64,000 bases of DNA, taken from [Phialemoniopsis] sp. UDSM-2020 (taxonomy: Eukaryota > Ascomycota > Sordariomycetes > Thyridiales > Thyridiaceae). The notes below the pieces were generated by a model. That model worked only from the letters and a program-made list of their open reading frames with translations. It was not told the origin of the DNA and ran no database searches. Below, piece by piece: positions 1 to 64,000 of the stretch (its first letter is position 1; each line of letters opens with the position of its first letter). The stretch is from NCBI GenBank assembly GCA_018873225.1, contig JAEILZ010000002.1:496001-560000 (forward strand). Reading direction: 5' to 3'. The position numbers and the translations under genes are program-made.

Positions 1-575
1 ATCCTATTCGGGGCTGTGATCGAAGCAAAAGGCTGAACATGCCACGTGGGTGTCAGTCGAGACGGACTAGTTATTAACATTGAAGATATCAGGGTACGTG
101 CAGCGCGTTGTTATCTACAGTCTTTGGACTTGTCCACCCAAAGGAAGACAGTGGCTATTTTCTAGCCATATCAATGACGACGACCTGAGCTCAAAAGGAA
201 ATCTCGCCATCGATGGGCCAGTGGAAGTAAACGCTAGGAAACTCTGCGACGCGCCTCCAGCGCCGGGAGCGTCCGCGCCTAGCACGATCACCGACTGCTA
301 GAAGAAGACATTCTAGCGCCGAGAATAAATGCGAAGCTATCAAGGGTGCAAGATCATGCAGGCGATGAGCAAGGGTCAGATCCATCACTGTGGGCCGGGT
401 CCGAGGTTGTGAAGCTAGGCATGGGTACAGACACGATAAGCTTAACAACACGCTTAACATGTAGATCAATGATTCACGAAAGCATGACCTGATAGGCGAT
501 TATCTGTGATATTGGACTAATACTAAGATAGTGTGACATCGCTGTGGTAGGGCGGTGCTTGACCGTTCAACCGCA
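1..575. other. Intergenic, left edge
   Basis: I see no supported gene here. Open frames are short, unspliced and without recognisable protein features. The right end is the 3' flank of the minus-strand secreted-protein gene that stops at 576. Confidence 0.5.
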
Positions 576-2378
576 CTACCATGGCTTTGGTGGCTCGACG
601 TTTTCCAGGCTGACAGTCAGGTTTGGGACAGGCCAACTCTTGCTCCAACCCCCTGAATAGGCACAGGTAGTCCTGTTGGGGTTGGAGTCTGCGCAGTACC
701 AGCCTCCATCGTGCGGAAATGTGATCGGGCCAACGCCATGGAAGTACAGACTGTTGAGGATCATTAGCGTCAGTTTTCATACCGAGGCAATATCGGAAGA
801 CTTGAAGCAATCTGACAACAATGAAGAGGAGGGAGACTTACGGGTGTTGCGGATCCTTTTCATTGCACTCCCAGATGTTGTCGAGCGTCAGTGTGGTAGT
901 GTGATAGTTGTACTTGAACCGACAGGCCCAAGGCAGCCAGTTGCCACCCACAGACCATTCACAGTCATACCTGGAAAGGAAATAGCAAGTCAGCGCGGAT
1001 CATTTTTGGCTGTTTGAAAGGTCTTACCATGTCTCAGGGTCGTTAGCACCAGGCAGCTGTCTCTCGCCGATGAATCCGTAAAACCAATGCTCGTAGCCGG
1101 GCGTGCCAAGTTGCATGCCGACACCCCACAAGTCCTGGTTTTCCTTCGACTTTGAAAAGTTCGTCGCGAACTGAGGATTGCTGAACTTCCACTCCGGTTT
1201 GACAATGCTCGTAACTAAGCAGCCACCCGATGTCGGCAGGGCCGTGACTAAGGAATAGTCAGGCTGTTCCTTCTTCTCCTTAAGCTGGCCCTTGACACCC
1301 AGGGGTGCAGCTTGAGTGCAGGTTGTGATGATGTCGTCGGGGCCACCGACAATACCGGGCGCTTCGCTGCATGACAGATCAATCGGTGCGGAGCCCGTCG
1401 CAATGATAGCAGTGGGCTTGGTGTTCGTGTTTGGGTTCTCTAGACAGTACCACAGCTGGTCCACGGCGACTGTGAAATGCGGCGCTGTCCCGGTCCACGT
1501 GATATCAAGAGCAATCTCGCCAAACTTGCCGCCCGTGCAACGCAATGGAGTTCCATACTCGGGTGCAGTCGCGTTTGGCAAGTTCAAGCTGCAAGACAGA
1601 GTTTGCTCAATGGCCTCGTTGCGGACAGTGACATTGAGGTACATGCCCGCATAGTAGAGCACACCTGGGTACGGGTAGGGGTCCAGGCAAAAAATTGAGC
1701 CATACCACTGGCGACACTGTGTCTTGGTGACGTTCTTGAAGGTGATGTCGGTGACGGTGAAGAGTGCAGGGGACTTGGATACCTCGGCGCAAGTCGGTAG
1801 GCTGTAGCCTGGCGGTGGAGTTGGCTGTGCTGGTGTCAATGGTACGGGCTGCGACAAAGTACCATATGCAAGGTACGTGATTGGCGATGACGAGTCCCCT
1901 GTAGACGACTTTTCCAGAGAGAAAATCGAAGCTTTGCCGGTGGCATTGAACGTAACTCTGAACCCCAGTTAGTGATCCGAGCCAGGAGTGTGAAACTCCT
2001 ATACCAGGATGAATAAACTTACTCCTTGCCCAGATCATTGCAGATCCATGACTCTTCCAGAGTAACCACTGGGCTACTTGTACCGTCTGATGACGAGACA
2101 GCTGCAGCCAGGGAGGGGTTGCCAGAAACGGTGCATCCCTGTCCGGTCGTGCAGGTCACCGAGCCGCGAGAATCCGTGGCCCGATTGGTCACACCGAATG
2201 TGACCGTGCCGGAAGCGGTAACCTTGTAATTGGCTACAACCCAGCTAGGGATTGTGAGAGACTTGTCTGTGCACTGTCCAGAGGGCCAGGTCGGGGGAGA
2301 CGGAATGGTGATTTCATGCGCAACCACCACAGCCACGAGGGCCGCGAAGGCCGATTGAAACATCAAGGAAGATCGCAT
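576..2378 (-). CDS. Secreted protein of unknown family (4 exons)
   Basis: Predicted exons are 2378-2023, 1957-1028, 970-842 and 750-576, with GTAAGT/GTAAGA donors and AG acceptors that keep one frame, giving about 529 aa. The N-terminus (MRSSLMFQSAFAALVAVVVA, then HEITIPSPP) is a typical signal peptide. The mature protein is rich in Cys, Trp and Thr, with many N-x-[ST] sequons (NATG, NVTK, NVTV, NATA, NFSK). Repeated blocks read like a beta-sandwich surface protein: a W-Y-C-L-E-N segment, an I-W-E-C-N segment, and a C-terminal segment with W-Y-C-A-D and C-A-Y-S-G-G-W. There is no transmembrane tail and no GPI-type hydrophobic end. I recognise no catalytic motif or named domain, so the function is unknown; a secreted, glycosylated extracellular protein is the safest description. 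Confidence 0.75.
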
Positions 2379-4103
2379 GATACCAAGACAAGATCACAAT
2401 GAACATAGATCATCAAAACAATGAATGATCTATCAATACGGATGCTTTTCTACTTTATATGCAACATCACGGCCGGTTGGGGGCCGCCGGTACGGAGGAA
2501 AAAACTCTCCGAGATCTGTGATCGGAGGATTTGGTGCCTGTGGGCAATTATCACACGTGATCTTGGTAGACAGAGACAAAGGATGCACAGAGCCGTTTTT
2601 ATATTAGTTCATATCTGTTTCGTCGCGGCGCCTAGGACCGCAGTGTTTAAGGAAGGGCGGTCATTTCAAGCATTTGATGTAACTGGGTAATGTTGCGCCA
2701 TGCAAGCTTGTCAGGACCACAAACCCGGGAAGGGAAGGTTGCAGCAATTTAGAGTAATTTAACCTACTCCTTCGATGCGACCTGGCACTCGGCGGGGAAG
2801 CTGACAAAGTATGGGTAAGCTTAACGTCGGCGCATCCTCTTGCATTCGGAGGATTGCACTGCGGGTCTAGACAAGTAATCTGTGTGCGTACAGCGTACGA
2901 GATGGTCACAAGCGGCTCCATTCCTAGCAGCATGAACATTGCATTGCGGTTAGATCCGTCAGCTGGTGTGGCGTCAGCAAAGACACTATAATCTGACAGC
3001 ATGAGTCGACCGTTTGTGGCAACAGCACCGCAAGGGGCTTGTCACGCCTGGTCTTGACTGTCTTTTAGCCTGAACTGCAAGACCATTGGCGGGAAATCAA
3101 TCGCCGCCCGCTTACCTACACCCAGAATCAATGATGGCAGCGCTCAGTCCATCCTTGATGGGCAATCCATCACAGTTGAATTTTAACCTCGGGCTGACCA
3201 CCGACTTCTTGGTCCGACTCATCAAGACTCTCCTCACTTGGTAGATTGATTGAAATAAGGGTCAAGCTTGCAACACCCCCCACCTCAGATTGAGACACAC
3301 GCATAATGTAGTTGACTGATATGCAAAATAATCCGCTACGCAATCACTTGGACTAAACACGGCGATGCAACTCCTATCGTCATCGGATTGCGCAGCACAT
3401 GACAATGCAGCACGCGATATGGAGCAGCCCATCATCTAAGATCCCTCAAGACTCAAGATGAAGCCCAAACTGGTCGCTGCAACCGCAGATAAGTGCTTTT
3501 AGGAAATTATTATAGGTCTTGTATACTTTGTACAGCTTGAATTACATGTTGAGTTTCTGAACGGGACAACCACTTTATACATTTGCAAGAATGTTTCCAT
3601 ACGATGATCTTCCACATCCCATGCGCGCAGCCTTCTGGGGACCGTTGTCCAAAAACGGAAAACATGGCCTTACAGCACCGTTCTTGTCTATACTCAAAGC
3701 TCGGTGAGGATCAGTCAACAGAGATCACCGGTAAGCGATTTTTGGTTGTCCGGAGTTTTGCCAACATGCCGAGTGGAGCACACGCCCCACACGAGGAGTA
3801 CTTGTGTCTCGGGCATATTGAAGAGTACGGAGATCTGTATGATATCTGAATGAAAAGAGTCTTCTAGCTTTAGACTCAGGTAGAGTTATAGAGATATGTG
3901 ATCCTCCTTTAAACTTGATTCTTATCAGAGTCTTTTGAATACTTCACCAGTATGAAAATCGTAATGTCTATTTCACCTCATGCTCGTGCCAAGAACGGTG
4001 TCATCATTGACCCCACGCAATACGAGCGCCTTGGGCATGACTGAGATGTGACCCAAATACGATAGCATGACTTTTTCGCTCTGACGTAATCCAGGACAGT
4101 TCA
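2379..4103. other. Intergenic, 1.7 kb
   Basis: No gene I can support. The left part is the promoter of the minus-strand secreted-protein gene and the right part is the promoter of the VOC gene. A 113-codon minus-strand frame at 2661-3002 and an 88-codon plus frame at 3583-3849 have no homology that I recognise and no convincing splice extension. Confidence 0.5.
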
Positions 4104-4110
4104 TATATAA
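4104..4110 (+). promoter_or_regulatory. TATA box of the VOC gene
   Basis: TATATAA lies 66 nt before the ATG at 4176, a normal fungal TATA distance. A CRE-like TGACGTAA sits just upstream at 4082-4089. Confidence 0.55.
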
Positions 4111-4175
4111 GTCACAAGGCTGCTGTCACACCAAGGAAGATCAGCAGCTCAACACGATATTTACTTGGACCCACC

Positions 4176-4778
4176 ATGTCCGTAAGTCTACGCGGAAGAC
4201 TCTACATAATATATGAAGCTGACTTGCCAAAACAGGTTCCTCCATGTCCAATCAATCATATAGCACTCTCTGTGCCCAACCTTGAGGAAGCCATCCTGTG
4301 GTATTCCGAAGTCTTCGGAATGAAGCAACTCGGGCAGATCATGGTGCCAGACCGAACCGTCTCACCGGACCTGCCAGTCTTCAAGGTGTACCCTTCACGA
4401 CTGACGAAAATGCGCGTCGTCTTCATGAGTGCAGGTCTGGGCGCTGCACTGGAACTATTCGAGTTTGACGACCCGAGCCCTACTGGAGGGCAAGAAAGGT
4501 ACAGCTTTGCGCGAGATTTCAATCGGGCAGGGCTGTTTCACATGGCGTTTACTACACCCGAGGTCGACGAACTCTGTGCAAAGGTGGTTCAGTACGGAGG
4601 GAAGAAGGTCGGTCCCACCATGCCTGCCTTTGGGTACAAGACGTGTTGTGTAGAGGACAAATGGGGAAACATGCTCGAGCTCATGGATTTCACGTTTGAG
4701 CAGTTCGTGAAGGAGTTAGATTCTGCTCAGAACGACTTGACAAAGCAAGCGACTGGATCGCAAAAGGTAACTTCATAG
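4176..4778 (+). CDS. VOC-superfamily (glyoxalase/bleomycin-resistance fold) protein
   Basis: The first exon is only ATGTCC (4176-4181). A 54-nt intron follows (GTAAGT to CAG, 4182-4235), and the second exon runs to 4778. The product is about 182 aa and starts MSVPPCPINHIALSVPNLEE, which places the first metal-ligand His of a VOC domain close to the N-terminus, as in the family. A second half-domain begins at GLFHMAFTTPEVDEL and ends in WGNMLELMDFT, whose Glu matches the usual metal-binding Glu. VOC proteins are metal-dependent lyases, isomerases or dioxygenases; the substrate cannot be inferred. The intron is a multiple of three with no stop, so the unspliced frame is also open (200 aa), but it would insert 18 residues before the domain. 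The gene converges on the SDR gene that ends at 4992. Confidence 0.85.
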   Translation: MSVSLRGRLYIIYEADLPKQVPPCPINHIALSVPNLEEAILWYSEVFGMKQLGQIMVPDRTVSPDLPVFKVYPSRLTKMRVVFMSAGLGAALELFEFDDPSPTGGQERYSFARDFNRAGLFHMAFTTPEVDELCAKVVQYGGKKVGPTMPAFGYKTCCVEDKWGNMLELMDFTFEQFVKELDSAQNDLTKQATGSQKVTS

Positions 4779-4991
4779 CTGCGAAGTTGGAAAAGCGATG
4801 GTATTAGAAGGTTAAATGGATGTACATTCATGCTAAATGCACCGCCGATTTTGCTCCTTTGTCTAGATGGGGTAGGCGAAGGGAAAATACCTCGTCGCCA
4901 TAGCGCGAGGTGATTCTTTCTAGTAGGAACTGCATTGCCACATGTGTTTGAGTGTTATATTCATCTCTAGCAAAAGGCGGTCCTCATATAG

Positions 4992-6151
4992 TCAGTACTG
5001 GAACTCCTGTCCCACCAGCTTTTCGCTCAGTTTCCATAGCCTCTTGGCTTCCACGAGGCTGGTCGCCCATGGCTTGACGGTTTCCATCCACGGGTCGGCA
5101 GGGTGGCAATCGAAGAGATAGGCACCGTTGTGTGCTAGACATACATGTCAGGGATATAGCCATCAACCCGTTAGGCTTTGGATACTTACCATCTCCGACA
5201 TCCTGATCAAACGCCGCATATACGTACACGGCAATGCCTTCGTCTGGAGTAGACATCGGCATATCAGTCAACCACCCCTGGGGGTTCCCCAAGAAGCGAT
5301 CCACCTTTTCTAAACGGAAGCATGCAAGATCAGCTGGCCATCAGTCTAGCCCTTCAACAAAAGACTCACGCATCTCTGCAAATTGAGTATCGAAGTCAAT
5401 CCTCTCGGCGATGTGACTCGGCGTGAACCCCGGACCCGGGCTGAGACTGAAAGTCATGAGATTCCGATTGGACCCCAACTTTTCAGCCAGAGCAAGAGCC
5501 ATGAGCATATTGGCTGTCTTGGACTGTCCATATGCCTGCCACCGGTTGTAGGTGTCGCCCTGCTGCGATGCAGATGTCAATACAAGCCAGCGAGGCACGC
5601 AGTAGAAAGATTAACGTAATTACCCTAAAGTTGATGTCGGCAAACCGGATGGGACTGAGCCGGTGGCCGTCGCTACTGACCATGACGATTCGCGGTGCGA
5701 CCGAGGCGAGAACCTTATTCATGATCAGGTTGGTGAAGAGGAAAGGGCCTAGGTGGTTGATGGCAAGCTGGTTCTCGTGAGCATCGGGGGATATACCGTA
5801 GTCGAGGGCCATGACACCAGCGTTGTTGACGAGGACATCGATGTGGGTCACGTCCTCCCAACCCATTACGGTTTCGGCAGCGACACGCACATCCTGGAGA
5901 GAGCCGAGGTTCAACTTGAGCGTGCGCATATTGGCGTTTTCGGCCTCCAGGATTTTGGCTGTCTCTTGCACCTTAGCCATGTTGCGGCCGGCGAGAATCA
6001 ATAGTGCCGGTTGTGACTTGGCGATGGCGTGCACAAAGTAGGCCCCGAGGGATCCAGGCGATACGCCCGTCGTGAGGATCACTTTGCCCTTGATCTGGTG
6101 TGCGTAGCGTCGGGCCAGACTGCTGGCCGTCTTTTGTTCAGCAGCGCTCAT
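4992..6151 (-). CDS. Short-chain dehydrogenase/reductase (retinol-dehydrogenase-like)
   Basis: Four exons: 6151-5624, about 5562-5370, 5309-5190 and 5134-4992, giving about 327 aa. The cofactor motif is TGVSPGSLG near residue 28, a relaxed form of TGxxxGxG. NNAG follows near residue 112, a VSSDGHRLS catalytic-Ser segment after it, and the active-site pair Y-G-Q-S-K near 187-191. This order is the classical SDR fold and resembles the WWOX/retinol-dehydrogenase-like fungal SDRs that act on alcohol/ketone substrates with NAD(P)H. The C-terminus (EKLVGQEFQY) is complete. A TATATAAA element (minus strand) lies about 100 nt before the ATG. There is no signal peptide, so it is probably cytosolic. 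The substrate is unknown. Confidence 0.85.
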
Positions 6152-6247
6152 GCTTCTAAGGCTGTTCGATTGTAAATCCTCATCAATACTGAAAAGATGA
6201 GCTTGAATTACTTACATGTAAAGGCACTGAAGAGACAGGCCATATAG

Positions 6248-6255
6248 TTTATATA
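6248..6255 (-). promoter_or_regulatory. TATA box of the SDR gene
   Basis: TATATAAA on the minus strand, 97 nt upstream of the SDR start codon at 6151. Confidence 0.5.
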
Positions 6256-6850
6256 CCCGTGGAGCACTGCGCTTCTGCATCTCCTAGTCCAAGGCTTTTT
6301 GCCATGAGGTGTCTTTGTACCACTACAATGCAATCTAGTCATAACATTTCCGCATATTGTATCGAACGGCACTCGACGACCAAACACACCATCGGGTCCT
6401 GAATGGTGATCAAAGACCTAAGTCCATGAAAGCGGCATGGCGCCGCCCCGTTATGTCCGACGATTAAACAGAAATACCGGTGACAACTGACAAACCATTT
6501 ATCCTGATCACATCGCAGAGCTCTAAAGTCCACCACTCCGAGTGGGCCCTGTGAGCAGGCTGCATGAACACCCCAGTTTCTGGGTTAGAAAGAGTGGAGA
6601 ATGTCGCAACTTGTCGAATAGAGTGGTGTCAAGAAGAGGTAAAATCGCTGCCGCAAAATATTGGCCGGAAATAATTTGGGTGGTGGGGTTCCATCTCAGA
6701 GGCACCAGTACTGTCGACATTGACATGGTTGGAGGTGGTGCGGCAGTGACGGATCGCACTGACGCAGGTACCTGTCTGTCTATGGAAGGCAAAGATGTAA
6801 CAGCGCGTACACGCTTCGGTAGTGTAGACATTCCAATCTTGATTCTGATC
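6256..6850. other. Intergenic between SDR promoter and GlyRS 3' end
   Basis: About 600 nt with no supported gene. It holds the SDR upstream region and the 3' flank of the glycyl-tRNA synthetase gene. The short frames on both strands lack recognisable features. Confidence 0.5.
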
Positions 6851-8902
6851 CTACGATTGAGTCGAAAAGGGTTCTAAATACTGAGCAATCTGTTCCCAGT
6901 CCTCGATGCCATCGATCAAATTCTTGATTGCCTTCAGGACGTTGTCCTCAGAACCTCGAAGCTGCGCCGTGCTGTCCCGATCGCGGAGCGTGATCGATCC
7001 ATCCGCTACAGTATCGAAGTCTACCGTGATACCCAGTGGCGTTCCAAGCTCGTCATTTCGAGCGTACCTCTTACCGATGGATGCTGCAGATGCATCGACG
7101 TTGTTAGGCACACCCATCCTTCGGAGCTTGGAAGACAACCTGCGAGTGATTGGCACGAATTGCGGCTGCGCTGAGAGGGGGACGATGAGGATCTTAGTTG
7201 GCGCCGCTACGAAGGGCAACGAGAGAACCTAGAATTGGTCAGTTGATACATTGTGAGCGGGAAAGGGGTTGGTTGATCCACTTACAGCCCGGGCAGTGTC
7301 TTGAGGTCGATGCCAATAGGTCTGCTCCAAGAGACAGTACAAGATGCGACCAATGCCAAATGATGGTTCAATGACGTTCGGAGTATATTGTCGGGTAGTC
7401 TGAAGCTGAGTCACCCTCTTGATTGTGAGTAGGTCCTTCGAAAGCTCCACCGACGTCTTGCCATCTGCCAAGGGCTTAAAGGTGTCAAAAGTCACACTTC
7501 CATGGGCGGCCAACTCGTCCGCCAACTTTTCGAGAATGTGTTGTTCCAAATTTTCCACACTGTCTTGTACCACTTTGGCATCTCGCTTGAACATTGGGCC
7601 GATGAGCTTCTTGTCCAACGCCGCCTGCCACACCTCCACCTTGGCAGCACCCAGGTGAAGCGATTCCTTGACTGCTAGTGGGTAACCCGTGAAGTTTGAG
7701 TGCACTGTGAGATCGTAGGCACTCCGGTCAGCACAACCGACACACTCAATCCAGCCGTAGCTTGTATAAAGCTCGGCATCCCAGCAATCGCAGGCGTAGT
7801 GTGCCATCTCGTTATCCAAATGTTGTCTGAAGCGAACCTTTGAAAGATCCACTCCGATCTTCAGAAGGAAGAGCATGATCCTGCCAAGAAAGTATCCAAG
7901 CGTCTCGTTATCGATGGTTTTGGACTTGACTGCCTCACCAATGGACATTTTCTGAAGTGTCATCTTGCCATTGAGCTGCGTCTGTCTGTCCAGGAGGGGC
8001 AGTTCAATATCCATGACTTCTTGAAAACGTCCATGTGCTTTCTCGTCGGGGTCGACGTAATGCTCTATTTCAGCAAGGAGGAATTCGCGGACCCGAAGGA
8101 GGCCAGATCTCGGTGATATCTCGTTGCGGTAACATTTGCCTATGCTAGCGGAGGCGAAGGGCATTGCGCCTTGGTTAAAGTCGAGGAGCTTGCGGAAGTT
8201 GAGGAACTGACCCTGTGCGGTCTCGGGGCGGAGATAAACCGGAGCTGCTGCACTTGGGCCGACGGTGGATTTGAACATAAGATTGAACGGAATTGGGGGC
8301 TGGACTTCGCCATTGCCATCTGGGTTTCGGATGTCGTGATCTTGGATCAGCTTTCCGAGTTCAGGGCCATCGTAATTGTCAATCTGTCATAGTGTTCACT
8401 GTCAGCATGGAACTTGGTTAATGAGGCCTGGTGCGAGTACCTGAGCCAGAATTTCCTTGTAGGTCTTGATGGTTGTGTCGTCAAGCTTTGGGTCAGCTTT
8501 CGAAGCGCCCTTCCGTCCAGAGGCAAGGCGAGACTGTAGCACATTCTCTACCAAGTGGTCTGCTCGAAGATATTCGCCCTTAGCAGGATCTTTACACATC
8601 CAGTCCGCAAACCTATCGACATGGCCACTCGTCTTCAGAACAGTCTCTGGTGTGATCACTGTGCAATCCACTTCCAGCATGTTCTCTTCCATGACGAAAT
8701 GCTTCCTCCAGACATCGACGATATTCGCCTGCAGCGCGCAACCAGGAGGGCCATAGTCATAGAGGCCACGGGTATCGCCGTGGAAGTTTGGTGCAGTGCG
8801 ATAAACCTCAAAGGACTCGGAGAAGAAGAATCTGCGTTTGACAACCGCCTCGAATTGAGCGCGATCAAACGCATCGCCCTTGAGCGTCGTTGACGGCGCC
8901 AT
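6851..8902 (-). CDS. Glycine--tRNA ligase
   Basis: Three exons: 8902-8441, 8383-7286 and 7228-6851, giving about 645 aa, the size expected for eukaryotic GlyRS. This class II synthetase charges tRNA-Gly with glycine using ATP. Visible landmarks are [17 protein letters not shown] near residue 43 (the hallmark GlyRS motif-1 region), [17 protein letters not shown] near residue 240 (motif 2), and [15 protein letters not shown] near residue 498 (motif 3). The last exon is the anticodon-binding domain, from [18 protein letters not shown] to the stop. The cytosolic start is taken as [14 protein letters not shown] at 8902. The frame stays open for 52 codons upstream without an ATG. Fungal GlyRS genes often make a mitochondrial form from an upstream start, so the extension may matter. 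This is a core housekeeping gene. Confidence 0.95.
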
Positions 8903-10012
8903 GACCTGCTTGAATTCTTCGATTCGACTCACTTGCCAAAGGGCTCTGGATGGCAAGTCGGGGCGGGGAAGTTCGTGAGCTGATAAAAGAATGGCGGGGT
9001 CAAATCTGACACATGAAGTGGTAACTTCGCACTCTGTGACAATCACCGTTTGACTCACAGTGACTCACACATCTCGAGCAATTGATCTGCCAGACTCCTG
9101 ACGATTCCAAATCAACGTGCATTCATGTCATGGCTGAATACTACAGATCAGGATTACCATACTTTCCTCGCGTTTACCGAAATTATTGTATCTCCATCGC
9201 ACATTGTAGAAGAGGCAGCTTAGCATCAAATGGCTAGAGTGCACGGCTCTATTACAATCTAGAGTATCAATTTCAGTTCATACGGTTTCGACTGGAGGGT
9301 AAAAGTCGCCCGCGGCTTGTTTTCCCTTTGTTTGCTCTTGAGGTGGTCAGATCTTTTGAACTATTTTCCATCAAACTCCGACTAAGCAGCTGGATTATGA
9401 TTTGACATTCGAAGCGTTCTCCTGATGATGATGCATGGGCTCTTTATCCAAGTCGAACTCCATTGAATCGTTGTGTCAGATGTTTGACTCCCTCGGGTAA
9501 AACCAGTGATTGCTTGAATTGAAGGGGAGCTTCTCTAAGCTTTGCTCTGACTCTTACTTTTCTCTTCAGAACCCGACTTCGTTAGCTATAATGCTAATTA
9601 CGACATTCTGAAAAACGGCATGAACACTGGACTTCTGTTACCTTGAGTGACAATGTGGTCCTCAGGCATGAGCCAGAAAAATCACTGCGTGCAAACACTC
9701 GCACGATCGTGTCGCTAGACGGACCGAGTGGGAATCATCCCACCGGAGCAGCCCACCGGAGGAGACGGATGGTTCGACCAGACCCTTGCAAGGTCACATC
9801 ACGATACTTGAAATTCCACCAAAAGAATCTCCACGATCGACCTTTCCCGTCCCCCGCAAACCCCGCATGCACTTATTTCACCCCATTCCATTTTAGAAGC
9901 ACATGGCGACAGGAGCCGGGACAAGTCTCGGGGGTTACAATGATGAGGTGCATCGGGCCTAGTTGGCGGAGCTCGCAATGAGAATTTGTGCTAGGCCAAC
10001 TGCGCAGTGGAA
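8903..10012. other. Intergenic, divergent promoter region
   Basis: 1.1 kb between the GlyRS start and the GH39-like gene. No gene supported. It contains the tandem CCCACCGGAG pair at 9739-9761 (annotated separately) and T/C-rich tracts around 9290-9560. Confidence 0.55.
9739..9761 (+). promoter_or_regulatory. Tandem CCCACCGGAG pair upstream of the GH39-like gene
   Basis: Two perfect copies of CCCACCGGAG start at 9739 and 9752, 13 bp apart, about 350 nt before the ATG at 10108. The same decamer occurs on both strands in the divergent transporter/GH127 promoter (15460-15523). Each copy contains CCGGAG, which fits the CreA carbon-catabolite consensus SYGGRG and also has the CGG core read by Zn2Cys6 factors. 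Factor identity is inference. Confidence 0.6.
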
Positions 10013-10019
10013 TATAAAA
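10013..10019 (+). promoter_or_regulatory. TATA box of the GH39-like gene
   Basis: TATAAAA, 89 nt before the ATG at 10108. Confidence 0.55.
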
Positions 10020-10107
10020 TACAAGAAAAGAACCGTCGATTGACTAGAGAGTGATTTGATGTCATCACGAACGACTTTACCGTGACCGAACGCCAGCGAC
10101 TTGCATC

Positions 10108-11639
10108 ATGCTCTCACTTCTCTGTGCTTTGTTGACTTTGACGAGCAACACGGCGGCATATGCCGTGTTGGACAAGCGCGCAACCGTCTCCGGCACCGCC
10201 TCGGTACGACTTGACGTATCCACCGGCGCGCCTCACCAACTTGCTTCTGGAATATTGTATGGCATTCCAGACCAGCAGAACCAGATCCCAGATGTCTTCT
10301 ACAAAGACATCGGGTTCAAGTACTGTCGGGCTGGTGGCGCACAACTTCCAGGACAAGGATACATCGGATCTACTCAAGGCTACCAGGTAAGGTCAACTTC
10401 GCTCGGCAACGCCATACATCACTTGCTAACTCAGATCAAGACTCGATTCAAGTCCGCTTTGAGCAACTATCAGACTACACGCAAGTATGGAGGCACCTTC
10501 ATTCTCCTTCCGCACGATATCTGGGGAGCCGACGGCACCCAGTCCGGCAGCGCAGTCTACCCTGGCGACAACGGAGACTGGAGCAAGTACGATGCGTTTC
10601 TAACACAGCTCATCTCCGATCTAAAAGCCAATAAGATGACTGATGGGCTCGTGATCGATATCTGGAATGAGCCAGACTTGACGGCTTTCTGGAACCGGCC
10701 GCAGTCGCAGTACATTCAGCTGTGGGGCAGATCTTACCACCGATTCCAGTGAGTGATGAACCTTTTTATTCTTGACGAACGCAGCATTCGCGGTATTTTT
10801 GTGAAAATCTCTTATTCTGACGAGTCCGAACCAGACGCGACCTCCCCGGTTGTGTCATCTCAGGCCCCTCGTTCGCCGGCTCGCCTTCCAGCTCCAACTC
10901 CTGGTGGACCAACTGGGCGACATTCATTGCCCAGAACCAGAGCGCGCCAATGCAGTACAGCTGGCACATGGAAGGCGGCGGAGGCGACATGCAGTCGTCC
11001 GTCGCCAATTACAAGAGCATCCTCAGCAGCCGCGGCCTCGCCACTGACAGGACCATCAACATCAACGAGTACGCAGTTTGGGACGAGGAGCTCCCCGCCG
11101 GCAGCGCATGGTGGATCGCCCAGCTCGAGCGCGTCAATGCCTACGGACTGCGGGGCAACTGGCTCTCCGGCTATGCGCTTCACGACTTCATGGCTGGACT
11201 GGTAGGCAAGCCGGACGGCACGACTTCTTACAACCCCACTGCTGGTGGTTACTACTGGACACCCGCCGGGCAAGTGTACAGGTACTACGCGAAGAACATG
11301 ACAGGCACGCGTGTCCAGACAACCCCGACTGCCGACCTGCGCGGAGAGGTCTATGCTGTCGTGTCGGCCGACACGGTCCGTCTTCTGGTCGGGTCTCGCG
11401 TTGCTACAGGCACGTTTTACATTCAGCTCCAGAACCTTGCGGCTGTCGGGCTACCCCAGAGCGGCACTCTAAATATCCACACTTGGGGGTTCACCAGCTC
11501 CAACGACCACTATGCTCGGCTCGATACGCCGACGGACCTGGGCTGGTACGGGCATACTTACAGCGGCAACACCCTATCGTTCCCTATCTACCAGAATGAT
11601 GCCTACACTGCGTATGCATTTGAGTTCTCTCGGAAATAG
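10108..11639 (+). CDS. Secreted glycoside hydrolase, clan GH-A (GH39-like)
   Basis: Three exons, 10108-10386, 10435-10748 and 10835-11639, give about 465 aa. MLSLLCALLTLTSNTAAYA is a signal peptide, and LDKR just after it is a Kex2-like dibasic site. The catalytic domain shows the clan GH-A signature VIDIWNEPDL near residue 170, whose Glu would be the acid/base. A later ININEYAVWDEE near 273 is a candidate nucleophile strand. The last 110 residues look like a beta-sandwich accessory domain, as GH39 enzymes have. GH39 covers beta-xylosidases and enzymes acting on arabinose or rhamnose side chains, so the exact substrate is open. The neighbouring GH127 gene and sugar transporter, which share its promoter motif, point to plant cell-wall arabinose- or pectin-type glycans. 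Confidence 0.8.
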
Positions 11640-12291
11640 ACAAATTGGAGGTTTATGTTTTTCTCATGCCAGCTGTGAGATGGGGTCATGGCTTAGCTTG
11701 TGTACGCAGCCATTCGTTGACGCTCCCTACCATTCAAACTTTACCAAAAAACATATGTACTGGTCCGATTGCTGATCATGTCAATGTGTGTTCTCCTTGC
11801 CCTTGTTGAGGCATATTTTACAAGAGATTAGATACGCACCAAGGATTTGCTAACATCTTGAGGAAGCGATGTTCCGAAATTTGCTCTGATTGCATGCCTG
11901 AAGTGGCGAGCGGCCGTCCACATTCTTAACTCCACAAACACCATGGCTAAAGTATTCACACAATTCGAGGTTATGACCCTTAATGATAACAAACGAGGCT
12001 GATGCTGGAATAACAATGATTTAAACCAAATAGAAGTCGCGCGCGTGATGAATGATGCGACCGACCCATCGTCAGCATGAGGTCGAATTATGGTGCAACT
12101 CACAGAGCTTGCGATTGCGGAACTATGTAGCTGTGAGAATGGATCGCGTAGGATCTCTCCCACGATAAAGCGAGATGAGGGCCGGGGTGTATACGAGAGC
12201 ATCAGTTTAAACCTCGATGGGTGCTCTCGAAAGTGTTGTATTTGATATCATTGAAGCAGTGGTTTATCTTACGCAACGATTCCCTCGCAAG
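11640..12291. other. Intergenic
   Basis: No supported gene. It comprises the 3' flank of the GH39-like gene and the promoter of the small secreted protein gene. A minus-strand frame at 11828-12202 lacks any protein-like feature. Confidence 0.5.
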
Positions 12292-12298
12292 TATATAA
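12292..12298 (+). promoter_or_regulatory. TATA box of the small secreted protein gene
   Basis: TATATAA, 104 nt before the ATG at 12402. Confidence 0.55.
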
Positions 12299-12401
12299 AC
12301 CTGGTGTCCTTCTTCCCTCGCATCGACAGGTTTCACAATCCACTGGCGATTATCGATCTTTCACACTTACATCAGAGGACTAACGGAAAACTTCGAGCAT
12401 C

Positions 12402-13032
12402 ATGCATCTCCCCACTCTCACCTCCGTTGTGCTCGTGGCAATGCTCGGAGCCCCTGTTCTCGCAGCTCCTGGCGATGACCACGCCGGTATTAGCCCAGTG
12501 CCGGTCGAGGACATCACACATGAGCCTACTGTATACACAGACGACGACGAGGTGATCACTATCTACGATATCGACGGCAAAGCTGCGAAGATCACCTTCC
12601 CCAAGATCGTCTGTGGGGAGACGAGGTCCATCGATGCCAAGGCAAAAGACTTTGAGAATTGGGCCTATCGCTTTGTCCGGAACGCTTGTGAGAAAGGAGC
12701 AACGGTGCTTGATCCCCACTGGGTACATGAGAGCGGTCTTGCTGGCGATGTAAGTCGCGCCCGGAGATACATCCAATGGACATGACTAACGGCCCTCATA
12801 GCATGAACCGAACTGGGCGGTCTGCAACGTCTCCGAGCAGAAGCGTGGATGCGCACTTACCTCGGCCCTGTGGGACCAGGTGTGCGACAAGCTGAATGCC
12901 AAGTGCAGCCTCGGGGCAAAACAATATACGGAGGGATCGGTTCATGTGGCAGTAGATGGCAAAGTGGCCCTTCACATTGGTCGGTACAGGATAATTGTTG
13001 GCGCCCTGTCTGGGCGAATCTGTCACTTCTAG
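12402..13032 (+). CDS. Small secreted cysteine-containing protein, unknown
   Basis: Two exons, 12402-12749 and 12802-13032 (52-nt intron, GTAAGT to TAG), give about 192 aa. MHLPTLTSVVLVAMLGAPVLAAP is a clear signal peptide. The mature N-terminus is acidic (DDHAG, TDDDEVITIYDIDG). Seven Cys lie in the last two thirds, in contexts such as KIVCGE, RNACEK, WAVCNV, RGCAL, DQVCDKL, AKCSL and RICHF, enough for three disulfides. The protein ends four residues after G-R-I-C. No catalytic motif is visible. Size, secretion and cysteines make it a candidate apoplastic effector or surface protein, but that is inference. It sits between the GH39-like gene and the convergent sugar transporter. Confidence 0.8.
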
Positions 13033-13175
13033 AAGTTTTCAATGGTTGACATTGCCGTACGTGTCGATCATTGATGCCTTCGGAAGTCCTATTTACTATT
13101 CGCGTCACGATTCCAAGCCCCCTTGCGATTGACCGAGATAAGTGTTCTGTTTTGAGCCTTAAAGCCGCGTAAGGC

Positions 13176-15136
13176 TTAGACCTTGGGCTCCTCGCGGAGA
13201 GTTGGCCGAGCTTCAGCCCTCTTCTCATCCACGTCCTCCGCGTGCCCGACAGCTGCGGCCTCGACTTTGACAGCAGTACCAGTCTCCTCACCAGCCGCGA
13301 CAGCATCAACCTCACCAAAGATCTTGTCCATGCGCTCGAGTGACACGCCCTTTGTCTCGGGTAAGATGAAGATAACTGAAATCAGACACAGCGTATTGAG
13401 ACCGAAGAGCAACCAGTAACTCTTGCCGCCGACCTCACTGTTGAAACGCGGCCATGGCTGAGTGATGGCCAGGAGACAGGCCGTCTGGCCCAGTAGCGAG
13501 ATACCGAACGCCTTGTCTCTGACTTCCTGAGGGAAGATCTCTGACGCTACGGCCGGTGCAATGGGTCCGTTGGACCAACAGTACGTCAGGCCCACAATGA
13601 ACAGCATGGCCACCTCGACCACGGCAGCGGCTTTGTTATCATTGTTGGGGAAGGCCGTGGTGAGTGACGACATGATTAGCAGCGCTAGAGCTTGGATGGT
13701 GAAGCCGGCAATGAGGAGACCTCTGCGTCCGAATCGGTCGACGGTGAAGGTATTCACGAGGACGATCAGCAATTGCAAGACTGACTGGATACCGTTGATG
13801 GCCAGGGCTTGGTGACCGGAGTTCCAACCTAGAGATTCGTAAATCTAGCGCCGCATTAGTTCTGCGCATGGTCATCGACACCGTGGCGTAGTGAGTAGTG
13901 TTGACTTACAATTGCGGCATACATAGTCAGCGCAGCGATTCCTCCGGCTTGTCTAATTACTGAGGTCAGCAGGGAATAACGCCGAATCTCAGAAGGGGAC
14001 CTTACTGTAGGGCTGTGGCATAGAGGCCATACGCCAAGCGCTTTCGCAAAGCCTTCGATTTGAATATTCCAGTATACCCGGTATCAAACGTCTTCCGGTA
14101 TTCGTATGATGCGACGATGTCGTGGAATTCCATGCTAACATGGTCGGACTCGGGAGTACCCATCCTCAGCTTGCAAAGGGTTGTCAGGCAACGACTCGGG
14201 TCGTCTGGATGTTTCTCGTAGAGCCAACGAGGGGACTCGGGGTACCAGAAGGAGACAATGAGGAAGGCGAGACCGATGGGGATCTGTATGATGTTGGATA
14301 CGCGCCAGGCGATGTTGAATGGGCTGGTGTGGAAGGACATGCCGTATCCGGCCCAGAAGGCGATCAAGGTGCCAAGTTGATAGCCGAATTGCGTCACCGT
14401 ACCGACGAAAGAACCGCGCAGGAGCTTCGGTGCGCATTCGGCCACTTCATCGACATGTCAGCAATACTCTCTCCACGCTTAGTGCTCAAAGGAGACAGGC
14501 GCACCGTATAAACTGCTTGCGATGTAGATACACCCAAAGCCGAGCCCGCTGTGTTGCATGTCAGTTGCACAATCCGGAAGCTCGCGATTTCAATATGCTT
14601 TGAACATACGTCAACAGTCGACCAAAGATGAGGACACCGTATGTATTCGGAACGCTTTGTACTACCACACCGATGATCATGACCTGGGCTTCGTGTTAAT
14701 CATTGATCTCCGAGACCTAGTAGGAATGTGACTGACACTGATGGAGATGCGAAGAGCCCAGAGGCGACCGACAAAGTTGGCCAGGGTACCTCCAATGCAC
14801 AACTGAGCCAGACCTGTGCTGGCCCAAGGGATTGTTGCAATAACTCCAGTCCTTGTCGAGTCGACATTGTAGTATTCGATAAACTAACATATTGTATCAG
14901 TGTTGGATGGTCAAGGAGGGCATCGGCTTAGGCACGGAGAATGTCGCGTACTTGCTTGTCTGCCAGGATAACGGTCATGATTCCGGCATCATAGCCTTTC
15001 GTGGTAGTTAGCTTCAGGTGCTTCAATGCAATTGATGCGTAGACTTGCCATTGAAAGCCAGGCTGAAGACCATGCTATACAGCAGTAGAGCTGCATAGCG
15101 GTCGTTCGCCGGGAGGAATGTCTCCATGAAGCCCAT
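13176..15136 (-). CDS. MFS sugar transporter
   Basis: Eight exons reconstruct in one frame to about 515 aa: 15136-15049, 14995-14952, 14883-14737, 14683-14610, 14548-14505, 14444-14006, 13952-13910 and 13844-13176. Sugar-porter family marks are GYDAGIMTVIL after TM1, FVGRLWALR in loop 2-3, FGRLLTGLGFG, YPESPRWLYEKHP, VDRFGRRGLLIAG in loop 8-9, and LPETKGVSLERMDKIF after TM12. It would import a monosaccharide or small oligosaccharide by proton symport at the plasma membrane. The first intron uses a GC donor (GCAAGT) instead of GT. Its start is about 670 nt from the divergent GH127 gene, and the shared promoter holds CCCACCGGAG elements, so it probably takes up products of GH127 and the GH39-like enzyme. 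That link is inferred from context. Confidence 0.88.
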
Positions 15137-15803
15137 GTTGTCGACTATCGTTGGCGAGATCCAGTGTTTAGTGATATCACGATGCACACAGAATTGACGG
15201 GTACAAGGAGAAGTAGAAAGCCTCCAGGGAGCATGTGATTATATAGACTGACGTGTGATCGCGTCCCGGGCTTACTTTCTTCAAATCGGCAATTGGAATC
15301 AGGACCGCCGCCCACGGGGTTCGGGTCCCATACACCTGCCAGTCTGCCGGATGGTCCCCAGCATTCAAGTGGATGGTGGATGGCACGAGGACACGAGAAG
15401 TCGTGTTTGTCTTGATCCGTGATTGGCGCGGCTCCTGCCCTGGTACCCCATCCTGGGCACTCCGGTGGGAGAAAGCTAACTATTTGCGCTAACGTCGCGC
15501 CCACCGGAGCCATCCCATCGGAGCGGTGGGCGTGCGGAGAAGCGCCCACACCCGAACACCTGCAGCATGATGACGAGCCCCGGCTCACAGCGCCAGCTCA
15601 CCTTAACGATGAGGGTCTATGGTGCTTTTGCATCGACCGGTGATCCGATGACTTTGGGTCGTTCTCACGTGCACGTGTCGATCAGTCTCTATAGACTAGC
15701 TGTTCAATGCAATCTGTAATGTAAAAGTCAGGCTTGTATCGTCTTTCATTATTCGCAACACTGCTGATCGCTCTTCATCCAACTCGCCGACCAAGTCCCC
15801 GCT
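15137..15803. promoter_or_regulatory. Divergent promoter of the sugar transporter and GH127 genes
   Basis: 667 nt between two divergent starts. The right half is compact and GC-rich and holds three copies of the decamer found upstream of the GH39-like gene. A 147-codon minus-strand frame (15145-15588) overlaps it and looks fortuitous. Confidence 0.65.
15460..15523. promoter_or_regulatory. CCCACCGGAG elements in the transporter/GH127 promoter
   Basis: CTCCGGTGGG (minus-strand copy) is at 15460-15469, CCCACCGGAG at 15500-15509, and a one-mismatch copy CCCATCGGAG at 15514-15523. The last two are 14 bp apart, much like the 13-bp pair at 9739-9761. The arrangement suggests a dimeric or repeated operator shared by the GH39-like, transporter and GH127 genes. 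Confidence 0.6.
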
Positions 15804-17951
15804 ATGACCAATCCGCAGTTCGTATTTCACCAAAGCTCCTTTACCGGGCCCTCGCTCCTCCAAGATAGACGAGATATCGTTCGCACTGTTACAGTGAAGG
15901 CACAACTGAAGCAGCTGCGAGAGACTGGAAGATACGACTGTTTCAAGCTGAAGTGGCATCCGACATACGACGAGGAGTATCTATGGCCGGTTCCAAAGAG
16001 CTTGTTCTGGGACAGTGACATTGCAAAATGGATAGAAGGAGCTTGCTACTTTCTGGCTCAGGACTACGACCGTGAGATTGATACAGCCGTGCAGGAGCTG
16101 GTAGAAGACATCAGGAGTGCTCAACAGGAAGATGGCTACCTAAATGTTTATTTCACTGTGGTCGAGCCCAAGGCAAGATGGACCAACATCAGAGACCAGC
16201 ATGAACTGTGAGTTCTGAAGTTCGCCTTCAATTGCAATACAGACGCGCGGCTAATTGTTCGAAGATATAACGCAGGGCATCTGATCGAAGCAGCACTAGC
16301 CCACAGGGACTATTATCACAACAATCTTTTGCTAGAGCCTATCGAGAGATACGTCCAACTGCTCAGCACCCTCTTTGGTCCTGGCCCTGATCAGAGGCAC
16401 GCATATCCCGGTCACCCCGAGATTGAACTCGCATTACTACGTCTTTACAAAGCCACGGGGAATGAAGCCGCCTATGATTTAGCACGGTACTTCCTTGAAG
16501 AGAGGGGAAACCCAAGCGGGCAAGAAGGAATGCAATACTATGATTGGGAGGAGAGACAACGTGGTGATCATCACTATCTCCGACCAAATCCCTATCCCGA
16601 GGCTGGCAGTCATTGGTACAACCAAGCGCATGCTCCTATCCTGGAACAACAATCCGTCGAAGGCCATTCAGTAAGGGCAATGTACCTGCTGACAGCCGTT
16701 GCTGATCTCCTTTGCATCGATCAACCAGGCCCAGCTTCCAAGCCTCTCGCAAGGCGGTCCGAATGGTCCAGTGCAATGAGTCGCTTGTGGAAAAACATGG
16801 TTGACAAGAGGATGTCTGTCACTGGGGGTATCGGAGCTATGAAGCAATGGGAGGGCTTTGGAATCGACTATTTTCTCCCCCAAGGAACGGATGACGGCGG
16901 CTGCTACAACGAAACATGTGCTGCTATTGGTGTCATCATGCTGGCAGAGCGGCTCTTGGAACTGGATCTCAACTCGAAGTATGCGGACATTATGGAGCTT
17001 TGCTTGTACAACGCTGTAATGACTGCGACGGACCTTCACGGGACGGCCTTCACCTATGTCAACCAGTTGGCGTCTTCCGACAAGGATAGAAGCGAGAGAT
17101 TTGACTGGTTTGAGTGTGCATGCTGCCCACCGAATTTGATGCGGTTGTTTGGCAGTTTAGGGGGATATCTCTGGGATTACGAGGGAGCGAACGGACAGGC
17201 ATTTGTCAATGTTCATCTATACACGACCGCAAAAATTGAGTTTGCTGTTGATGGTGAGCGAAAGGTGATCCTTCAACAGAAGTCAAACTGGCCATGGGAG
17301 GGAAGGGTCGACTTTGGGCTTGAAGCATCGTCGTCTGTGGCAACAACAATCCGGCTAAGAATCCCAGCATGGGCCAAAGGGAACTTCAAGGTGAGTTCGA
17401 ACCTCTTTCTGGCCCTCCCCTGGAATACACTGACAAGTTGGCGTTTTATCCAGCTCGATCCACCATGTGAGACGGCCAAAGTCGAAAAGGGCTACGTCGT
17501 TCTCGATTCATCATACACAGCCAAGCACCCCAATTTCGCATTGGAAGTTGGAGGGTTTGAGCCCAGGTTTGTGGCTCCGCATCCGTACACTGGGCAGAAC
17601 ACCATTACTGCCGCAAAAGGACCGCTGATCTACTGCGTTGAGGACTCCGATAACCCCTGGGTGCAGGACCACTTCAAAAACACGATTGTCTCATCTCGGG
17701 CAAAGCTCACAGAGGAGAAGAGAACCATGGGTGATCCCGAGCATCATTACGTAGCACTGCGTTCCTCATGCCGAGAGCGGAATGTTGGTCATTGGGATGA
17801 CCAGGAAGAAGGGTCTGACCCCGCCCGAGAAATCGGGACTGTGCCTGAAGACCTGGATGAGCCAAAGGACCTGATCTTTGTGCCATATTATCTCAGAGCC
17901 AATAGAAAGGGCAAAGGCCACATGAGGGTTGGCTTGTTGCGTAGTTCATGA
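15804..17951 (+). CDS. GH127 beta-L-arabinofuranosidase-type enzyme (DUF1680)
   Basis: Three exons, 15804-16207, 16265-17390 and 17454-17951, give about 675 aa. GH127 enzymes remove beta-L-arabinofuranosyl residues with a cysteine nucleophile held at a zinc site. The sequence keeps the expected ligands: GGCYNETCA (Glu near 351, Cys near 353) and ECACCPPN (Cys-Cys near 421-422). The (alpha/alpha)6-barrel core is evident in the segments AGHLIEAALAH, LALLRLYKATG and SVTGGIGAMKQWEGFG. There is no signal peptide, so the enzyme is probably intracellular, acting on imported arabino-oligosaccharides. That fits the divergently transcribed sugar transporter. The second intron is 63 nt, a multiple of three and stop-free; splicing it joins the domain smoothly at NFKLDPPCE. 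Confidence 0.93.
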
Positions 17952-18335
17952 AGGAAACAAGGAGGTTGAGAGGTTGACATGAATTAGACCTGGGCCAGGT
18001 CAATCTTACACTGTTGCTAAGCTCGCAGAGAGAAATGAGCACTAGATACTTATAGACACTTTTAGACATTGATATAGAACTTTATTCATATTGCCTGATA
18101 GAATTTCTAGACTGATAATCCACGATGGTGCCATTGTTGTTGCGATTGTACCTATCCAAGACTAGGCGGTGCACGTGAGCTCCGAGTCCACTGAAACCCA
18201 GGATTTTAGTCAGGCCACATCCCGACTACCCCAACTTTCCCCCTCAAACATCTCATTTCCGACCACATGGCGATGTAGAGTTTAGAGGATGCAACACCGA
18301 GGGTTTCGAACCCTTCATCTACTCCATCTATTCTC
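17952..18335. other. Intergenic, GH127 3' end to regulator promoter
   Basis: 384 nt without a gene. Pyrimidine-rich blocks (CCCCAACTTTCCCCC near 18230) precede the regulator start at 18336, as is usual for fungal transcription starts. I see no TATA box. Confidence 0.5.
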
Positions 18336-21300
18336 ATGGCGTCGCCTGGCCTTGCTGCACATCTGAGGTCACCCTCCAATGGCGCTTCTTACGGCAGACA
18401 TCAGTGTCCGGCGTGTTCGCGTACCTTCAAACGGTCCGAGCACTTGACGCGCCACCAACGAAGCCACCAGCAACAGAACAGAGTGTCCTGCTCAGTGTGC
18501 TCGAAAACATTCTCGCGCAGTGACATTCGCAACCGCCATGAGGCGCTTCATCAGCAGGAACAGCAGCAAGCAAATAGCGGCAGAAAACGAGCGTGTCTCG
18601 AGTGTGCCCGGGTGAGAGGAAGATGCAACAAGACAGACCCTTGTCAAAGATGCCGTCTGCGAGCCCTTGACTGTGTCTATCCCGCCGAAGAGGCAGCAAA
18701 TCATGGACAAGTGGCCTCTTCCGTGACGCCCGACGATGCAGAACAGATGGATGTGTCAACCTCAGACACACTCATGGGTGGCGAAGGTCCACGCCCGTTC
18801 ACCTCTGGGTCGGAAATACCCAATCTGATACCCGCATTCGACGAGTCGTCAAACATGATGATGATGCAACAGGAAGAAGTTCTTGATGGACCCAATGTCG
18901 ACTTCACTACCTCTGCCTCCGCATTTCCCCCTGAGTTGGGCGACAATGCTCCATTCCAGCTTCCGATCAACTGGCTACATCCCGATTATAACATGGATGT
19001 CGACTACACATCCATATTTGGCCTGGGGTCGGGAGTCAATGAATTTGGCTCAACGCAGGAATTTCCAGCATTCACTGGTTGTTTCAGCGGAGAGCAGGAC
19101 AGTGTGCCTCTACTATCTCCAGCTATGGGCCCAAATGCACGGCATCCATATCGAGCTTCACAAGACCTACAGGTCAGCAACGATCTTGCATCAGGAAGTC
19201 CACAGTTAGCCCAGGCGAATGCGGTTTCACCATTCATCGATACGCCAACGCCTGGCTCGAGTGCATCGCTTCCAGGCGGGGCATCAACAGCCTCGAGATT
19301 ATCGATAGAGTCACATTCACCTCGCTTACTCGCGCGTGGGGGCATCTACGCTACCAGCACTAATGGATCAAGGATACCTTGCACCGCCAGGAGGAAGAAG
19401 AAAGCGATACACATACCGGGCTCGACACCGCTAAGGCCCATATCAACGGACACCATAGGAACCATCGGAAAGGAGGATCATCTCCTATTTCAATTCCCAA
19501 ATCTGGATCATTTGTCATGTCCTCCTCTTGAAGAGGCCTTCCAATCAAGAATCGCTAATGCGATCACCTACGACGCGATTGTATCTCACTTTGGACGATT
19601 ATGTTTGAACAGCTATACCTCCCACTCTTCCTATGCGAGCAATGACCTCCCAAGTCTCGACTACTTCAACTTCTTTATCCATCTTTACTTTGAGAACTTT
19701 GACCCTATCCTCCCCGTCTACAACGACAAGGTGGCCAGTCTGCAAGAGAATTGGATACTCGCGGTGGCTGTCGCTGCCATTGGCTCCCAGTACGCCGACA
19801 CAGAGCAGGTATCGCAATGCGTTGTCCCACTTCATGAGTTCCTCCGACGGGCGATTGCATCAGAGCTTGAGCAAAGAGAAGATGCATTGGGCTCCTTACC
19901 ACTAGCTCAGGCGCTAGTACTAAGCCAACTAGGTATGATATATCAAGGTTCTCGCCGACTCAGAGGCCTCGCAAGATCCCGGCGCAGTCTTCTGATAGAT
20001 GCACTGTCATTCTTGGGTCATGATAGCGACTTATCAGACAGCGACTTATCTGAACACCGCTTGGAAGCCTTCTGGAACGAGTGGCTAATTCGGGAAGCTC
20101 AACGTCGGCTGTGTTATGCCATCTGGGTGAGTACCCCCACGCCTCGGGAGCCTCGCCCTCACCATGTAACTAACCGAGCCATGTCGTTCAGCTAATTGAT
20201 TGCATGAACACTTACCACTTCGAACTGCGACCTTTACTGTCGCTTGAGTCAGCGCACTGGGAGCTTCCCCATGATGAGCTGTGGGTTGCACAGAGTGCTG
20301 ACGAGTTCTATAAGAGACACAAATGCTCCAGCAGTAAGCGTCCAGGTCTTCAAACTCTAAATGTAACATGAGATATGCTGATAAATGTCGTTTCTGCAAG
20401 AAAATACAACACTCACAGCTGCTGTCCAAAAGCTCTTTGTCACCAGGGAAACTAAGCCCGATCTGGGTGAATTCAGCAACCTCCTCCTGCTACATGGGGT
20501 TTATCAGGAGATCTTCAAAGTTAAAGCATACTTTGACCGAAGCTTGTCCAGTTGGGTACCCTCAATCCCGCAAGTGAATAGCCAAGGTGCTATTGAGATG
20601 GGTACTGGGAAGACTTCGAGTCGAGATCGGCAGACCACGTTGGCTAGTTGGCGCAGCGCAGCGATGGATTGTGTCGACGTTCTCCACTGGGCTGCGAATG
20701 GTATCGTTGCTCAGCTGTTGGGCGCGGAACATGCCACGGTGCTCCACCTTCACTTCTCCAGAGTCGTACTCTTTTCGCCATACGACAAGATAAGGGCGCT
20801 AGCTACCGGCCTTGCCTCGTTGACGAAGTCACAGCAGCATCAGGCAGAGGGCCCTACTATTTCGAAAGAAGCTACGATGCAATTGGAGACCGAGGTCCTG
20901 GAGTGGGCACAAAGAGATGAGGTCAGTGATCCTTTCACACAGTACACCAAGCAGCCAGTATTAACATTGAACATTCTACAGCACAAAGCAAGACTGGCCG
21001 CACTCCATTGCGGTTGCTTCTTCTGGCATGTTCGTCGATACAGCTGCAATGCTTTCTACGAGCCCGTTTCCGTCTTTCTGGCCACTCTGGTCCTCTGGGC
21101 TTACAGCTCATACGCATCGCGAGCGCCATTGCCAAACCTCACAACAAGCGACGAAGATGGCATCAACGGCCAACCTGACCCGACATTCATTCACCTCGAC
21201 AGGCCGTGCGATGACGAGATGGTCCAGCTGTTTGTGCGATCCGGTCGTCCATCTGTCATCCGTGCGTTCGTTGCAGGTGTTGGCGATATTTACGATACTA

Positions 21301-21443
21301 AAGGGCCACAGGGAATCCTGCGAGAGGGGCAGAAGTTGCTTTCGTCTTTGTCGACAGCCTGGGGCCGGACAGGTGAATATCTTCAAGTCTTGGAAGGGAC
21401 AGAGGCTTTCATTGCGCAGAATCGGCCACGTACTGATGCGTAA
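18336..21443 (+). CDS. C2H2 plus Zn2Cys6 transcription factor
   Basis: Exons 18336-20126, 20192-20333, 20401-20921 and 20982-21443 give about 971 aa. The N-terminus has two tandem C2H2 fingers: CPACSRTF...HQRSH near 24-44 and CSVCSKTF...HEALH near 52-72. A Zn2Cys6 cluster follows (Cys 87, 90, 97, 103, 106, 113; ACLECARVRGRCNKTDPCQR). The long C-terminal half is a fungal-specific transcription factor regulatory domain, e.g. FFIHLYFENFDPILPVYNDK. Fungi have a recognised class combining C2H2 and C6 domains in this order. Its position beside GH127, the transporter and the GH39-like gene makes it a candidate pathway regulator, but no binding site can be assigned to it. The last intron (60 nt, GTCAGT to CAG) is a multiple of three and stop-free, so it is the least certain junction. 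Confidence 0.88.
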
Positions 21444-21636
21444 TTCATAACACGCCTCATCTAACAGCTCTGGTATAGGCCACATGGGTTTGGACCAGCA
21501 AGCACAGGATACGTGGTTAAGTAAAGGGCTGCGAAGAATCTAGTAACTAATGAAAAACTTATGTATTGCCGGTGTGGTTTGGTGTCTTCATCAAGCCCAT
21601 GATGAAAGCCGAAACAGCAAGAAGGCAGGCTTGTCC

Positions 21637-22908
21637 TTAATTCATCCCACAAAGCTTGACCAAGTTATTGAAAGATGCCTCCGGATTGTCCACGAACAGA
21701 GGAAGTTCAAAGGCGGGATCAGCAGCGGCAAAAGCCTCCTCCATCTTTGCCGGCGGGGGATAAATCAACTTGGTGTTGATCATCTCCTTGATGGCTTTCC
21801 CCTGAGTCCCGGTGAAAAGGACTTTGCGATCCCATCCGCTGGTGACGACGGCCGCCGACTCGCCCAGGTCCAGGCAGGTGCCGTATTGAGCCTGCGCGTA
21901 GGGCATTAGGGGGACGGCGAGCACGTCGGCAGCAGCGTTGTGGCCAGCGGAGCGCCCGAGCGGAATAGCGTGCTGGCATGACATCATGGCGTGATTACCC
22001 TCGGTGTCGGTTGCGGCGTAGGCGGTATCGCCCGTAGCAAACACGTCCTTTGCCGATGGCACACGAAGGTCACCGTCGACGTGGAGACGGCCAAGTCTGT
22101 CCTTCTCTGCGGGGATCTGCTTTGTGAGTGCCGAGGCTGCCACACCGGCAGTCCAAATAGCTGTGAGGGTCTCGATGTGTTCTCCGTCCGATGTGGTGAC
22201 GCCGCTGGCATCGATAGCCGTCACGGGGTGTCCGAGGACGAGGTGCACGCCCAGTTTCGCAAGCTCTTGGGAAATGGCCGGGCGAGGGCCGGGTCCAAGG
22301 TCGGGGCCAACGTCCTTCTCGGAGCCGATCATGACGACGCGCATGCTGAAAGCGTCCGAGCCGAAAATCGACCTGAGGCGGTGTGGCAGAGCTGTGGCGA
22401 GCTCAATGCCAGTGAAGCCAGCGCCGCAGACAACAACGGTGTTGCGAGCAGGGCTTGGCGGCAGCGAGACGAGCTTTTGCAGATGAGTCTCGAGCTCGGC
22501 AGCTTCATCGACTTGGTCTACGCTGAACCCGTGCTCCTCAAGGCCGGGGATTTTGGGACGCACAAGGCGGCTCCCGGTCGCCAGGACAAGTCGGTCGTAG
22601 GTCATGGTCGACCGGGCGCCAGTGCCGTCGACCATTTCGATGTTGTGTTCCTCGGTGTGGATCGTATCGACAATGCCGGGGATAAACTTGACACCGGTAA
22701 CGCGGTAAAGGTCCTCGAGTGGGGCCGTCATAGCACTGGGATCAGCCTCGTACAGCCTCGGACGGACGACTAGCTTGGGCTCGGGTGCGATGACGACAAC
22801 TTCAATACTGGGCGTGTCGCCGTTGCTCTCCAGGCTTATGAGTCGTCTCGCTGCCAGCGCGCTCCACATTCCGGCAAAGCCAGAGCCAACAACGATGATT
22901 CTCTGCAT
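21637..22908 (-). CDS. NDH-2/AIF-like FAD-dependent NAD(P)H oxidoreductase
   Basis: Intronless, about 423 aa from the ATG at 22908; the longer frame upstream has only non-ATG starts. Two Rossmann motifs are visible: IIVVGSGFAGMWSALAARR at the N-terminus for FAD, and VVVCGAGFTGIELATALPH near residue 165 for NAD(P)H. DVFATGDTAYAA near residue 290 is the C-terminal FAD-binding motif. This order is that of type II NADH dehydrogenases and AIF-like flavoproteins. There is no mitochondrial presequence and no clear membrane helix. Lack of introns among intron-bearing neighbours and a sequence style close to bacterial NAD(P)/FAD oxidoreductases hint at transfer, which would need a tree. It is divergent from a Zn2Cys6 factor 652 nt away, which may regulate it. 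Confidence 0.85.
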   Translation of the reverse strand: MQRIIVVGSGFAGMWSALAARRLISLESNGDTPSIEVVVIAPEPKLVVRPRLYEADPSAMTAPLEDLYRVTGVKFIPGIVDTIHTEEHNIEMVDGTGARSTMTYDRLVLATGSRLVRPKIPGLEEHGFSVDQVDEAAELETHLQKLVSLPPSPARNTVVVCGAGFTGIELATALPHRLRSIFGSDAFSMRVVMIGSEKDVGPDLGPGPRPAISQELAKLGVHLVLGHPVTAIDASGVTTSDGEHIETLTAIWTAGVAASALTKQIPAEKDRLGRLHVDGDLRVPSAKDVFATGDTAYAATDTEGNHAMMSCQHAIPLGRSAGHNAAADVLAVPLMPYAQAQYGTCLDLGESAAVVTSGWDRKVLFTGTQGKAIKEMINTKLIYPPPAKMEEAFAAADPAFELPLFVDNPEASFNNLVKLCGMN

Positions 22909-23560
22909 ATTGATCTGAGTTTGGATCAGAAGTGTCGATGGTGTTGAGTTGTTTGATCTAAGTATGACTCTAAGTAACACTTAAAAAAGCCAATGATGAT
23001 GTAGAAAATTGTTTCCATGTCAACCTGAACCACTCTCTTTCCTCTTATATACCTCTGTAGAAGGAGCGTCGGTATGTTAGACGAACACTGCTTGTTCGAC
23101 GGGTATCACACTCGGAGCCCACGGTTATCCAGACTATCACGTTATCTCAAAATATTGAGCCTGTGGCAAAAGGGTCCTTACTTCGGCCTTGGGTATGGAC
23201 AGTACGGGCTTTCGAAGAAGAGTGAAAGACTCAAACCATGAATGTGTTTCACCAGCAGTGCCATTGTTAGATCTTTGTATGGAGCTGTACGCCTTTTCAC
23301 TAACAAGCCTTAACAATGACCTAAAATCTTGGCGCGTCGGGCTAAAGCGGCTGGTTCTTATTAAGCCCCCACAATTGCCGGGTTCACGAATACACGAGTT
23401 CCCGAGCCCAGATGAATCACACCTGCTCACAGGAAGACACCCGCCAGTAGCCCAAGAGCGACAAAAGTCACCCAGACCTCCAATTGTTCGATACCCTCTC
23501 CAGGTATTCCAGCCCAAATAACTAGCGCTACGAGTGTACGAGGACCAGAGAGCAACAAGC
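22909..23560. promoter_or_regulatory. Divergent promoter between the flavoprotein and Zn2Cys6 genes
   Basis: 652 nt. A minus-strand TATATAA at 23045-23051 lies 137 nt before the flavoprotein ATG. A 158-codon minus frame (23137-23613) overlaps the region and the start of the regulator; it has no protein-like features and I treat it as chance. Confidence 0.55.
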
Positions 23561-25592
23561 ATGAGTCTCGTCGAGAAGCCCGGCTCAACACCACCAACCC
23601 TGCGAGGCGGCAAGGTCTCCCGGGTATCACTAGCGTGTATTCAGTGCCGCACTCGACACGTCAAGTGCGACGCTGTCCGGCCTTGCTGCGGGCGGTGCTC
23701 CTCAGAACACAAAGGGTGTCAATACACGAAATCCCGCAGAGGAGGCCTTGACCGAGCGGCGCTAGCAGCCTTTGCGGAGCGTAGCGCTGCTGCCGCAATA
23801 GCAAAGTCAACAGAGAAGGTCACAATCAGTCGATCAACGGGTTCGTTGTCACCGGCCACCGATCCAAACAATGACGGATTGAAAGCTCACCAACAATTTG
23901 GCCTTTCCCCGTCTCTTGATGAGAGACCGCTGCCACCCACCGCCGCCCTCCCTCCGAGTATCAACTTGGAAGATGTTGCCAACGATGCCTTGCTTGACTT
24001 GTACTACCGACACTTCCACGCTTACCACCCCTGCGTTCTTCCACAAGCGCACTTACAGCGGGTATATTCGAACTCGACAAACCATGCCGTCCTGTTACCA
24101 CTGTTATTTACCATGCGATACATTGGATCCTTGTACGGGTTCTCTAGCCTTGCACCGCAGCTGCTGGAGCAGGTCAGGCAGTACATAGCAGATGCACAAT
24201 TGCCAGGCTCCCAAACGAAGCCGTTCTTGTCGCAGTGTCACCTGCTGCTATCTATCGCGCTGTATTGGTCCGGCAACAAGCCTGAGGCTCGGCTCGAGAT
24301 TGGCAATGCGGTACTTATCGCGGTGGAACTTGGAATGTACCGCCGCGACTTTGCAGAGGAGCATGGACGAGGCGATGCTGTGTTGCAAGAAAGTTGGAGA
24401 CGGACCTGGTGGCAGATCTACATTGCCGACGCTACCTACGCCGCGATTCAACGCGTGCCCGAGTTCGAAACCTCCACGATAGACGCGACAGTCGATCTTC
24501 CTTGTGAAGAGACCGACTATGAGTCCGGTGTAAGTGTTGCAACCACGTTCGCTTTACATTATCATGCGTTTTCTTTGTTAACACGATCCTGTCCGCTCCT
24601 AGACTATTCCCGAAGATGTCAAGACGTTGGAAGATTTTGACTCTCGGGAATTCGCCGTCCACGAGCACGTCTATTCCTCCTTTGCATATCTCATCGGAGC
24701 CACCCGCGCCATGTCCTCGGCTTTCGTTAGTGCACTGCGGACCACGCCGAGTGACTCCTGCCCTGTGATAGGCATCGAAGCTGCCGAGGTCATCATTGAC
24801 GGCTTCATCCTTCTCCTTCCTGAGTCGAAACAGCTTTTACTGGGGAAAGGCGGTGAGATCGATGCGCTGATGTTTCAAACATACATGTCGATCCATACGT
24901 GAGTTGCGTTCTTTTCTCGGTCTCATAAGGGTTCCGGAGCTACGAGTACCGGATCATTACTAAAAGTGCCTAGAACAATCATCGCCCTGCACAGACCCTT
25001 GTCCACCATCTACTTCAACCCGATAGAGAGAATCTCAAGTTGCCCAACAGGACCACCAGAGAGTAGACAATTCCAAGACTCGGCAAACGTACATACCACG
25101 CGGTGTCTCCGGTCGATCGAGGCACAGATTCGGCTGCTAGCCCTTCCCAAGCAACACAGGTTCTGTCAAAGTCCCTTTGTCGTCTGCATGGTCGTCGTGG
25201 GTGCGATCCCGCTTCTGTCAGCGTGCCAGTTCCTCTTCACTGAGGCACGACGGACCGTGGCGCGCCACCAGATCCGTATGATCATCGGATGTCTCAAGGG
25301 CCTGGCAGATGTCTGGCCACAGGCTGCCAAGAACTTGCAGGAGGTCCGCATGATCGCCCAAGAGGTGCTCGGATTGACGACACCCAAAAATAACACACCC
25401 TTGTCGTCTTCGGTGGGCACAAGTAGCAGCGAAACTGCTAAAACCCCTGATACGAGTCTTGCCGATCCGTATCCATGCTACCAACTGGGGTCTAGTGACT
25501 TTAGTTCTCTTGATATGTTGGACCAAACAGAGCTGTTCTGGGACATGGCTGATCCGCAGTTAGACTACTCGTTTTGGCAGATTGCCGGATGA
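23561..25592 (+). CDS. Zn2Cys6 transcription factor
   Basis: Exons 23561-24529, 24603-24898 and 24974-25592 give about 627 aa. The DNA-binding cluster is at residues 26-53 (SLACIQCRTRHVKCDAVRPC, then CGRC and GCQY). It is followed by a basic stretch and an Ala-rich linker. The middle holds the fungal-specific regulatory domain, with LLDLYYRHFHAYHPCVLPQ, ALYWSGNKPEARLEIGNAV and ESWRRTWWQIYIADA as typical helices. The C-terminus is acidic and aromatic (LFWDMADPQLDYSFWQIAG), resembling an activation tail. Divergent pairing with the flavoprotein gene suggests a local target. The start MSLVEKPGS is the first ATG in frame. Confidence 0.9.
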
Positions 25593-25904
25593 CGGGGGAC
25601 GCGAAGATGTGTGCTTGTTCTTGTGGATTATGATGTGAGATCCCGTCCATGACTTATTCAGAGAGTGCATCCATAGAATATCTCGCATAGAATATCTCGC
25701 CTCCCGCTTGATTGGTCGTCTCAAGGGCGTATCCGATATCTTGGGGTCCATTGCCGACACTTAGAAACATTCCAGATATAGTTAGATCAAGCTACCCTTA
25801 TCGCTCCACTTTAATGGTCATCCCCGCTGCCTCCGAGATAGATCGAAAGTTTGTTTTGACCTCATTCCGCTTTCAATTTCCACCAGGACGCGTTGCCCTA
25901 AAAT
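25593..25904. other. Intergenic between two Zn2Cys6 genes
   Basis: 312 nt. It contains a direct tandem duplication of CATAGAATATCTCG at 25672-25685 and 25686-25699. No gene. Confidence 0.5.
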
Positions 25905-28074
25905 ATGGCGGATGTCAATAGGTATGTTATGCTATTAGAAGAGCTGAAAAGTCTTGTAACTAAAGCTTCCGACCCTAGGGCCCTCGCTGCTTGCCTGCGG
26001 TGCCGACGACAAAAGCTCAAATGTGGGGGCCCGGATCAGATCCCGTGCCGGAGATGTCGCGCGAGCGGTGCCGAGTGCGTCTTTGTTGCCCCAAAGGCCT
26101 CCTCCGCCAAAGATGCGATTGAACGGTCGGGCGGAGGGACTTATGATGCGTGAGTCGACTAGGCATCCGAAGACTGCGATAACGTCGAATTCGGATCGCT
26201 GACAAACCCGCAGGAAGATCATGAGTCTTGAGCAGCGGCTTAAGTCCATGGAGGAGCAATTTAGTCAACAGATATCGGACCTCCAAGAGACAGTAGGTCA
26301 GTTGACGCAGAGTTCTAGGTCCGAGACCGGAAATGCCGCGTCGCGACCGCTTGACCTGGCTGAAGGGACATCCGCGCGCTCAATAATTCGATCCCGGACG
26401 ATCGGTCACGAGCTTGAGCCAGTCGCTGTCGCCGCATCAGACGATATCTTGTCTCAAGGGCTCGTAAGCCGGTCAGAATGGGAAGAGCTTTATGATTTGT
26501 AAGTAACTATTTTTCCCCAGACACGCGTAATTCCAATCAAGAACTAACGCTGTCTTGTAGTTATGATGAGAATTGCAAGGAATCTATCAACTTCTTAGAC
26601 GGTCAGATAATCCCACCAAGAGCTCAAGCCCGTCGGTACCCGCTTCTGGCTCTTGTAATATGCGCTATCGCGGCAAGAGCTGTCCGGCCTGAGAGGTACC
26701 AGTTCTTCATCGCTCAGAGCGACAACATGATCAAGGACCACTTCAATGGGCCCGTGCCCGATTTGCTGAGCCTCGTGGCCATGATGATGGTTGCCGCTTG
26801 GACGGGACGGATTCGGCTGTGGGGTTTCATTGCCTCAGTGGCGATAGAACTGAAACTCAACGAAAGCGCTTTGCAGCTTGGGGACCACTCGATCGAGCAG
26901 TCCGAAGATCTCGTTCAGCGTGGTCGGCTGTGGTTTTCGATATGCTGCTTTGACTTGACGTACGTACATACGATCTTACAACATTCTAAGCTCTGATATT
27001 GATACTATCAGCATAAACATCACTCGGCCGTTCTTCACCAACCGAATGAAGGAGTACTTTCCGCAAGTGAAAGAATTACTTCTCTCGAAATATCGCCGAC
27101 CAGTCGACTACCGCATCTATGCATATGTACAAGGCTTCACCATCACAGGTCAGTCAATGGCACTTGTCATTGATAGTATATAACTAATTGGATGTCAGGC
27201 GATGCAAAGGGACAGATCAAAATGTCGCAGCTACTTGCACATCCATTGCCGGAGAGTGTAGTTGATACGCTTCTGTCTCTTGACCAACGAGCGGACGTAT
27301 GGTTCAACGAGGCAAACAATGGCATCGGTCCTCATTTCCAAACTTTTGACATTGAGCAAGATCGCAACCGATTCGTAATTCCCTACGCTTTCATCAAACT
27401 GTAAGCTCCGTGTTCAATAGATGCCTTCCGATCTGCATGCTAATGAGGATCAACCAATCAGCTACATTAATGGACTCGCCTTGAATGGCCTGAGAGCGGA
27501 GATCAACCCCATGGATCCCAAAAGAGTTAGCTTCATCAAGCGAGCAGTTGATAATGCCTGTCTTTTGATACAGACACAGTTCGAGTCAGAGTCATTCAGA
27601 CGGGGGATCCGATACACAATGGTAGTAGACTTTCTGATTATCCGGAGAACGATTGAAGTCCACTAACCAAGTACGCACAGGACTACAACGGAATGACCAC
27701 ATACTATGCCAGTGGCTTCATTTTCAAAGCAATGAAGTTCATTCATCACTACCTCGACTGCGGAAAGTCTCTGCTCGCATTACGGCAGGCTGCTCAGATC
27801 TTCGAGGAGGCCGGTGCTAGCGACACTGCTGCTGAGATGCGGAAGGAACAGGAGCGGCTGGCTGCTTCGACCAACACGACACTTCCGCCTCTGGAGACGC
27901 CGGATCTAGCAATCAGCGACGTAAATTTAGAGTCCCTCTTCGATATTCCCAGCTTCCTCGACGACATGGTAAGTTTTCCGTACTCTGTTGTAGTAAGTTA
28001 TTGCACCACTAATCTTCATCCCCAAGGTCTGGGACAACGAATTCCCCACTATTAGTCTCTACTCTCTCACTTGA
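25905..28074 (+). CDS. Zn2Cys6 transcription factor (9 exons)
   Basis: Nine exons give about 568 aa: 25905-25921, 25979-26149, 26214-26498, 26561-26959, 27012-27148, 27199-27400, 27462-27621, 27681-27968 and 28027-28074. The spliced N-terminus MADVNRALAACLRCRRQKLK places the C6 cluster at residues 11-39. A coiled segment (MSLEQRLKSMEEQFSQQISD) follows, a typical dimerisation helix. The regulatory domain runs from FLDGQIIPPRAQARRYPLLA. It ends VWDNEFPTISLYSLT after an acidic stretch. The first intron (57 nt) is a multiple of three and stop-free, but removing it brings the cluster close to the start, as expected. Target genes are unknown; the next genes downstream are the small minus-strand array. 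Confidence 0.88.
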
Positions 28075-28332
28075 TGGCTCGTCACTTGCGGTATACTGGG
28101 TTATTGGATATAGCAATAGGTGCACTATCAATTAGACTATCTTAAAGAGTGTAAACATTGAAGAATAAGTTCCACCTATCTCCCCTCAAATCAATGCTCA
28201 CCCGATGTTGAATCAGGCAAGCGTACAACATCAAATCTCGTAACCTTTTCAATCCCTCAATAACTAAGATGCTGACAGAGAAGAGCCATTTGTTTGCAGA
28301 GACGGCTAATGAAGGTTCATCTAATAGTTCTA

Positions 28333-28625
28333 CTACTGGCTCTGGAATTGCGAGCCAACCTGGCGCAGATCGACCGACTGATCCTTAGTCTTTTTCTTGT
28401 CGCTTTTGGAAGAACTCTTCTTGCTTTTCTTTTCCTCTGACCCGCTTTTCTTCTTCGAAGACTGTCTGGGAGAAGAGCTTGTAGCAGCCGTGCTCCAAGT
28501 ATCGGAATGATCTCTAGTTTTAATCAGCCCATTAGTCACCAGAAGCGCGGTACAATTGTGGCGCAGTGCAAAGGAAAAGAGTGTTTGTTGCCCATATGCA
28601 TTTCATATTCATACCTCTTCGGCAT
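28333..28625 (-). CDS. Array gene A: small Lys/Ser-rich protein with VGSQF C-terminus
   Basis: Exon 1 is 28625-28615 (MPK plus 2 nt), followed by a 101-nt intron with GTATGA donor and CTAG acceptor, then exon 2 at 28513-28333. The product is about 63 aa. It starts MPKRDHSDTWSTAATSSS, then has a highly charged Lys/Ser run (KKKSGSEEKKSKKSSSKSDK), and ends SVDLRQVGSQFQSQ. The end is the array signature D-L-L-G-[VI]-G-[SA]-Q-F with LLG changed to LRQ. The phase-2 intron after a very short exon matches genes B, D and F. A TATAAAT (28782-28788) sits about 160 nt before the ATG. There is no signal peptide or membrane segment. The lysine tract resembles a nuclear localisation region. Function unknown. 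Confidence 0.55.
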
Positions 28626-28781
28626 TGCGTACGCGTTGTACAGACAAGACAAGTTCCAGCGGGTTGAGGTGAAGGCGTGAAGGCCCGGATTTCTAATTGT
28701 GAGTGAATGTGTATTGGGTTTCCAAGCGAGGATGGACTTGTTGCTCGTCTGAAGGGGAAAGATAATGAGGAACACTCTTGA

Positions 28782-28788
28782 ATTTATA
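28782..28788 (-). promoter_or_regulatory. TATA box of array gene A
   Basis: TATAAAT on the minus strand, about 157 nt upstream of the predicted ATG at 28625. Confidence 0.45.
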
Positions 28789-30232
28789 CATCCCCAGTTA
28801 ACCCTTTTCATGTCGTCACCAGCAATAGGAAACCACGATGCACCTCTATGTGGGTTAATTAGTCGTCCTATTGCAACCTCCTTAGGAGTATAATACATGA
28901 CCATGGTGACAGTCAAGTCTCTACAGAGTTTAGTGCTAAATGGGTGCCACAAGGCAGTGCGTTGGGCCAGGGCTAGGTCTCTAGCTTACGGGTCATGGTG
29001 ATACTAATTACGGTCTTGTTCTTGAGAGAGTGACCGCATGAGTAGCATGAGTTCTGAGTTACGGCCAGAAGGTTTAGTGGCAATGGCCCAAAGGAGTATT
29101 TCAAACACCAGGCGTTCATTACCGAGCAGCCCGTGAAACAAGTTTCGGTAAGTGTTGGAGAGATGGGGAAGGTTTGGAAGCCGTGGGCCATCTATGAAGC
29201 CGAAGGTTTCGCCGATATCTGAACAAACCATGAGTGATTCTCGATTGAAGGCAAATTTGTCTACTCTTAGGTTCGCGGGTCTCATGACTGCGCATTGCAA
29301 AGTCGCGGGGCGTTGTGGTCACAATCCATTGCACTGGCGTTGTGTAGGGCCGACCATGCCGTCCACCTGCCGTGCCCATTCCCGAAGATGTGAGTGGTCT
29401 ATATATACCGCCCATGGTATCCTCTCAGGGGAAACTGTTGACGGTTGAGGTGTGAGACACGGCAAGTATTCGTTCGCGTGGCTGCTGATAGTCTGGTAGC
29501 CTGTCACGTCTCTCGTCACTACACCCATCAGGTGCTAGATCCACGGCACGGCTCGATGCTGACAGGTTCCAGGCCTTTGCTAGAAACCCTGCTTCGATCA
29601 TTGGCTATGTTTCTCATTGCTCGGCCATTTGTCCCACTTACGACTGTCACACACGCAGGGCCAGACCGCAGCAAGGCAGTGCTACAGGTAATGGTCAAGT
29701 CCAAACGATGTATGGCATTTCATGAATCTCATCCCCGCCAACAATGTCACTCCGCACTTCTCCACCCTTTTTAACCTTTGATGTCTCAAAAATTGGGCCG
29801 AGGGTTCACCATCAAAGTTCGGCCAATTGAACAGGTAAATTGCTTATTATCGTTCATGGTTTGACTGAACAACTATTGGCACCAGGTGACCGGCATTCAT
29901 ACGTTGTATAGCACGAATGAACGTCAAGATCATGCAACGACACATCTGTATAGTACTTATCCTTTTCACATTGAGCGACCTCTAATCGTGGGGCGTCAGT
30001 AATTACGTCTAGGAGTTGGCGGTATAGCGCCGACTTGCACGACGTCATCAATACCTAGGGACCTAAATTCGCGTTGTGCTTGCTCAATTAGGGCACTGTT
30101 CAAGGCAAGTGTGTTCATTTCAAACGACACTACTCTATTCTACCAGGTGATCTTCTTCAATTCTGAGCCCCTTTGCCGGAAACTACAAGACAAGAATGCG
30201 GCACACAGCGCGAAGACTCCAGTACCGATTCC
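28789..30232. other. Gene-poor stretch between array genes A and B
   Basis: 1.4 kb. Several frames of 65-110 codons on both strands lack recognisable domains. I found no copy of the array signature and no transposon ends. Confidence 0.45.
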
Positions 30233-30545
30233 CTATTGATCAAACTGGGCACCGATTCCGAGCAGATCAGTGTCAACTTGATGGCCCCGATGCACGTCAT
30301 CTGCGGTATTGACCTCTGGGGTAGTCTCACGGTCAAGGGCAACGCCGATCGACGAAGGGATAGTAGAATAGGGTGTGACAAGTTGTGCCTCGGCCGTAGT
30401 TGATTGAAATGATGTATCCTTCCTCATATCATCCACTTCGCTGTGGCTGGATGAGATCCTTAGTATCACGTCGTATAGCTAACGGATAGCGTACGTACTT
30501 GGACGCATCCGACAGAGCGCTCGCGGTGCCGGACTCTGTCTCCAT
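30233..30545 (-). CDS. Array gene B: small protein ending DLLGIGAQFDQ
   Basis: Exon 1 is 30545-30499 (15 codons plus 2 nt: METESGTASALSDAS), followed by a 52-nt intron (GTACGT to CCAG) and exon 2 at 30446-30233. The product is about 86 aa. Exon 2 begins HSEVDDMRKDTSF, is rich in Ser/Thr and acidic residues, and ends QVDTDLLGIGAQFDQ. The exon-1 length, intron phase (2) and C-terminus match array gene D. The HSEVDD opening of exon 2 is also recognisable in relic E (DEVDDLAVY). An ATAAATA element (about 30829-30835) lies some 285 nt before the ATG. There is no signal peptide. Function unknown. Confidence 0.6.
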
Positions 30546-30839
30546 ATCTTGTCAAGTGACTGTTCGAGGAACGAGGACCTCGCAACTTGGAGGATAATGA
30601 TAGAATGGATGTCGAGGGAGCGATGTATCGTATACGCTGGGATGAGGGCGAATGTTGTGAGACAATGAGACGCCTTCCAGTAGTATGCAATAAGCATGAG
30701 AATGAGCACTGCTGTAGGAACAATCCGTGAATACAAAGTGGCCGGGTTTTAGGATCACAACGAACACGATGTAACGACGAGAGGTTCTCGTGAGTCGCTC
30801 GAGGGTATGTAGCCCATTATTTATGCATGGCAGGAAACA

Positions 30840-31577
30840 AGTCATGATGCGAGTCCCCAAATGAAAATGGTACATAAAGACTCGCACACAAACTGTGAAG
30901 GGATGACTACCGTGTTGATGCCACAGGGTCTTCTTTCGGTTTCTAATTTGTTCCAGCACCTGATAAGTCTCCGGATGGCATATTGTGGCATGCTCACTCC
31001 CGGCTATCTGTTGCACTGGTCTTGAAATGAGGCGTTATTACCAGTAAATAGTAGTAAAGTAGTGGAGGCTTGCACATATGGACAAATTCCTAGCACAGAT
31101 TCACAGACTTTCCCACTGGAAACGATTATTTCCTGGTACTCAGCATTTGCGACACAAGATGGTATGAGCTCGATAGATCCAGGTGACGTGGGTGACATGC
31201 ACACGTTGGGGTGACGCTAACGTTGGCAAACGTTAACAATGTGCAAGGCGACGCTTTTCGGCTGGCCGCTCGACTCCGCTTTTTGGAGCAGTTTTGAAAA
31301 TTGCTCCAAAAAGCGGAGTCCAAGCGATGGCGCTCTACCAATCCGAGCTGATTCCGCAGTACATACCCTGTGTTCATATCAAGCGTTTATTCAGTCCTGT
31401 CAGTCCTCACTTTCATGAGATGGAATGTCTTATTGGGTTCCTGATTGGTATATGGAGCTTCCATTTCGACGGGACCGTTTCTCAATTGATTCCAGGCTCT
31501 TCCGTCTTTCACCTACGAAGCACAACTTCGATGCATGTACCTGGATCTGAAAATGCCATGTGATGTGCTTGACAAAG
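30840..31577. other. Intergenic with large palindrome
   Basis: 740 nt without a supported gene. It contains the near-perfect palindrome centred at 31296 (separate entry) and a shorter inverted repeat TAACGTT/AACGTTA around 31219-31236. Confidence 0.5.
31267..31326. repeat. Long hairpin-forming palindrome
   Basis: Two perfect 19-nt arms, 31272-31290 (GACTCCGCTTTTTGGAGCA) and 31302-31320, flank an 11-nt centre that is itself self-complementary except for one G/T pair. The dyad therefore spans 49 bp. Outside it, CGCT (31267-31270) and AGCG (31323-31326) can extend the stem across a small bulge. It is too symmetric for chance. It could be a hairpin RNA source, a MITE remnant or a joined pair of terminal repeats. 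Confidence 0.7.
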
Positions 31578-31888
31578 TCAACGTTCAAATTGCGATCCAA
31601 CTCCAAGCAAATCAACATCCATGCGATGGTGCGATCCATCGAGCATGAGGGGTCCACTGTGCGCCATCACAGCTGGTTGCTCTCCAACAGGCGGAGCGTC
31701 AACAGACGAAGGCCGGGTTGATGTTGACTTCTGCGTGTACTTGGAAGTAACACTGGCAGCGTGGGTTGACGGCTTAGGTGTTCTTCTACTCGAGGTCAGT
31801 AGTATCCCGCATTATCGCAAGAGAGCACTAACTGCACGTGAACGCTTTTACAAGAAAGCTTGGTTGAGCTGTTGGTTTTGCCACCCAT
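31578..31888 (-). CDS. Array gene C: small protein ending DLLGVGSQFER, possibly disrupted
   Basis: The signature-bearing exon is about 31788-31578. It reads HAASVTSKYTQKSTSTRPSS, continues through GPLMLDGSHHRMDVD, and ends DLLGVGSQFER before a stop. Every acceptor available at its 5' end (GAG, TAG, AAG) demands a phase-2 donor, as in genes A, B, D and F. A matching first exon, ATG at 31888 encoding MGGKTNSSTKLS, ends at a GTAAAA donor in phase 1. Splicing it would throw the signature out of frame. Either a one-base indel has broken the gene or a different first exon is used. A strong TATATATA at 32123-32130 sits 235 nt before this ATG, as expected for the family. Confidence 0.45.
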
Positions 31889-32122
31889 TGCGGAATGATC
31901 TGAGACAATACTCAATGACTCTCGCTACACAGGGGGTGCAGAAATCTGATGTGACCCCTGTCCGGGTGTATAAAGCCACCACGAGGAAGCAATGATGGTG
32001 TTGGTGTATGGAATGTCTCTTAGCCTCGTAAGGTACCTCGTAGATGTCTCTTAGACTCGCAAAGGATTGCTATAGGGCATCCGAGCTGGGGAAACCCATC
32101 CATCGATTTGTAGGGAGTGGGC

Positions 32123-32130
32123 TATATATA
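32123..32130 (-). promoter_or_regulatory. TATA box of array gene C
   Basis: TATATATA, about 235 nt upstream of the candidate ATG at 31888, comparable with gene F (about 224 nt). Confidence 0.45.
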
Positions 32131-33172
32131 GAACCCTCGTGGAAACGCCAGCATGGGAATGGGCATAGGATATGTTGCATATCAAGAGTCTGCACGCAGG
32201 GCAAGAAACAGAATGGTAAAGTGGCATGCTCATTGCTGCTTGTCGGCTTTTCAGCTAACGCCTACATGTCGGAAGGCGTAGAAACATGCAAGGTTGAACG
32301 GAGATACAGTATGTACGACTGAGCACTATTGGTACTTTCCTGGTAAGTAGATTAAACTTATTGTGCGGCATGCCGAGTGTGCATTAAAACTAATGAGAGG
32401 TACCATCTACCAGGAAGTGCTCGCCACGACCAGTACTTCGTCGAAAGAGAACTGCACAATGAGACAGGATTCCCATCGCGAGATGCGGAACGATGACACG
32501 GCTTTCCTCAGCCCAGTCACCGGCATATTGCCCCGGCGCGCGATGCACATGCATGCTCATGGTGTTCCGAGAGCCAGTCAAGAGCGAGAACGCGTACTTT
32601 TCCAACAGTGCATAGGCGCGCGTGCATACTTGTGTCGCTTCTAGCACCCAATAAGATCGACTGCATGTGAACGAGAATGCTGCCTGACTCAGCCGTGGTC
32701 ATCGGATTGCCCAGCTCCTGCGGCTGTTTGCGCGCCTGTGACGTGGCTATCGCGCTTGCTTACGCACCCTGCAGCGCTTATCCGCATAAGCGCGTCTGAT
32801 CTGCGAGGGAGTGTGTGTCGGCTGGACTTTGGTTCAACCAGTCAGAACCCGGAACTAATGGATGCTACCTTGCCTGCATTAGAGTCTTCGGTGAAGGGCT
32901 GTCGCCACCGCCTCTCAAGGAATCCAGTGCATCCGGCGCGGCGGCGGGTCAGCTGTCTCCCCGCACGATCAGTCGTCCTTCCTCCAACCGAGTAAGCCCC
33001 TTGAGATACAAGAGCGTAGAACGGCAAGATTACCGTTCAATTTCGCAGAGCAGTAGGATTTACTGCCACGACTTATCAAGATTAAGGTGTACACGGTCTC
33101 AATACCAGGGTCAGGCATGCCAACGTAGACATCATCTTGCTTTACTACTTCGAAAGATCCCTTGATGCCCAT
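32131..33172. other. Gene-poor stretch upstream of array gene C
   Basis: 1.0 kb with no supported gene. It holds the 13-mer ATGCACATGCATG at 32543-32555, which is repeated exactly upstream of array gene F (39679-39691). Confidence 0.5.
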
Positions 33173-33249
33173 TTATGCGTGTGAAAGATGACCATGAAGT
33201 GGCAGTTGGGTGATGTACAAGCCATCCTTGACTAGAAGTGGTAAAGTGT

Positions 33250-33876
33250 TGAAACTTATGCCGCAGTTTCCTCGGGCTTCCCACTTGAGGCCCAGACTGC
33301 CTTCCAATTGTGCCACCTGAGACCCGATGCCGCAGGTCTGGGCCTTACTACATTGCCAGGCCCATAGCTTCCCCTGTGCATGGTAAGTTCTATTGGTAGC
33401 CATAAAGTTCGAAACATCGAAGGGAAGGGACTCACATGAAACAGCTCGTCGACCTCCTCCAAGGAGCGACCCTTGAGCTCGGGAATGAACAGCACGGAAA
33501 AGACGAAGCAAGCAGCGGCGAGACCTAGGATGACGTAGCCCATCTTGGCTTCCAACTTGATGGTTGGCCCATCGAGGAGGTACGGAGTGAAAAACGTGAC
33601 GAGGAATGCCGACACAACATCGAACATGACGTCCCAACCGACCATCTTCTTGCGCATCTGCGTGCCGCCAAAATCGGAGCCTATAAACCATGACTGACTT
33701 GCTCTTCCGATTTTCGAAGCACCGTTGAGGAGTAGGACGGACGCCACGACGACGTTGCTGTTGACGGAACCGGAGGCGTGAGTGCCGGGGAGCGACCCGA
33801 CGCCACCAATCGGCCCGCTGAACAGGACGTACGCACATGGTTCATTAGCCATATTACTGTCTAGAATAAATGTCAC
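33250..33876 (-). pseudogene. Decayed C-terminal fragment of an MFS sugar transporter
   Basis: The minus-strand frame ends its recognisable part with KMGYVILGLAAACFVFSVLF, then IPELKGRSLEEVDELFH. That is the last two membrane segments and the PExKGRxLEExDELF tail of sugar porters, and it is preceded by a degraded stretch with hydrophobic runs (DVVSAFLVTFFTPYLLDGP). A GTGAGT donor follows the tail near 33433. The N-terminal half, including the PESPRW and GRR motifs, is absent upstream, and the region before it (33900-34250) is non-coding. It is not a recent copy of either intact transporter in the window (tails PETKGVSLERMDKIF and VETKGYTLEELDDIF). I read it as a relic within a decaying region. 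Confidence 0.7.
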
Positions 33877-33995
33877 CCAAATACATAGTCAGGTACCCAC
33901 GTTCCGGGTGCTTCAGCAATAGCGCCGTCATATCCCTCTCCAGTCCCTGTCTTTTGTCGCCACCACCCTTGCAATCTAAGGCTCTAACTTCTTTC

Positions 33996-34016
33996 AGCGG
34001 GTTCTCTGAACCCGCT
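33996..34016. repeat. Perfect 9-bp inverted repeat with 3-nt loop
   Basis: AGCGGGTTC, loop TCT, GAACCCGCT. It lies just upstream of the transporter relic. It could be a terminator-like hairpin, an operator or part of a mobile-element end. No T-tract follows. Confidence 0.55.
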
Positions 34017-34838
34017 AGATTAGGCTAGACTTACCCCGCCGCAATGCGCCATGCGCCGAAATGCGCCCCCTTGGAATTGGCGCTCCTTTTAAGTCGATGT
34101 TGTTGAAATTTGATCTACCAAGATATGCTAAACGCAGCAATATGGTGCTTCCCTGGTTGCAACTGTTTTATTACAGCAACGAGGCGCTCGAAAAGATATT
34201 AAGGCAAGCAGAGGCAACGACTAGAGACCTCGGAAGCATATTATGCGCGCTCGAAGCAAAGATCAAGGTCCTTATTATTGCAAAATAATCATAAGAGGCG
34301 GAACGGCTGATAAGAACACCATGTTGCACTTCTCTATCACGCACCTTGCCAATTTGCAGGACTGAGCTTGTGGGGGGCTGATGATGAGTCGTTGGAGGTG
34401 CTGCGCTCCGCCCGAGCAGCAAAGACCACTCCGTCGAATCAGCTGCAATCTGTGTCTCATACAATCCCATGGTCTTGGGTCGCAGATTATTCCTCAGATC
34501 ATCCTCTACCGCCGCCGACGTTCCAAAACTACGATGACCACTGCCATTATCTTGCCATGTAGCTTGATTATTGAGCACTTTAGTGACATATCAATGCCAA
34601 AAGGGAAATGTGAGTATGGGGCCACAAGTTCAGCTACTGGAATATGTTTTAAGCACAAGATCGGGTGAACTATCCATCAAAGGAACGGAAAAGATTGGTA
34701 GAAGGGCCGTTCAAATAAAGGTAATACGCAGTACTACTTCATGAAGGAATTTGCTTCATGTACAAATATATTAAAATTCTGTTTCATAAGGTGGGTCATG
34801 CGAATCAAGCCATATCAAGCTCTTGAGAGATATATATT
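34017..34838. other. Gene-poor, AT-rich stretch
   Basis: 820 nt between the transporter relic and array gene D. Short frames only; no signature copy and no recognisable domain. Confidence 0.45.
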
Positions 34839-35177
34839 TCACTTGAATTGCGAACCAACACCAAGCAGGTCCATCTCCATCCGGTGTTGCGACACGTCAT
34901 TGCGTTCCATCACACCGATGGTAGTTTCGCTAGTTCTTGGGGTGCCGGGACCCTGTTCAATCGAAGAAGTAGACGTCGCGACGCTGTAAGATTTCCTTTC
35001 CGTCGGCATCCCGACGGTGCTAGCTGAGATAGTTGACGGTCTATGTGGAAGATGAGTAGGTGAGCAGATGACGGTATTTCTGGGAAAGATAGTAGAATGG
35101 AGAAGAATGTTGTGTAGGGGGTTTACATACAGGTACGCCTGCGATGCAGAGCTGCATTCATGGTCAGTGTGGGGCAT
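34839..35177 (-). CDS. Array gene D: small protein ending DLLGVGSQFK
   Basis: Exon 1 is 35177-35131 (15 codons plus CT: MPHTDHECSSASQAY), followed by a 111-nt intron with GTATGT donor and AGCTAG acceptor, then exon 2 at 35019-34839. The product is about 75 aa. Across the junction it reads AYLTVGMPTERKSYSVATST, is Ser/Thr-rich through the middle, and ends QHRMEMDLLGVGSQFK. The junction codon CT|C (Leu), then T-V, is the same as in gene F (ILTVYSAYG), and even the acceptor context CTAG|CAC matches. A TATAAAA (35485-35491) lies about 310 nt before the ATG. There is no signal peptide. An alternative ATG ten nt downstream is in another frame. Function unknown. Confidence 0.65.
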   Translation of the reverse strand: MPHTDHECSSASQAYLYVNPLHNILLHSTIFPRNTVICSPTHLPHRPSTISASTVGMPTERKSYSVATSTSSIEQGPGTPRTSETTIGVMERNDVSQHRMEMDLLGVGSQFK

Positions 35178-35484
35178 AGCTGTTTGCAATGTGGTGTAAT
35201 GAAAGAGGGCGTCCCCCAATAAAGAGGTGAGAGGGAAGTTCCGAAGGGTGCTGGAGACGTCGAGATGTATGGAAATAGAGAAGACAGCCGACAGCGATGT
35301 TGAACAATAAGGAGGAAAGCTGGCCAAATAATTGTATCCGAGGTGTTCTTCGCTTGGAGTTAGGTCAGAGGCAAACGCAGCGTTGTATAGTATAATTGAA
35401 TGCTTTCGTTGCAGGATATGAGAACGTCGGACGGATGTGAAGAAATGAACTTGAGGGCACATAATTTAGGCAATGTTTTGCTGA

Positions 35485-35491
35485 TTTTATA
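35485..35491 (-). promoter_or_regulatory. TATA box of array gene D
   Basis: TATAAAA on the minus strand, about 308 nt before the predicted ATG at 35177. Confidence 0.45.
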
Positions 35492-37549
35492 TTCATATCC
35501 CGTCGAAAGACCGCTTATGGGTCCGGTGTTCTTGGTGTTGGATGCTTGGGACAAGCTAGTGGTTTAGACGTCTTCTAGGCATCGAATGTATGTGTATGAT
35601 GCGATGCGGACCCTTGGGGCCAATGAGATAGCTTAGATGCCGATAAGCTTTATGATAGGCCCGTTAGCTACCCTTCCCGCCATGGCTACTTAGATAACTT
35701 TGCTGTCGAAACGCGGCTTGCCAATACGGTCATAACACTTCCAGATGTTCTTTACCGAAGGATGCAATCTATTAAATGCTCGGTCCCTCATGTATAGAAC
35801 GCAGATAATTCAGCAGATAAAAGAAATCCCTTTAGGATGTGGTGTCTTCATGAATGAGCCAACAGGCTGGGCGAACCAAATGCCGAAAGGCGGTGTACTG
35901 CAAGTACCGGTACCTGAAGCTGTTCCCAATGTTGTGTACTATGCGTACTATGTGTACTATGTGTATATTGATGTAGTACATCCCGACCCTTCTAGGGACC
36001 TCTATGCAAGTCAATCAAGCACTATTCCAGTCAAATTGGCACAAATCGGGTGATAAGTAGGGGGGCAAGAGATGCGCTTGGAAGGATTTAGAAACGGCTC
36101 GCGCCGACCAAATCAATCAGCTGACTACCATGTTGCTGTATCCAGGGCTCCCGGCGACTGCCCTCAACTCTCAAACAAGGTTAAGATCCCCGAACCTCGT
36201 CTGTTTGGGCAGATTGGAGCGCATCAAGGTTGAGTACCCTGATCTGTTATTGATTCCAGCTACACAGCTTCGCGTATGTACATTACGACGCAGACACACC
36301 GTGAATAAGCCTCCCCCATTCCCAGCGCTGCTACTGTCAACAGAATATACTGCTGCATCAGGGTAGCCGACTCGGGGCCTGCATATTCGAGTCAGGCCGG
36401 CGCGACATGCAGGATGCTGCGAGTCAATCCTCAAGCCCCCCATGGACATTAGGGTACGCGCTAAGTTCGGGCACCATGAGTGGCATACGTAGATGCCTGG
36501 AGCAAGGCTGACGGTGGCAAAAGCCGCTGGATGACATGCGGTGTACTTTTTCTGCCAAGCTTGTATGGCTCCCGCTTTGTTAAATCACTCACAATCGGAA
36601 TCTAGTCTTCGGAATTTAGTCTTCCGACGAGAGTTAATGACTCAATAGCAGACTACAGGTTGATACCAGACTTGAAACGGGTTTTGGCTCATACAGACTG
36701 AAGTCTTTTGTGTCAGAACGTACAGTGTTAGTCAAGAAACCACAAGCGCCTCTCCTCTTACTTAGTGATACGCCTCTCAATGTAGCTACCGGGAAGTGTG
36801 TTTACTTACCTCTATTCCGGGCTATGGTCTGCCGAGGTATTCGGCCTACTTCCGAAATGGGTGTCTCTCCCTGAGGCGACGGTGCAAATTCTGGTTGGCT
36901 CAACTTCTCGTGTCTTGACAGCTGTTATCGTCTCACCTTTTCAAAATGCAGTGGGGTAGATATCTGCACGAGCCATTCACAGGCGCTCTCGCAATCGCTA
37001 ATGCAACTGTGGCGTCAAAAACGAGCTGAGCTGATGGTGAAACGCACGGCATCACGCAGCACTTACCAAGTTAGGCCTCCACCGAGGGTTCTCACCTGGG
37101 GCGGACGACGCCATTCAGCAAGGGTTCTCGTGGCTTACTCTCCACCGCGGTTTCGAAACATTGACACTAGGAAAGATGCAAGGTCGCTAACAGGGGAACT
37201 CGGCCGAAACCCCACAGAGACGGGCATGGTTGGGCGTCCTATAATTGTCGCCATGCTGTGGCCGACTCCCAGCAATCGAAAACTCCTTGCTAGCGTCGGA
37301 AGATGCACCTCTACGATATCATGAATGATCGGCGTAGTGTCGTGCTAGTTAATGTTGCCATTGTCTCTGGGGCTTAGGGTCATAGTCACTTCACCCTACA
37401 ATTACTTATGTCCATGTTATCATGGGAACCCAGGGCAGACATGATCTATAACCCCTTTCTTCTGAAAAACTGGTTCCTACCTCTCCTATCCCAGCCTCCA
37501 TTAGAGTAGGACACTGGGGCTTCAGTACACATTGTGTCGTTTTATTTAG
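35492..37549. other. Gene-poor 2-kb stretch between D and relic E
   Basis: No supported gene and no signature copy. A 9-nt tandem repeat (TACTATGYG, three units) lies at about 35937-35964. Frames up to 107 codons occur but none shows domain-like sequence. Confidence 0.45.
35937..35964 (+). repeat. Short tandem repeat, TACTATGYG x3
   Basis: Three consecutive 9-nt units with one C/T difference, in non-coding DNA. Confidence 0.6.
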
Positions 37550-37672
37550 TGTGTCCAAATTGCGACTGGGCCCAACCCCAAGCAGATCAATCCTAACACT
37601 ATTCGCGGAGCTGGTAACCTCAGTGGAGATGCTATGGTGCCTATACACGGCAAGATCGTCCACTTCATCTAC
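37550..37672 (-). pseudogene. Array relic E: truncated copy with a broken signature
   Basis: After a possible acceptor (GTGAGTAG at about 37670) the minus strand encodes DEVDDLAVYRHHSISTEVTS, then SANSVRIDLLGVG. The opening DEVDDL matches HSEVDDM of array gene B, and the end is the array signature. Between G-V-G and S-Q-F there are five extra bases (CCCAG), so the frame shifts and runs on instead of stopping. Removing the insertion in thought shows SQFGHTK and a stop, the normal family end. Upstream I find no TATA box, no short ATG exon and no GTAAGT/GTATGT-type donor. It is best read as a 5'-truncated, frameshifted relic. Confidence 0.6.
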
Positions 37673-37680
37673 TCACCCTG

Positions 37681-38695
37681 GTTTCAATTGAGCACAGATT
37701 GTCTGTAATGGTGGCGCTTGGCAGCCAAACTCCTTAAGTATTGATTTGAAAAGCGAGCCCGGTTTGCAGCAGCTTCAGCACAAGCGCTTTGTTTGTAACC
37801 CCGGTTTATGGGGAGTAAGGCGACCTTTCTTTGGTAGTTCGATCAAAATGATAGGAAGCCTGCTAGGAGTGGGTAGACAAGGGTTATTGGTTGGTCAAAA
37901 ATGAGGCGGTTCAGGCTTCCCACTCGGAGTGATACTCGGCGTGGTACATAGTACAACCTACAGAAGAATACAGCTCGATTGGGCAGACTAGATGCGCACC
38001 GGAGAAAGATTTGGCAGCAAGACTGTATTTGGCGCTCTTTCCGGATGAGGCAGCTGAAGAATATGCGGCGTCGCCCTGGACGTGCTCTCTGATCTTTGAC
38101 GGTACAAGGGCAGATTTTATCTATCTGTCGGCAGTTGTTGCCAAACCCGCGGATGTGACATCTTGCATTACGAGAACCAGGGTCAGGGGTGTCTTCTGAG
38201 GGGTAAAGTGTCATCAAGATGTGAAGCTCGAAGCTCTCCACGAAGCCAGTGGCTTGGTCCATGTCGTAATACTCGCTGCCCAATCAGATGTCACCCCGGG
38301 CCACACCCAGGGGTCTCCACGGCCGAGGCGCTGTCGATCTCCGTGAAGTCGGGCTGAAGGCCCACAGAAATCACAATTGGCAAAGGCCAGGGGGTGTAAC
38401 GGACATGGAAGCGAAAGTCCAATCGCGACGGTCAGACATCCCATTGCATTGCAATACCATCTCATGAATAGGCCTGGTCAGCGTGATACAACTTTACTAG
38501 CAGAGGGAGTAGTACTTTCGCCAGAAACGCTTTCCCGAAGTAGCATTGTGATGTGATTGTTGAGTGGCAAAGTCTAGTTGTCTTCAAAGTGTAGAGGTGT
38601 AACTAAATGAAATCTTATCAAACTTGGATATTGAATTCAACACGTCTACTGATAGCTCATGTATACTCGTGGTTGCGACTGTCCAAACACACGCA
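37681..38695. other. Gene-poor stretch between relic E and gene F
   Basis: 1.0 kb. Frames on both strands are short and unsupported. No first exon for relic E was found here. Confidence 0.45.
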
Positions 38696-39038
38696 TCACT
38701 TCCCGAATTGCGAGCCAATTCCAAGCAAGTCAACTGCCATCTGGTGTTGCGGTCCAGTATGCTGCCCAGGGATACCAGAACTATCTTCACCCGGCGTGAG
38801 CGCCACTGCTGATTGTCCCATAGAAGTTGCAGAAGTTGAGGAGCTACGTGATGTACCTCCATAGGCTGAGTAGACAGTGCTAGCTCTGCTGGATGCCTAG
38901 CTAAGGGGTATGTGAGCACACTGAGCAAGCCACGAATCATAGTAAGAACAAAAAGGCAAGAAATTATAGACGAGATGACACATTGAATTCCACATACAGA
39001 ATCGTCTGCTGTGTAGGATTGGGTATTTTGTCAGACAT
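38696..39038 (-). CDS. Array gene F: small protein ending DLLGIGSQFGK
   Basis: Exon 1 is 39038-38998 (13 codons plus CT: MSDKIPNPTQQTI), followed by a 118-nt intron with GTATGT donor and GCTAG acceptor, then exon 2 at 38879-38696. The product is about 74 aa: ILTVYSAYGGTSRSSSTSAT, a Gly/Pro-rich middle (EDSSGIPGQHTGP), and the end QHQMAVDLLGIGSQFGK. It is Ser/Thr-rich with no signal peptide or membrane segment. Donor, phase, junction codon and acceptor are the same as in gene D although the proteins share little outside the C-terminus. A TATAAAT (39262-39268) lies about 224 nt before the ATG. The upstream 13-mer at 39679-39691 is shared with gene C. Function unknown. Confidence 0.65.
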
Positions 39039-39261
39039 GACTGTAAGCGTCTAGATGATCAGGGTACCCTGGCGTGTGAAGAAGGAGGTGATCAGGCCTA
39101 GTAGCCGACGATAGAGGTGAGAAGGGGGATTTTCAGTAAGCAATGAAGTAGCAATGAACACAAAGCTTCTGAAAGTCGACCTGCATACCATACAGTGTAT
39201 CGATTACTATGAAGAATTTGGAACAAGAAGCGAATTATGGAGCGAGCAGACGAAGAGACAT

Positions 39262-39268
39262 ATTTATA
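39262..39268 (-). promoter_or_regulatory. TATA box of array gene F
   Basis: TATAAAT on the minus strand, about 224 nt before the ATG at 39038. Confidence 0.45.
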
Positions 39269-40576
39269 GATGGGCGGAACACAGCGCAGAGCTCAGATAA
39301 CAGCATTCGACAGAGGGTAAGACGGCATCGTCTTCGTACGCCCGCCTCATGTTCAGCAGACGGGACTTGACTGGTTCGAAGCTGGCCTGGGATGAAGAAC
39401 TACGATTCCGGTGACTGGTTCAGATCTAGGATTGGCCCGGAAAAGCCGGGGAATGCCGTCCGAGTCTGATATCCTCTGGAGCATGGACATTGGATTGGGC
39501 AGATCGTCGAAAGGATGTCCGGCCAGCCGAATTCGTCAGTGAAATGTTCCAAGAAACTGGAGAATGCCTCCCACAGAATCTCGCGGGGCAGGAAATTTTT
39601 ATGCCATTGGAGATCAGGTCTTGTCACTGTTCGGCCACACTGACGGAACCTCACTGGTCCAGCGTATTGTCCATGCATATGCACATGCATGGGCCGTATG
39701 CATGGCCCCCCCGATATCCCTCCCAAAGTCGCCCATATGAATGATCTGGTGCCGCACGTGACTCATTCCCTTAGGTACTCCTGCCTGTGCAAGTTTGGGC
39801 CGTTTGCAGCCTTGATACCATGACAACACGTGCACACAAGGGCTAGACGTCACCCACTACCAAGATTGCGCCCTTGTAAACTTATGCAATCATTCATCGA
39901 CACATTTATCTATGTTTCCGTATTGGCTAGATGGCTCGTCATCAAACGGAGCCCCTTACGCACGTGATCTATTCACACCGAAAATTGTCGGAAAAGGTGT
40001 GGGCATGAGTAGCTGCGTGTGATTCGCATCACCAAGCGCTCGGGGTGCTGCCTGTTACTGTCGGGCAGGCTTACCAGCCTCAAAGGAACTCCAGCCACAT
40101 CTCGATAAAGCCGCAGCCGAGTTTTCTCCGGCTGGATAAATCGGTGTCAGTGAGGCGTTGAGTCTACGCTTTTGAGAGTAATTCGCACTGAGAACAGCAT
40201 ATTCATTAGTCCCCCAACTGGGTGCCGCGCGGGAGCAATCGACAGATATTGCAGAAGTCAATCATTTCGTATGAGTCGACCATAGCCGTATCTAATTAGG
40301 CCAGCAGCAATCCATCCCCTCTTTCGTGTGTTCACATCAAGTCAGAGAATTGAAGCTTGTATTACTTAAGGCACGGATAGAATTTGATCATGTCCTAGCT
40401 AGGACCGTCCATGACCTGCGCATAGTGGGTCTCGTGTCATAACGTAGCCTTCCCAAGTTTTCAAGAGCAAACGCGCACCACGTGCTCAAAGATTGGAATG
40501 GTTTTAAGAGAACTGTTCTATCCTCAATGGCTATGCGTAGTGCTTAACTCTGTCGCCGCAAATGAAGACAGCTACA
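39269..40576. other. Intergenic, right boundary of the array
   Basis: 1.3 kb with no supported gene. It contains the shared 13-mer ATGCACATGCATG (39679-39691) in a cluster of CATGCAT palindromes (39672-39703). The right part is the 3' flank of the sugar permease gene. Confidence 0.5.
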
Positions 40577-42160
40577 CTAGTCCGCCACAACAATAACCTC
40601 CCGTCGGCGTGTAGCCTCCTTATTCGGATGTCTCGCCGCAAAGATGTCATCAAGCTCCTCCAAGGTGTACCCCTTCGTCTCAACAAAGAAGAAGAAGGAG
40701 AACACGGTCTGGAAACAAGTCCAGCACGCAAATACAAGGTAAGTCTTCCAACCGATGTATTGCAGCGCGTTCGCAGTTCCAAATTGATTGACCAAAGCCG
40801 CGGCAGAGTTCGCCATTGAATTGATGGCCATGCCCTTGGCACGCATCTCATAGGACAAAACCTCGACGGGGTAGAGAGCCTGTAGAGGAGTGAAGCCGAA
40901 CGAGAAGGCGGCCTGGAAGAGCCAGTAGAAGAAGATGCCGACGATGGAGGAGGCTCTTGTATGGTTCGTTGCATAAGTTGCTGTCCCCGCCGTGATGCCT
41001 GCCCAACACAGGCAGAGAATTGCCTGGGTTCCCACAATGACTTTACGACGGCCCCATGTATCTGCCATGCTGGCGCCGGTGATAGCCAGGACACCGGAAA
41101 GAACGAACAAGCCGAGGTTGAGATCCAACACTGTGGTCTCTTCGGTGATGCCGGCCGACTTATAGAATCCGGCGATGTAGTAGCTGATTCCGCCCTGGGA
41201 CCACTGCGCAAAGACGGCGAGGAGGACATTGCAGAGGATACGGCGAATATTGCCCCTCGATCGCCAGAAGACACTGTAATCCCAGAATCGCTTGTCCGAG
41301 CCGTTCATCTCCAAGGCCTCGGAGAACTCGCGCAGCTGCAGAGCAACATAAAGGCTGTCGGGATTATCATTGCCATGATACTTGACGAGGATCTCTTTCG
41401 CCTTCTCCTGGTGACCGTGTGTGTACAGCCAACGAGGCGATTCCGGGAAGAGCAGGATAAGGAGGAAGACAATGCTGGGGAAGGCCATTTGCATCCAAGT
41501 AGGGATAAGCCAAGGCAGGTTCCCAGAGTAGTCTTTGGAGCCGCGGGTTACTCCAGCGGCCAGGATGGCTCCGGAGAAGTACATGCAATTGTAGGTGCCC
41601 GTCATGACACCGCGGTACGCTGGGTGCGACATCTCAACGACGTATGTGGGCGCAGCGGTAGCAGTGAGGAAGACCCCAAAGCCAAGGAAGAACCGCCCTG
41701 CCATGAATTGTGCGAGGTTGGCGGATGCCGCAGACGTCCCTTCGAGAATCGTGCCGATGATAATGATGCCAGTGCCAAACATGGTGCCCACACGCCGACC
41801 CCACTGGTCGGTCAGCGGACCCATGAAGGGCAAAGCCGAGACTCCGCCGATCTGATACATGGCGGTAATCAGCGCGGACTTCTCACCCACGACACCGGTC
41901 TGGAAAGTGTCGCGGTAAGACTTGGTGACGAGGATCGTGCCCATGAGGCTACCATCATAGCCGTGTGCAGTGGATGTCAAGAACATGATGCCAAGGAACA
42001 TGTACAGTTGAAGCATCCGCTTTGAGAAGGGATTGACAGGCTCGAGCAGCTTCGGTGCAGCTAGAGCTTCAGAGCCCCTGACGACTTTGCTGATGACGGG
42101 CTTCTTGCCATCATGTTGCTCGTGCTGCTCCATGTCTATCCCAGCCGCTTCAGACCCCAT
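40577..42160 (-). CDS. MFS sugar transporter (lactose/hexose permease-like)
   Basis: Intronless, 527 aa. Sugar-porter motifs in order: MFLTSTAHGYDGSLMGTIL (TM1), LTDQWGRRVGTMFG (loop 2-3), PAYRGVMTGTYNC, FPESPRWLYTHGHQEKA, DTWGRRKVIVG (loop 8-9), YPVEVLSYEMRAKGMAINSM and FVETKGYTLEELDDIF after TM12. The 5' region lacks a cleavable signal, as expected for a 12-TM plasma-membrane porter. Fungal lactose permeases and related galactoside or hexose porters have this sequence style. It lies directly before, and on the same strand as, a GH28-type and a GH79 gene, so it probably imports sugars they release. Confidence 0.92.
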   Translation of the reverse strand: MGSEAAGIDMEQHEQHDGKKPVISKVVRGSEALAAPKLLEPVNPFSKRMLQLYMFLGIMFLTSTAHGYDGSLMGTILVTKSYRDTFQTGVVGEKSALITAMYQIGGVSALPFMGPLTDQWGRRVGTMFGTGIIIIGTILEGTSAASANLAQFMAGRFFLGFGVFLTATAAPTYVVEMSHPAYRGVMTGTYNCMYFSGAILAAGVTRGSKDYSGNLPWLIPTWMQMAFPSIVFLLILLFPESPRWLYTHGHQEKAKEILVKYHGNDNPDSLYVALQLREFSEALEMNGSDKRFWDYSVFWRSRGNIRRILCNVLLAVFAQWSQGGISYYIAGFYKSAGITEETTVLDLNLGLFVLSGVLAITGASMADTWGRRKVIVGTQAILCLCWAGITAGTATYATNHTRASSIVGIFFYWLFQAAFSFGFTPLQALYPVEVLSYEMRAKGMAINSMANSAAALVNQFGTANALQYIGWKTYLVFACWTCFQTVFSFFFFVETKGYTLEELDDIFAARHPNKEATRRREVIVVAD

Positions 42161-42933
42161 TTTCAGGAGGAGACTGTTTCAAATCTAGTGGAGTCTTGAG
42201 AGCTGAATGATAACGAAGAATGATTTGAGAAAGAGTTCTTGCTTTTGAAAAGAGACTTTTGACAAAGCACCTCTGCTCTGTGGGGAAGGACTGTCGATCC
42301 ATCTTATACGAGATTAAAGAAGCCGACCCCACGAACGATATGATACCCCGTAGATGTTGGTGGTATTCCCCCGGAATGTATGGCATGATGGCTGTTGGTG
42401 GGAGAGTGTGGGATAATCTGGCCTCCTAATGCACAGCTCTGCGGGATGGTACCCGTGTTGTTGGGTTTCGTCTGCGGGATATGTTAGTGTATCCCTTACA
42501 GGCTAGATCCTACACACCCAGAAAAAGCTTGATTCAGCCCCAGCGACTCAAATTGTCAAGCCGAGATCTCACCTGCCAAAAGTGGCAAGGCTGGGGTCTC
42601 CGCACCGACCGTCTCGGGGTTCTTCTGGGGCCCCGCACAACCATACGCCGAAGTCCCACCACGGTAAAAGTCAGGGTTTGGTCAGCTATCGTCCACTCTG
42701 AATGTTCAGCGTGGGACAGAATGGCGCTTGAATGTGCATCTCTTTCACCACGTTTCGACTGCAACAAGCATATGCCAGGAATGGTTTCGTCAGACACAGC
42801 GACCTAGCTTGATAAAACAGTCTTTCCTAAGTCATCCAACGTGATCCATATACTACCGAATGCATCTTTTATGTGCCATAATTTCCACACTAAGTGCATT
42901 CACAATATCATTTCTAGACTTCTAGCTACAGTC
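42161..42933. other. Intergenic, permease promoter and GH28-type 3' flank
   Basis: 773 nt without a supported gene. It has a GGGGCCCCGCA element near 42629-42639, related to elements upstream of the GH28-type and GH79 genes. Confidence 0.5.
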
Positions 42934-44472
42934 TCAGGAAATTGTGATATCCTTCGAAAATGCAGTGTCGGTAAGCTTCAGCGCCTTGAAGTCAGTGGTC
43001 GGCTTCGTACTATCGTTCAGATAGATATTCTTGAGCGTGGCTCCAGTGACCATGGACGATGCATTGTAACCCTTGATCAACGAGTTCTTGTCTCCCAGAT
43101 CACGGATGCGAACATTCTCCACCCGCACATTCTCGATAGGTCCGACTCCCTGGCCAGAAAGCTCGACAAAGATGGCCATCCACGTGGCCACACCGGGAAG
43201 GTTGACTCCATCAAGACCCTCGATTTCGATATTCTTCCAGGTGATATCTCTTGCGACCCCGGGACCAAATTTGTGGTCGACTCCAAGACCGACTGCCGCG
43301 GTATAGGTGACACCATCTTGAAATGTGATGCCCTCTTGGTACTGGTAGACACCCTGTCCGACCTTGAAGCTGTAGCAGCGGGTCCACGAAACCAGGTCCG
43401 TGAAGGAAACGTTGGACAGCGGCAGCGGATCATAAGGGTATGCCTTGAAGATGTCATCGTCATTCTCTGGCCAGGTCTTGGTGCTGAAGCTGTCATCGTG
43501 CGCAATGGCAATAGCTCGAGTAGTGAAGACGTTCGTGGACTCGACCGCATCGATGCCATCGTTCTGCACCATGTCGATGCGGTTCAGGATCTTGAGATTG
43601 TTGAGGAAGACATTGTTGCTCTGCGTGGGGACGACGGTCCAGAAGGAGCTCTCGCGGATCAGCAGGCCGTCTGCGGTGAAGTGCTCAGTGCCTGCGGGGA
43701 CGAGGACCTGGGCCACGTGCTTGCCCTTCTGGTAGTCGTAACCGTTCGCGTCGAGTGTGCCGCGCCCGTAGATCTTGATGTTCTTGGAGTTGATAGCTGT
43801 CGAGATCCACCAAGTTCCAGGTCCGAGACCGGGCTTGTTGTATGTCTGGTTGTAGTCGGCCGGGTTGCCAGTGAAGCGTAGCACCGCGCCTCCAGCCAGG
43901 TACAAGGACGTGCCGTCGGGAATGACGATGTTGCCGACGAGGTAGACGCCCTCGGGAACGTAGATCGTGTGGCCTTTGCCAGCATTCAGGGCATCTTGGA
44001 TGCCCTTGGTGATAGCAGCCCCAGTGTTATCGGCATTGTAGTCTTTGACGTTGTAGATTCCAGAGCCTGAAGAAGCCGGTTTGTCCGTCTCGGTCGGGTC
44101 GGCCACGATGACAAACTCCTTGAGGCTGTTGATCTTGACGATTAGGTAATAAGCCTTCTTGACTTTGAAAGTCAGGGTGGACCCCTGGACAGTAGCGGCG
44201 ATCTTGAGCTTCTTGGGGGTAATGGTGTACGAAGTGATGGCAGCGCCGCTGCTCAGCGTGATCTTGTACTCTGTATCCTGGCCCTCGTCCATGGACAGTT
44301 GAGCATAGTCGTAGCCATCGTAGTACTTAACAGTAGGCACGGACTTGCCACCAGCCGTGAGACTGAAGTCAGTTGATGCAGAGTAGATTGATGGTCGAGG
44401 GTACGTCGTGACAGCCGCGTAAACTGACGACAGGAAGAAGACGCAAACCACAAGAAGTCGATGTAGGAACAT
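42934..44472 (-). CDS. Secreted right-handed beta-helix hydrolase (GH28-type)
   Basis: Intronless, about 512 aa from the ATG at 44472; the frame extends upstream only through GTG-type starts. MFLHRLLVVCVFFLSSVYA is a signal peptide. An N-terminal domain of about 130 residues precedes the beta-helix. The helix starts at IYNVKDYNADNTGAAITKGI and shows the repetitive coils GHTIYVPEGVYLVGNIVIPD, NIKIYGRGTLDANGY and NNVFLNNLKILNR. The active-site coil is NDGIDAVESTNV, then AHDDSF, with Asp residues spaced as in polygalacturonase-like enzymes. GH28 and related families cleave pectin backbones or side chains; the precise family (GH28 versus a distant beta-helix family such as GH49) needs a profile search. 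It clusters with a permease and GH79 on the same strand. Confidence 0.78.
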   Translation of the reverse strand: MFLHRLLVVCVFFLSSVYAAVTTYPRPSIYSASTDFSLTAGGKSVPTVKYYDGYDYAQLSMDEGQDTEYKITLSSGAAITSYTITPKKLKIAATVQGSTLTFKVKKAYYLIVKINSLKEFVIVADPTETDKPASSGSGIYNVKDYNADNTGAAITKGIQDALNAGKGHTIYVPEGVYLVGNIVIPDGTSLYLAGGAVLRFTGNPADYNQTYNKPGLGPGTWWISTAINSKNIKIYGRGTLDANGYDYQKGKHVAQVLVPAGTEHFTADGLLIRESSFWTVVPTQSNNVFLNNLKILNRIDMVQNDGIDAVESTNVFTTRAIAIAHDDSFSTKTWPENDDDIFKAYPYDPLPLSNVSFTDLVSWTRCYSFKVGQGVYQYQEGITFQDGVTYTAAVGLGVDHKFGPGVARDITWKNIEIEGLDGVNLPGVATWMAIFVELSGQGVGPIENVRVENVRIRDLGDKNSLIKGYNASSMVTGATLKNIYLNDSTKPTTDFKALKLTDTAFSKDITIS

Positions 44473-45035
44473 GACGGGCGATTGCCTCGACAGAGATGGT
44501 GAAAGAGCTTTGGGAGAGACCAGCACCACTTCAACAACAACACATTAATACAGAGATCCACTGTTATTTATGTATGGCAATCACCTTGTCCATCTCCCGC
44601 CAACGGGGCCATCTTGGCTCTCAACTTCGCCAACGTCGTCCATCAATTGTGCCTTGCAGTGGCATCCCACAATTTGATCCCGCATTTGCTTACAACCCCG
44701 CACGACACATGGCTCATCCCGCAATTCTGGATGGGCATGGGAGTGCACGTAGTCTCCACGCAACGTAGTGTGCGGCACGGAGAGTCCCAAGATAGAAATG
44801 CCCGAGCTCCGCCACCAAAATTTGGCTGTGCCGTCCAGGCAATGGTCACGAAATAGAACCTCGATGGTTTCAACGCGGCGGCGCCATGCTCTGTTGGGGG
44901 CGGCAAGCTAGGTGATCATCGGTCGCTACTTGGTCGCATGAGCAAAAGCTTAGCACTTTTAACAGCAACGCACGCAAAGCCTGATCCATGATGAGCAAAT
45001 ACTAGCCATGTCTTCCCGTGGCACGGGGCTCCTCG
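44473..45035. other. Intergenic, GH28-type promoter and GH79 3' flank
   Basis: 563 nt. An ATAAATA element (minus strand) lies about 100 nt before the GH28-type ATG, and a CCCCGCA element is at about 44695. No gene. Confidence 0.5.
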
Positions 45036-46693
45036 CTACAGAAAGTGCACCAGCGCATACGAAGAGTGAGGTAGCGTGACAGAGAAACGCCCGCGCTTAA
45101 CAGATACCCATTCTGCATCTGTCGTGACGTTCGGTAAGCGGAACGGTCGACCCTGATCCAACTCATAGTTATACGAGTAGCCATCCCACGAGATACCTGA
45201 CATGGCGTCGCTCCCGCTTGCCATTAGGCGCTGTACTCTAGCTTTCATATTGCCGCAAATGCGGTCCAAAACAAAAGTGTACTCCTTGGACGGGCGCGCC
45301 TCCCCAGACGTCCCATTGAACTCAACCATGTTAAGCACTGCAATGCGAGAAAGTCTACCATCTTGATAGATCGCATATGCAGACTCCGTCTCGCTGGATA
45401 GATCCAGATGAGCCACTTGAATCCTGTGACGCACCGAGTTCCCCAAGGTCGCCGCTGCGGCAATATTTCCATAATACGGTGCTTTTGTGGCGGGGATCGT
45501 GTCCTCAAAGTTGCCAGGTTGCCAGGACGAGTAGGTATAGTTCATGCCCTGATGAAAATGGACACGCTGGATTCCACGAGACGCGGCAAGTAAGCTGAAG
45601 TCGATACTCCACAGTGCGGCTCCGCACACGTCCGACACCCCGACCCGGCCCTGGTTGAACAGGCTGTTGCCCTCTCCAATGATATAAGGTAGCCCGGTGT
45701 CATTCAGGGCAGTCTTGATTTTGGTCTGTGAGTCGAGGCCGATTGATGTGAGACTATGATTCATGAGAGTGCCTTGCAATGTCACTGTTGGATCCTGTGA
45801 GCCTGCAATATAATGATGTGTCCCAACGGTTGATATCCTGTCGTCTGCGTTGTAGCCGGCTTGAAATGCAGGATCAACCCATTTGAGACCTGCGAATGAC
45901 GGGCCGAGGAACTTGAAAGGCTTGTCGGCACAGCCCGATGCGCGATAGATGGAAGCTAGCGTGTCGGTTCTGTTCTTCCAGTCATGGACGTAGGCAGCTG
46001 GTGTCCAGGTTGTGTGGTCCCTAATTGCAGGGCGGTTCGATTTAACAGCATTGTAATGATCTGGAGCCCGCATCAGTTCATCTTGTTGTTCTCATCTTTG
46101 ATACATCTTTGTATCCACTTACCCGCTTCGTTGCCCATCTCCCAAAAAGCAAAGCTGTCCTGCCCGATAGCTTGACATATTAGTGGAAGAGTGGCTCTCA
46201 GACTGTCAAATCCACCATTCGTCGCATTGGCGCCGAGATTGAATCCGAAGCTGAACTTGACGTCATCAAATGTCTGGAAGCTCTCGAAATAAGGCTGGCC
46301 GTATTTAATCGTGGTCGGGTATGGGATAGCTGGGTTGCCAAAACTGCGGTTGGTAGCGACCTGCAGAGTTGGGTCATAGAGAGCATTATCCTGAGTGTTT
46401 CCACCGACTCTAACGTATGGCTTAACGCCCGTGAACTCTATGAAATTCGAGAGGAGCGTGTGTGAAAATGTGTTTGGATGAGACAGATTGCCTGAGGTCA
46501 GATCAGCATATGCAGTGGGATAGACGACGTCCTTGTGACATGTACCTGCAAACTCAGGGAACCAACTGAACTCAATGGAGTAGGATATGAATGACTCTCC
46601 AATAGGCTGGCTAATATCGCTAGGTAGTTTCAAAGACACCTCAATGGCCTTGCACGCTCCGATAAGGAGTATTCCCTGTAGGAGCTTCATCAT
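45036..46693 (-). CDS. Secreted GH79 beta-glucuronidase-type hydrolase
   Basis: Two exons, 46693-46123 and 46060-45036 (62-nt intron, GTAAGT to CAG), give about 531 aa. MMKLLQGILLIGACKAIEV is the signal peptide. The TIM barrel carries FAFWEMGNEADHY near residue 185, the acid/base Glu, and LPYIIGEGNSLFNQGRVGVS near residue 317, the nucleophile Glu. SYSIEFSWFPEFAG and YVRVGGNTQDNA near the N-terminus are also GH79-like. The C-terminal beta-domain ends in RGRFSVTLPHSSYALVHFL. GH79 fungal enzymes remove glucuronic or 4-O-methylglucuronic acid from arabinogalactan and related glycans. Many N-glycosylation sequons are present. Its neighbours (GH28-type and permease) make this a pectin/arabinogalactan use cluster. 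Confidence 0.9.
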
Positions 46694-47184
46694 CGTCAAG
46701 ACCGTGACGTGGACAGCAGCGACCTTTCGGACAACATCGAGTTGCACCAATGGTGTTCAATTCAAGGTCAAATAATCATTCAAAACCATCATAGAACATT
46801 GCACCGGTGAAGGAACTTCCCCGATACGCCGTGAACATTGTCCCGATGCAGTGCGGGGCCCCGCAGATCCTAAGTGTAGCCCCGCAAGCCCGACCTGGCC
46901 GGGGGAATTGGCCACGAGGACAAAGGACTAGCCGTCGTTGATGAACTCAAGATCGATCATATTAGCTATTTTAGAATGAGGAATACCATACTGGAGGCTA
47001 ACCCCTGCACAGGAACGCCGACGACGCGACCAACAACATGTTCCCAAAACCGAGAATGTTCACTCGCCCATCCAAACCCATTGATTGATACTAGACAAAA
47101 CATAATGAGTAGATGCTACGCGATGAGTACCGTAGCTAAGTTGGTGATTTGAACCGTTTCGTCGCCTCTCACTCTCCCCTCTTT
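46694..47184. other. Intergenic, GH79 promoter
   Basis: 491 nt. Contains a perfect 12-bp palindrome GCGGGGCCCCGC at about 46854-46865 and another CCCCGCA about 15 nt later. Both contain GCGGGG, a match to the CreA consensus SYGGRG. Confidence 0.5.
46854..46865. promoter_or_regulatory. GCGGGGCCCCGC palindrome upstream of GH79
   Basis: A perfect 12-bp dyad about 160 nt before the GH79 ATG. Two overlapping GCGGGG hexamers, one per strand, match SYGGRG, the known fungal CreA target, so carbon repression is plausible. Confidence 0.5.
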
Positions 47185-48960
47185 CTAGTGTACAGGAGGT
47201 TTTGCGAACTTGTATGTTTGATGGTCCGGGTCCGCCTGGTCCTCGGGCTCAGAAACTGCCACCAGCTCGGCCAATCGGCCATTGTGCTTGAGGCATGGAG
47301 GCAAGTACCCGCCGTGGTTGTTGCACGGATGGTATCCGGCGTTGTTCTGCAGGCGCCAGAGCAGCGACTCGTGTAGCACGGCGTCGGGTGGAATGTCTCG
47401 GGTCGCGCCCTTGTTGAGAGGGAAGCGCACATTCACCCACTCGTTACCCGAGAGCTCCCAGCGTTTGATAATGGGGAGCCATTCTAGTTCAATCATGTTA
47501 GGACCAAGATTGGTAGTCAGGAGAAAAGGCGTTGCCACTTACCCATAAACTTCCACAGCAGGACCTTGAAGAATCCCGTGCCATGGCTAAACCGAAGGGA
47601 GTCGTGCATGAAACCCCTCAGCGCCTGGTCCTTGTTGAATCGCCGCCGGAAGCCGTGCAGCCGGAAGGTCCACTTCACTGCAGCCGGCGGATCCTTCCTA
47701 CCTATAAGCTCAACCTCACGGATCATCCACGCTAACGGAATGTCGCTCATCTGGTAGGGGTCAAGACGGACGTCTCTGCTGGGCTCCTTGGACTTGCGCG
47801 TCACCCAGAAGGTCTTCACGCGCTGCCAGAACGAGGGCTTGTTAGTCCCGTCGTCCTTGGCCGGGTCCTTGTACCCATCCTCGTTGCTCGCGGGCCAGCC
47901 GCCGCCGACGTCGCCGTGGCAGCCGGGGAACCACACCTCCTTGATGTCCTCGGCGTGCTCGTCGTCGTCGCCCTCGTCGTCCTCGTCCGCGGCGCGGATG
48001 TCCTGCGCCAGCAGCGCGGCCTTGAACTTGACGCGCCGCTCGTCGACGGCGACGGCGTGCCGCACGAACTGCGCCGTGCCCTTGACGGGCATGGGCTTCG
48101 GGGCCTCGCGCTCGAGCACGGCGACGGAGCTGACGCAGTCCCACATGCCGAGGAAGTAGACCTTAATGTTGCGCTCCTCGACCTTGCCGCAGTGGCGCAC
48201 CTTTTCCTTGCGGCAAAAGGTGTTGCTGAAGGCCGTGATCTCGTCGCGCGCCCAGTGGTGCCTGTGCGTCGCGTGCTCGCTGCTGGCGCCGTCCGTGTCG
48301 GCGGCGGCGTCGGGGCTGCCGGTGCTGTCGTCGGCGACCTCGCCGGCCAGGTAGCGCTGGTAGAGGCGGTAGGCGAAGGGGACCATCTCCTCGTTACCCT
48401 TGCAGAGAAGGCCGACGGTGAAGATCATGCGTGCCAGGAACTTGGCTGTGAAGGATCCGCGGCTGAAGCCGAACATGTAAATTTTGTCGCCCTGACAGGG
48501 TAAGCATTTGTGGTCAAGGGTGGACGATTCTACTTACCGAATCATAGTATCGCATCAAGAAGCGATATCCCGCAATTACGTGTGCGTCAAAGGTTGTGCC
48601 GAACCCTTGGTCCAGCGTCTGCGAGACGGAGCTCTTGAATTCTCCATAGAACGTCTTGTTCACAGACGTCTCGTTGATATCATAAGTTCCGATTCCCGCT
48701 TTCATGAATGTCAGTGGCGGGCTCGACTCGCAGGGATCGCATAACTTACTTTGGTAGTAATGAAATTGGTTGGGATCATTGCGATCAAGCTTGCTCAGGA
48801 TCTTGACCACGTTGGTGTCGGCATTGGATCCGCTGAAGGTGTTGCCAGTGCCATCGAAGCACAGAACGAGCTTTTTTGGTTCCCGATGTGCGTCTCCATT
48901 GACGCCGTTGACGCCGTTAGTGCCATTGGTCCCGTTCGTACCGTTGACGACACCAGCCAT
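47185..48960 (-). CDS. DUF2235 alpha/beta-hydrolase domain protein
   Basis: Four exons, 48960-48750, 48698-48538, 48491-47543 and 47483-47185, give about 539 aa. The N-terminus is a low-complexity Asn-Gly-Thr/Val run ([19 protein letters not shown]). The DUF2235 domain starts [16 protein letters not shown] and contains [14 protein letters not shown], the nucleophile elbow [18 protein letters not shown] near residue 130, [15 protein letters not shown] and [15 protein letters not shown]. The Ser-Asp-His of the fold can be placed on GFSRGS, MWD and PGCHGD. The family includes bacterial type VI secretion phospholipase effectors and many fungal proteins of unknown role. No signal peptide or membrane segment. 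An acidic insertion ([14 protein letters not shown]) lies just before the His motif. Confidence 0.88.
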
Positions 48961-50762
48961 TATAAATATTCATGCACTGGAGCTACTGTGTGTATCTCTG
49001 TTCAGGTCAAGGCAAGCTCGCCTGGATGAATCGTCTGGACATCGCCGGAGGAAGGAGGATTTTTGTCCTGGGGGCTCAGCGGCTCCCTTTATCAAATTGT
49101 TGCACACTACCAAGGTATTGCCAAACGTCAGCACCAAACTTAGACATCGGTCTGGCCGTGGCTGCTGGGGAGTGTCAATAGTTAGGCTACATGCAGCCAA
49201 TCGTGACGGAGAAAAACGTCAGGGGTTGCCCGTCTGAGTTTTTCAAGACCCAACCCCCACCCCTTCATTCCTGTCAAACACTATTCCATTGTCGTGATCA
49301 ACACAAGGTTTCAACCAGTGTCGATCGCTCTTGCATTTCAATTCGATTGGCAAGCTCGAACGCGAAGGTTTCCGTCGGTTGAGGGCTTTCTTGAGGACAG
49401 ACACAGCATAATCGGACTCGGTGAGCACCTTATTGGTCGGCCCGTTCCCTTGCATTATCCCGCGTTCGTCTGTTCAGGTAGCCACTAGAGCAAGCGGCTT
49501 ACCTATTGCGATCCGATTTGCAGGAGGGGCCGTCTCACAGCTCAGCTGGTGGCACCGGCTACACCGCTTGCAGCTTGGTGATTATCGGTGGCACAGGCTG
49601 TTCAGGCAAGCCACATAGCTGCTAGCCGATGGTTACTCGTCCATTCTGCTGTACCAGGCCAAGATGGGCGTGCATTAGAATGGTCTCGGCCGCGGCCCCA
49701 GGGTGCCCAATGCCGAGATTAGGTGGCTATCGTTGTCGCGACGTGCATTATCGTGAACTCGGTCCTTTTCTGCTTTGGCGAATTCTCAATTGATCTGTAG
49801 TAGAGAAACGCAAACCAATTGGGGGATGGAGGCCGGCTGAATATCTCCTCTGATGGTTTTGCCTGATCATTGATCAATACAGAAAGAGTTTGGACTTCAA
49901 TGACTTTAGTGATTTCAGTCCGAGGCCACAACATGAGAACCGGTTACCTTGCTGCTGCAGTGGTACCATCTCTGTCCTTTTTGCTTTCCCCAGCTTTTGC
50001 CCCCCAAGCTTCGTCAAGGTGTTACCCGCATCTGCCGATCCGAGACCTGCACGAAATCACACAAAAACCGATCCGTGCATCAATCTCGCATCCGAGCCGC
50101 ATTCACACCGGCTTGGCCCTGTATGGTGAGCAGTCACATGCGGCTACCACTGGAAATCAGGAAAGTGATCTTCCTGTCTCTCCCACTGGCCTGACAGATC
50201 TCGAGCAAATGAAACACTGAGGAACTTGCCGAGATGCAGTACCCTGATACGGCCTAGTGCCCAGCCAGCCCAGTGTCATGTTGGAGAGGTTGATCGTGTC
50301 TTGTCTTGTCTCACCGCCCGCCAATGACGCGCAACCCAGGAAGCCTCCTTCCGTTAGCCGTGTGACCCGGAACGAGCAGCATGTGTAATGTTCGAGAGCG
50401 GGGTTGGCCGGCCTCCGGTTGACTTTGATGGGCCCTTTGCCCTCTCCGTGGCTCGAGGCTGCAGCCAAACAGCAACCGCGAGTCTCTAAACACTGAAATC
50501 GATTGGCTTCCTGTCGCATGTCCGCTTCACTTTCTCAGCTGTGAACTACCTGTGTGGCTGCCAAAGGGCAGATATGCAACGAAAACACCGTGCAGCACAC
50601 ACACCAATTCAGCGCGAATCCGTGACTGAGGAAACGTCATCTGATGCTTGCCAATCTTGTCGAGCTGCCCGACAAGAGGGAGGGGGGATTGTAATGTCTC
50701 GGGCTTGATAGGTTGGCTGGAAGAGCCTGTGGCAGCAAGAGAGAAGCGGAGCACTGCTTGGA
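48961..50762. other. Intergenic, 1.8 kb
   Basis: No supported gene. It contains the DUF2235 promoter on the left and the dioxygenase promoter on the right. Frames such as 49870-50220 plus and 50157-50519 minus show no domain-like sequence. Confidence 0.5.
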
Positions 50763-50769
50763 TATAAAA
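50763..50769 (+). promoter_or_regulatory. TATA box of the linoleate dioxygenase gene
   Basis: TATAAAA, 130 nt before the ATG at 50899. Confidence 0.5.
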
Positions 50770-50898
50770 TGAGATTCTGAATGCGGCCGTGCTCTTGTTA
50801 TTGACTTGAATCCGTAAACATGGCTGGCTTGGTTTATTGAATCAAATATTCCGAAGCAGAACCAAGTAAGTACTAGAACATCCAGAACAAGTGTAACC

Positions 50899-53800
50899 AT
50901 GGCTTTCGACGAGAAGTTTCAAGCCGGCGAGGCGTACAAGGACCCTCAAAAGGAGGCCTTGAGCCTCGACGACCCCGTCAAGATTGCCACAGCCTTGGTC
51001 AAGGACTACGCCGGCGTTCGTAACGCGGCGTCCATCCCACAGCTCGCCGAGCTCATTCGGGAACTGATAGAAAAGGGAAAGCCTCTCGATGATAGAAAGG
51101 GGTAAGTCCAAAAAGCCAAGAGCCAGAGGACAACAATTCTAACAAGCACTAGCACCACCGAACTTCTCATCGGCATTCTAACCTCCCTCCCTTCAACATC
51201 CGAGATCAGAACCCAACTCACCAACAAGCTCATCGACACACTCTGGGACAACCTCCAGCACCCGCCCCTGAGCTATGTTGGCGGCGATGTCAAATACGAA
51301 GTTGTCGACTCCAAGGAGTCGGCTGCTCCTCCAGCCCACAAGCCCAACGACACAATCGAGTTCAAAGCTCCAGACAGCGATATCACCCTGCGTGAGCAGG
51401 TCCCACAAGCACCGGATGGCCTCCATCAGTACCGCATGCCGGACGGCAGCTACAACAACATCCTCGCACCCAACCTGGGCAAGGCGGGCACGCCCTACGC
51501 CAAGTCTGTCCGGACCGCCAAGCGCCTTCACGGCGTCAAGCCGGACCCAGGCCTGCTGTTCGACCTCCTCATGGCCCGCGAGGACAGCACCTTCAAGGAG
51601 AACCCGGCCGGCATCTCGTCCATGCTCTTCTACCACGCCGCCATCATCATCCACGACATCTTCCGCACCAACCGCACCGACATGAACAAGTCGGACACGT
51701 CGTCCTACCTCGACCTCGCGCCCCTCTACGGCTCCTCCCTCAAGGACCAGCTCGAGATCCGCACCATGAAGGTCGGCAAGCTCAAGCCCGACACCTTCCA
51801 CGAGAAGCGCCTGCTCGGGCAGCCCGCCGGCGTCAACGTCATGCTCGTCCTCTACAGCCGCTTCCACAACTACGTCTGCGACATCCTGCTGCAGATCAAC
51901 GAGAACGGGCGCTTCTCGCTCGAGTGCGGCGCCGACGCTACCCCGGAGGAGCGCGCCAAGGCCGTCGCCAAGCAGGACCACGACCTCTTCAACGTGGCGC
52001 GCCTGATCGTCGGCGGCTTGTACATCAACATCTGCCTGCACGACTACCTGCGCGCCATCACCAACACGCACCACACGGCGAGCGACTGGACGCTCGACCC
52101 GCGCGTCGCCATCGACAAGCAGTTCGACGGCGAAGGGGTGCCGCGCGGCGTGGGCAACCAGGTCAGCGTTGAGTTTAACCTGCTCTACCGGTTTCACTCG
52201 TGCATCTCCAAGCGCGACGAGAAGTGGATTAACGGCTTCTTCCTCAAGTTGTTCCCGGGACGCAAGGCCGAGGACCTCAAGGACGTCAGCTGGGTGGAGC
52301 TCGGACAGGCGCTCGTTACCTACGAGCAGGGAATCCCCAAGGACCCGAGCCAGCGGACGTTCGACGACCTGCAGCGCCAGGCCGACGGCACCTTCAAGGA
52401 CGAGGACCTCGTGCGCATCCTCAAGGACGCCATGGAGGATCCAGCCGGCCAGTTCGGCGCGCGCATGGTGCCCAAGGCGCTCAAGGTCGTCGAGGTGCTC
52501 GGCATCAACCAGGCGCGCAAGTGGCAGGTCGCCTCGCTCAACGAGTTCCGCGAGTTCTTCGGGCTCAAGCGCTACGAGAAGTTCAGCGAGATCAACGCCA
52601 ACACCGACATTGCGGCGCTGCTCGAGAAGCTCTACACGGACCCGGACATGGTCGAGCTGTACCCCGGGCTGATGGTCGAGGACATCAAGCCCCGTCGCGA
52701 CGCCGGCTGCGGCATCATGCCGACGTACTCTGTCGGGCGGGCCGTCCTGTCTGACGCCGTGACGCTGGTGCGGTCGGACAGGTTCAACACGCTCGACTTT
52801 ACGTGCACCAACCTGACCAACTGGGGCTTCAACGAGGTGCAGCAGGACTACAAGACGCTCGGAGGGTCGATGCTGTACAAGCTGATCCAGCGCGGGCTGC
52901 CCAACTGGTTCCCGTACAACTCGGTCGCCGTGATGCAGCCCATGTACACCAAGAAGATGAACGAGCAGATCGCGCGCGAGCTCGGCACTATTAGCCAGTA
53001 CACGCTCGACGACCCGAAGCCGCCCCCCAAGCCCGTCGTGCTTCTCACGCAGGCGGCCATCAAGCAGGTCCTCAGCAGCCCGAAGCAGTTCGTCGTGCCC
53101 TGGCTCAAGCCCATCAACGACCTGTTCCCGGGCAAGAAGGACCTCGGCTGGTTCATGCTGGCCGGCGACGAGCCGCGCAACTACGAGCACCGGGCCAGCA
53201 TGACCAAGGCCATGGGCAAGATCCCCGATTTCCACAAGTCTCTCCACGAGTTTGTCGAGCGCGCGGGCGCCGCCCTCCTCGACAAGGAGACGTTCAAGAT
53301 GCGCGAGGGCCTGTACCAGATCGATATCATCAGGGACGTTGCCATCCCGCTCAACGCGCAGCTCTTGTCGGACATGTTCTACTTTGACATGCGCACCGAC
53401 GAGAACCCCAAGGGCGCGCTGGGCGCGGCGGAGCTGTACCGCCGGCTGCTGGCGATCCGGGTGTGGGGCGTCAACAACAGCGACCCGGCGCGGGCGTGGC
53501 AGCGGCGGCGCGAGGCGCAGGAGGGCGCCAAGGCGGTCATCGACTCGACGAGACCGCTCGTCGACGAGGTGTCCCGCGGGCGCGGCCTGGGGCTCGGGAT
53601 CGCGTCGGCGGTGTCGGGCGTCGTGGGCCGCAAGGCGGACCTCAAGAAGGGGTCGCTGCGGTCTTGCGGGTTCAAGCTTGTCGAGGAGCTGCTTGCGCAG
53701 GGTAACTCTGCCGAGAAGGTCGTGGACAACTTGTGGTTGACGGCGTTTGGTGGGATTGGTGTGCCGGTTACTGCGGTAAGTTGAGCGAACTTTGACTTGA

Positions 53801-54570
53801 GATCTATGATTGCTGATGTTGGGGGCACAGTTCTACGAGATCCTGGAGTTCTTCCTGCGTCCTGCCAATGCTTCGATCTGGGCTGAAGTCCAGAGCCTTG
53901 CCCAGAAGGGTGACGACCAGGCTCTGCACGCCTACGTTGCCGAGGCGCAGCGTCTCACTAGCTCGCAGCGCAATGTGCGAGTTGCGGTTGCACCTGCGGA
54001 GCTCGAGGGCAAGACCGTGCAGCCAGGTAATCTCGTTGTCATGATGCTGGTAAGTTCTTGGTGATTTCCTAATCCTTCGTGATGTCTTCTCACACTCCAT
54101 ATAGGCGGAGGCCGGACGCAATCCTAAGGAGGTCGACAACGCAGACAAGTTTGACCCGCAGCGCAAGACCGACGCCGTGACTGCCTTCAGCTACGGCCCG
54201 CACGAGTGTCTGTACAAGCAATGGGCCCAGACCTTCATCGTCGGGCTAGTCAAAATCGCGGCAGACCTGAAGAACCTCCGTCCTGCGCCCGGCCAAATGG
54301 GTCTTGTCAAGACGATCAGGGTCGGCAGTGAGAAGGCGTACCTCAACGACAGCTGGTCTCACCTCGACTTTGATGCTAGCAGTAAGTTGCTTCCCAAATC
54401 ACACCGAATTGTTCCGCACGCTGACCATCTCGACAGCCTGGAAAGTTCACTTCGACGGCCACGGCAAGGGTAACTATGAGGGCGAGAGAACGCCCACTGA
54501 TCTCACCGCGATGCAAAAGTACTACCATGAAATCCAGAAGCGCAAGGACGAGCTTTTGGACAAGTTGTAG
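50899..54570 (+). CDS. Linoleate dioxygenase/P450 fusion (Ppo/LDS family)
   Basis: Five exons, 50899-51101, 51153-53775, 53831-54049, 54105-54381 and 54437-54570, give about 1151 aa, normal for psi-factor-producing oxygenases. The N-terminal haem dioxygenase domain shows the distal-side segment MLFYHAAIIIHDIFRTNRTD near 224-243 and the proximal-His segment EFNLLYRFHSCISKRDEKW near 410, with the family's catalytic Tyr. It oxygenates linoleic and related acids to hydroperoxides. The C-terminal P450 domain keeps the haem-thiolate segment FSYGPHECLYKQWAQTF with Cys near 1050. Its I-helix, LTAFGGIGVPVTAFYEILEF near 930-950, lacks the Asn-Gln pair that hydroperoxide isomerases of this family use, so the second product is uncertain. 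Ppo oxylipins control sporulation and host signalling. Exons are strikingly GC-rich. Confidence 0.93.
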
Positions 54571-54969
54571 GTTATTTGGCATCTTGAAGTTGAGCAAGGG
54601 ATTGGATGAATGAACGAATATCTCTTTATGGGTGTGTCGATTGCGTTCCAATTCTTTTTTGTTTGACCCAACAAGAAGGTCCTTATTCATTTACGCCACT
54701 CCAAGATTGAAACACCTTTTGCCTTGTACCAATTTCAAGCAAGGCAATTATCAGCTTGAGCTACATAAACGTGATCATGAAAGTAACCTCATCTCAATCC
54801 CTTTGATCCTGGTCCCAGTGAATTCACAAGCTGCTGTGTGAAGCTGTACAATGACCAATCTGTTTTCCAGAGGAGCACGCAAAACGCCAAAGTCGTCCCT
54901 CATCAAACCCGATCCATTACTACACCGCCTCCGTCCCTTGCACTCATGCTAATGAAGCCCATCAAGACC
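54571..54969. other. Intergenic between convergent genes
   Basis: 399 nt of 3' flanks of the dioxygenase gene and the small mitochondrial-type gene. No gene. Confidence 0.55.
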
Positions 54970-55290
54970 TCAGGGCTTCCCAGCGACAGGCTTCCCCTTG
55001 CCCTGCGGGTGCATCGGGTCCTCCGCGCTCCGGTCGGCGCTGACGTCGGCCTCGCTCTCGGTGGGCCGCGGCTTGCGCAGCGGCTCGACGCGCGACCTGT
55101 CGGCGCTCACGTCCTCCTCCGACTCGGTCGGATTGGGGTTGTGCTCCGTCGGCGGGACTGTCTTTTCTGCGCCCGCCTGGAAGTTGGGCGTGATGCCGAA
55201 CTGCCGCTGCTGCGCCAGGCTAGCCGTGGCGGAGATGCGGCGCGCGCGCACTGCGCGTGATAATGAGGTTGCGGGGGTGAGGCGCTGCAT
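54970..55290 (-). CDS. Small protein with mitochondrial-type N-terminus and PTESExDVSADR repeats
   Basis: Intronless, 106 aa. The N-terminus (MQRLTPATSLSRAVRARRIS) is rich in Arg, Ser and Ala with no acidic residues, a typical mitochondrial presequence, and an RQFG motif resembles a processing site. The mature part contains two copies of a 13-residue unit, PTESEEDVSADRS and PTESEADVSADRS, 9 residues apart. Such PTESExDVxADR units occur in small conserved fungal proteins of unknown role. Codon use (GC-rich third positions) matches the neighbouring genes, which supports expression. The C-terminus is basic (GKGKPVAGKP). Function unknown. Confidence 0.72.
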   Translation of the reverse strand: MQRLTPATSLSRAVRARRISATASLAQQRQFGITPNFQAGAEKTVPPTEHNPNPTESEEDVSADRSRVEPLRKPRPTESEADVSADRSAEDPMHPQGKGKPVAGKP

Positions 55291-55946
55291 TGTGGATAGT
55301 TCTTTGTATGGTTTTTTGTTTGGAGTTGGTGGTTGAGCTTTAGGTTTTGAAAATGGGGGAGGAGAGTAAGATGAGAGCGGTATGAGGTCAGTGTCTGTTT
55401 GAATGGCGGTCTGATTTAAGTTATCTAGCTTTGGAGACGAGAACTATCGGGGTGGTGTGATGGATGGTTCGATGGGTGCATTTCGATGGTCAGGCGGGCG
55501 GGTGGGAGTGCGGCTCGTCTCGGCTAGACTTTTCCAGGTCCCGAAGCGCCGAAAGTCGAGTCAGGTCAGGTCCGGGGGCACACGACAATTCAAGACTACG
55601 GCGAAATGCCGAATGGCCCCTTGGCGGTAAGCTTTGCTCTCAGTCGCGATTGGGAATTGCATCCAAAAGGCTCAAAGTTCATGAGGGTGACGTCAGATGC
55701 CAAGGGGCCCAGTCCAGGTGAATGCCCCGTGCGGTTCTCGCCGAGACGCGGGTGATAGCCGCATCTCCGCGGATCTGTCAAATGAGAGTCTTCCAATTAT
55801 TCAGTACTGCCATGACTGGAAAGCAGCAGTTCTGGGTGTTGAGGTCGATGGAGAAGCCTCGAGTCTTCATTACAATATCGTACAGATTGACATACAGGTG
55901 ATATACAGGTCCTCCAATTAGGAGGGGGATAGCTCCGCCGATCTCA
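55291..55946. other. Intergenic, 656 nt
   Basis: Promoter of the small mitochondrial-type gene and 3' flank of the Mtf2-like gene. Short frames only. Confidence 0.55.
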
Positions 55947-57155
55947 TCAGTAGCCCGGAGACTTCTGCCGCTCCCGGATGTTCCTCTCAATCGTCCGCTC
56001 CCAGTGCACGAGCCGCCCGTCCAGCGGCGCAATGTACTCGGGCATCCCGACCACGTCCGCCAAAAACTCCCCGGCGCTCCCGTCCTTGCACTTATCGTGG
56101 AACCCGCGCATTTCGCGCACGATGCTCAGTGTCACGCCGTCAAAGTAGAGCCCGGCCTCCCTCATCTCCTTGAGGATGGACAGCACGGCCGGCACGTCGC
56201 CGTAGCGGAACCAGTAGATGGACATGAGGGCGTTGTAGAAGGGCGTCGAGGCGCCGAGCACGTACGACGCGAGGCCGAGCTCCTTGACGCGCGGCAGGAC
56301 GTGGAAGACGAGCGGGGACGACTTGGCGAAGTGGCTGTCGAGCAGGCGCAGCGCGTAGACGAGGTGTAAAGGGTAGAGCGGCCCGTAGACCTCCATCTTG
56401 GCCTCGACGTTCTTCTTGCCGCTGCCGCGCCGTTTGCCCTTTTTCTGCCCCACGGCGAGCCCGAGCTTGGGGATCAGGTCGAAGACCTGCTTCTCCATGA
56501 CGGCCCAGAGCTCAAAGTCGGTCTTGCACGCGGCCATGAGGGCCTCGGTCTTGGCGCGCGCGGCCGTGATCTTCTCCCAGCGCTCCTTCTTCTGCTGCAG
56601 CACGACCTCGTCGACGATCTCGACGGGGCGCTCGTCCAGCTGCAGCTCGGCGGTTTCTCCTTCGGTCTGCTCGTTGGGGGCCTGGACAGGCTCTTGTATG
56701 CCGAGCGCCAATGCTGCTTCTGCGTGGAGACTGGCCGGAAACTGCCGGAGCGCTTCGTGCGACTTTAGCTTCCTTTGAGATACGTCCAGTGTGTTGCTGT
56801 CCTTCACGGCACCGCTGACCTTGGCAGCGCCTACGGGGCGGTCTGCGGACTCCTTCGCATCGTCCTCGAAGCCGACGGGCGTGGGTTTGCGCGAGGCGAT
56901 CTCGTTGAAGATGTCCTGGAACGCGCGGCGCTCGTGTGGCGTGATGGTTCCTTTGATCTCGTCGTCTTTGGATGCATTGGGATCGAGCTTCTTGTCGCCG
57001 TCTCCCAGGTCGAATGGCACCCAGTCCGTTTCGTTGCGTCGGGTGGATGTCGAGACGGAGAAAGACCGCCCGAGCTGGAGCGCCAGTCGTGATCGGGGCA
57101 AGCGCAGCAGGGTTCTCGTCTGATAGAGAAAGGGGAGGAGTGTCGTGCCCGACAT
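55947..57155 (-). CDS. Mtf2-like mitochondrial protein
   Basis: Intronless, about 402 aa from the ATG at 57155. The N-terminus (MSGTTLLPFLYQTRTLLRLPRS, then RLALQLGRSFSVSTSTRRN) is an Arg/Ser/Leu-rich mitochondrial presequence with a likely R-S-F-S processing site. The conserved C-terminal region includes RWEKITAARAKTEALMAACK, FELWAVMEKQVFDLIPKLGL, and then helices with YGPLYPLHLVYALRLLDSHF and YNALMSIYWFRYGDVPAVLS. The last resemble PPR-like hairpins (LKEMREAGLYFDGVTL). This is the pattern of Mtf2-like C-terminal domain proteins, which in yeast act in mitochondrial mRNA processing and translation. It is divergent from the Cmr1 gene, with 444 nt between the starts. Confidence 0.8.
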   Translation of the reverse strand: MSGTTLLPFLYQTRTLLRLPRSRLALQLGRSFSVSTSTRRNETDWVPFDLGDGDKKLDPNASKDDEIKGTITPHERRAFQDIFNEIASRKPTPVGFEDDAKESADRPVGAAKVSGAVKDSNTLDVSQRKLKSHEALRQFPASLHAEAALALGIQEPVQAPNEQTEGETAELQLDERPVEIVDEVVLQQKKERWEKITAARAKTEALMAACKTDFELWAVMEKQVFDLIPKLGLAVGQKKGKRRGSGKKNVEAKMEVYGPLYPLHLVYALRLLDSHFAKSSPLVFHVLPRVKELGLASYVLGASTPFYNALMSIYWFRYGDVPAVLSILKEMREAGLYFDGVTLSIVREMRGFHDKCKDGSAGEFLADVVGMPEYIAPLDGRLVHWERTIERNIRERQKSPGY

Positions 57156-57599
57156 CGTGTCTGCCTGTTCGGTATTCGCGCCTGTACTGATGAGCTCAGC
57201 AAGTCTGCTAAGCAAAGAAAAGGAGAGCTTTCGCGAGTGAAGCAATTGATGGGCCTCCAAAAATTTCGAGCGATAAGCAGGACAGGGGTTGCTTATCAGG
57301 CCTGAGCTGGAGCTCCAACAGAGAAATTGCGCTAACGACATCGAGAGCCACTTTGCACTTTACGCGATTACGCATGACTTCGCGTCTCTGCCTGGCTTTG
57401 AGTCCCCGCTTCGCCAAAAAGCAATAACGCGTCTCTCCCTCCCAGTCTACTCACTCACCTCGGGTTCAGCTTTGCGGCAAATTCGTGCCACACGCTCTGC
57501 TTTTTTGGACTCAGTTGTGAGCTTTCATCGCCTTTTTCATCTTCAATCGCTTCTAGACATACGTTTCAATTGTGTATCTTTGCACCGTATCTACCTACC
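57156..57599. promoter_or_regulatory. Divergent promoter of the Mtf2-like and Cmr1 genes
   Basis: 444 nt between two housekeeping-type genes. Pyrimidine-rich tracts (CTCTCCCTCCC near 57434 and TTTTTCATCTTC near 57533) precede the Cmr1 start, and no TATA box is evident. Confidence 0.55.
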
Positions 57600-59233
57600 A
57601 TGGCTCCCAAGGCCGAGATGTCGGCATTCGAGCGCCGGCGACTTGAAAACATCGCCGCCAACAATGCCATCCTCAGCGACATCTCGGCGACGGCGAAAAA
57701 GATCATCCCGAAGCCGGAACCTGTGAAGCCGAAGAGAACACCTACTCGTGCAGGAAGGCGCATGGAGCCCGTTAAGCGCGAATCCCTGGGACCGACCCGC
57801 CGGAGCAGCCGAGTCGCGGGACTCGAGGCTGACAACGAGACGTTGAAGCGAAAATACGAGGTCGAGGCTGAGGTCGAGGCTGAGAAGGCGAGGCAGAAAA
57901 GACTGAGGGTCGGCGATGATTTGAACCTGGGAGACACAATTGTCGAGGGTCGAAAATGGCAGGGCAGCAAAGAGGGTCTGCTCAACCTGCGTAACCTTTC
58001 GCGCGGCGCGGAGCCTGGCTTCAGGACGTTTACGGACGCCGATGTGGCAAAGACGACGGATAAAGATCTCAAGAACTTGAGGCTGCGCATGGGCGGTCTC
58101 AAGCTGTACGAGAAGTGGCCCGTTCCTGGTAGGTTTACCGCATGCAGCGCGATGACACGACCCATTGTCGTTCTGGTTGCTAAACTCCTAATTCTACAGA
58201 CATCAAGATGGTCCCTCAGCGCATTTACTCAATGGGCTTTCATCCTACCGAATCGAAGCCCATCATCTTCGCCGGAGACAAAGAAGGTGCTATGGGCGTG
58301 TTCGACGCCTCCCAAGAGCCGATAAAGGCCGAAGATGACGACGACGAGGATGCAGAGCAGTCAGACCCTGTAATCTCGGCCTTCAAGACCCATTCAAGGA
58401 CAATCTCGTCCTTCCTTTTCTCGCCCTCCGACACCAATGCGGTCTTCACAGCGTCTTACGACTCGTCAATACGCAAGCTCGACCTCGACAAGGGTGTCTC
58501 GGTGCAGGTCTGGGCACCCGCCGACATCGACGAGGACTTGCCGATTAGTGCTTTGGATATGGCTTCGACTAATCCCAACGTGCTTTACTTTTCTACTCTC
58601 CAAGGCTCTTTCGGTCGCTACGACCTCCGGCTAGAGGCGTCGGACGCGGAGATCTGGTCGCTGACCGATCATAAGATTGGCGGCTTCAGCTTGCACCCCG
58701 CGCACCCCCACCTCTTCGCGACGGCTAGTCTAGATCGCACGATGAAGATCTGGGATCTCCGCAAGATCGCCGGCAAGGGCGAGCTGCGCCACCCGGCGCT
58801 GCTAGGCGAGCACGAGTCCCGCCTGTCCGTCTCACACGCCTCGTGGTCCAGCGGCGGCCACATCGCCACCTCGTCCTACGACGACACCATCAAAATCTAC
58901 GATTTCTCGAAAGACGCCGGCACCTGGGCCCCCGGACACGACATCCCGGACAAGGCCATGACGCCCGCACATATCATAAAGCACAACAACCAGACGGGCC
59001 GGTGGGTGACCATCCTCAAGCCGCAGTGGCAGCAACGCCCGCGCGACGGCATCCAAAAGTTCGCGATCGGCAACATGAACCGCTTCGTCGACGTGTTTGC
59101 CGCCGACGGCGAGCAGCTCGCGCAGCTCGAGGGCGAGGGCATCACGGCGGTGCCCGCCGTCGCGCACTTCCACCCCACGATGGACTGGGTTGCTGGTGGC
59201 AACGCGAGCGGGAAGCTGGCTCTTTGGATGTAG
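57600..59233 (+). CDS. CMR1: WD40 DNA damage-binding protein Cmr1
   Basis: Two exons, 57600-58128 and 58200-59233 (71-nt intron with GTAGGT donor), give about 520 aa, the usual Cmr1 length. The N-terminal basic region has FERRRLENIAANNAILSDIS and the serial basic clusters PVKPKRTPTRAGRRM and GPTRRSSRVAGLEADNETLK. The seven-bladed propeller begins near KMVPQRIYSMGFHPTE and includes the blades FASYDSSIRKLDL-like TASYDSSIRKLDLD, FATASLDRTMKIWDLRK and IATSSYDDTIKIYDFSK. It ends HPTMDWVAGGNASGKLALWM. Cmr1 binds UV-damaged DNA and histones in yeast and joins protein quality-control sites in the nucleus under replication stress. An acidic insertion (EDDDDEDAEQSDP) sits between early blades. Confidence 0.93.
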
Positions 59234-59604
59234 GGCTTGCTCGTCTTGCTGATGAGACTTTTATTGAGATGTACTGCTATCAATTGGCCATAGGGGATGT
59301 GGGTTGGATGCAGCTGTTTGAGTAGCTGGGTTGCTTGGAAGGCTTTAGGACAATGCTGAGACGTGATTCAGATCTGGTGGGCGCCTTGGAGAGGGACATC
59401 TTTACCGATGTTGATGAGAAAAGGGATTAAGGGGGACTGTTCAAAATACCACTTTGTTTTTGCTACAATTACAGTACCTCGAATGGTCGTAAGTTGTGTT
59501 TGCCTAAATGCACATTCTACCTTGAAAATACAAATCACGACTTAAAGCTATTCGTTGCTGAGAAAGGGTATTCCAACATGGACACCGCCGGGCCCGTGTT
59601 TTCC
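59234..59604. other. Intergenic between convergent genes
   Basis: 371 nt, the 3' flanks of Cmr1 and the membrane SDR gene. No gene seen. Confidence 0.55.
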
Positions 59605-60582
59605 TCAGTCGTTCTTGTTCGTCGCCTTGTAGGCATCGAACGAGGTCACGATGCTGACAAGCAAGCGGTCCACCAGGAACCCCGGCAAGAGCCGCATGCT
59701 CTCGTCCTGCAGCATGTGCTTCCAGTGCCCCACGACGACGTGCCGGCCGCACCCTACCCGCGCAATGATCGCCCTGGCCATCGCGGGCGCCTCCACCGTG
59801 AAGAAGTCGCGCGCGTCGGTGATCGACTGGCCCGTGCCCCAGACCTGGCTGACGCTCACGCCGAGGACCTCGATCCTGCCGCGCCGTCCCTCGACGGCGC
59901 GCATCTCGCGCGCGAGCATGGCCGTCGTGGTCGCCAGCCCGGCCTTGGCGCCGGGGTAGCTGCCGCCGAAGGGGATGCCCACGTCGGCGAAGGAGCACAC
60001 GTTGAGGATTAGCCCGCCCGCTGGACTACGGTCCAGCAGCGGGAGAGCCTGCCGTGTGAGTAGGATGGGGAATAGCTCGTTGAGGCTGCCGTCGTCGACG
60101 AGTTTCTTGACAGACAATTTGTCCAGCGGCGCGATGGAGGGGTCGCTTGTGCCGCCGGCGTTGTTGATCAGCACCGTGAGGTTGACGTCTTGTATCGGGG
60201 CCAGCCACGGCTCGCACTCGTCAGAAGTAAAGGGCTGCTGCGGTGTGGCGTCGATGATGAGCGTGCGGAACTGCCGGTCCGGGTACGCACGCGAGAGGTC
60301 GGCCTCCACCGCGTCGAGTTTGGGCCTGCTGCGCCCGTGCAGGACGACGTTGAAGCCCAGCGCCGCGAGCTCGTGCGCGAGAGCCAGCCCGATGCCGCCC
60401 GTGGCGCCGGTGACGAGCGCCCACGCCGGCTTGCCGTCCCTCGTCTGGAGGTAGCGGCGAATGCTGGAGGGTCTTAGGGCGAAGAGCCAGAGGAGCGAGG
60501 CGTAGTGAGCGACGGTCTTCAGGCACCAGAGTGTGCCTAGTGCTGTGGCCACGCCGGAGATCGAGAGGAGGGACCACGCCAT
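59605..60582 (-). CDS. Membrane short-chain dehydrogenase (3-ketoacyl-CoA reductase/HSD17B12-like)
   Basis: Intronless, 325 aa. A hydrophobic N-terminal anchor (MAWSLLSISGVATALGTLWC, then a second stretch YASLLWLFAL) precedes the SDR domain. TGATGGIG is at 58-65, NNAG at 140-143, and Y-P-G-A-K with Tyr 209 and Lys 213, with a Ser at 197 in NVCSFADVG. N-terminal membrane anchors before an SDR domain are typical of ER very-long-chain 3-oxoacyl-CoA reductases and 17-beta-hydroxysteroid dehydrogenases. The sequence is diverged from the core fatty-acid elongation enzyme, and the ER-retrieval dilysine is replaced by KATNKND, so a paralogous role is likely. Confidence 0.82.
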   Translation of the reverse strand: MAWSLLSISGVATALGTLWCLKTVAHYASLLWLFALRPSSIRRYLQTRDGKPAWALVTGATGGIGLALAHELAALGFNVVLHGRSRPKLDAVEADLSRAYPDRQFRTLIIDATPQQPFTSDECEPWLAPIQDVNLTVLINNAGGTSDPSIAPLDKLSVKKLVDDGSLNELFPILLTRQALPLLDRSPAGGLILNVCSFADVGIPFGGSYPGAKAGLATTTAMLAREMRAVEGRRGRIEVLGVSVSQVWGTGQSITDARDFFTVEAPAMARAIIARVGCGRHVVVGHWKHMLQDESMRLLPGFLVDRLLVSIVTSFDAYKATNKND

Positions 60583-62272
60583 GGTATCATAGAAAAGAGT
60601 AATGTATGATGGTGAACTTGCGAGGAAGATGTACGGGGGTTATGATAGAGTCTTCAGAGCTCGGGGGTCAGGTAGGACTCCCAGGTCTGTCGACCTTTAT
60701 GGACGACTTACCCGGAGCATCCACATCGTTTCTTCGATGCCATTGCTCCCTTCATCTCATGAGAGACGGCGTCGGTACAATTCGCAAGCATTCTGGGCCT
60801 GAGATTGGTCATCCGCGCTTCGTTGTGTTAACATCTGACAACTTTCGAGCCCGCTATTAACTCTCTTGCGCTAACTCTAACCTTGCATCGGCTATCGTAG
60901 CCTGGCATTGGCCAGCGATCCACAACAGGCGGGAGAGAAGTGGGGTTGCAAGTCTGGAATCTCCCGGTCTGTGGGGTTGATGGGAGACAAGCATCATGGA
61001 GGCCACAGAGCCGGCTAAAAATTGCTCCACGGTTGTCGGGTTCGAGAGTATCTTAGTCTTGGTCATGTTGTACTCGATGAGTTGCTGCGTCACAAAGATG
61101 GGTCCTTTGTTTTAGGCAAGATTGTTAGATCGTGGCAATCTACAATAGAAGATCCTTGTGAAAACAAGTATTTCTTCCAAATCAATAAAATGAAGTAATT
61201 CAACTTTTTGAGTCTTATGTTGGAAAAAAATAAACCTCCTCTCACAAACTTGTAGCATTCAATTGGACTACCGATAACTGAGTTGAGTTAGGACTGCAAT
61301 GTGAACAGTCCAAGAAGAAGGGCGGCACGCATGAAACAGCCCGGGTGATGTTCCCTTGTTTCTATGCAGCCTCGCTCTCGGAGAGACGTTACATATAGGC
61401 AAGCTTCATCATCTATCTGTCATAGATATACTGCCTTTACATCACTTGGTATTTTTGTGCCTCATATTACGGTGACATGTCCGTGTCTTGTTCCTATGGT
61501 GGCTTCATTTTACGTAGATACCACAGAGTACAGGCTCACGGCCCGCAGAAACCCTTCACATTCTTTGCGAATAGTCTGCTGTAATCTCCTGGTAGAGTTC
61601 TGGCAGTACTAGATGACGAATAGCAGCGATGAGAGGTGGCGGGCGAGGTAAGCAGTCCATCAATATCGTGAGGTTGGGTCCATGGTGCACGAGGTGGAAT
61701 TTGAGATCTTGCAGATTGAGCAACAGGTATCTATGGCATTTCTGCGTAACAAAAATAGAGGTTGAGATCGTGAATGAATGTCTAGGATTTGGGAATCTCA
61801 GCCGCCCGAACGTGCTATCCCGTGTCTGCTGGCCGGGTCTAGACTCTCGTAGAGACATGTCCGGGGAAGCTACCGATCTCGGTTCCTTTTTGAGACCGTT
61901 TTCTGTTACATTGTAGCCCAGTCTAGATTCATTTCCTCCACATCCCGCGCCTTGCATCCCGTTTAGGTCGTTTTTGTATGAGCATTCCTATACTATATCG
62001 CTCCTATTTCTGTGCTACGCTGCACTGTGCAAGAAGCGCAGCTAGTCATGTAGCACGGGGCGGAAGACGGGGCCCGTCCGGAATGAGGACGGCAGATCGG
62101 CATGAAGGAAGTCGGCTTTCACCGAACACTACGAATCGAACTCAACAGTGATGAGACAACGATGTTTTCCCCAAGACGACTTTTTGGCTTCTTGATAGGC
62201 CGCAGTACGCATTGCAGCTCGGCTTCACGATGTTGGCATATTATAGACTCAAAGACAAATCTGGGGGAAAAG
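60583..62272. other. Intergenic, 1.7 kb
   Basis: No supported gene. The left part is the SDR promoter and the right part the promoter of the small secreted protein gene. A minus-strand frame at 61556-61957 (133 codons) has no recognisable features. Confidence 0.5.
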
Positions 62273-62280
62273 TATATATA
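62273..62280 (+). promoter_or_regulatory. TATA box of the small secreted protein gene
   Basis: TATATATA, 126 nt before the ATG at 62406. Confidence 0.55.
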
Positions 62281-62405
62281 GCGCAACGACTACCACGGGC
62301 TAAACATCTCGAGCAGTCGAAGAGCATCCCGCCTCATAGAGTCTGAACACACACTCATATCTTTTCTCCTCAATTCTCTTCCAAATTTGCCCAGATACAT
62401 TAGCA

Positions 62406-62934
62406 ATGCGCGCCTTCAACACTCTCTCCCTCCTGGCCAGCGGCATCGCCCTGCTCAGCAACCCGGTCGCCGGCACGCCGGCTGTCGAGGTTGGGCGGTC
62501 TGCCGCCGCCTCGACGGAAGTGGCCTTCCAGTACTGCATCGATGAAGGCTTCCACTGGTGTTTCTGGATCGCGTCCATGGCCGGCCAGTGCAGTACGTCT
62601 AAAGAAAACATCCGCTCCGCTCCAACCCTTCTTCTTGCGCTGCCGTCTGCTGACTCTCTACACTCGTAGTCACGATCCCTGCGGAACTGAGCTCCGCGCG
62701 TGCGGCCCCAGGATACAATTGCTACATTTACAAGTGAGTACAAGTGATTAGATGACTTACAACCCCATGCAGGAGAAGCAGAAAAGCAATTGCTGATGCT
62801 CGAGGGGTGTTGCTAGGGGTACCGAGTGCACCGGCCAGCGCGGAGGGCCCGTCACCTACGACGACCGACATATCCGCCTGAGCGACTTCGCGTGGAACGA
62901 TCAGACCAAGTCATTCATGTGCGAGTTTCGCTAG
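62406..62934 (+). CDS. Six-cysteine small secreted protein
   Basis: Three exons, 62406-62592, 62670-62733 and 62817-62934, give about 122 aa. MRAFNTLSLLASGIALLSNPVAG is the signal peptide, and the mature protein is about 98 aa with exactly six cysteines: QYCIDE, HWCFW, GQCIT, YNCYIY, TECTG and FMCEF. This even number and regular spacing suggest three disulfides. YIYKGTECTGQRGGP, with a terminal FMCEFR, resembles small fungal beta-rich secreted proteins. No catalytic motif. All splice sites are canonical (GTACGT, GTGAGT; TAG acceptors) and each junction keeps the frame. It is a good candidate effector or surface protein, but host interaction is inference only. Confidence 0.82.
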
Positions 62935-63577
62935 GCCCGCCTCCTCATTTGCTGCTACATAGCGTGAGATAGCGAGATGAAGGGAAAGCAATTCTTTTTC
63001 GCTCCAAAGTAGCGTGGTTCGGGTTCGGGGGGAGGCGAGAGTGGGTCGTCGTTGCGTCTAGCCGGCCCATTCGGGACAACTTGGCTACCCGTGTCCGCAA
63101 ACTCCGCTAGACTCTGCTAATTATCACTCAACGATGTTACATATGGTTTGAGCCAAGTGTAGTTCGTCACCATAGTCAGGTCCTCTGCCTTTCTTGATAA
63201 GACTAAAAAGCTTTACCGTGGGCAATTATTTTAGTAAATGTTATATGGACGTGTCTTCTGGCCTTGCGATATTTCACTTCTTCATGAGAAATGTGAAATT
63301 CGCTTATTACGATTCTGTCAAAGAGGCGACGAAAACTATCTTCGGGGCTTTAATCTAAATGGAATATCCCGTCTGAGGACTTGGTACCTTTTGTCCCAGG
63401 GACATGAACAGGCTCATTTCCGCAAACACAAGCTGAAAGTCCGCTCGCAGGACCATGTCCTCCGTGTCAACATATAAGAAGCGCCAAGCCACGGTCATGG
63501 CTGTCTTTTGTTCGGGACAACGGTGAGACGATACTCTTGCAATTGCTAGAGATTCTTTATGAAGAACGCCGTAGGCT
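62935..63577. other. Intergenic, 643 nt
   Basis: 3' flank of the six-cysteine protein gene and promoter of the FAD monooxygenase. No gene. Confidence 0.5.
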
Positions 63578-64000
63578 ATGAGCCCTGGAACATTCAAAGT
63601 CATCGTCGTGGGCGGTGGACCAGTCGGCCTGACGGCGGCGCACGCCCTGTCCCGGGCCGGCATCGACTACATCGTCCTCGAGAGCCGCCAGTCCGTCTCC
63701 ATCGACGTCGGCGCGAGCCTGATCCTCTGGCCGCAGGGGCTGCGCGTTCTAGCCCAACTCGGGCTGATGGAGAACATCAAAGACCTCGGCACCGAGATAG
63801 ACCGCTCTACGACGGTGACGCTCGACGGACTCCAGTTCAAGGAAACATGGGCTACGAGAGTCTTGACTAAGAAGTATCGTGTCCAGTTGCGAGCTTGGTA
63901 GGTTGCAAATAATCACTGACGCCCGGGCATCTTACAGTCACGGCACTCGCACGACAATGTACCACCGAGCCCAGCTCCTCGAAGCACTCTACGACGCCCT
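63578..64000 (+). CDS. FAD-dependent monooxygenase, 5' part (cut by window end)
   Basis: Exon 1 is 63578-63897 and exon 2 starts at 63938 after a 40-nt intron (GTAGGT to CAG); the gene runs out of the window. The product starts MSPGTFKVIVVGGGPVGLTA, the N-terminal GxGxxG FAD-binding fold, then YIVLESR with the ribose-binding Glu and an ASLILWPQGLRVLAQLGL segment. After the junction it reads CHGTRTTMYHRAQLLEALYD, the R-x3-H-R-x-L region of group A flavin monooxygenases (salicylate hydroxylase-like, PaxM-like). Substrate unknown. Such enzymes are common in fungal secondary-metabolite clusters, so the next genes to the right would be informative. The intron is short but acceptable. Confidence 0.85.

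Follow-up and report, generated by a model that had tools for sequence, protein, structure and literature searches.

An array of small genes occupies 28333..39268 on the minus strand of the window (the whole 64,000-nucleotide stretch of DNA that was analysed). It comprises a relic, E, and five complete gene models of two exons each, A, B, C, D and F, and is located between MFS/GH28 genes and Zn-cluster genes. Each of the five models has a single phase-2 intron that follows a short first exon of 3-18 whole codons, and each ends in a C-terminal signature, here called the tag, located 1-3 residues before the stop codon. The features of the array are as follows:

28333..28625 (-): gene A, 63 aa; exon 1 28625-28615, exon 2 28513-28333; intron of 101 nt, phase 2
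28386-28345 (-): tag of A, KDQSVDLRQVGSQF followed by QSQ-stop; divergent, SVDLRQVGSQF-QSQ-stop
30233..30545 (-): gene B, 86 aa; exon 1 30545-30499, exon 2 30446-30233; intron of 52 nt, phase 2
30283-30242 (-): tag of B, HQVDTDLLGIGAQF followed by DQ-stop; DLLGIGAQF-DQ-stop
31578..31888 (-): gene C, 87 aa, ATG at 31888; exon 1 31888-31833, exon 2 31785-31578; intron of 47 nt with donor GTTAGT, phase 2
31628-31587 (-): tag of C, HRMDVDLLGVGSQF followed by ER-stop; DLLGVGSQF-ER-stop
34839..35177 (-): gene D, 82 aa; exon 1 35177-35131, exon 2 35040-34839; intron of 90 nt, phase 2
34886-34845 (-): tag of D, HRMEMDLLGVGSQF followed by K-stop; DLLGVGSQF-K-stop
37571..37594 (-): relic E, RIDLLGVG in frame after just 26 open codons, with SQF-like bases then in another frame
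38696..39038 (-): gene F, 76 aa (77 aa with the other acceptor); exon 1 39038-38998, exon 2 38885 or 38888-38696; intron of 112 or 109 nt, phase 2
38746-38705 (-): tag of F, HQMAVDLLGIGSQF followed by GK-stop; DLLGIGSQF-GK-stop
39260..39268 (-): TATA-box-like TATAAATAT, 230 nt upstream of the ATG of F (pattern match)

The coordinates of all six tags in the first-pass annotation, and their location on one strand, were reproduced, as were the distance of the signature from the stop codon in the five complete copies and the change of frame after RIDLLGVG in E. The same annotation named A, B, D and F as its testable copies and did not include C, for which the model is also complete; thus, five copies look intact. 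Two more acceptors are available in C, which would yield 86 or 88 aa. The intron of D is also open in frame (as part of a 208-codon stop-to-stop frame), so that an unspliced reading is possible. The signature is kept only in part in A (VDL..VGSQF), which has a Lys/Ser-rich body, and A may therefore bind differently or be decaying. With the F protein as the query, D (E 2.9e-4) and C (E 0.0013) were found, and E has a 38-nt match to C (blastn, E 0.51).

The family itself is evident in the DNA, and its expression, with splicing as modelled, is predicted from the same models. Codon usage does not support the coding status of the frames, which score -0.23 to 0.02 bits per codon versus -0.07 to 0.48 in nine neighbouring frames; for C, D and F, a higher score was obtained in another frame. 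This neutral codon usage, the broken state of E, and a truncated transporter gene remnant located within the array between C and D are all features to be expected if the array consisted of remnants only, non-coding or decayed, with the tag left over from a lost larger gene. However, that reading is very unlikely in view of five models that are open and agree in intron phase, of a TATA-like site before each, and of a peptide that was kept in four copies while synonymous sites approached saturation (see below).

TATA-like sites were matched by pattern at 163 (A), 279 (B), 242 (C) and 314 (D) nt upstream of the other ATGs. The sequence CATGCATGTGCAT is found 667 and 653 nt upstream of the ATGs of C and F. 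It was rejected as a common promoter motif because 60 resampled sets shared 0.3 such 13-mers on average and up to 3, which places one shared 13-mer within chance. Shared upstream 10-mers (30, maximum 28) and 11-mers (11, maximum 10) were slightly above the 60 sets, in part through the pair B-C. With respect to RIP, TpA/ApT in the array was 0.56-0.93 per kb versus 0.65 in the window, and the second index had no consistent fall. Nothing was found by scans for bacterial promoters and terminators or for tRNA genes under the bacterial code, which are bacterial models with little meaning for a fungal host.

Searched in its exact form, the DNA pattern of the tag, GAYYTNYTNGGNNTNGGNNCNCARTTY, has four matches in the genome of 44,176,824 bases (44.18 Mb), all of them in the array on one strand. 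With up to three mismatches, there are six matches in the window (one of which, at 1108, is not a member of the family, while E is not among them) compared to 0.28 expected, and none of 100 shuffles reached six. When all six frames of the window were scanned with BLOSUM scores, the five complete tags scored 37.6-57.6 (A being at 37.6), followed by runners-up at 26.2 (just behind F), 24.8 (E) and 23.6; the maximum over five mononucleotide-shuffled windows was 24.0. Of the four exact and three one-mismatch matches to the full pattern genome-wide, the four array copies alone are within five codons of a stop. Allowing two mismatches, the full pattern was matched at 64 places in the genome versus 39 for the reversed-pattern control; 30 of the 64 were taken as loci, of which 29 passed a reading-strand screen and were read, and 34 places were left unread. 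Among these 29 loci, a single one outside the array is within five codons of a stop (DLLGLGCRFS-stop, L028), and it was taken as chance. A looser pattern with up to one mismatch was matched at 19 places versus 10 for its reversal; 13 new loci were read, 11 of them past the screen, and the only one near a stop outside the array (NLHHMGSQFR-stop, L043) was likewise attributed to chance. Searches of the genome with the F, D, B and A proteins (E up to 10; C was not a query) identified only members of the array and two weak matches to D (E 0.16 and 0.46). The exact tag was not found on any other gene, whether terminal or internal, by whole-genome pattern search.

The tag codons of B, C, D and F have a pooled pS of 0.78 and a pN of 0.058, estimated from the nine codons of DLLGxGxQF in these four copies only, which indicates that the peptide has been kept and not the DNA. 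The near saturation of synonymous sites implies old copies. These four are old duplicates whose tag is under strong constraint at the protein level, in agreement with the earlier proposal of selection for the tag. By blastn, C, D and F are alike over 47-56 nt at their 3' ends only, and no similarity between copies was found beyond the tag end at E<=1. The description of the bodies as Ser/Thr-rich and unrelated also held: Ser and Thr make up 24-33% of residues, which exceeds at least 94.9% of 2243 stop-free non-coding stretches, and nine of the ten pairs of bodies align no better than shuffles (p>0.1), the tenth being C-F (p 0.03). Two other terms of the first-pass annotation, "fast-diverging" and "birth-and-death", are weakened by the near-saturated synonymous sites, which signify old copies, and by the presence of a single clear relic, E. 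Given the age of the copies, unrelated bodies are expected of a weakly constrained disordered region, and the divergence of the bodies fits relaxed constraint.

No Pfam family was assigned to any of the five proteins (E up to 5; C as exon 2 only), nor any NCBIfam family to the four that were submitted (E up to 1; A left out), and an exon-2 profile had no match among PDB sequences. The five-row alignment (with C represented by exon 2 only) yielded 665 candidates from 5.8 billion proteins, none at E<=10, and a tag-weighted alignment yielded five candidates from the protein database, none of which was accepted. Sordariomycete proteins are included in that database, being named among the 120 listed of 255 matches to Mtf2. 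Family members score about 17-27 bits against each other, so an equally distant relative would be missed; such small genes are often left unannotated. None of 17 pattern matches in viral contigs or 71 in bacterial and archaeal genomes was confirmed, and a fungal family is not expected in those sets. No relatives were thus identified in the data covered, namely the protein database and the DNA of viruses, bacteria and archaea. The open-access literature yielded nothing on the tag (in four spellings) or on the tandem family; the first-pass annotation likewise knew of no named family with this end.

The products of the family are probably small, soluble, intracellular proteins that are predicted to be disordered. 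None of the five has a signal-peptide-like or membrane-like stretch as judged by hydropathy without a dedicated predictor, a test that leaves room for unconventional secretion: the best 19-residue value over the five is 0.68 (2.03 for a control signal peptide), and the N-terminal 9-residue value is at most 1.39 in each (3.57 for the control). Secreted small effectors, which have an N-terminal signal peptide, were not supported by this hydropathy test in any of the five. An AlphaFold2 model of exon 2 of D, built from five alignment rows and a weak test of disorder, has a mean pLDDT of 57.1 and a pTM of 0.13, and DSSP assigned no structure to it, which is weak evidence also.

Several known systems resemble the array in part. 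The lipopeptide pheromone precursors of basidiomycetes also come from short genes in tandem, in which the body varies and the C-terminus is conserved, but they end in a CAAX box for farnesylation, which none of the five proteins has (Cys occurs once in C, once in D and nowhere else). The wtf-type spore killers of fission yeast are small tandem genes with relics, and change fast, but they are membrane proteins with several membrane helices, in contrast to the lack of any membrane-like stretch by hydropathy in the five. A family engaged in genetic conflict (killer/antidote, incompatibility or effector-like) would have a body that selection diversifies and an invariant end, the tag, that carries the function. 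Such a family would be consistent with the tandem arrangement, the single relic, the lack of relationship between bodies and the transporter remnant found between C and D; we consider it improbable, as the copies are old and not demonstrably under positive selection, the proteins have neither signal-peptide-like nor membrane stretches, and the genome has no other gene with the exact tag. The HET-s/HRAM amyloid-signalling proteins of fungi similarly have a disordered tail with a short, conserved motif at the C-terminus, but that motif is longer and is shared with an NLR or effector elsewhere in the genome, whereas the tag in its exact form is limited to the array in this genome. Self-assembly, with the tag as a short amyloid or oligomer-forming motif that joins family members, would suit a peptide in which a single Asp is the only charge and most residues are small or hydrophobic. 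The chances of this are slim, because nine residues are short compared to the roughly 20 of such motifs, the exact tag is confined to the array, and the AlphaFold2 model, as weak evidence, has no assignable structure.

That proteins otherwise without clear resemblance keep nearly the same short tail, DLLGVGSQF, at their end points to the binding of one particular partner by this tail. The reading that we prefer, at close to an even chance, is that of an old tandem family in which a disordered Ser/Thr-rich body is joined to a C-terminal docking peptide. This peptide, approximately HxMxVDLLG[VI]G[SA]QFx(1-3)-stop, would fit a single conserved site on one conserved, putative partner protein, the body would serve as a tether or phosphorylation surface, and differences between bodies would merely tune strength, timing or modification. 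Alternatively, the tag could be a handling signal instead of a docking site, for nuclear export or controlled turnover, which we judge unlikely. Class-2 CRM1 export signals have hydrophobic positions 1, 3, 6 and 8, a spacing that MxVDLLGV/I fits. At the tag, this pattern is matched by three of the proteins (C, D and F) but not by B or A, and an export signal leaves unexplained the equally kept G[SA]QF and the near-fixed distance to the stop. As for turnover, the final residue is not constant across copies (Q in A and B, R in C, K in D and F), which speaks against a terminal degron and makes a C-degron with its recognition at that residue unlikely.

We would tentatively extend the proposal, at somewhat short of an even chance, to an undescribed C-terminal recognition peptide with a dedicated partner in one Sordariomycete lineage, for which otherwise free-drifting disordered microproteins compete or to which they bring different bodies. 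Genes that are small, split into several exons and disordered in their product are easily overlooked when fungal genomes are annotated. The terminal peptide, being the only fixed part of the family, is a clean handle that could be used as bait for the putative partner, and the bodies are natural replicates of what can change. Identification of the partner would show how orphan tandem families persist with nearly all of their sequence drifting freely.

The sequence DLSLVGSQF, close to DLRQVGSQF of A, is encoded in genes for DAL5-type anion transporters, for example at C6:4026498; unlike the tag of A, it is not C-terminal there, being internal to a long frame in which the 50 further codons read contain no stop, and it was taken as chance. 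A search for rDNA, as a marker of the species, found none. The host is a Sordariomycete, and its Mtf2 is closest to that of Thyridium curvatum among the matches listed.

A search of the whole host genome (44.18 Mb in 11 contigs) with a pattern for the C-terminal tag, approximately DLLGVGSQF, returns four exact matches, all on one strand, all within the array listed below and each 1-2 codons upstream of a stop, which bears out the shared C-terminal signature noticed in the first-pass annotation. A looser pattern gives 6 exact matches genome-wide, bringing in copy A and, as the sole other addition, a site within a long transporter-like frame. When all six frames of the window are scanned for the tag, the complete copies score 37.6-57.6, all five above the maximum of 24.0 reached in 5 shuffled windows. 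The next best score (26.2, slightly over the shuffle maximum) belongs to HELSVDVLNSISKF (38661-38620, minus strand, directly past the F stop), possibly a worn second tag or a chance match.

Loci of the array and flanking genes (window positions)
28333..28625, minus strand: A, predicted two-exon gene, 63 residues
30233..30545, minus strand: B, predicted two-exon gene, 86 residues
31578..31888, minus strand: C, predicted two-exon gene, 87 residues
34839..35177, minus strand: D, predicted two-exon gene, 82 residues
37571..37594, minus strand: E, relic
38696..39038, minus strand: F, predicted two-exon gene, 76 (or 77) residues
40577-42178: sugar transporter
Beyond 40577-42178: GH28 gene; open frame carrying a GH79 C-terminal domain

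Searched against the whole genome, the F protein picks up D at E 2.9e-4 and C at E 0.0013, D finds C (E 0.0012), F (E 0.0014) and B (E 0.34), B finds D (E 0.34), and A matches only itself; the tag is part of the score behind these E values. The array is a genuine small family, confined to a single locus of a single genome, with no prior description in the databases and open-access literature searched. The spellings DLLGVGSQF, DLLGIGSQF, LLGVGSQF and LLGIGSQF occur in no paper of the open-access collection searched, a scope outside which most subscription papers fall, and the protein-database homolog search reaches too short for relatives as diverged as the copies are mutually. It is one of the orphan tandem families of small proteins, a common kind; what makes this one merit a bench test is how strongly its terminal peptide is conserved.

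In all five models exon 1 comprises 3-18 whole codons plus two bases, so that every intron has phase 2 (lengths 47-112 nt), and TATA-like sites lie 163-314 nt upstream of every ATG. The copies initially put forward as testable omitted C, for which splice-site enumeration yields an intact frame through the donor GTTAGT. The D intron is also open in frame, and an unspliced form of D is therefore possible. In E, RIDLLGVG stands in frame behind 26 open codons and is followed by SQF-like bases in another frame. Codon usage, at -0.23 to 0.02 bits per codon in the array frames, does not support coding, and an alternative frame outscores the model frame in C, D and F. An identical CATGCATGTGCAT occurs at 32555 and 39691 (minus strand), 667 and 653 nt upstream of the C and F ATGs, a sharing at nearly equal distances whose count is within chance.

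Pooled over B, C, D and F, the nine tag codons give pS 0.78 and pN 0.058, and 14 codons give pS 0.81 and pN 0.159; this count omits A, whose tag is changed, and E, whose tag is broken. Between copies, blastn (E<=1) aligns only the ends of C, D and F, over 47-56 nt, and a 38-nt stretch of C with E; it returns nothing for A or B. In nine of ten pairs, local alignment of the bodies does not exceed that of 1000 shuffled versions at p 0.1; the tenth (C-F) has p 0.03, uncorrected for ten tests. Net charge spans +9 (A) to -12 (B). Ser+Thr content is 33% in A, 24% in B, 25% in C, 29% in D and 28% in F, compared with a mean of 15.5% over 2243 overlapping stop-free 60-codon non-coding stretches of the same region. 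Thus, the bodies keep composition and not sequence. The description of these genes as fast-diverging is not needed to explain the unrelated bodies, since synonymous sites in the tag are near saturation.

None of the five proteins contains a stretch resembling a signal peptide or a membrane segment. Among standard short-motif patterns, CAAX, PTS1, HDEL, PIP, RVxF, NPF and clathrin-box have no match in any of the five, and there is a single LIR-like match, in the B body. SQ occurs within the tag of A, C, D and F, and each body has one or two [ST]P sites. An AlphaFold2 model of D exon 2 (mean pLDDT 57.1, pTM 0.13; DSSP returned nothing) is consistent with disorder, without proving it. Docking peptides are usually short constrained ends carried by a disordered tether that can be phosphorylated; the likeliest mechanism, put forward tentatively, is that the tag is a peptide of this kind at the end of a Ser/Thr-rich tether. 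The chief concrete lead among rival explanations is a possible CRM1-type export signal in the tag, CRM1-like spacing being present in three of five copies (C, D and F). A terminal C-degron is disfavoured, as the final residues differ between copies.

Stop-to-stop frames of at least 150 codons are scarce from the open frame ending at 26996 to the sugar transporter: 30552-31034, a transporter remnant together with a frame that overlaps it (33173-33888), and the D frame. The remnant (33256-33888, minus strand, between C and D) covers only positions 334-452 of Pfam Sugar_tr, and this part has a 66% identical relative at 4335655-4336038 of the same contig. Between C and B lies a near-perfect palindrome (31272-31320; 24-nt arms, 96% complementary, 1 nt apart). 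Neither 5.8S rRNA nor an exact SSU-end pattern was found in the 44 Mb assembly, its rDNA being missing, withheld or missed. The best match of the Mtf2 protein (55947-57359) among those listed is from Thyridium curvatum (57% identity over 86%), and the remaining named organisms among the 120 listed are, we presume, Sordariomycetes; this places the host among the Sordariomycetes, perhaps close to Thyridiales, the order of T. curvatum. At 10060-11639 (plus strand), a gene that we take to be glycoside-hydrolase-like (no family match was found for 10821-11639) is divided between two open frames, whose joint reading contains four stops, indicating an intron or a broken gene.
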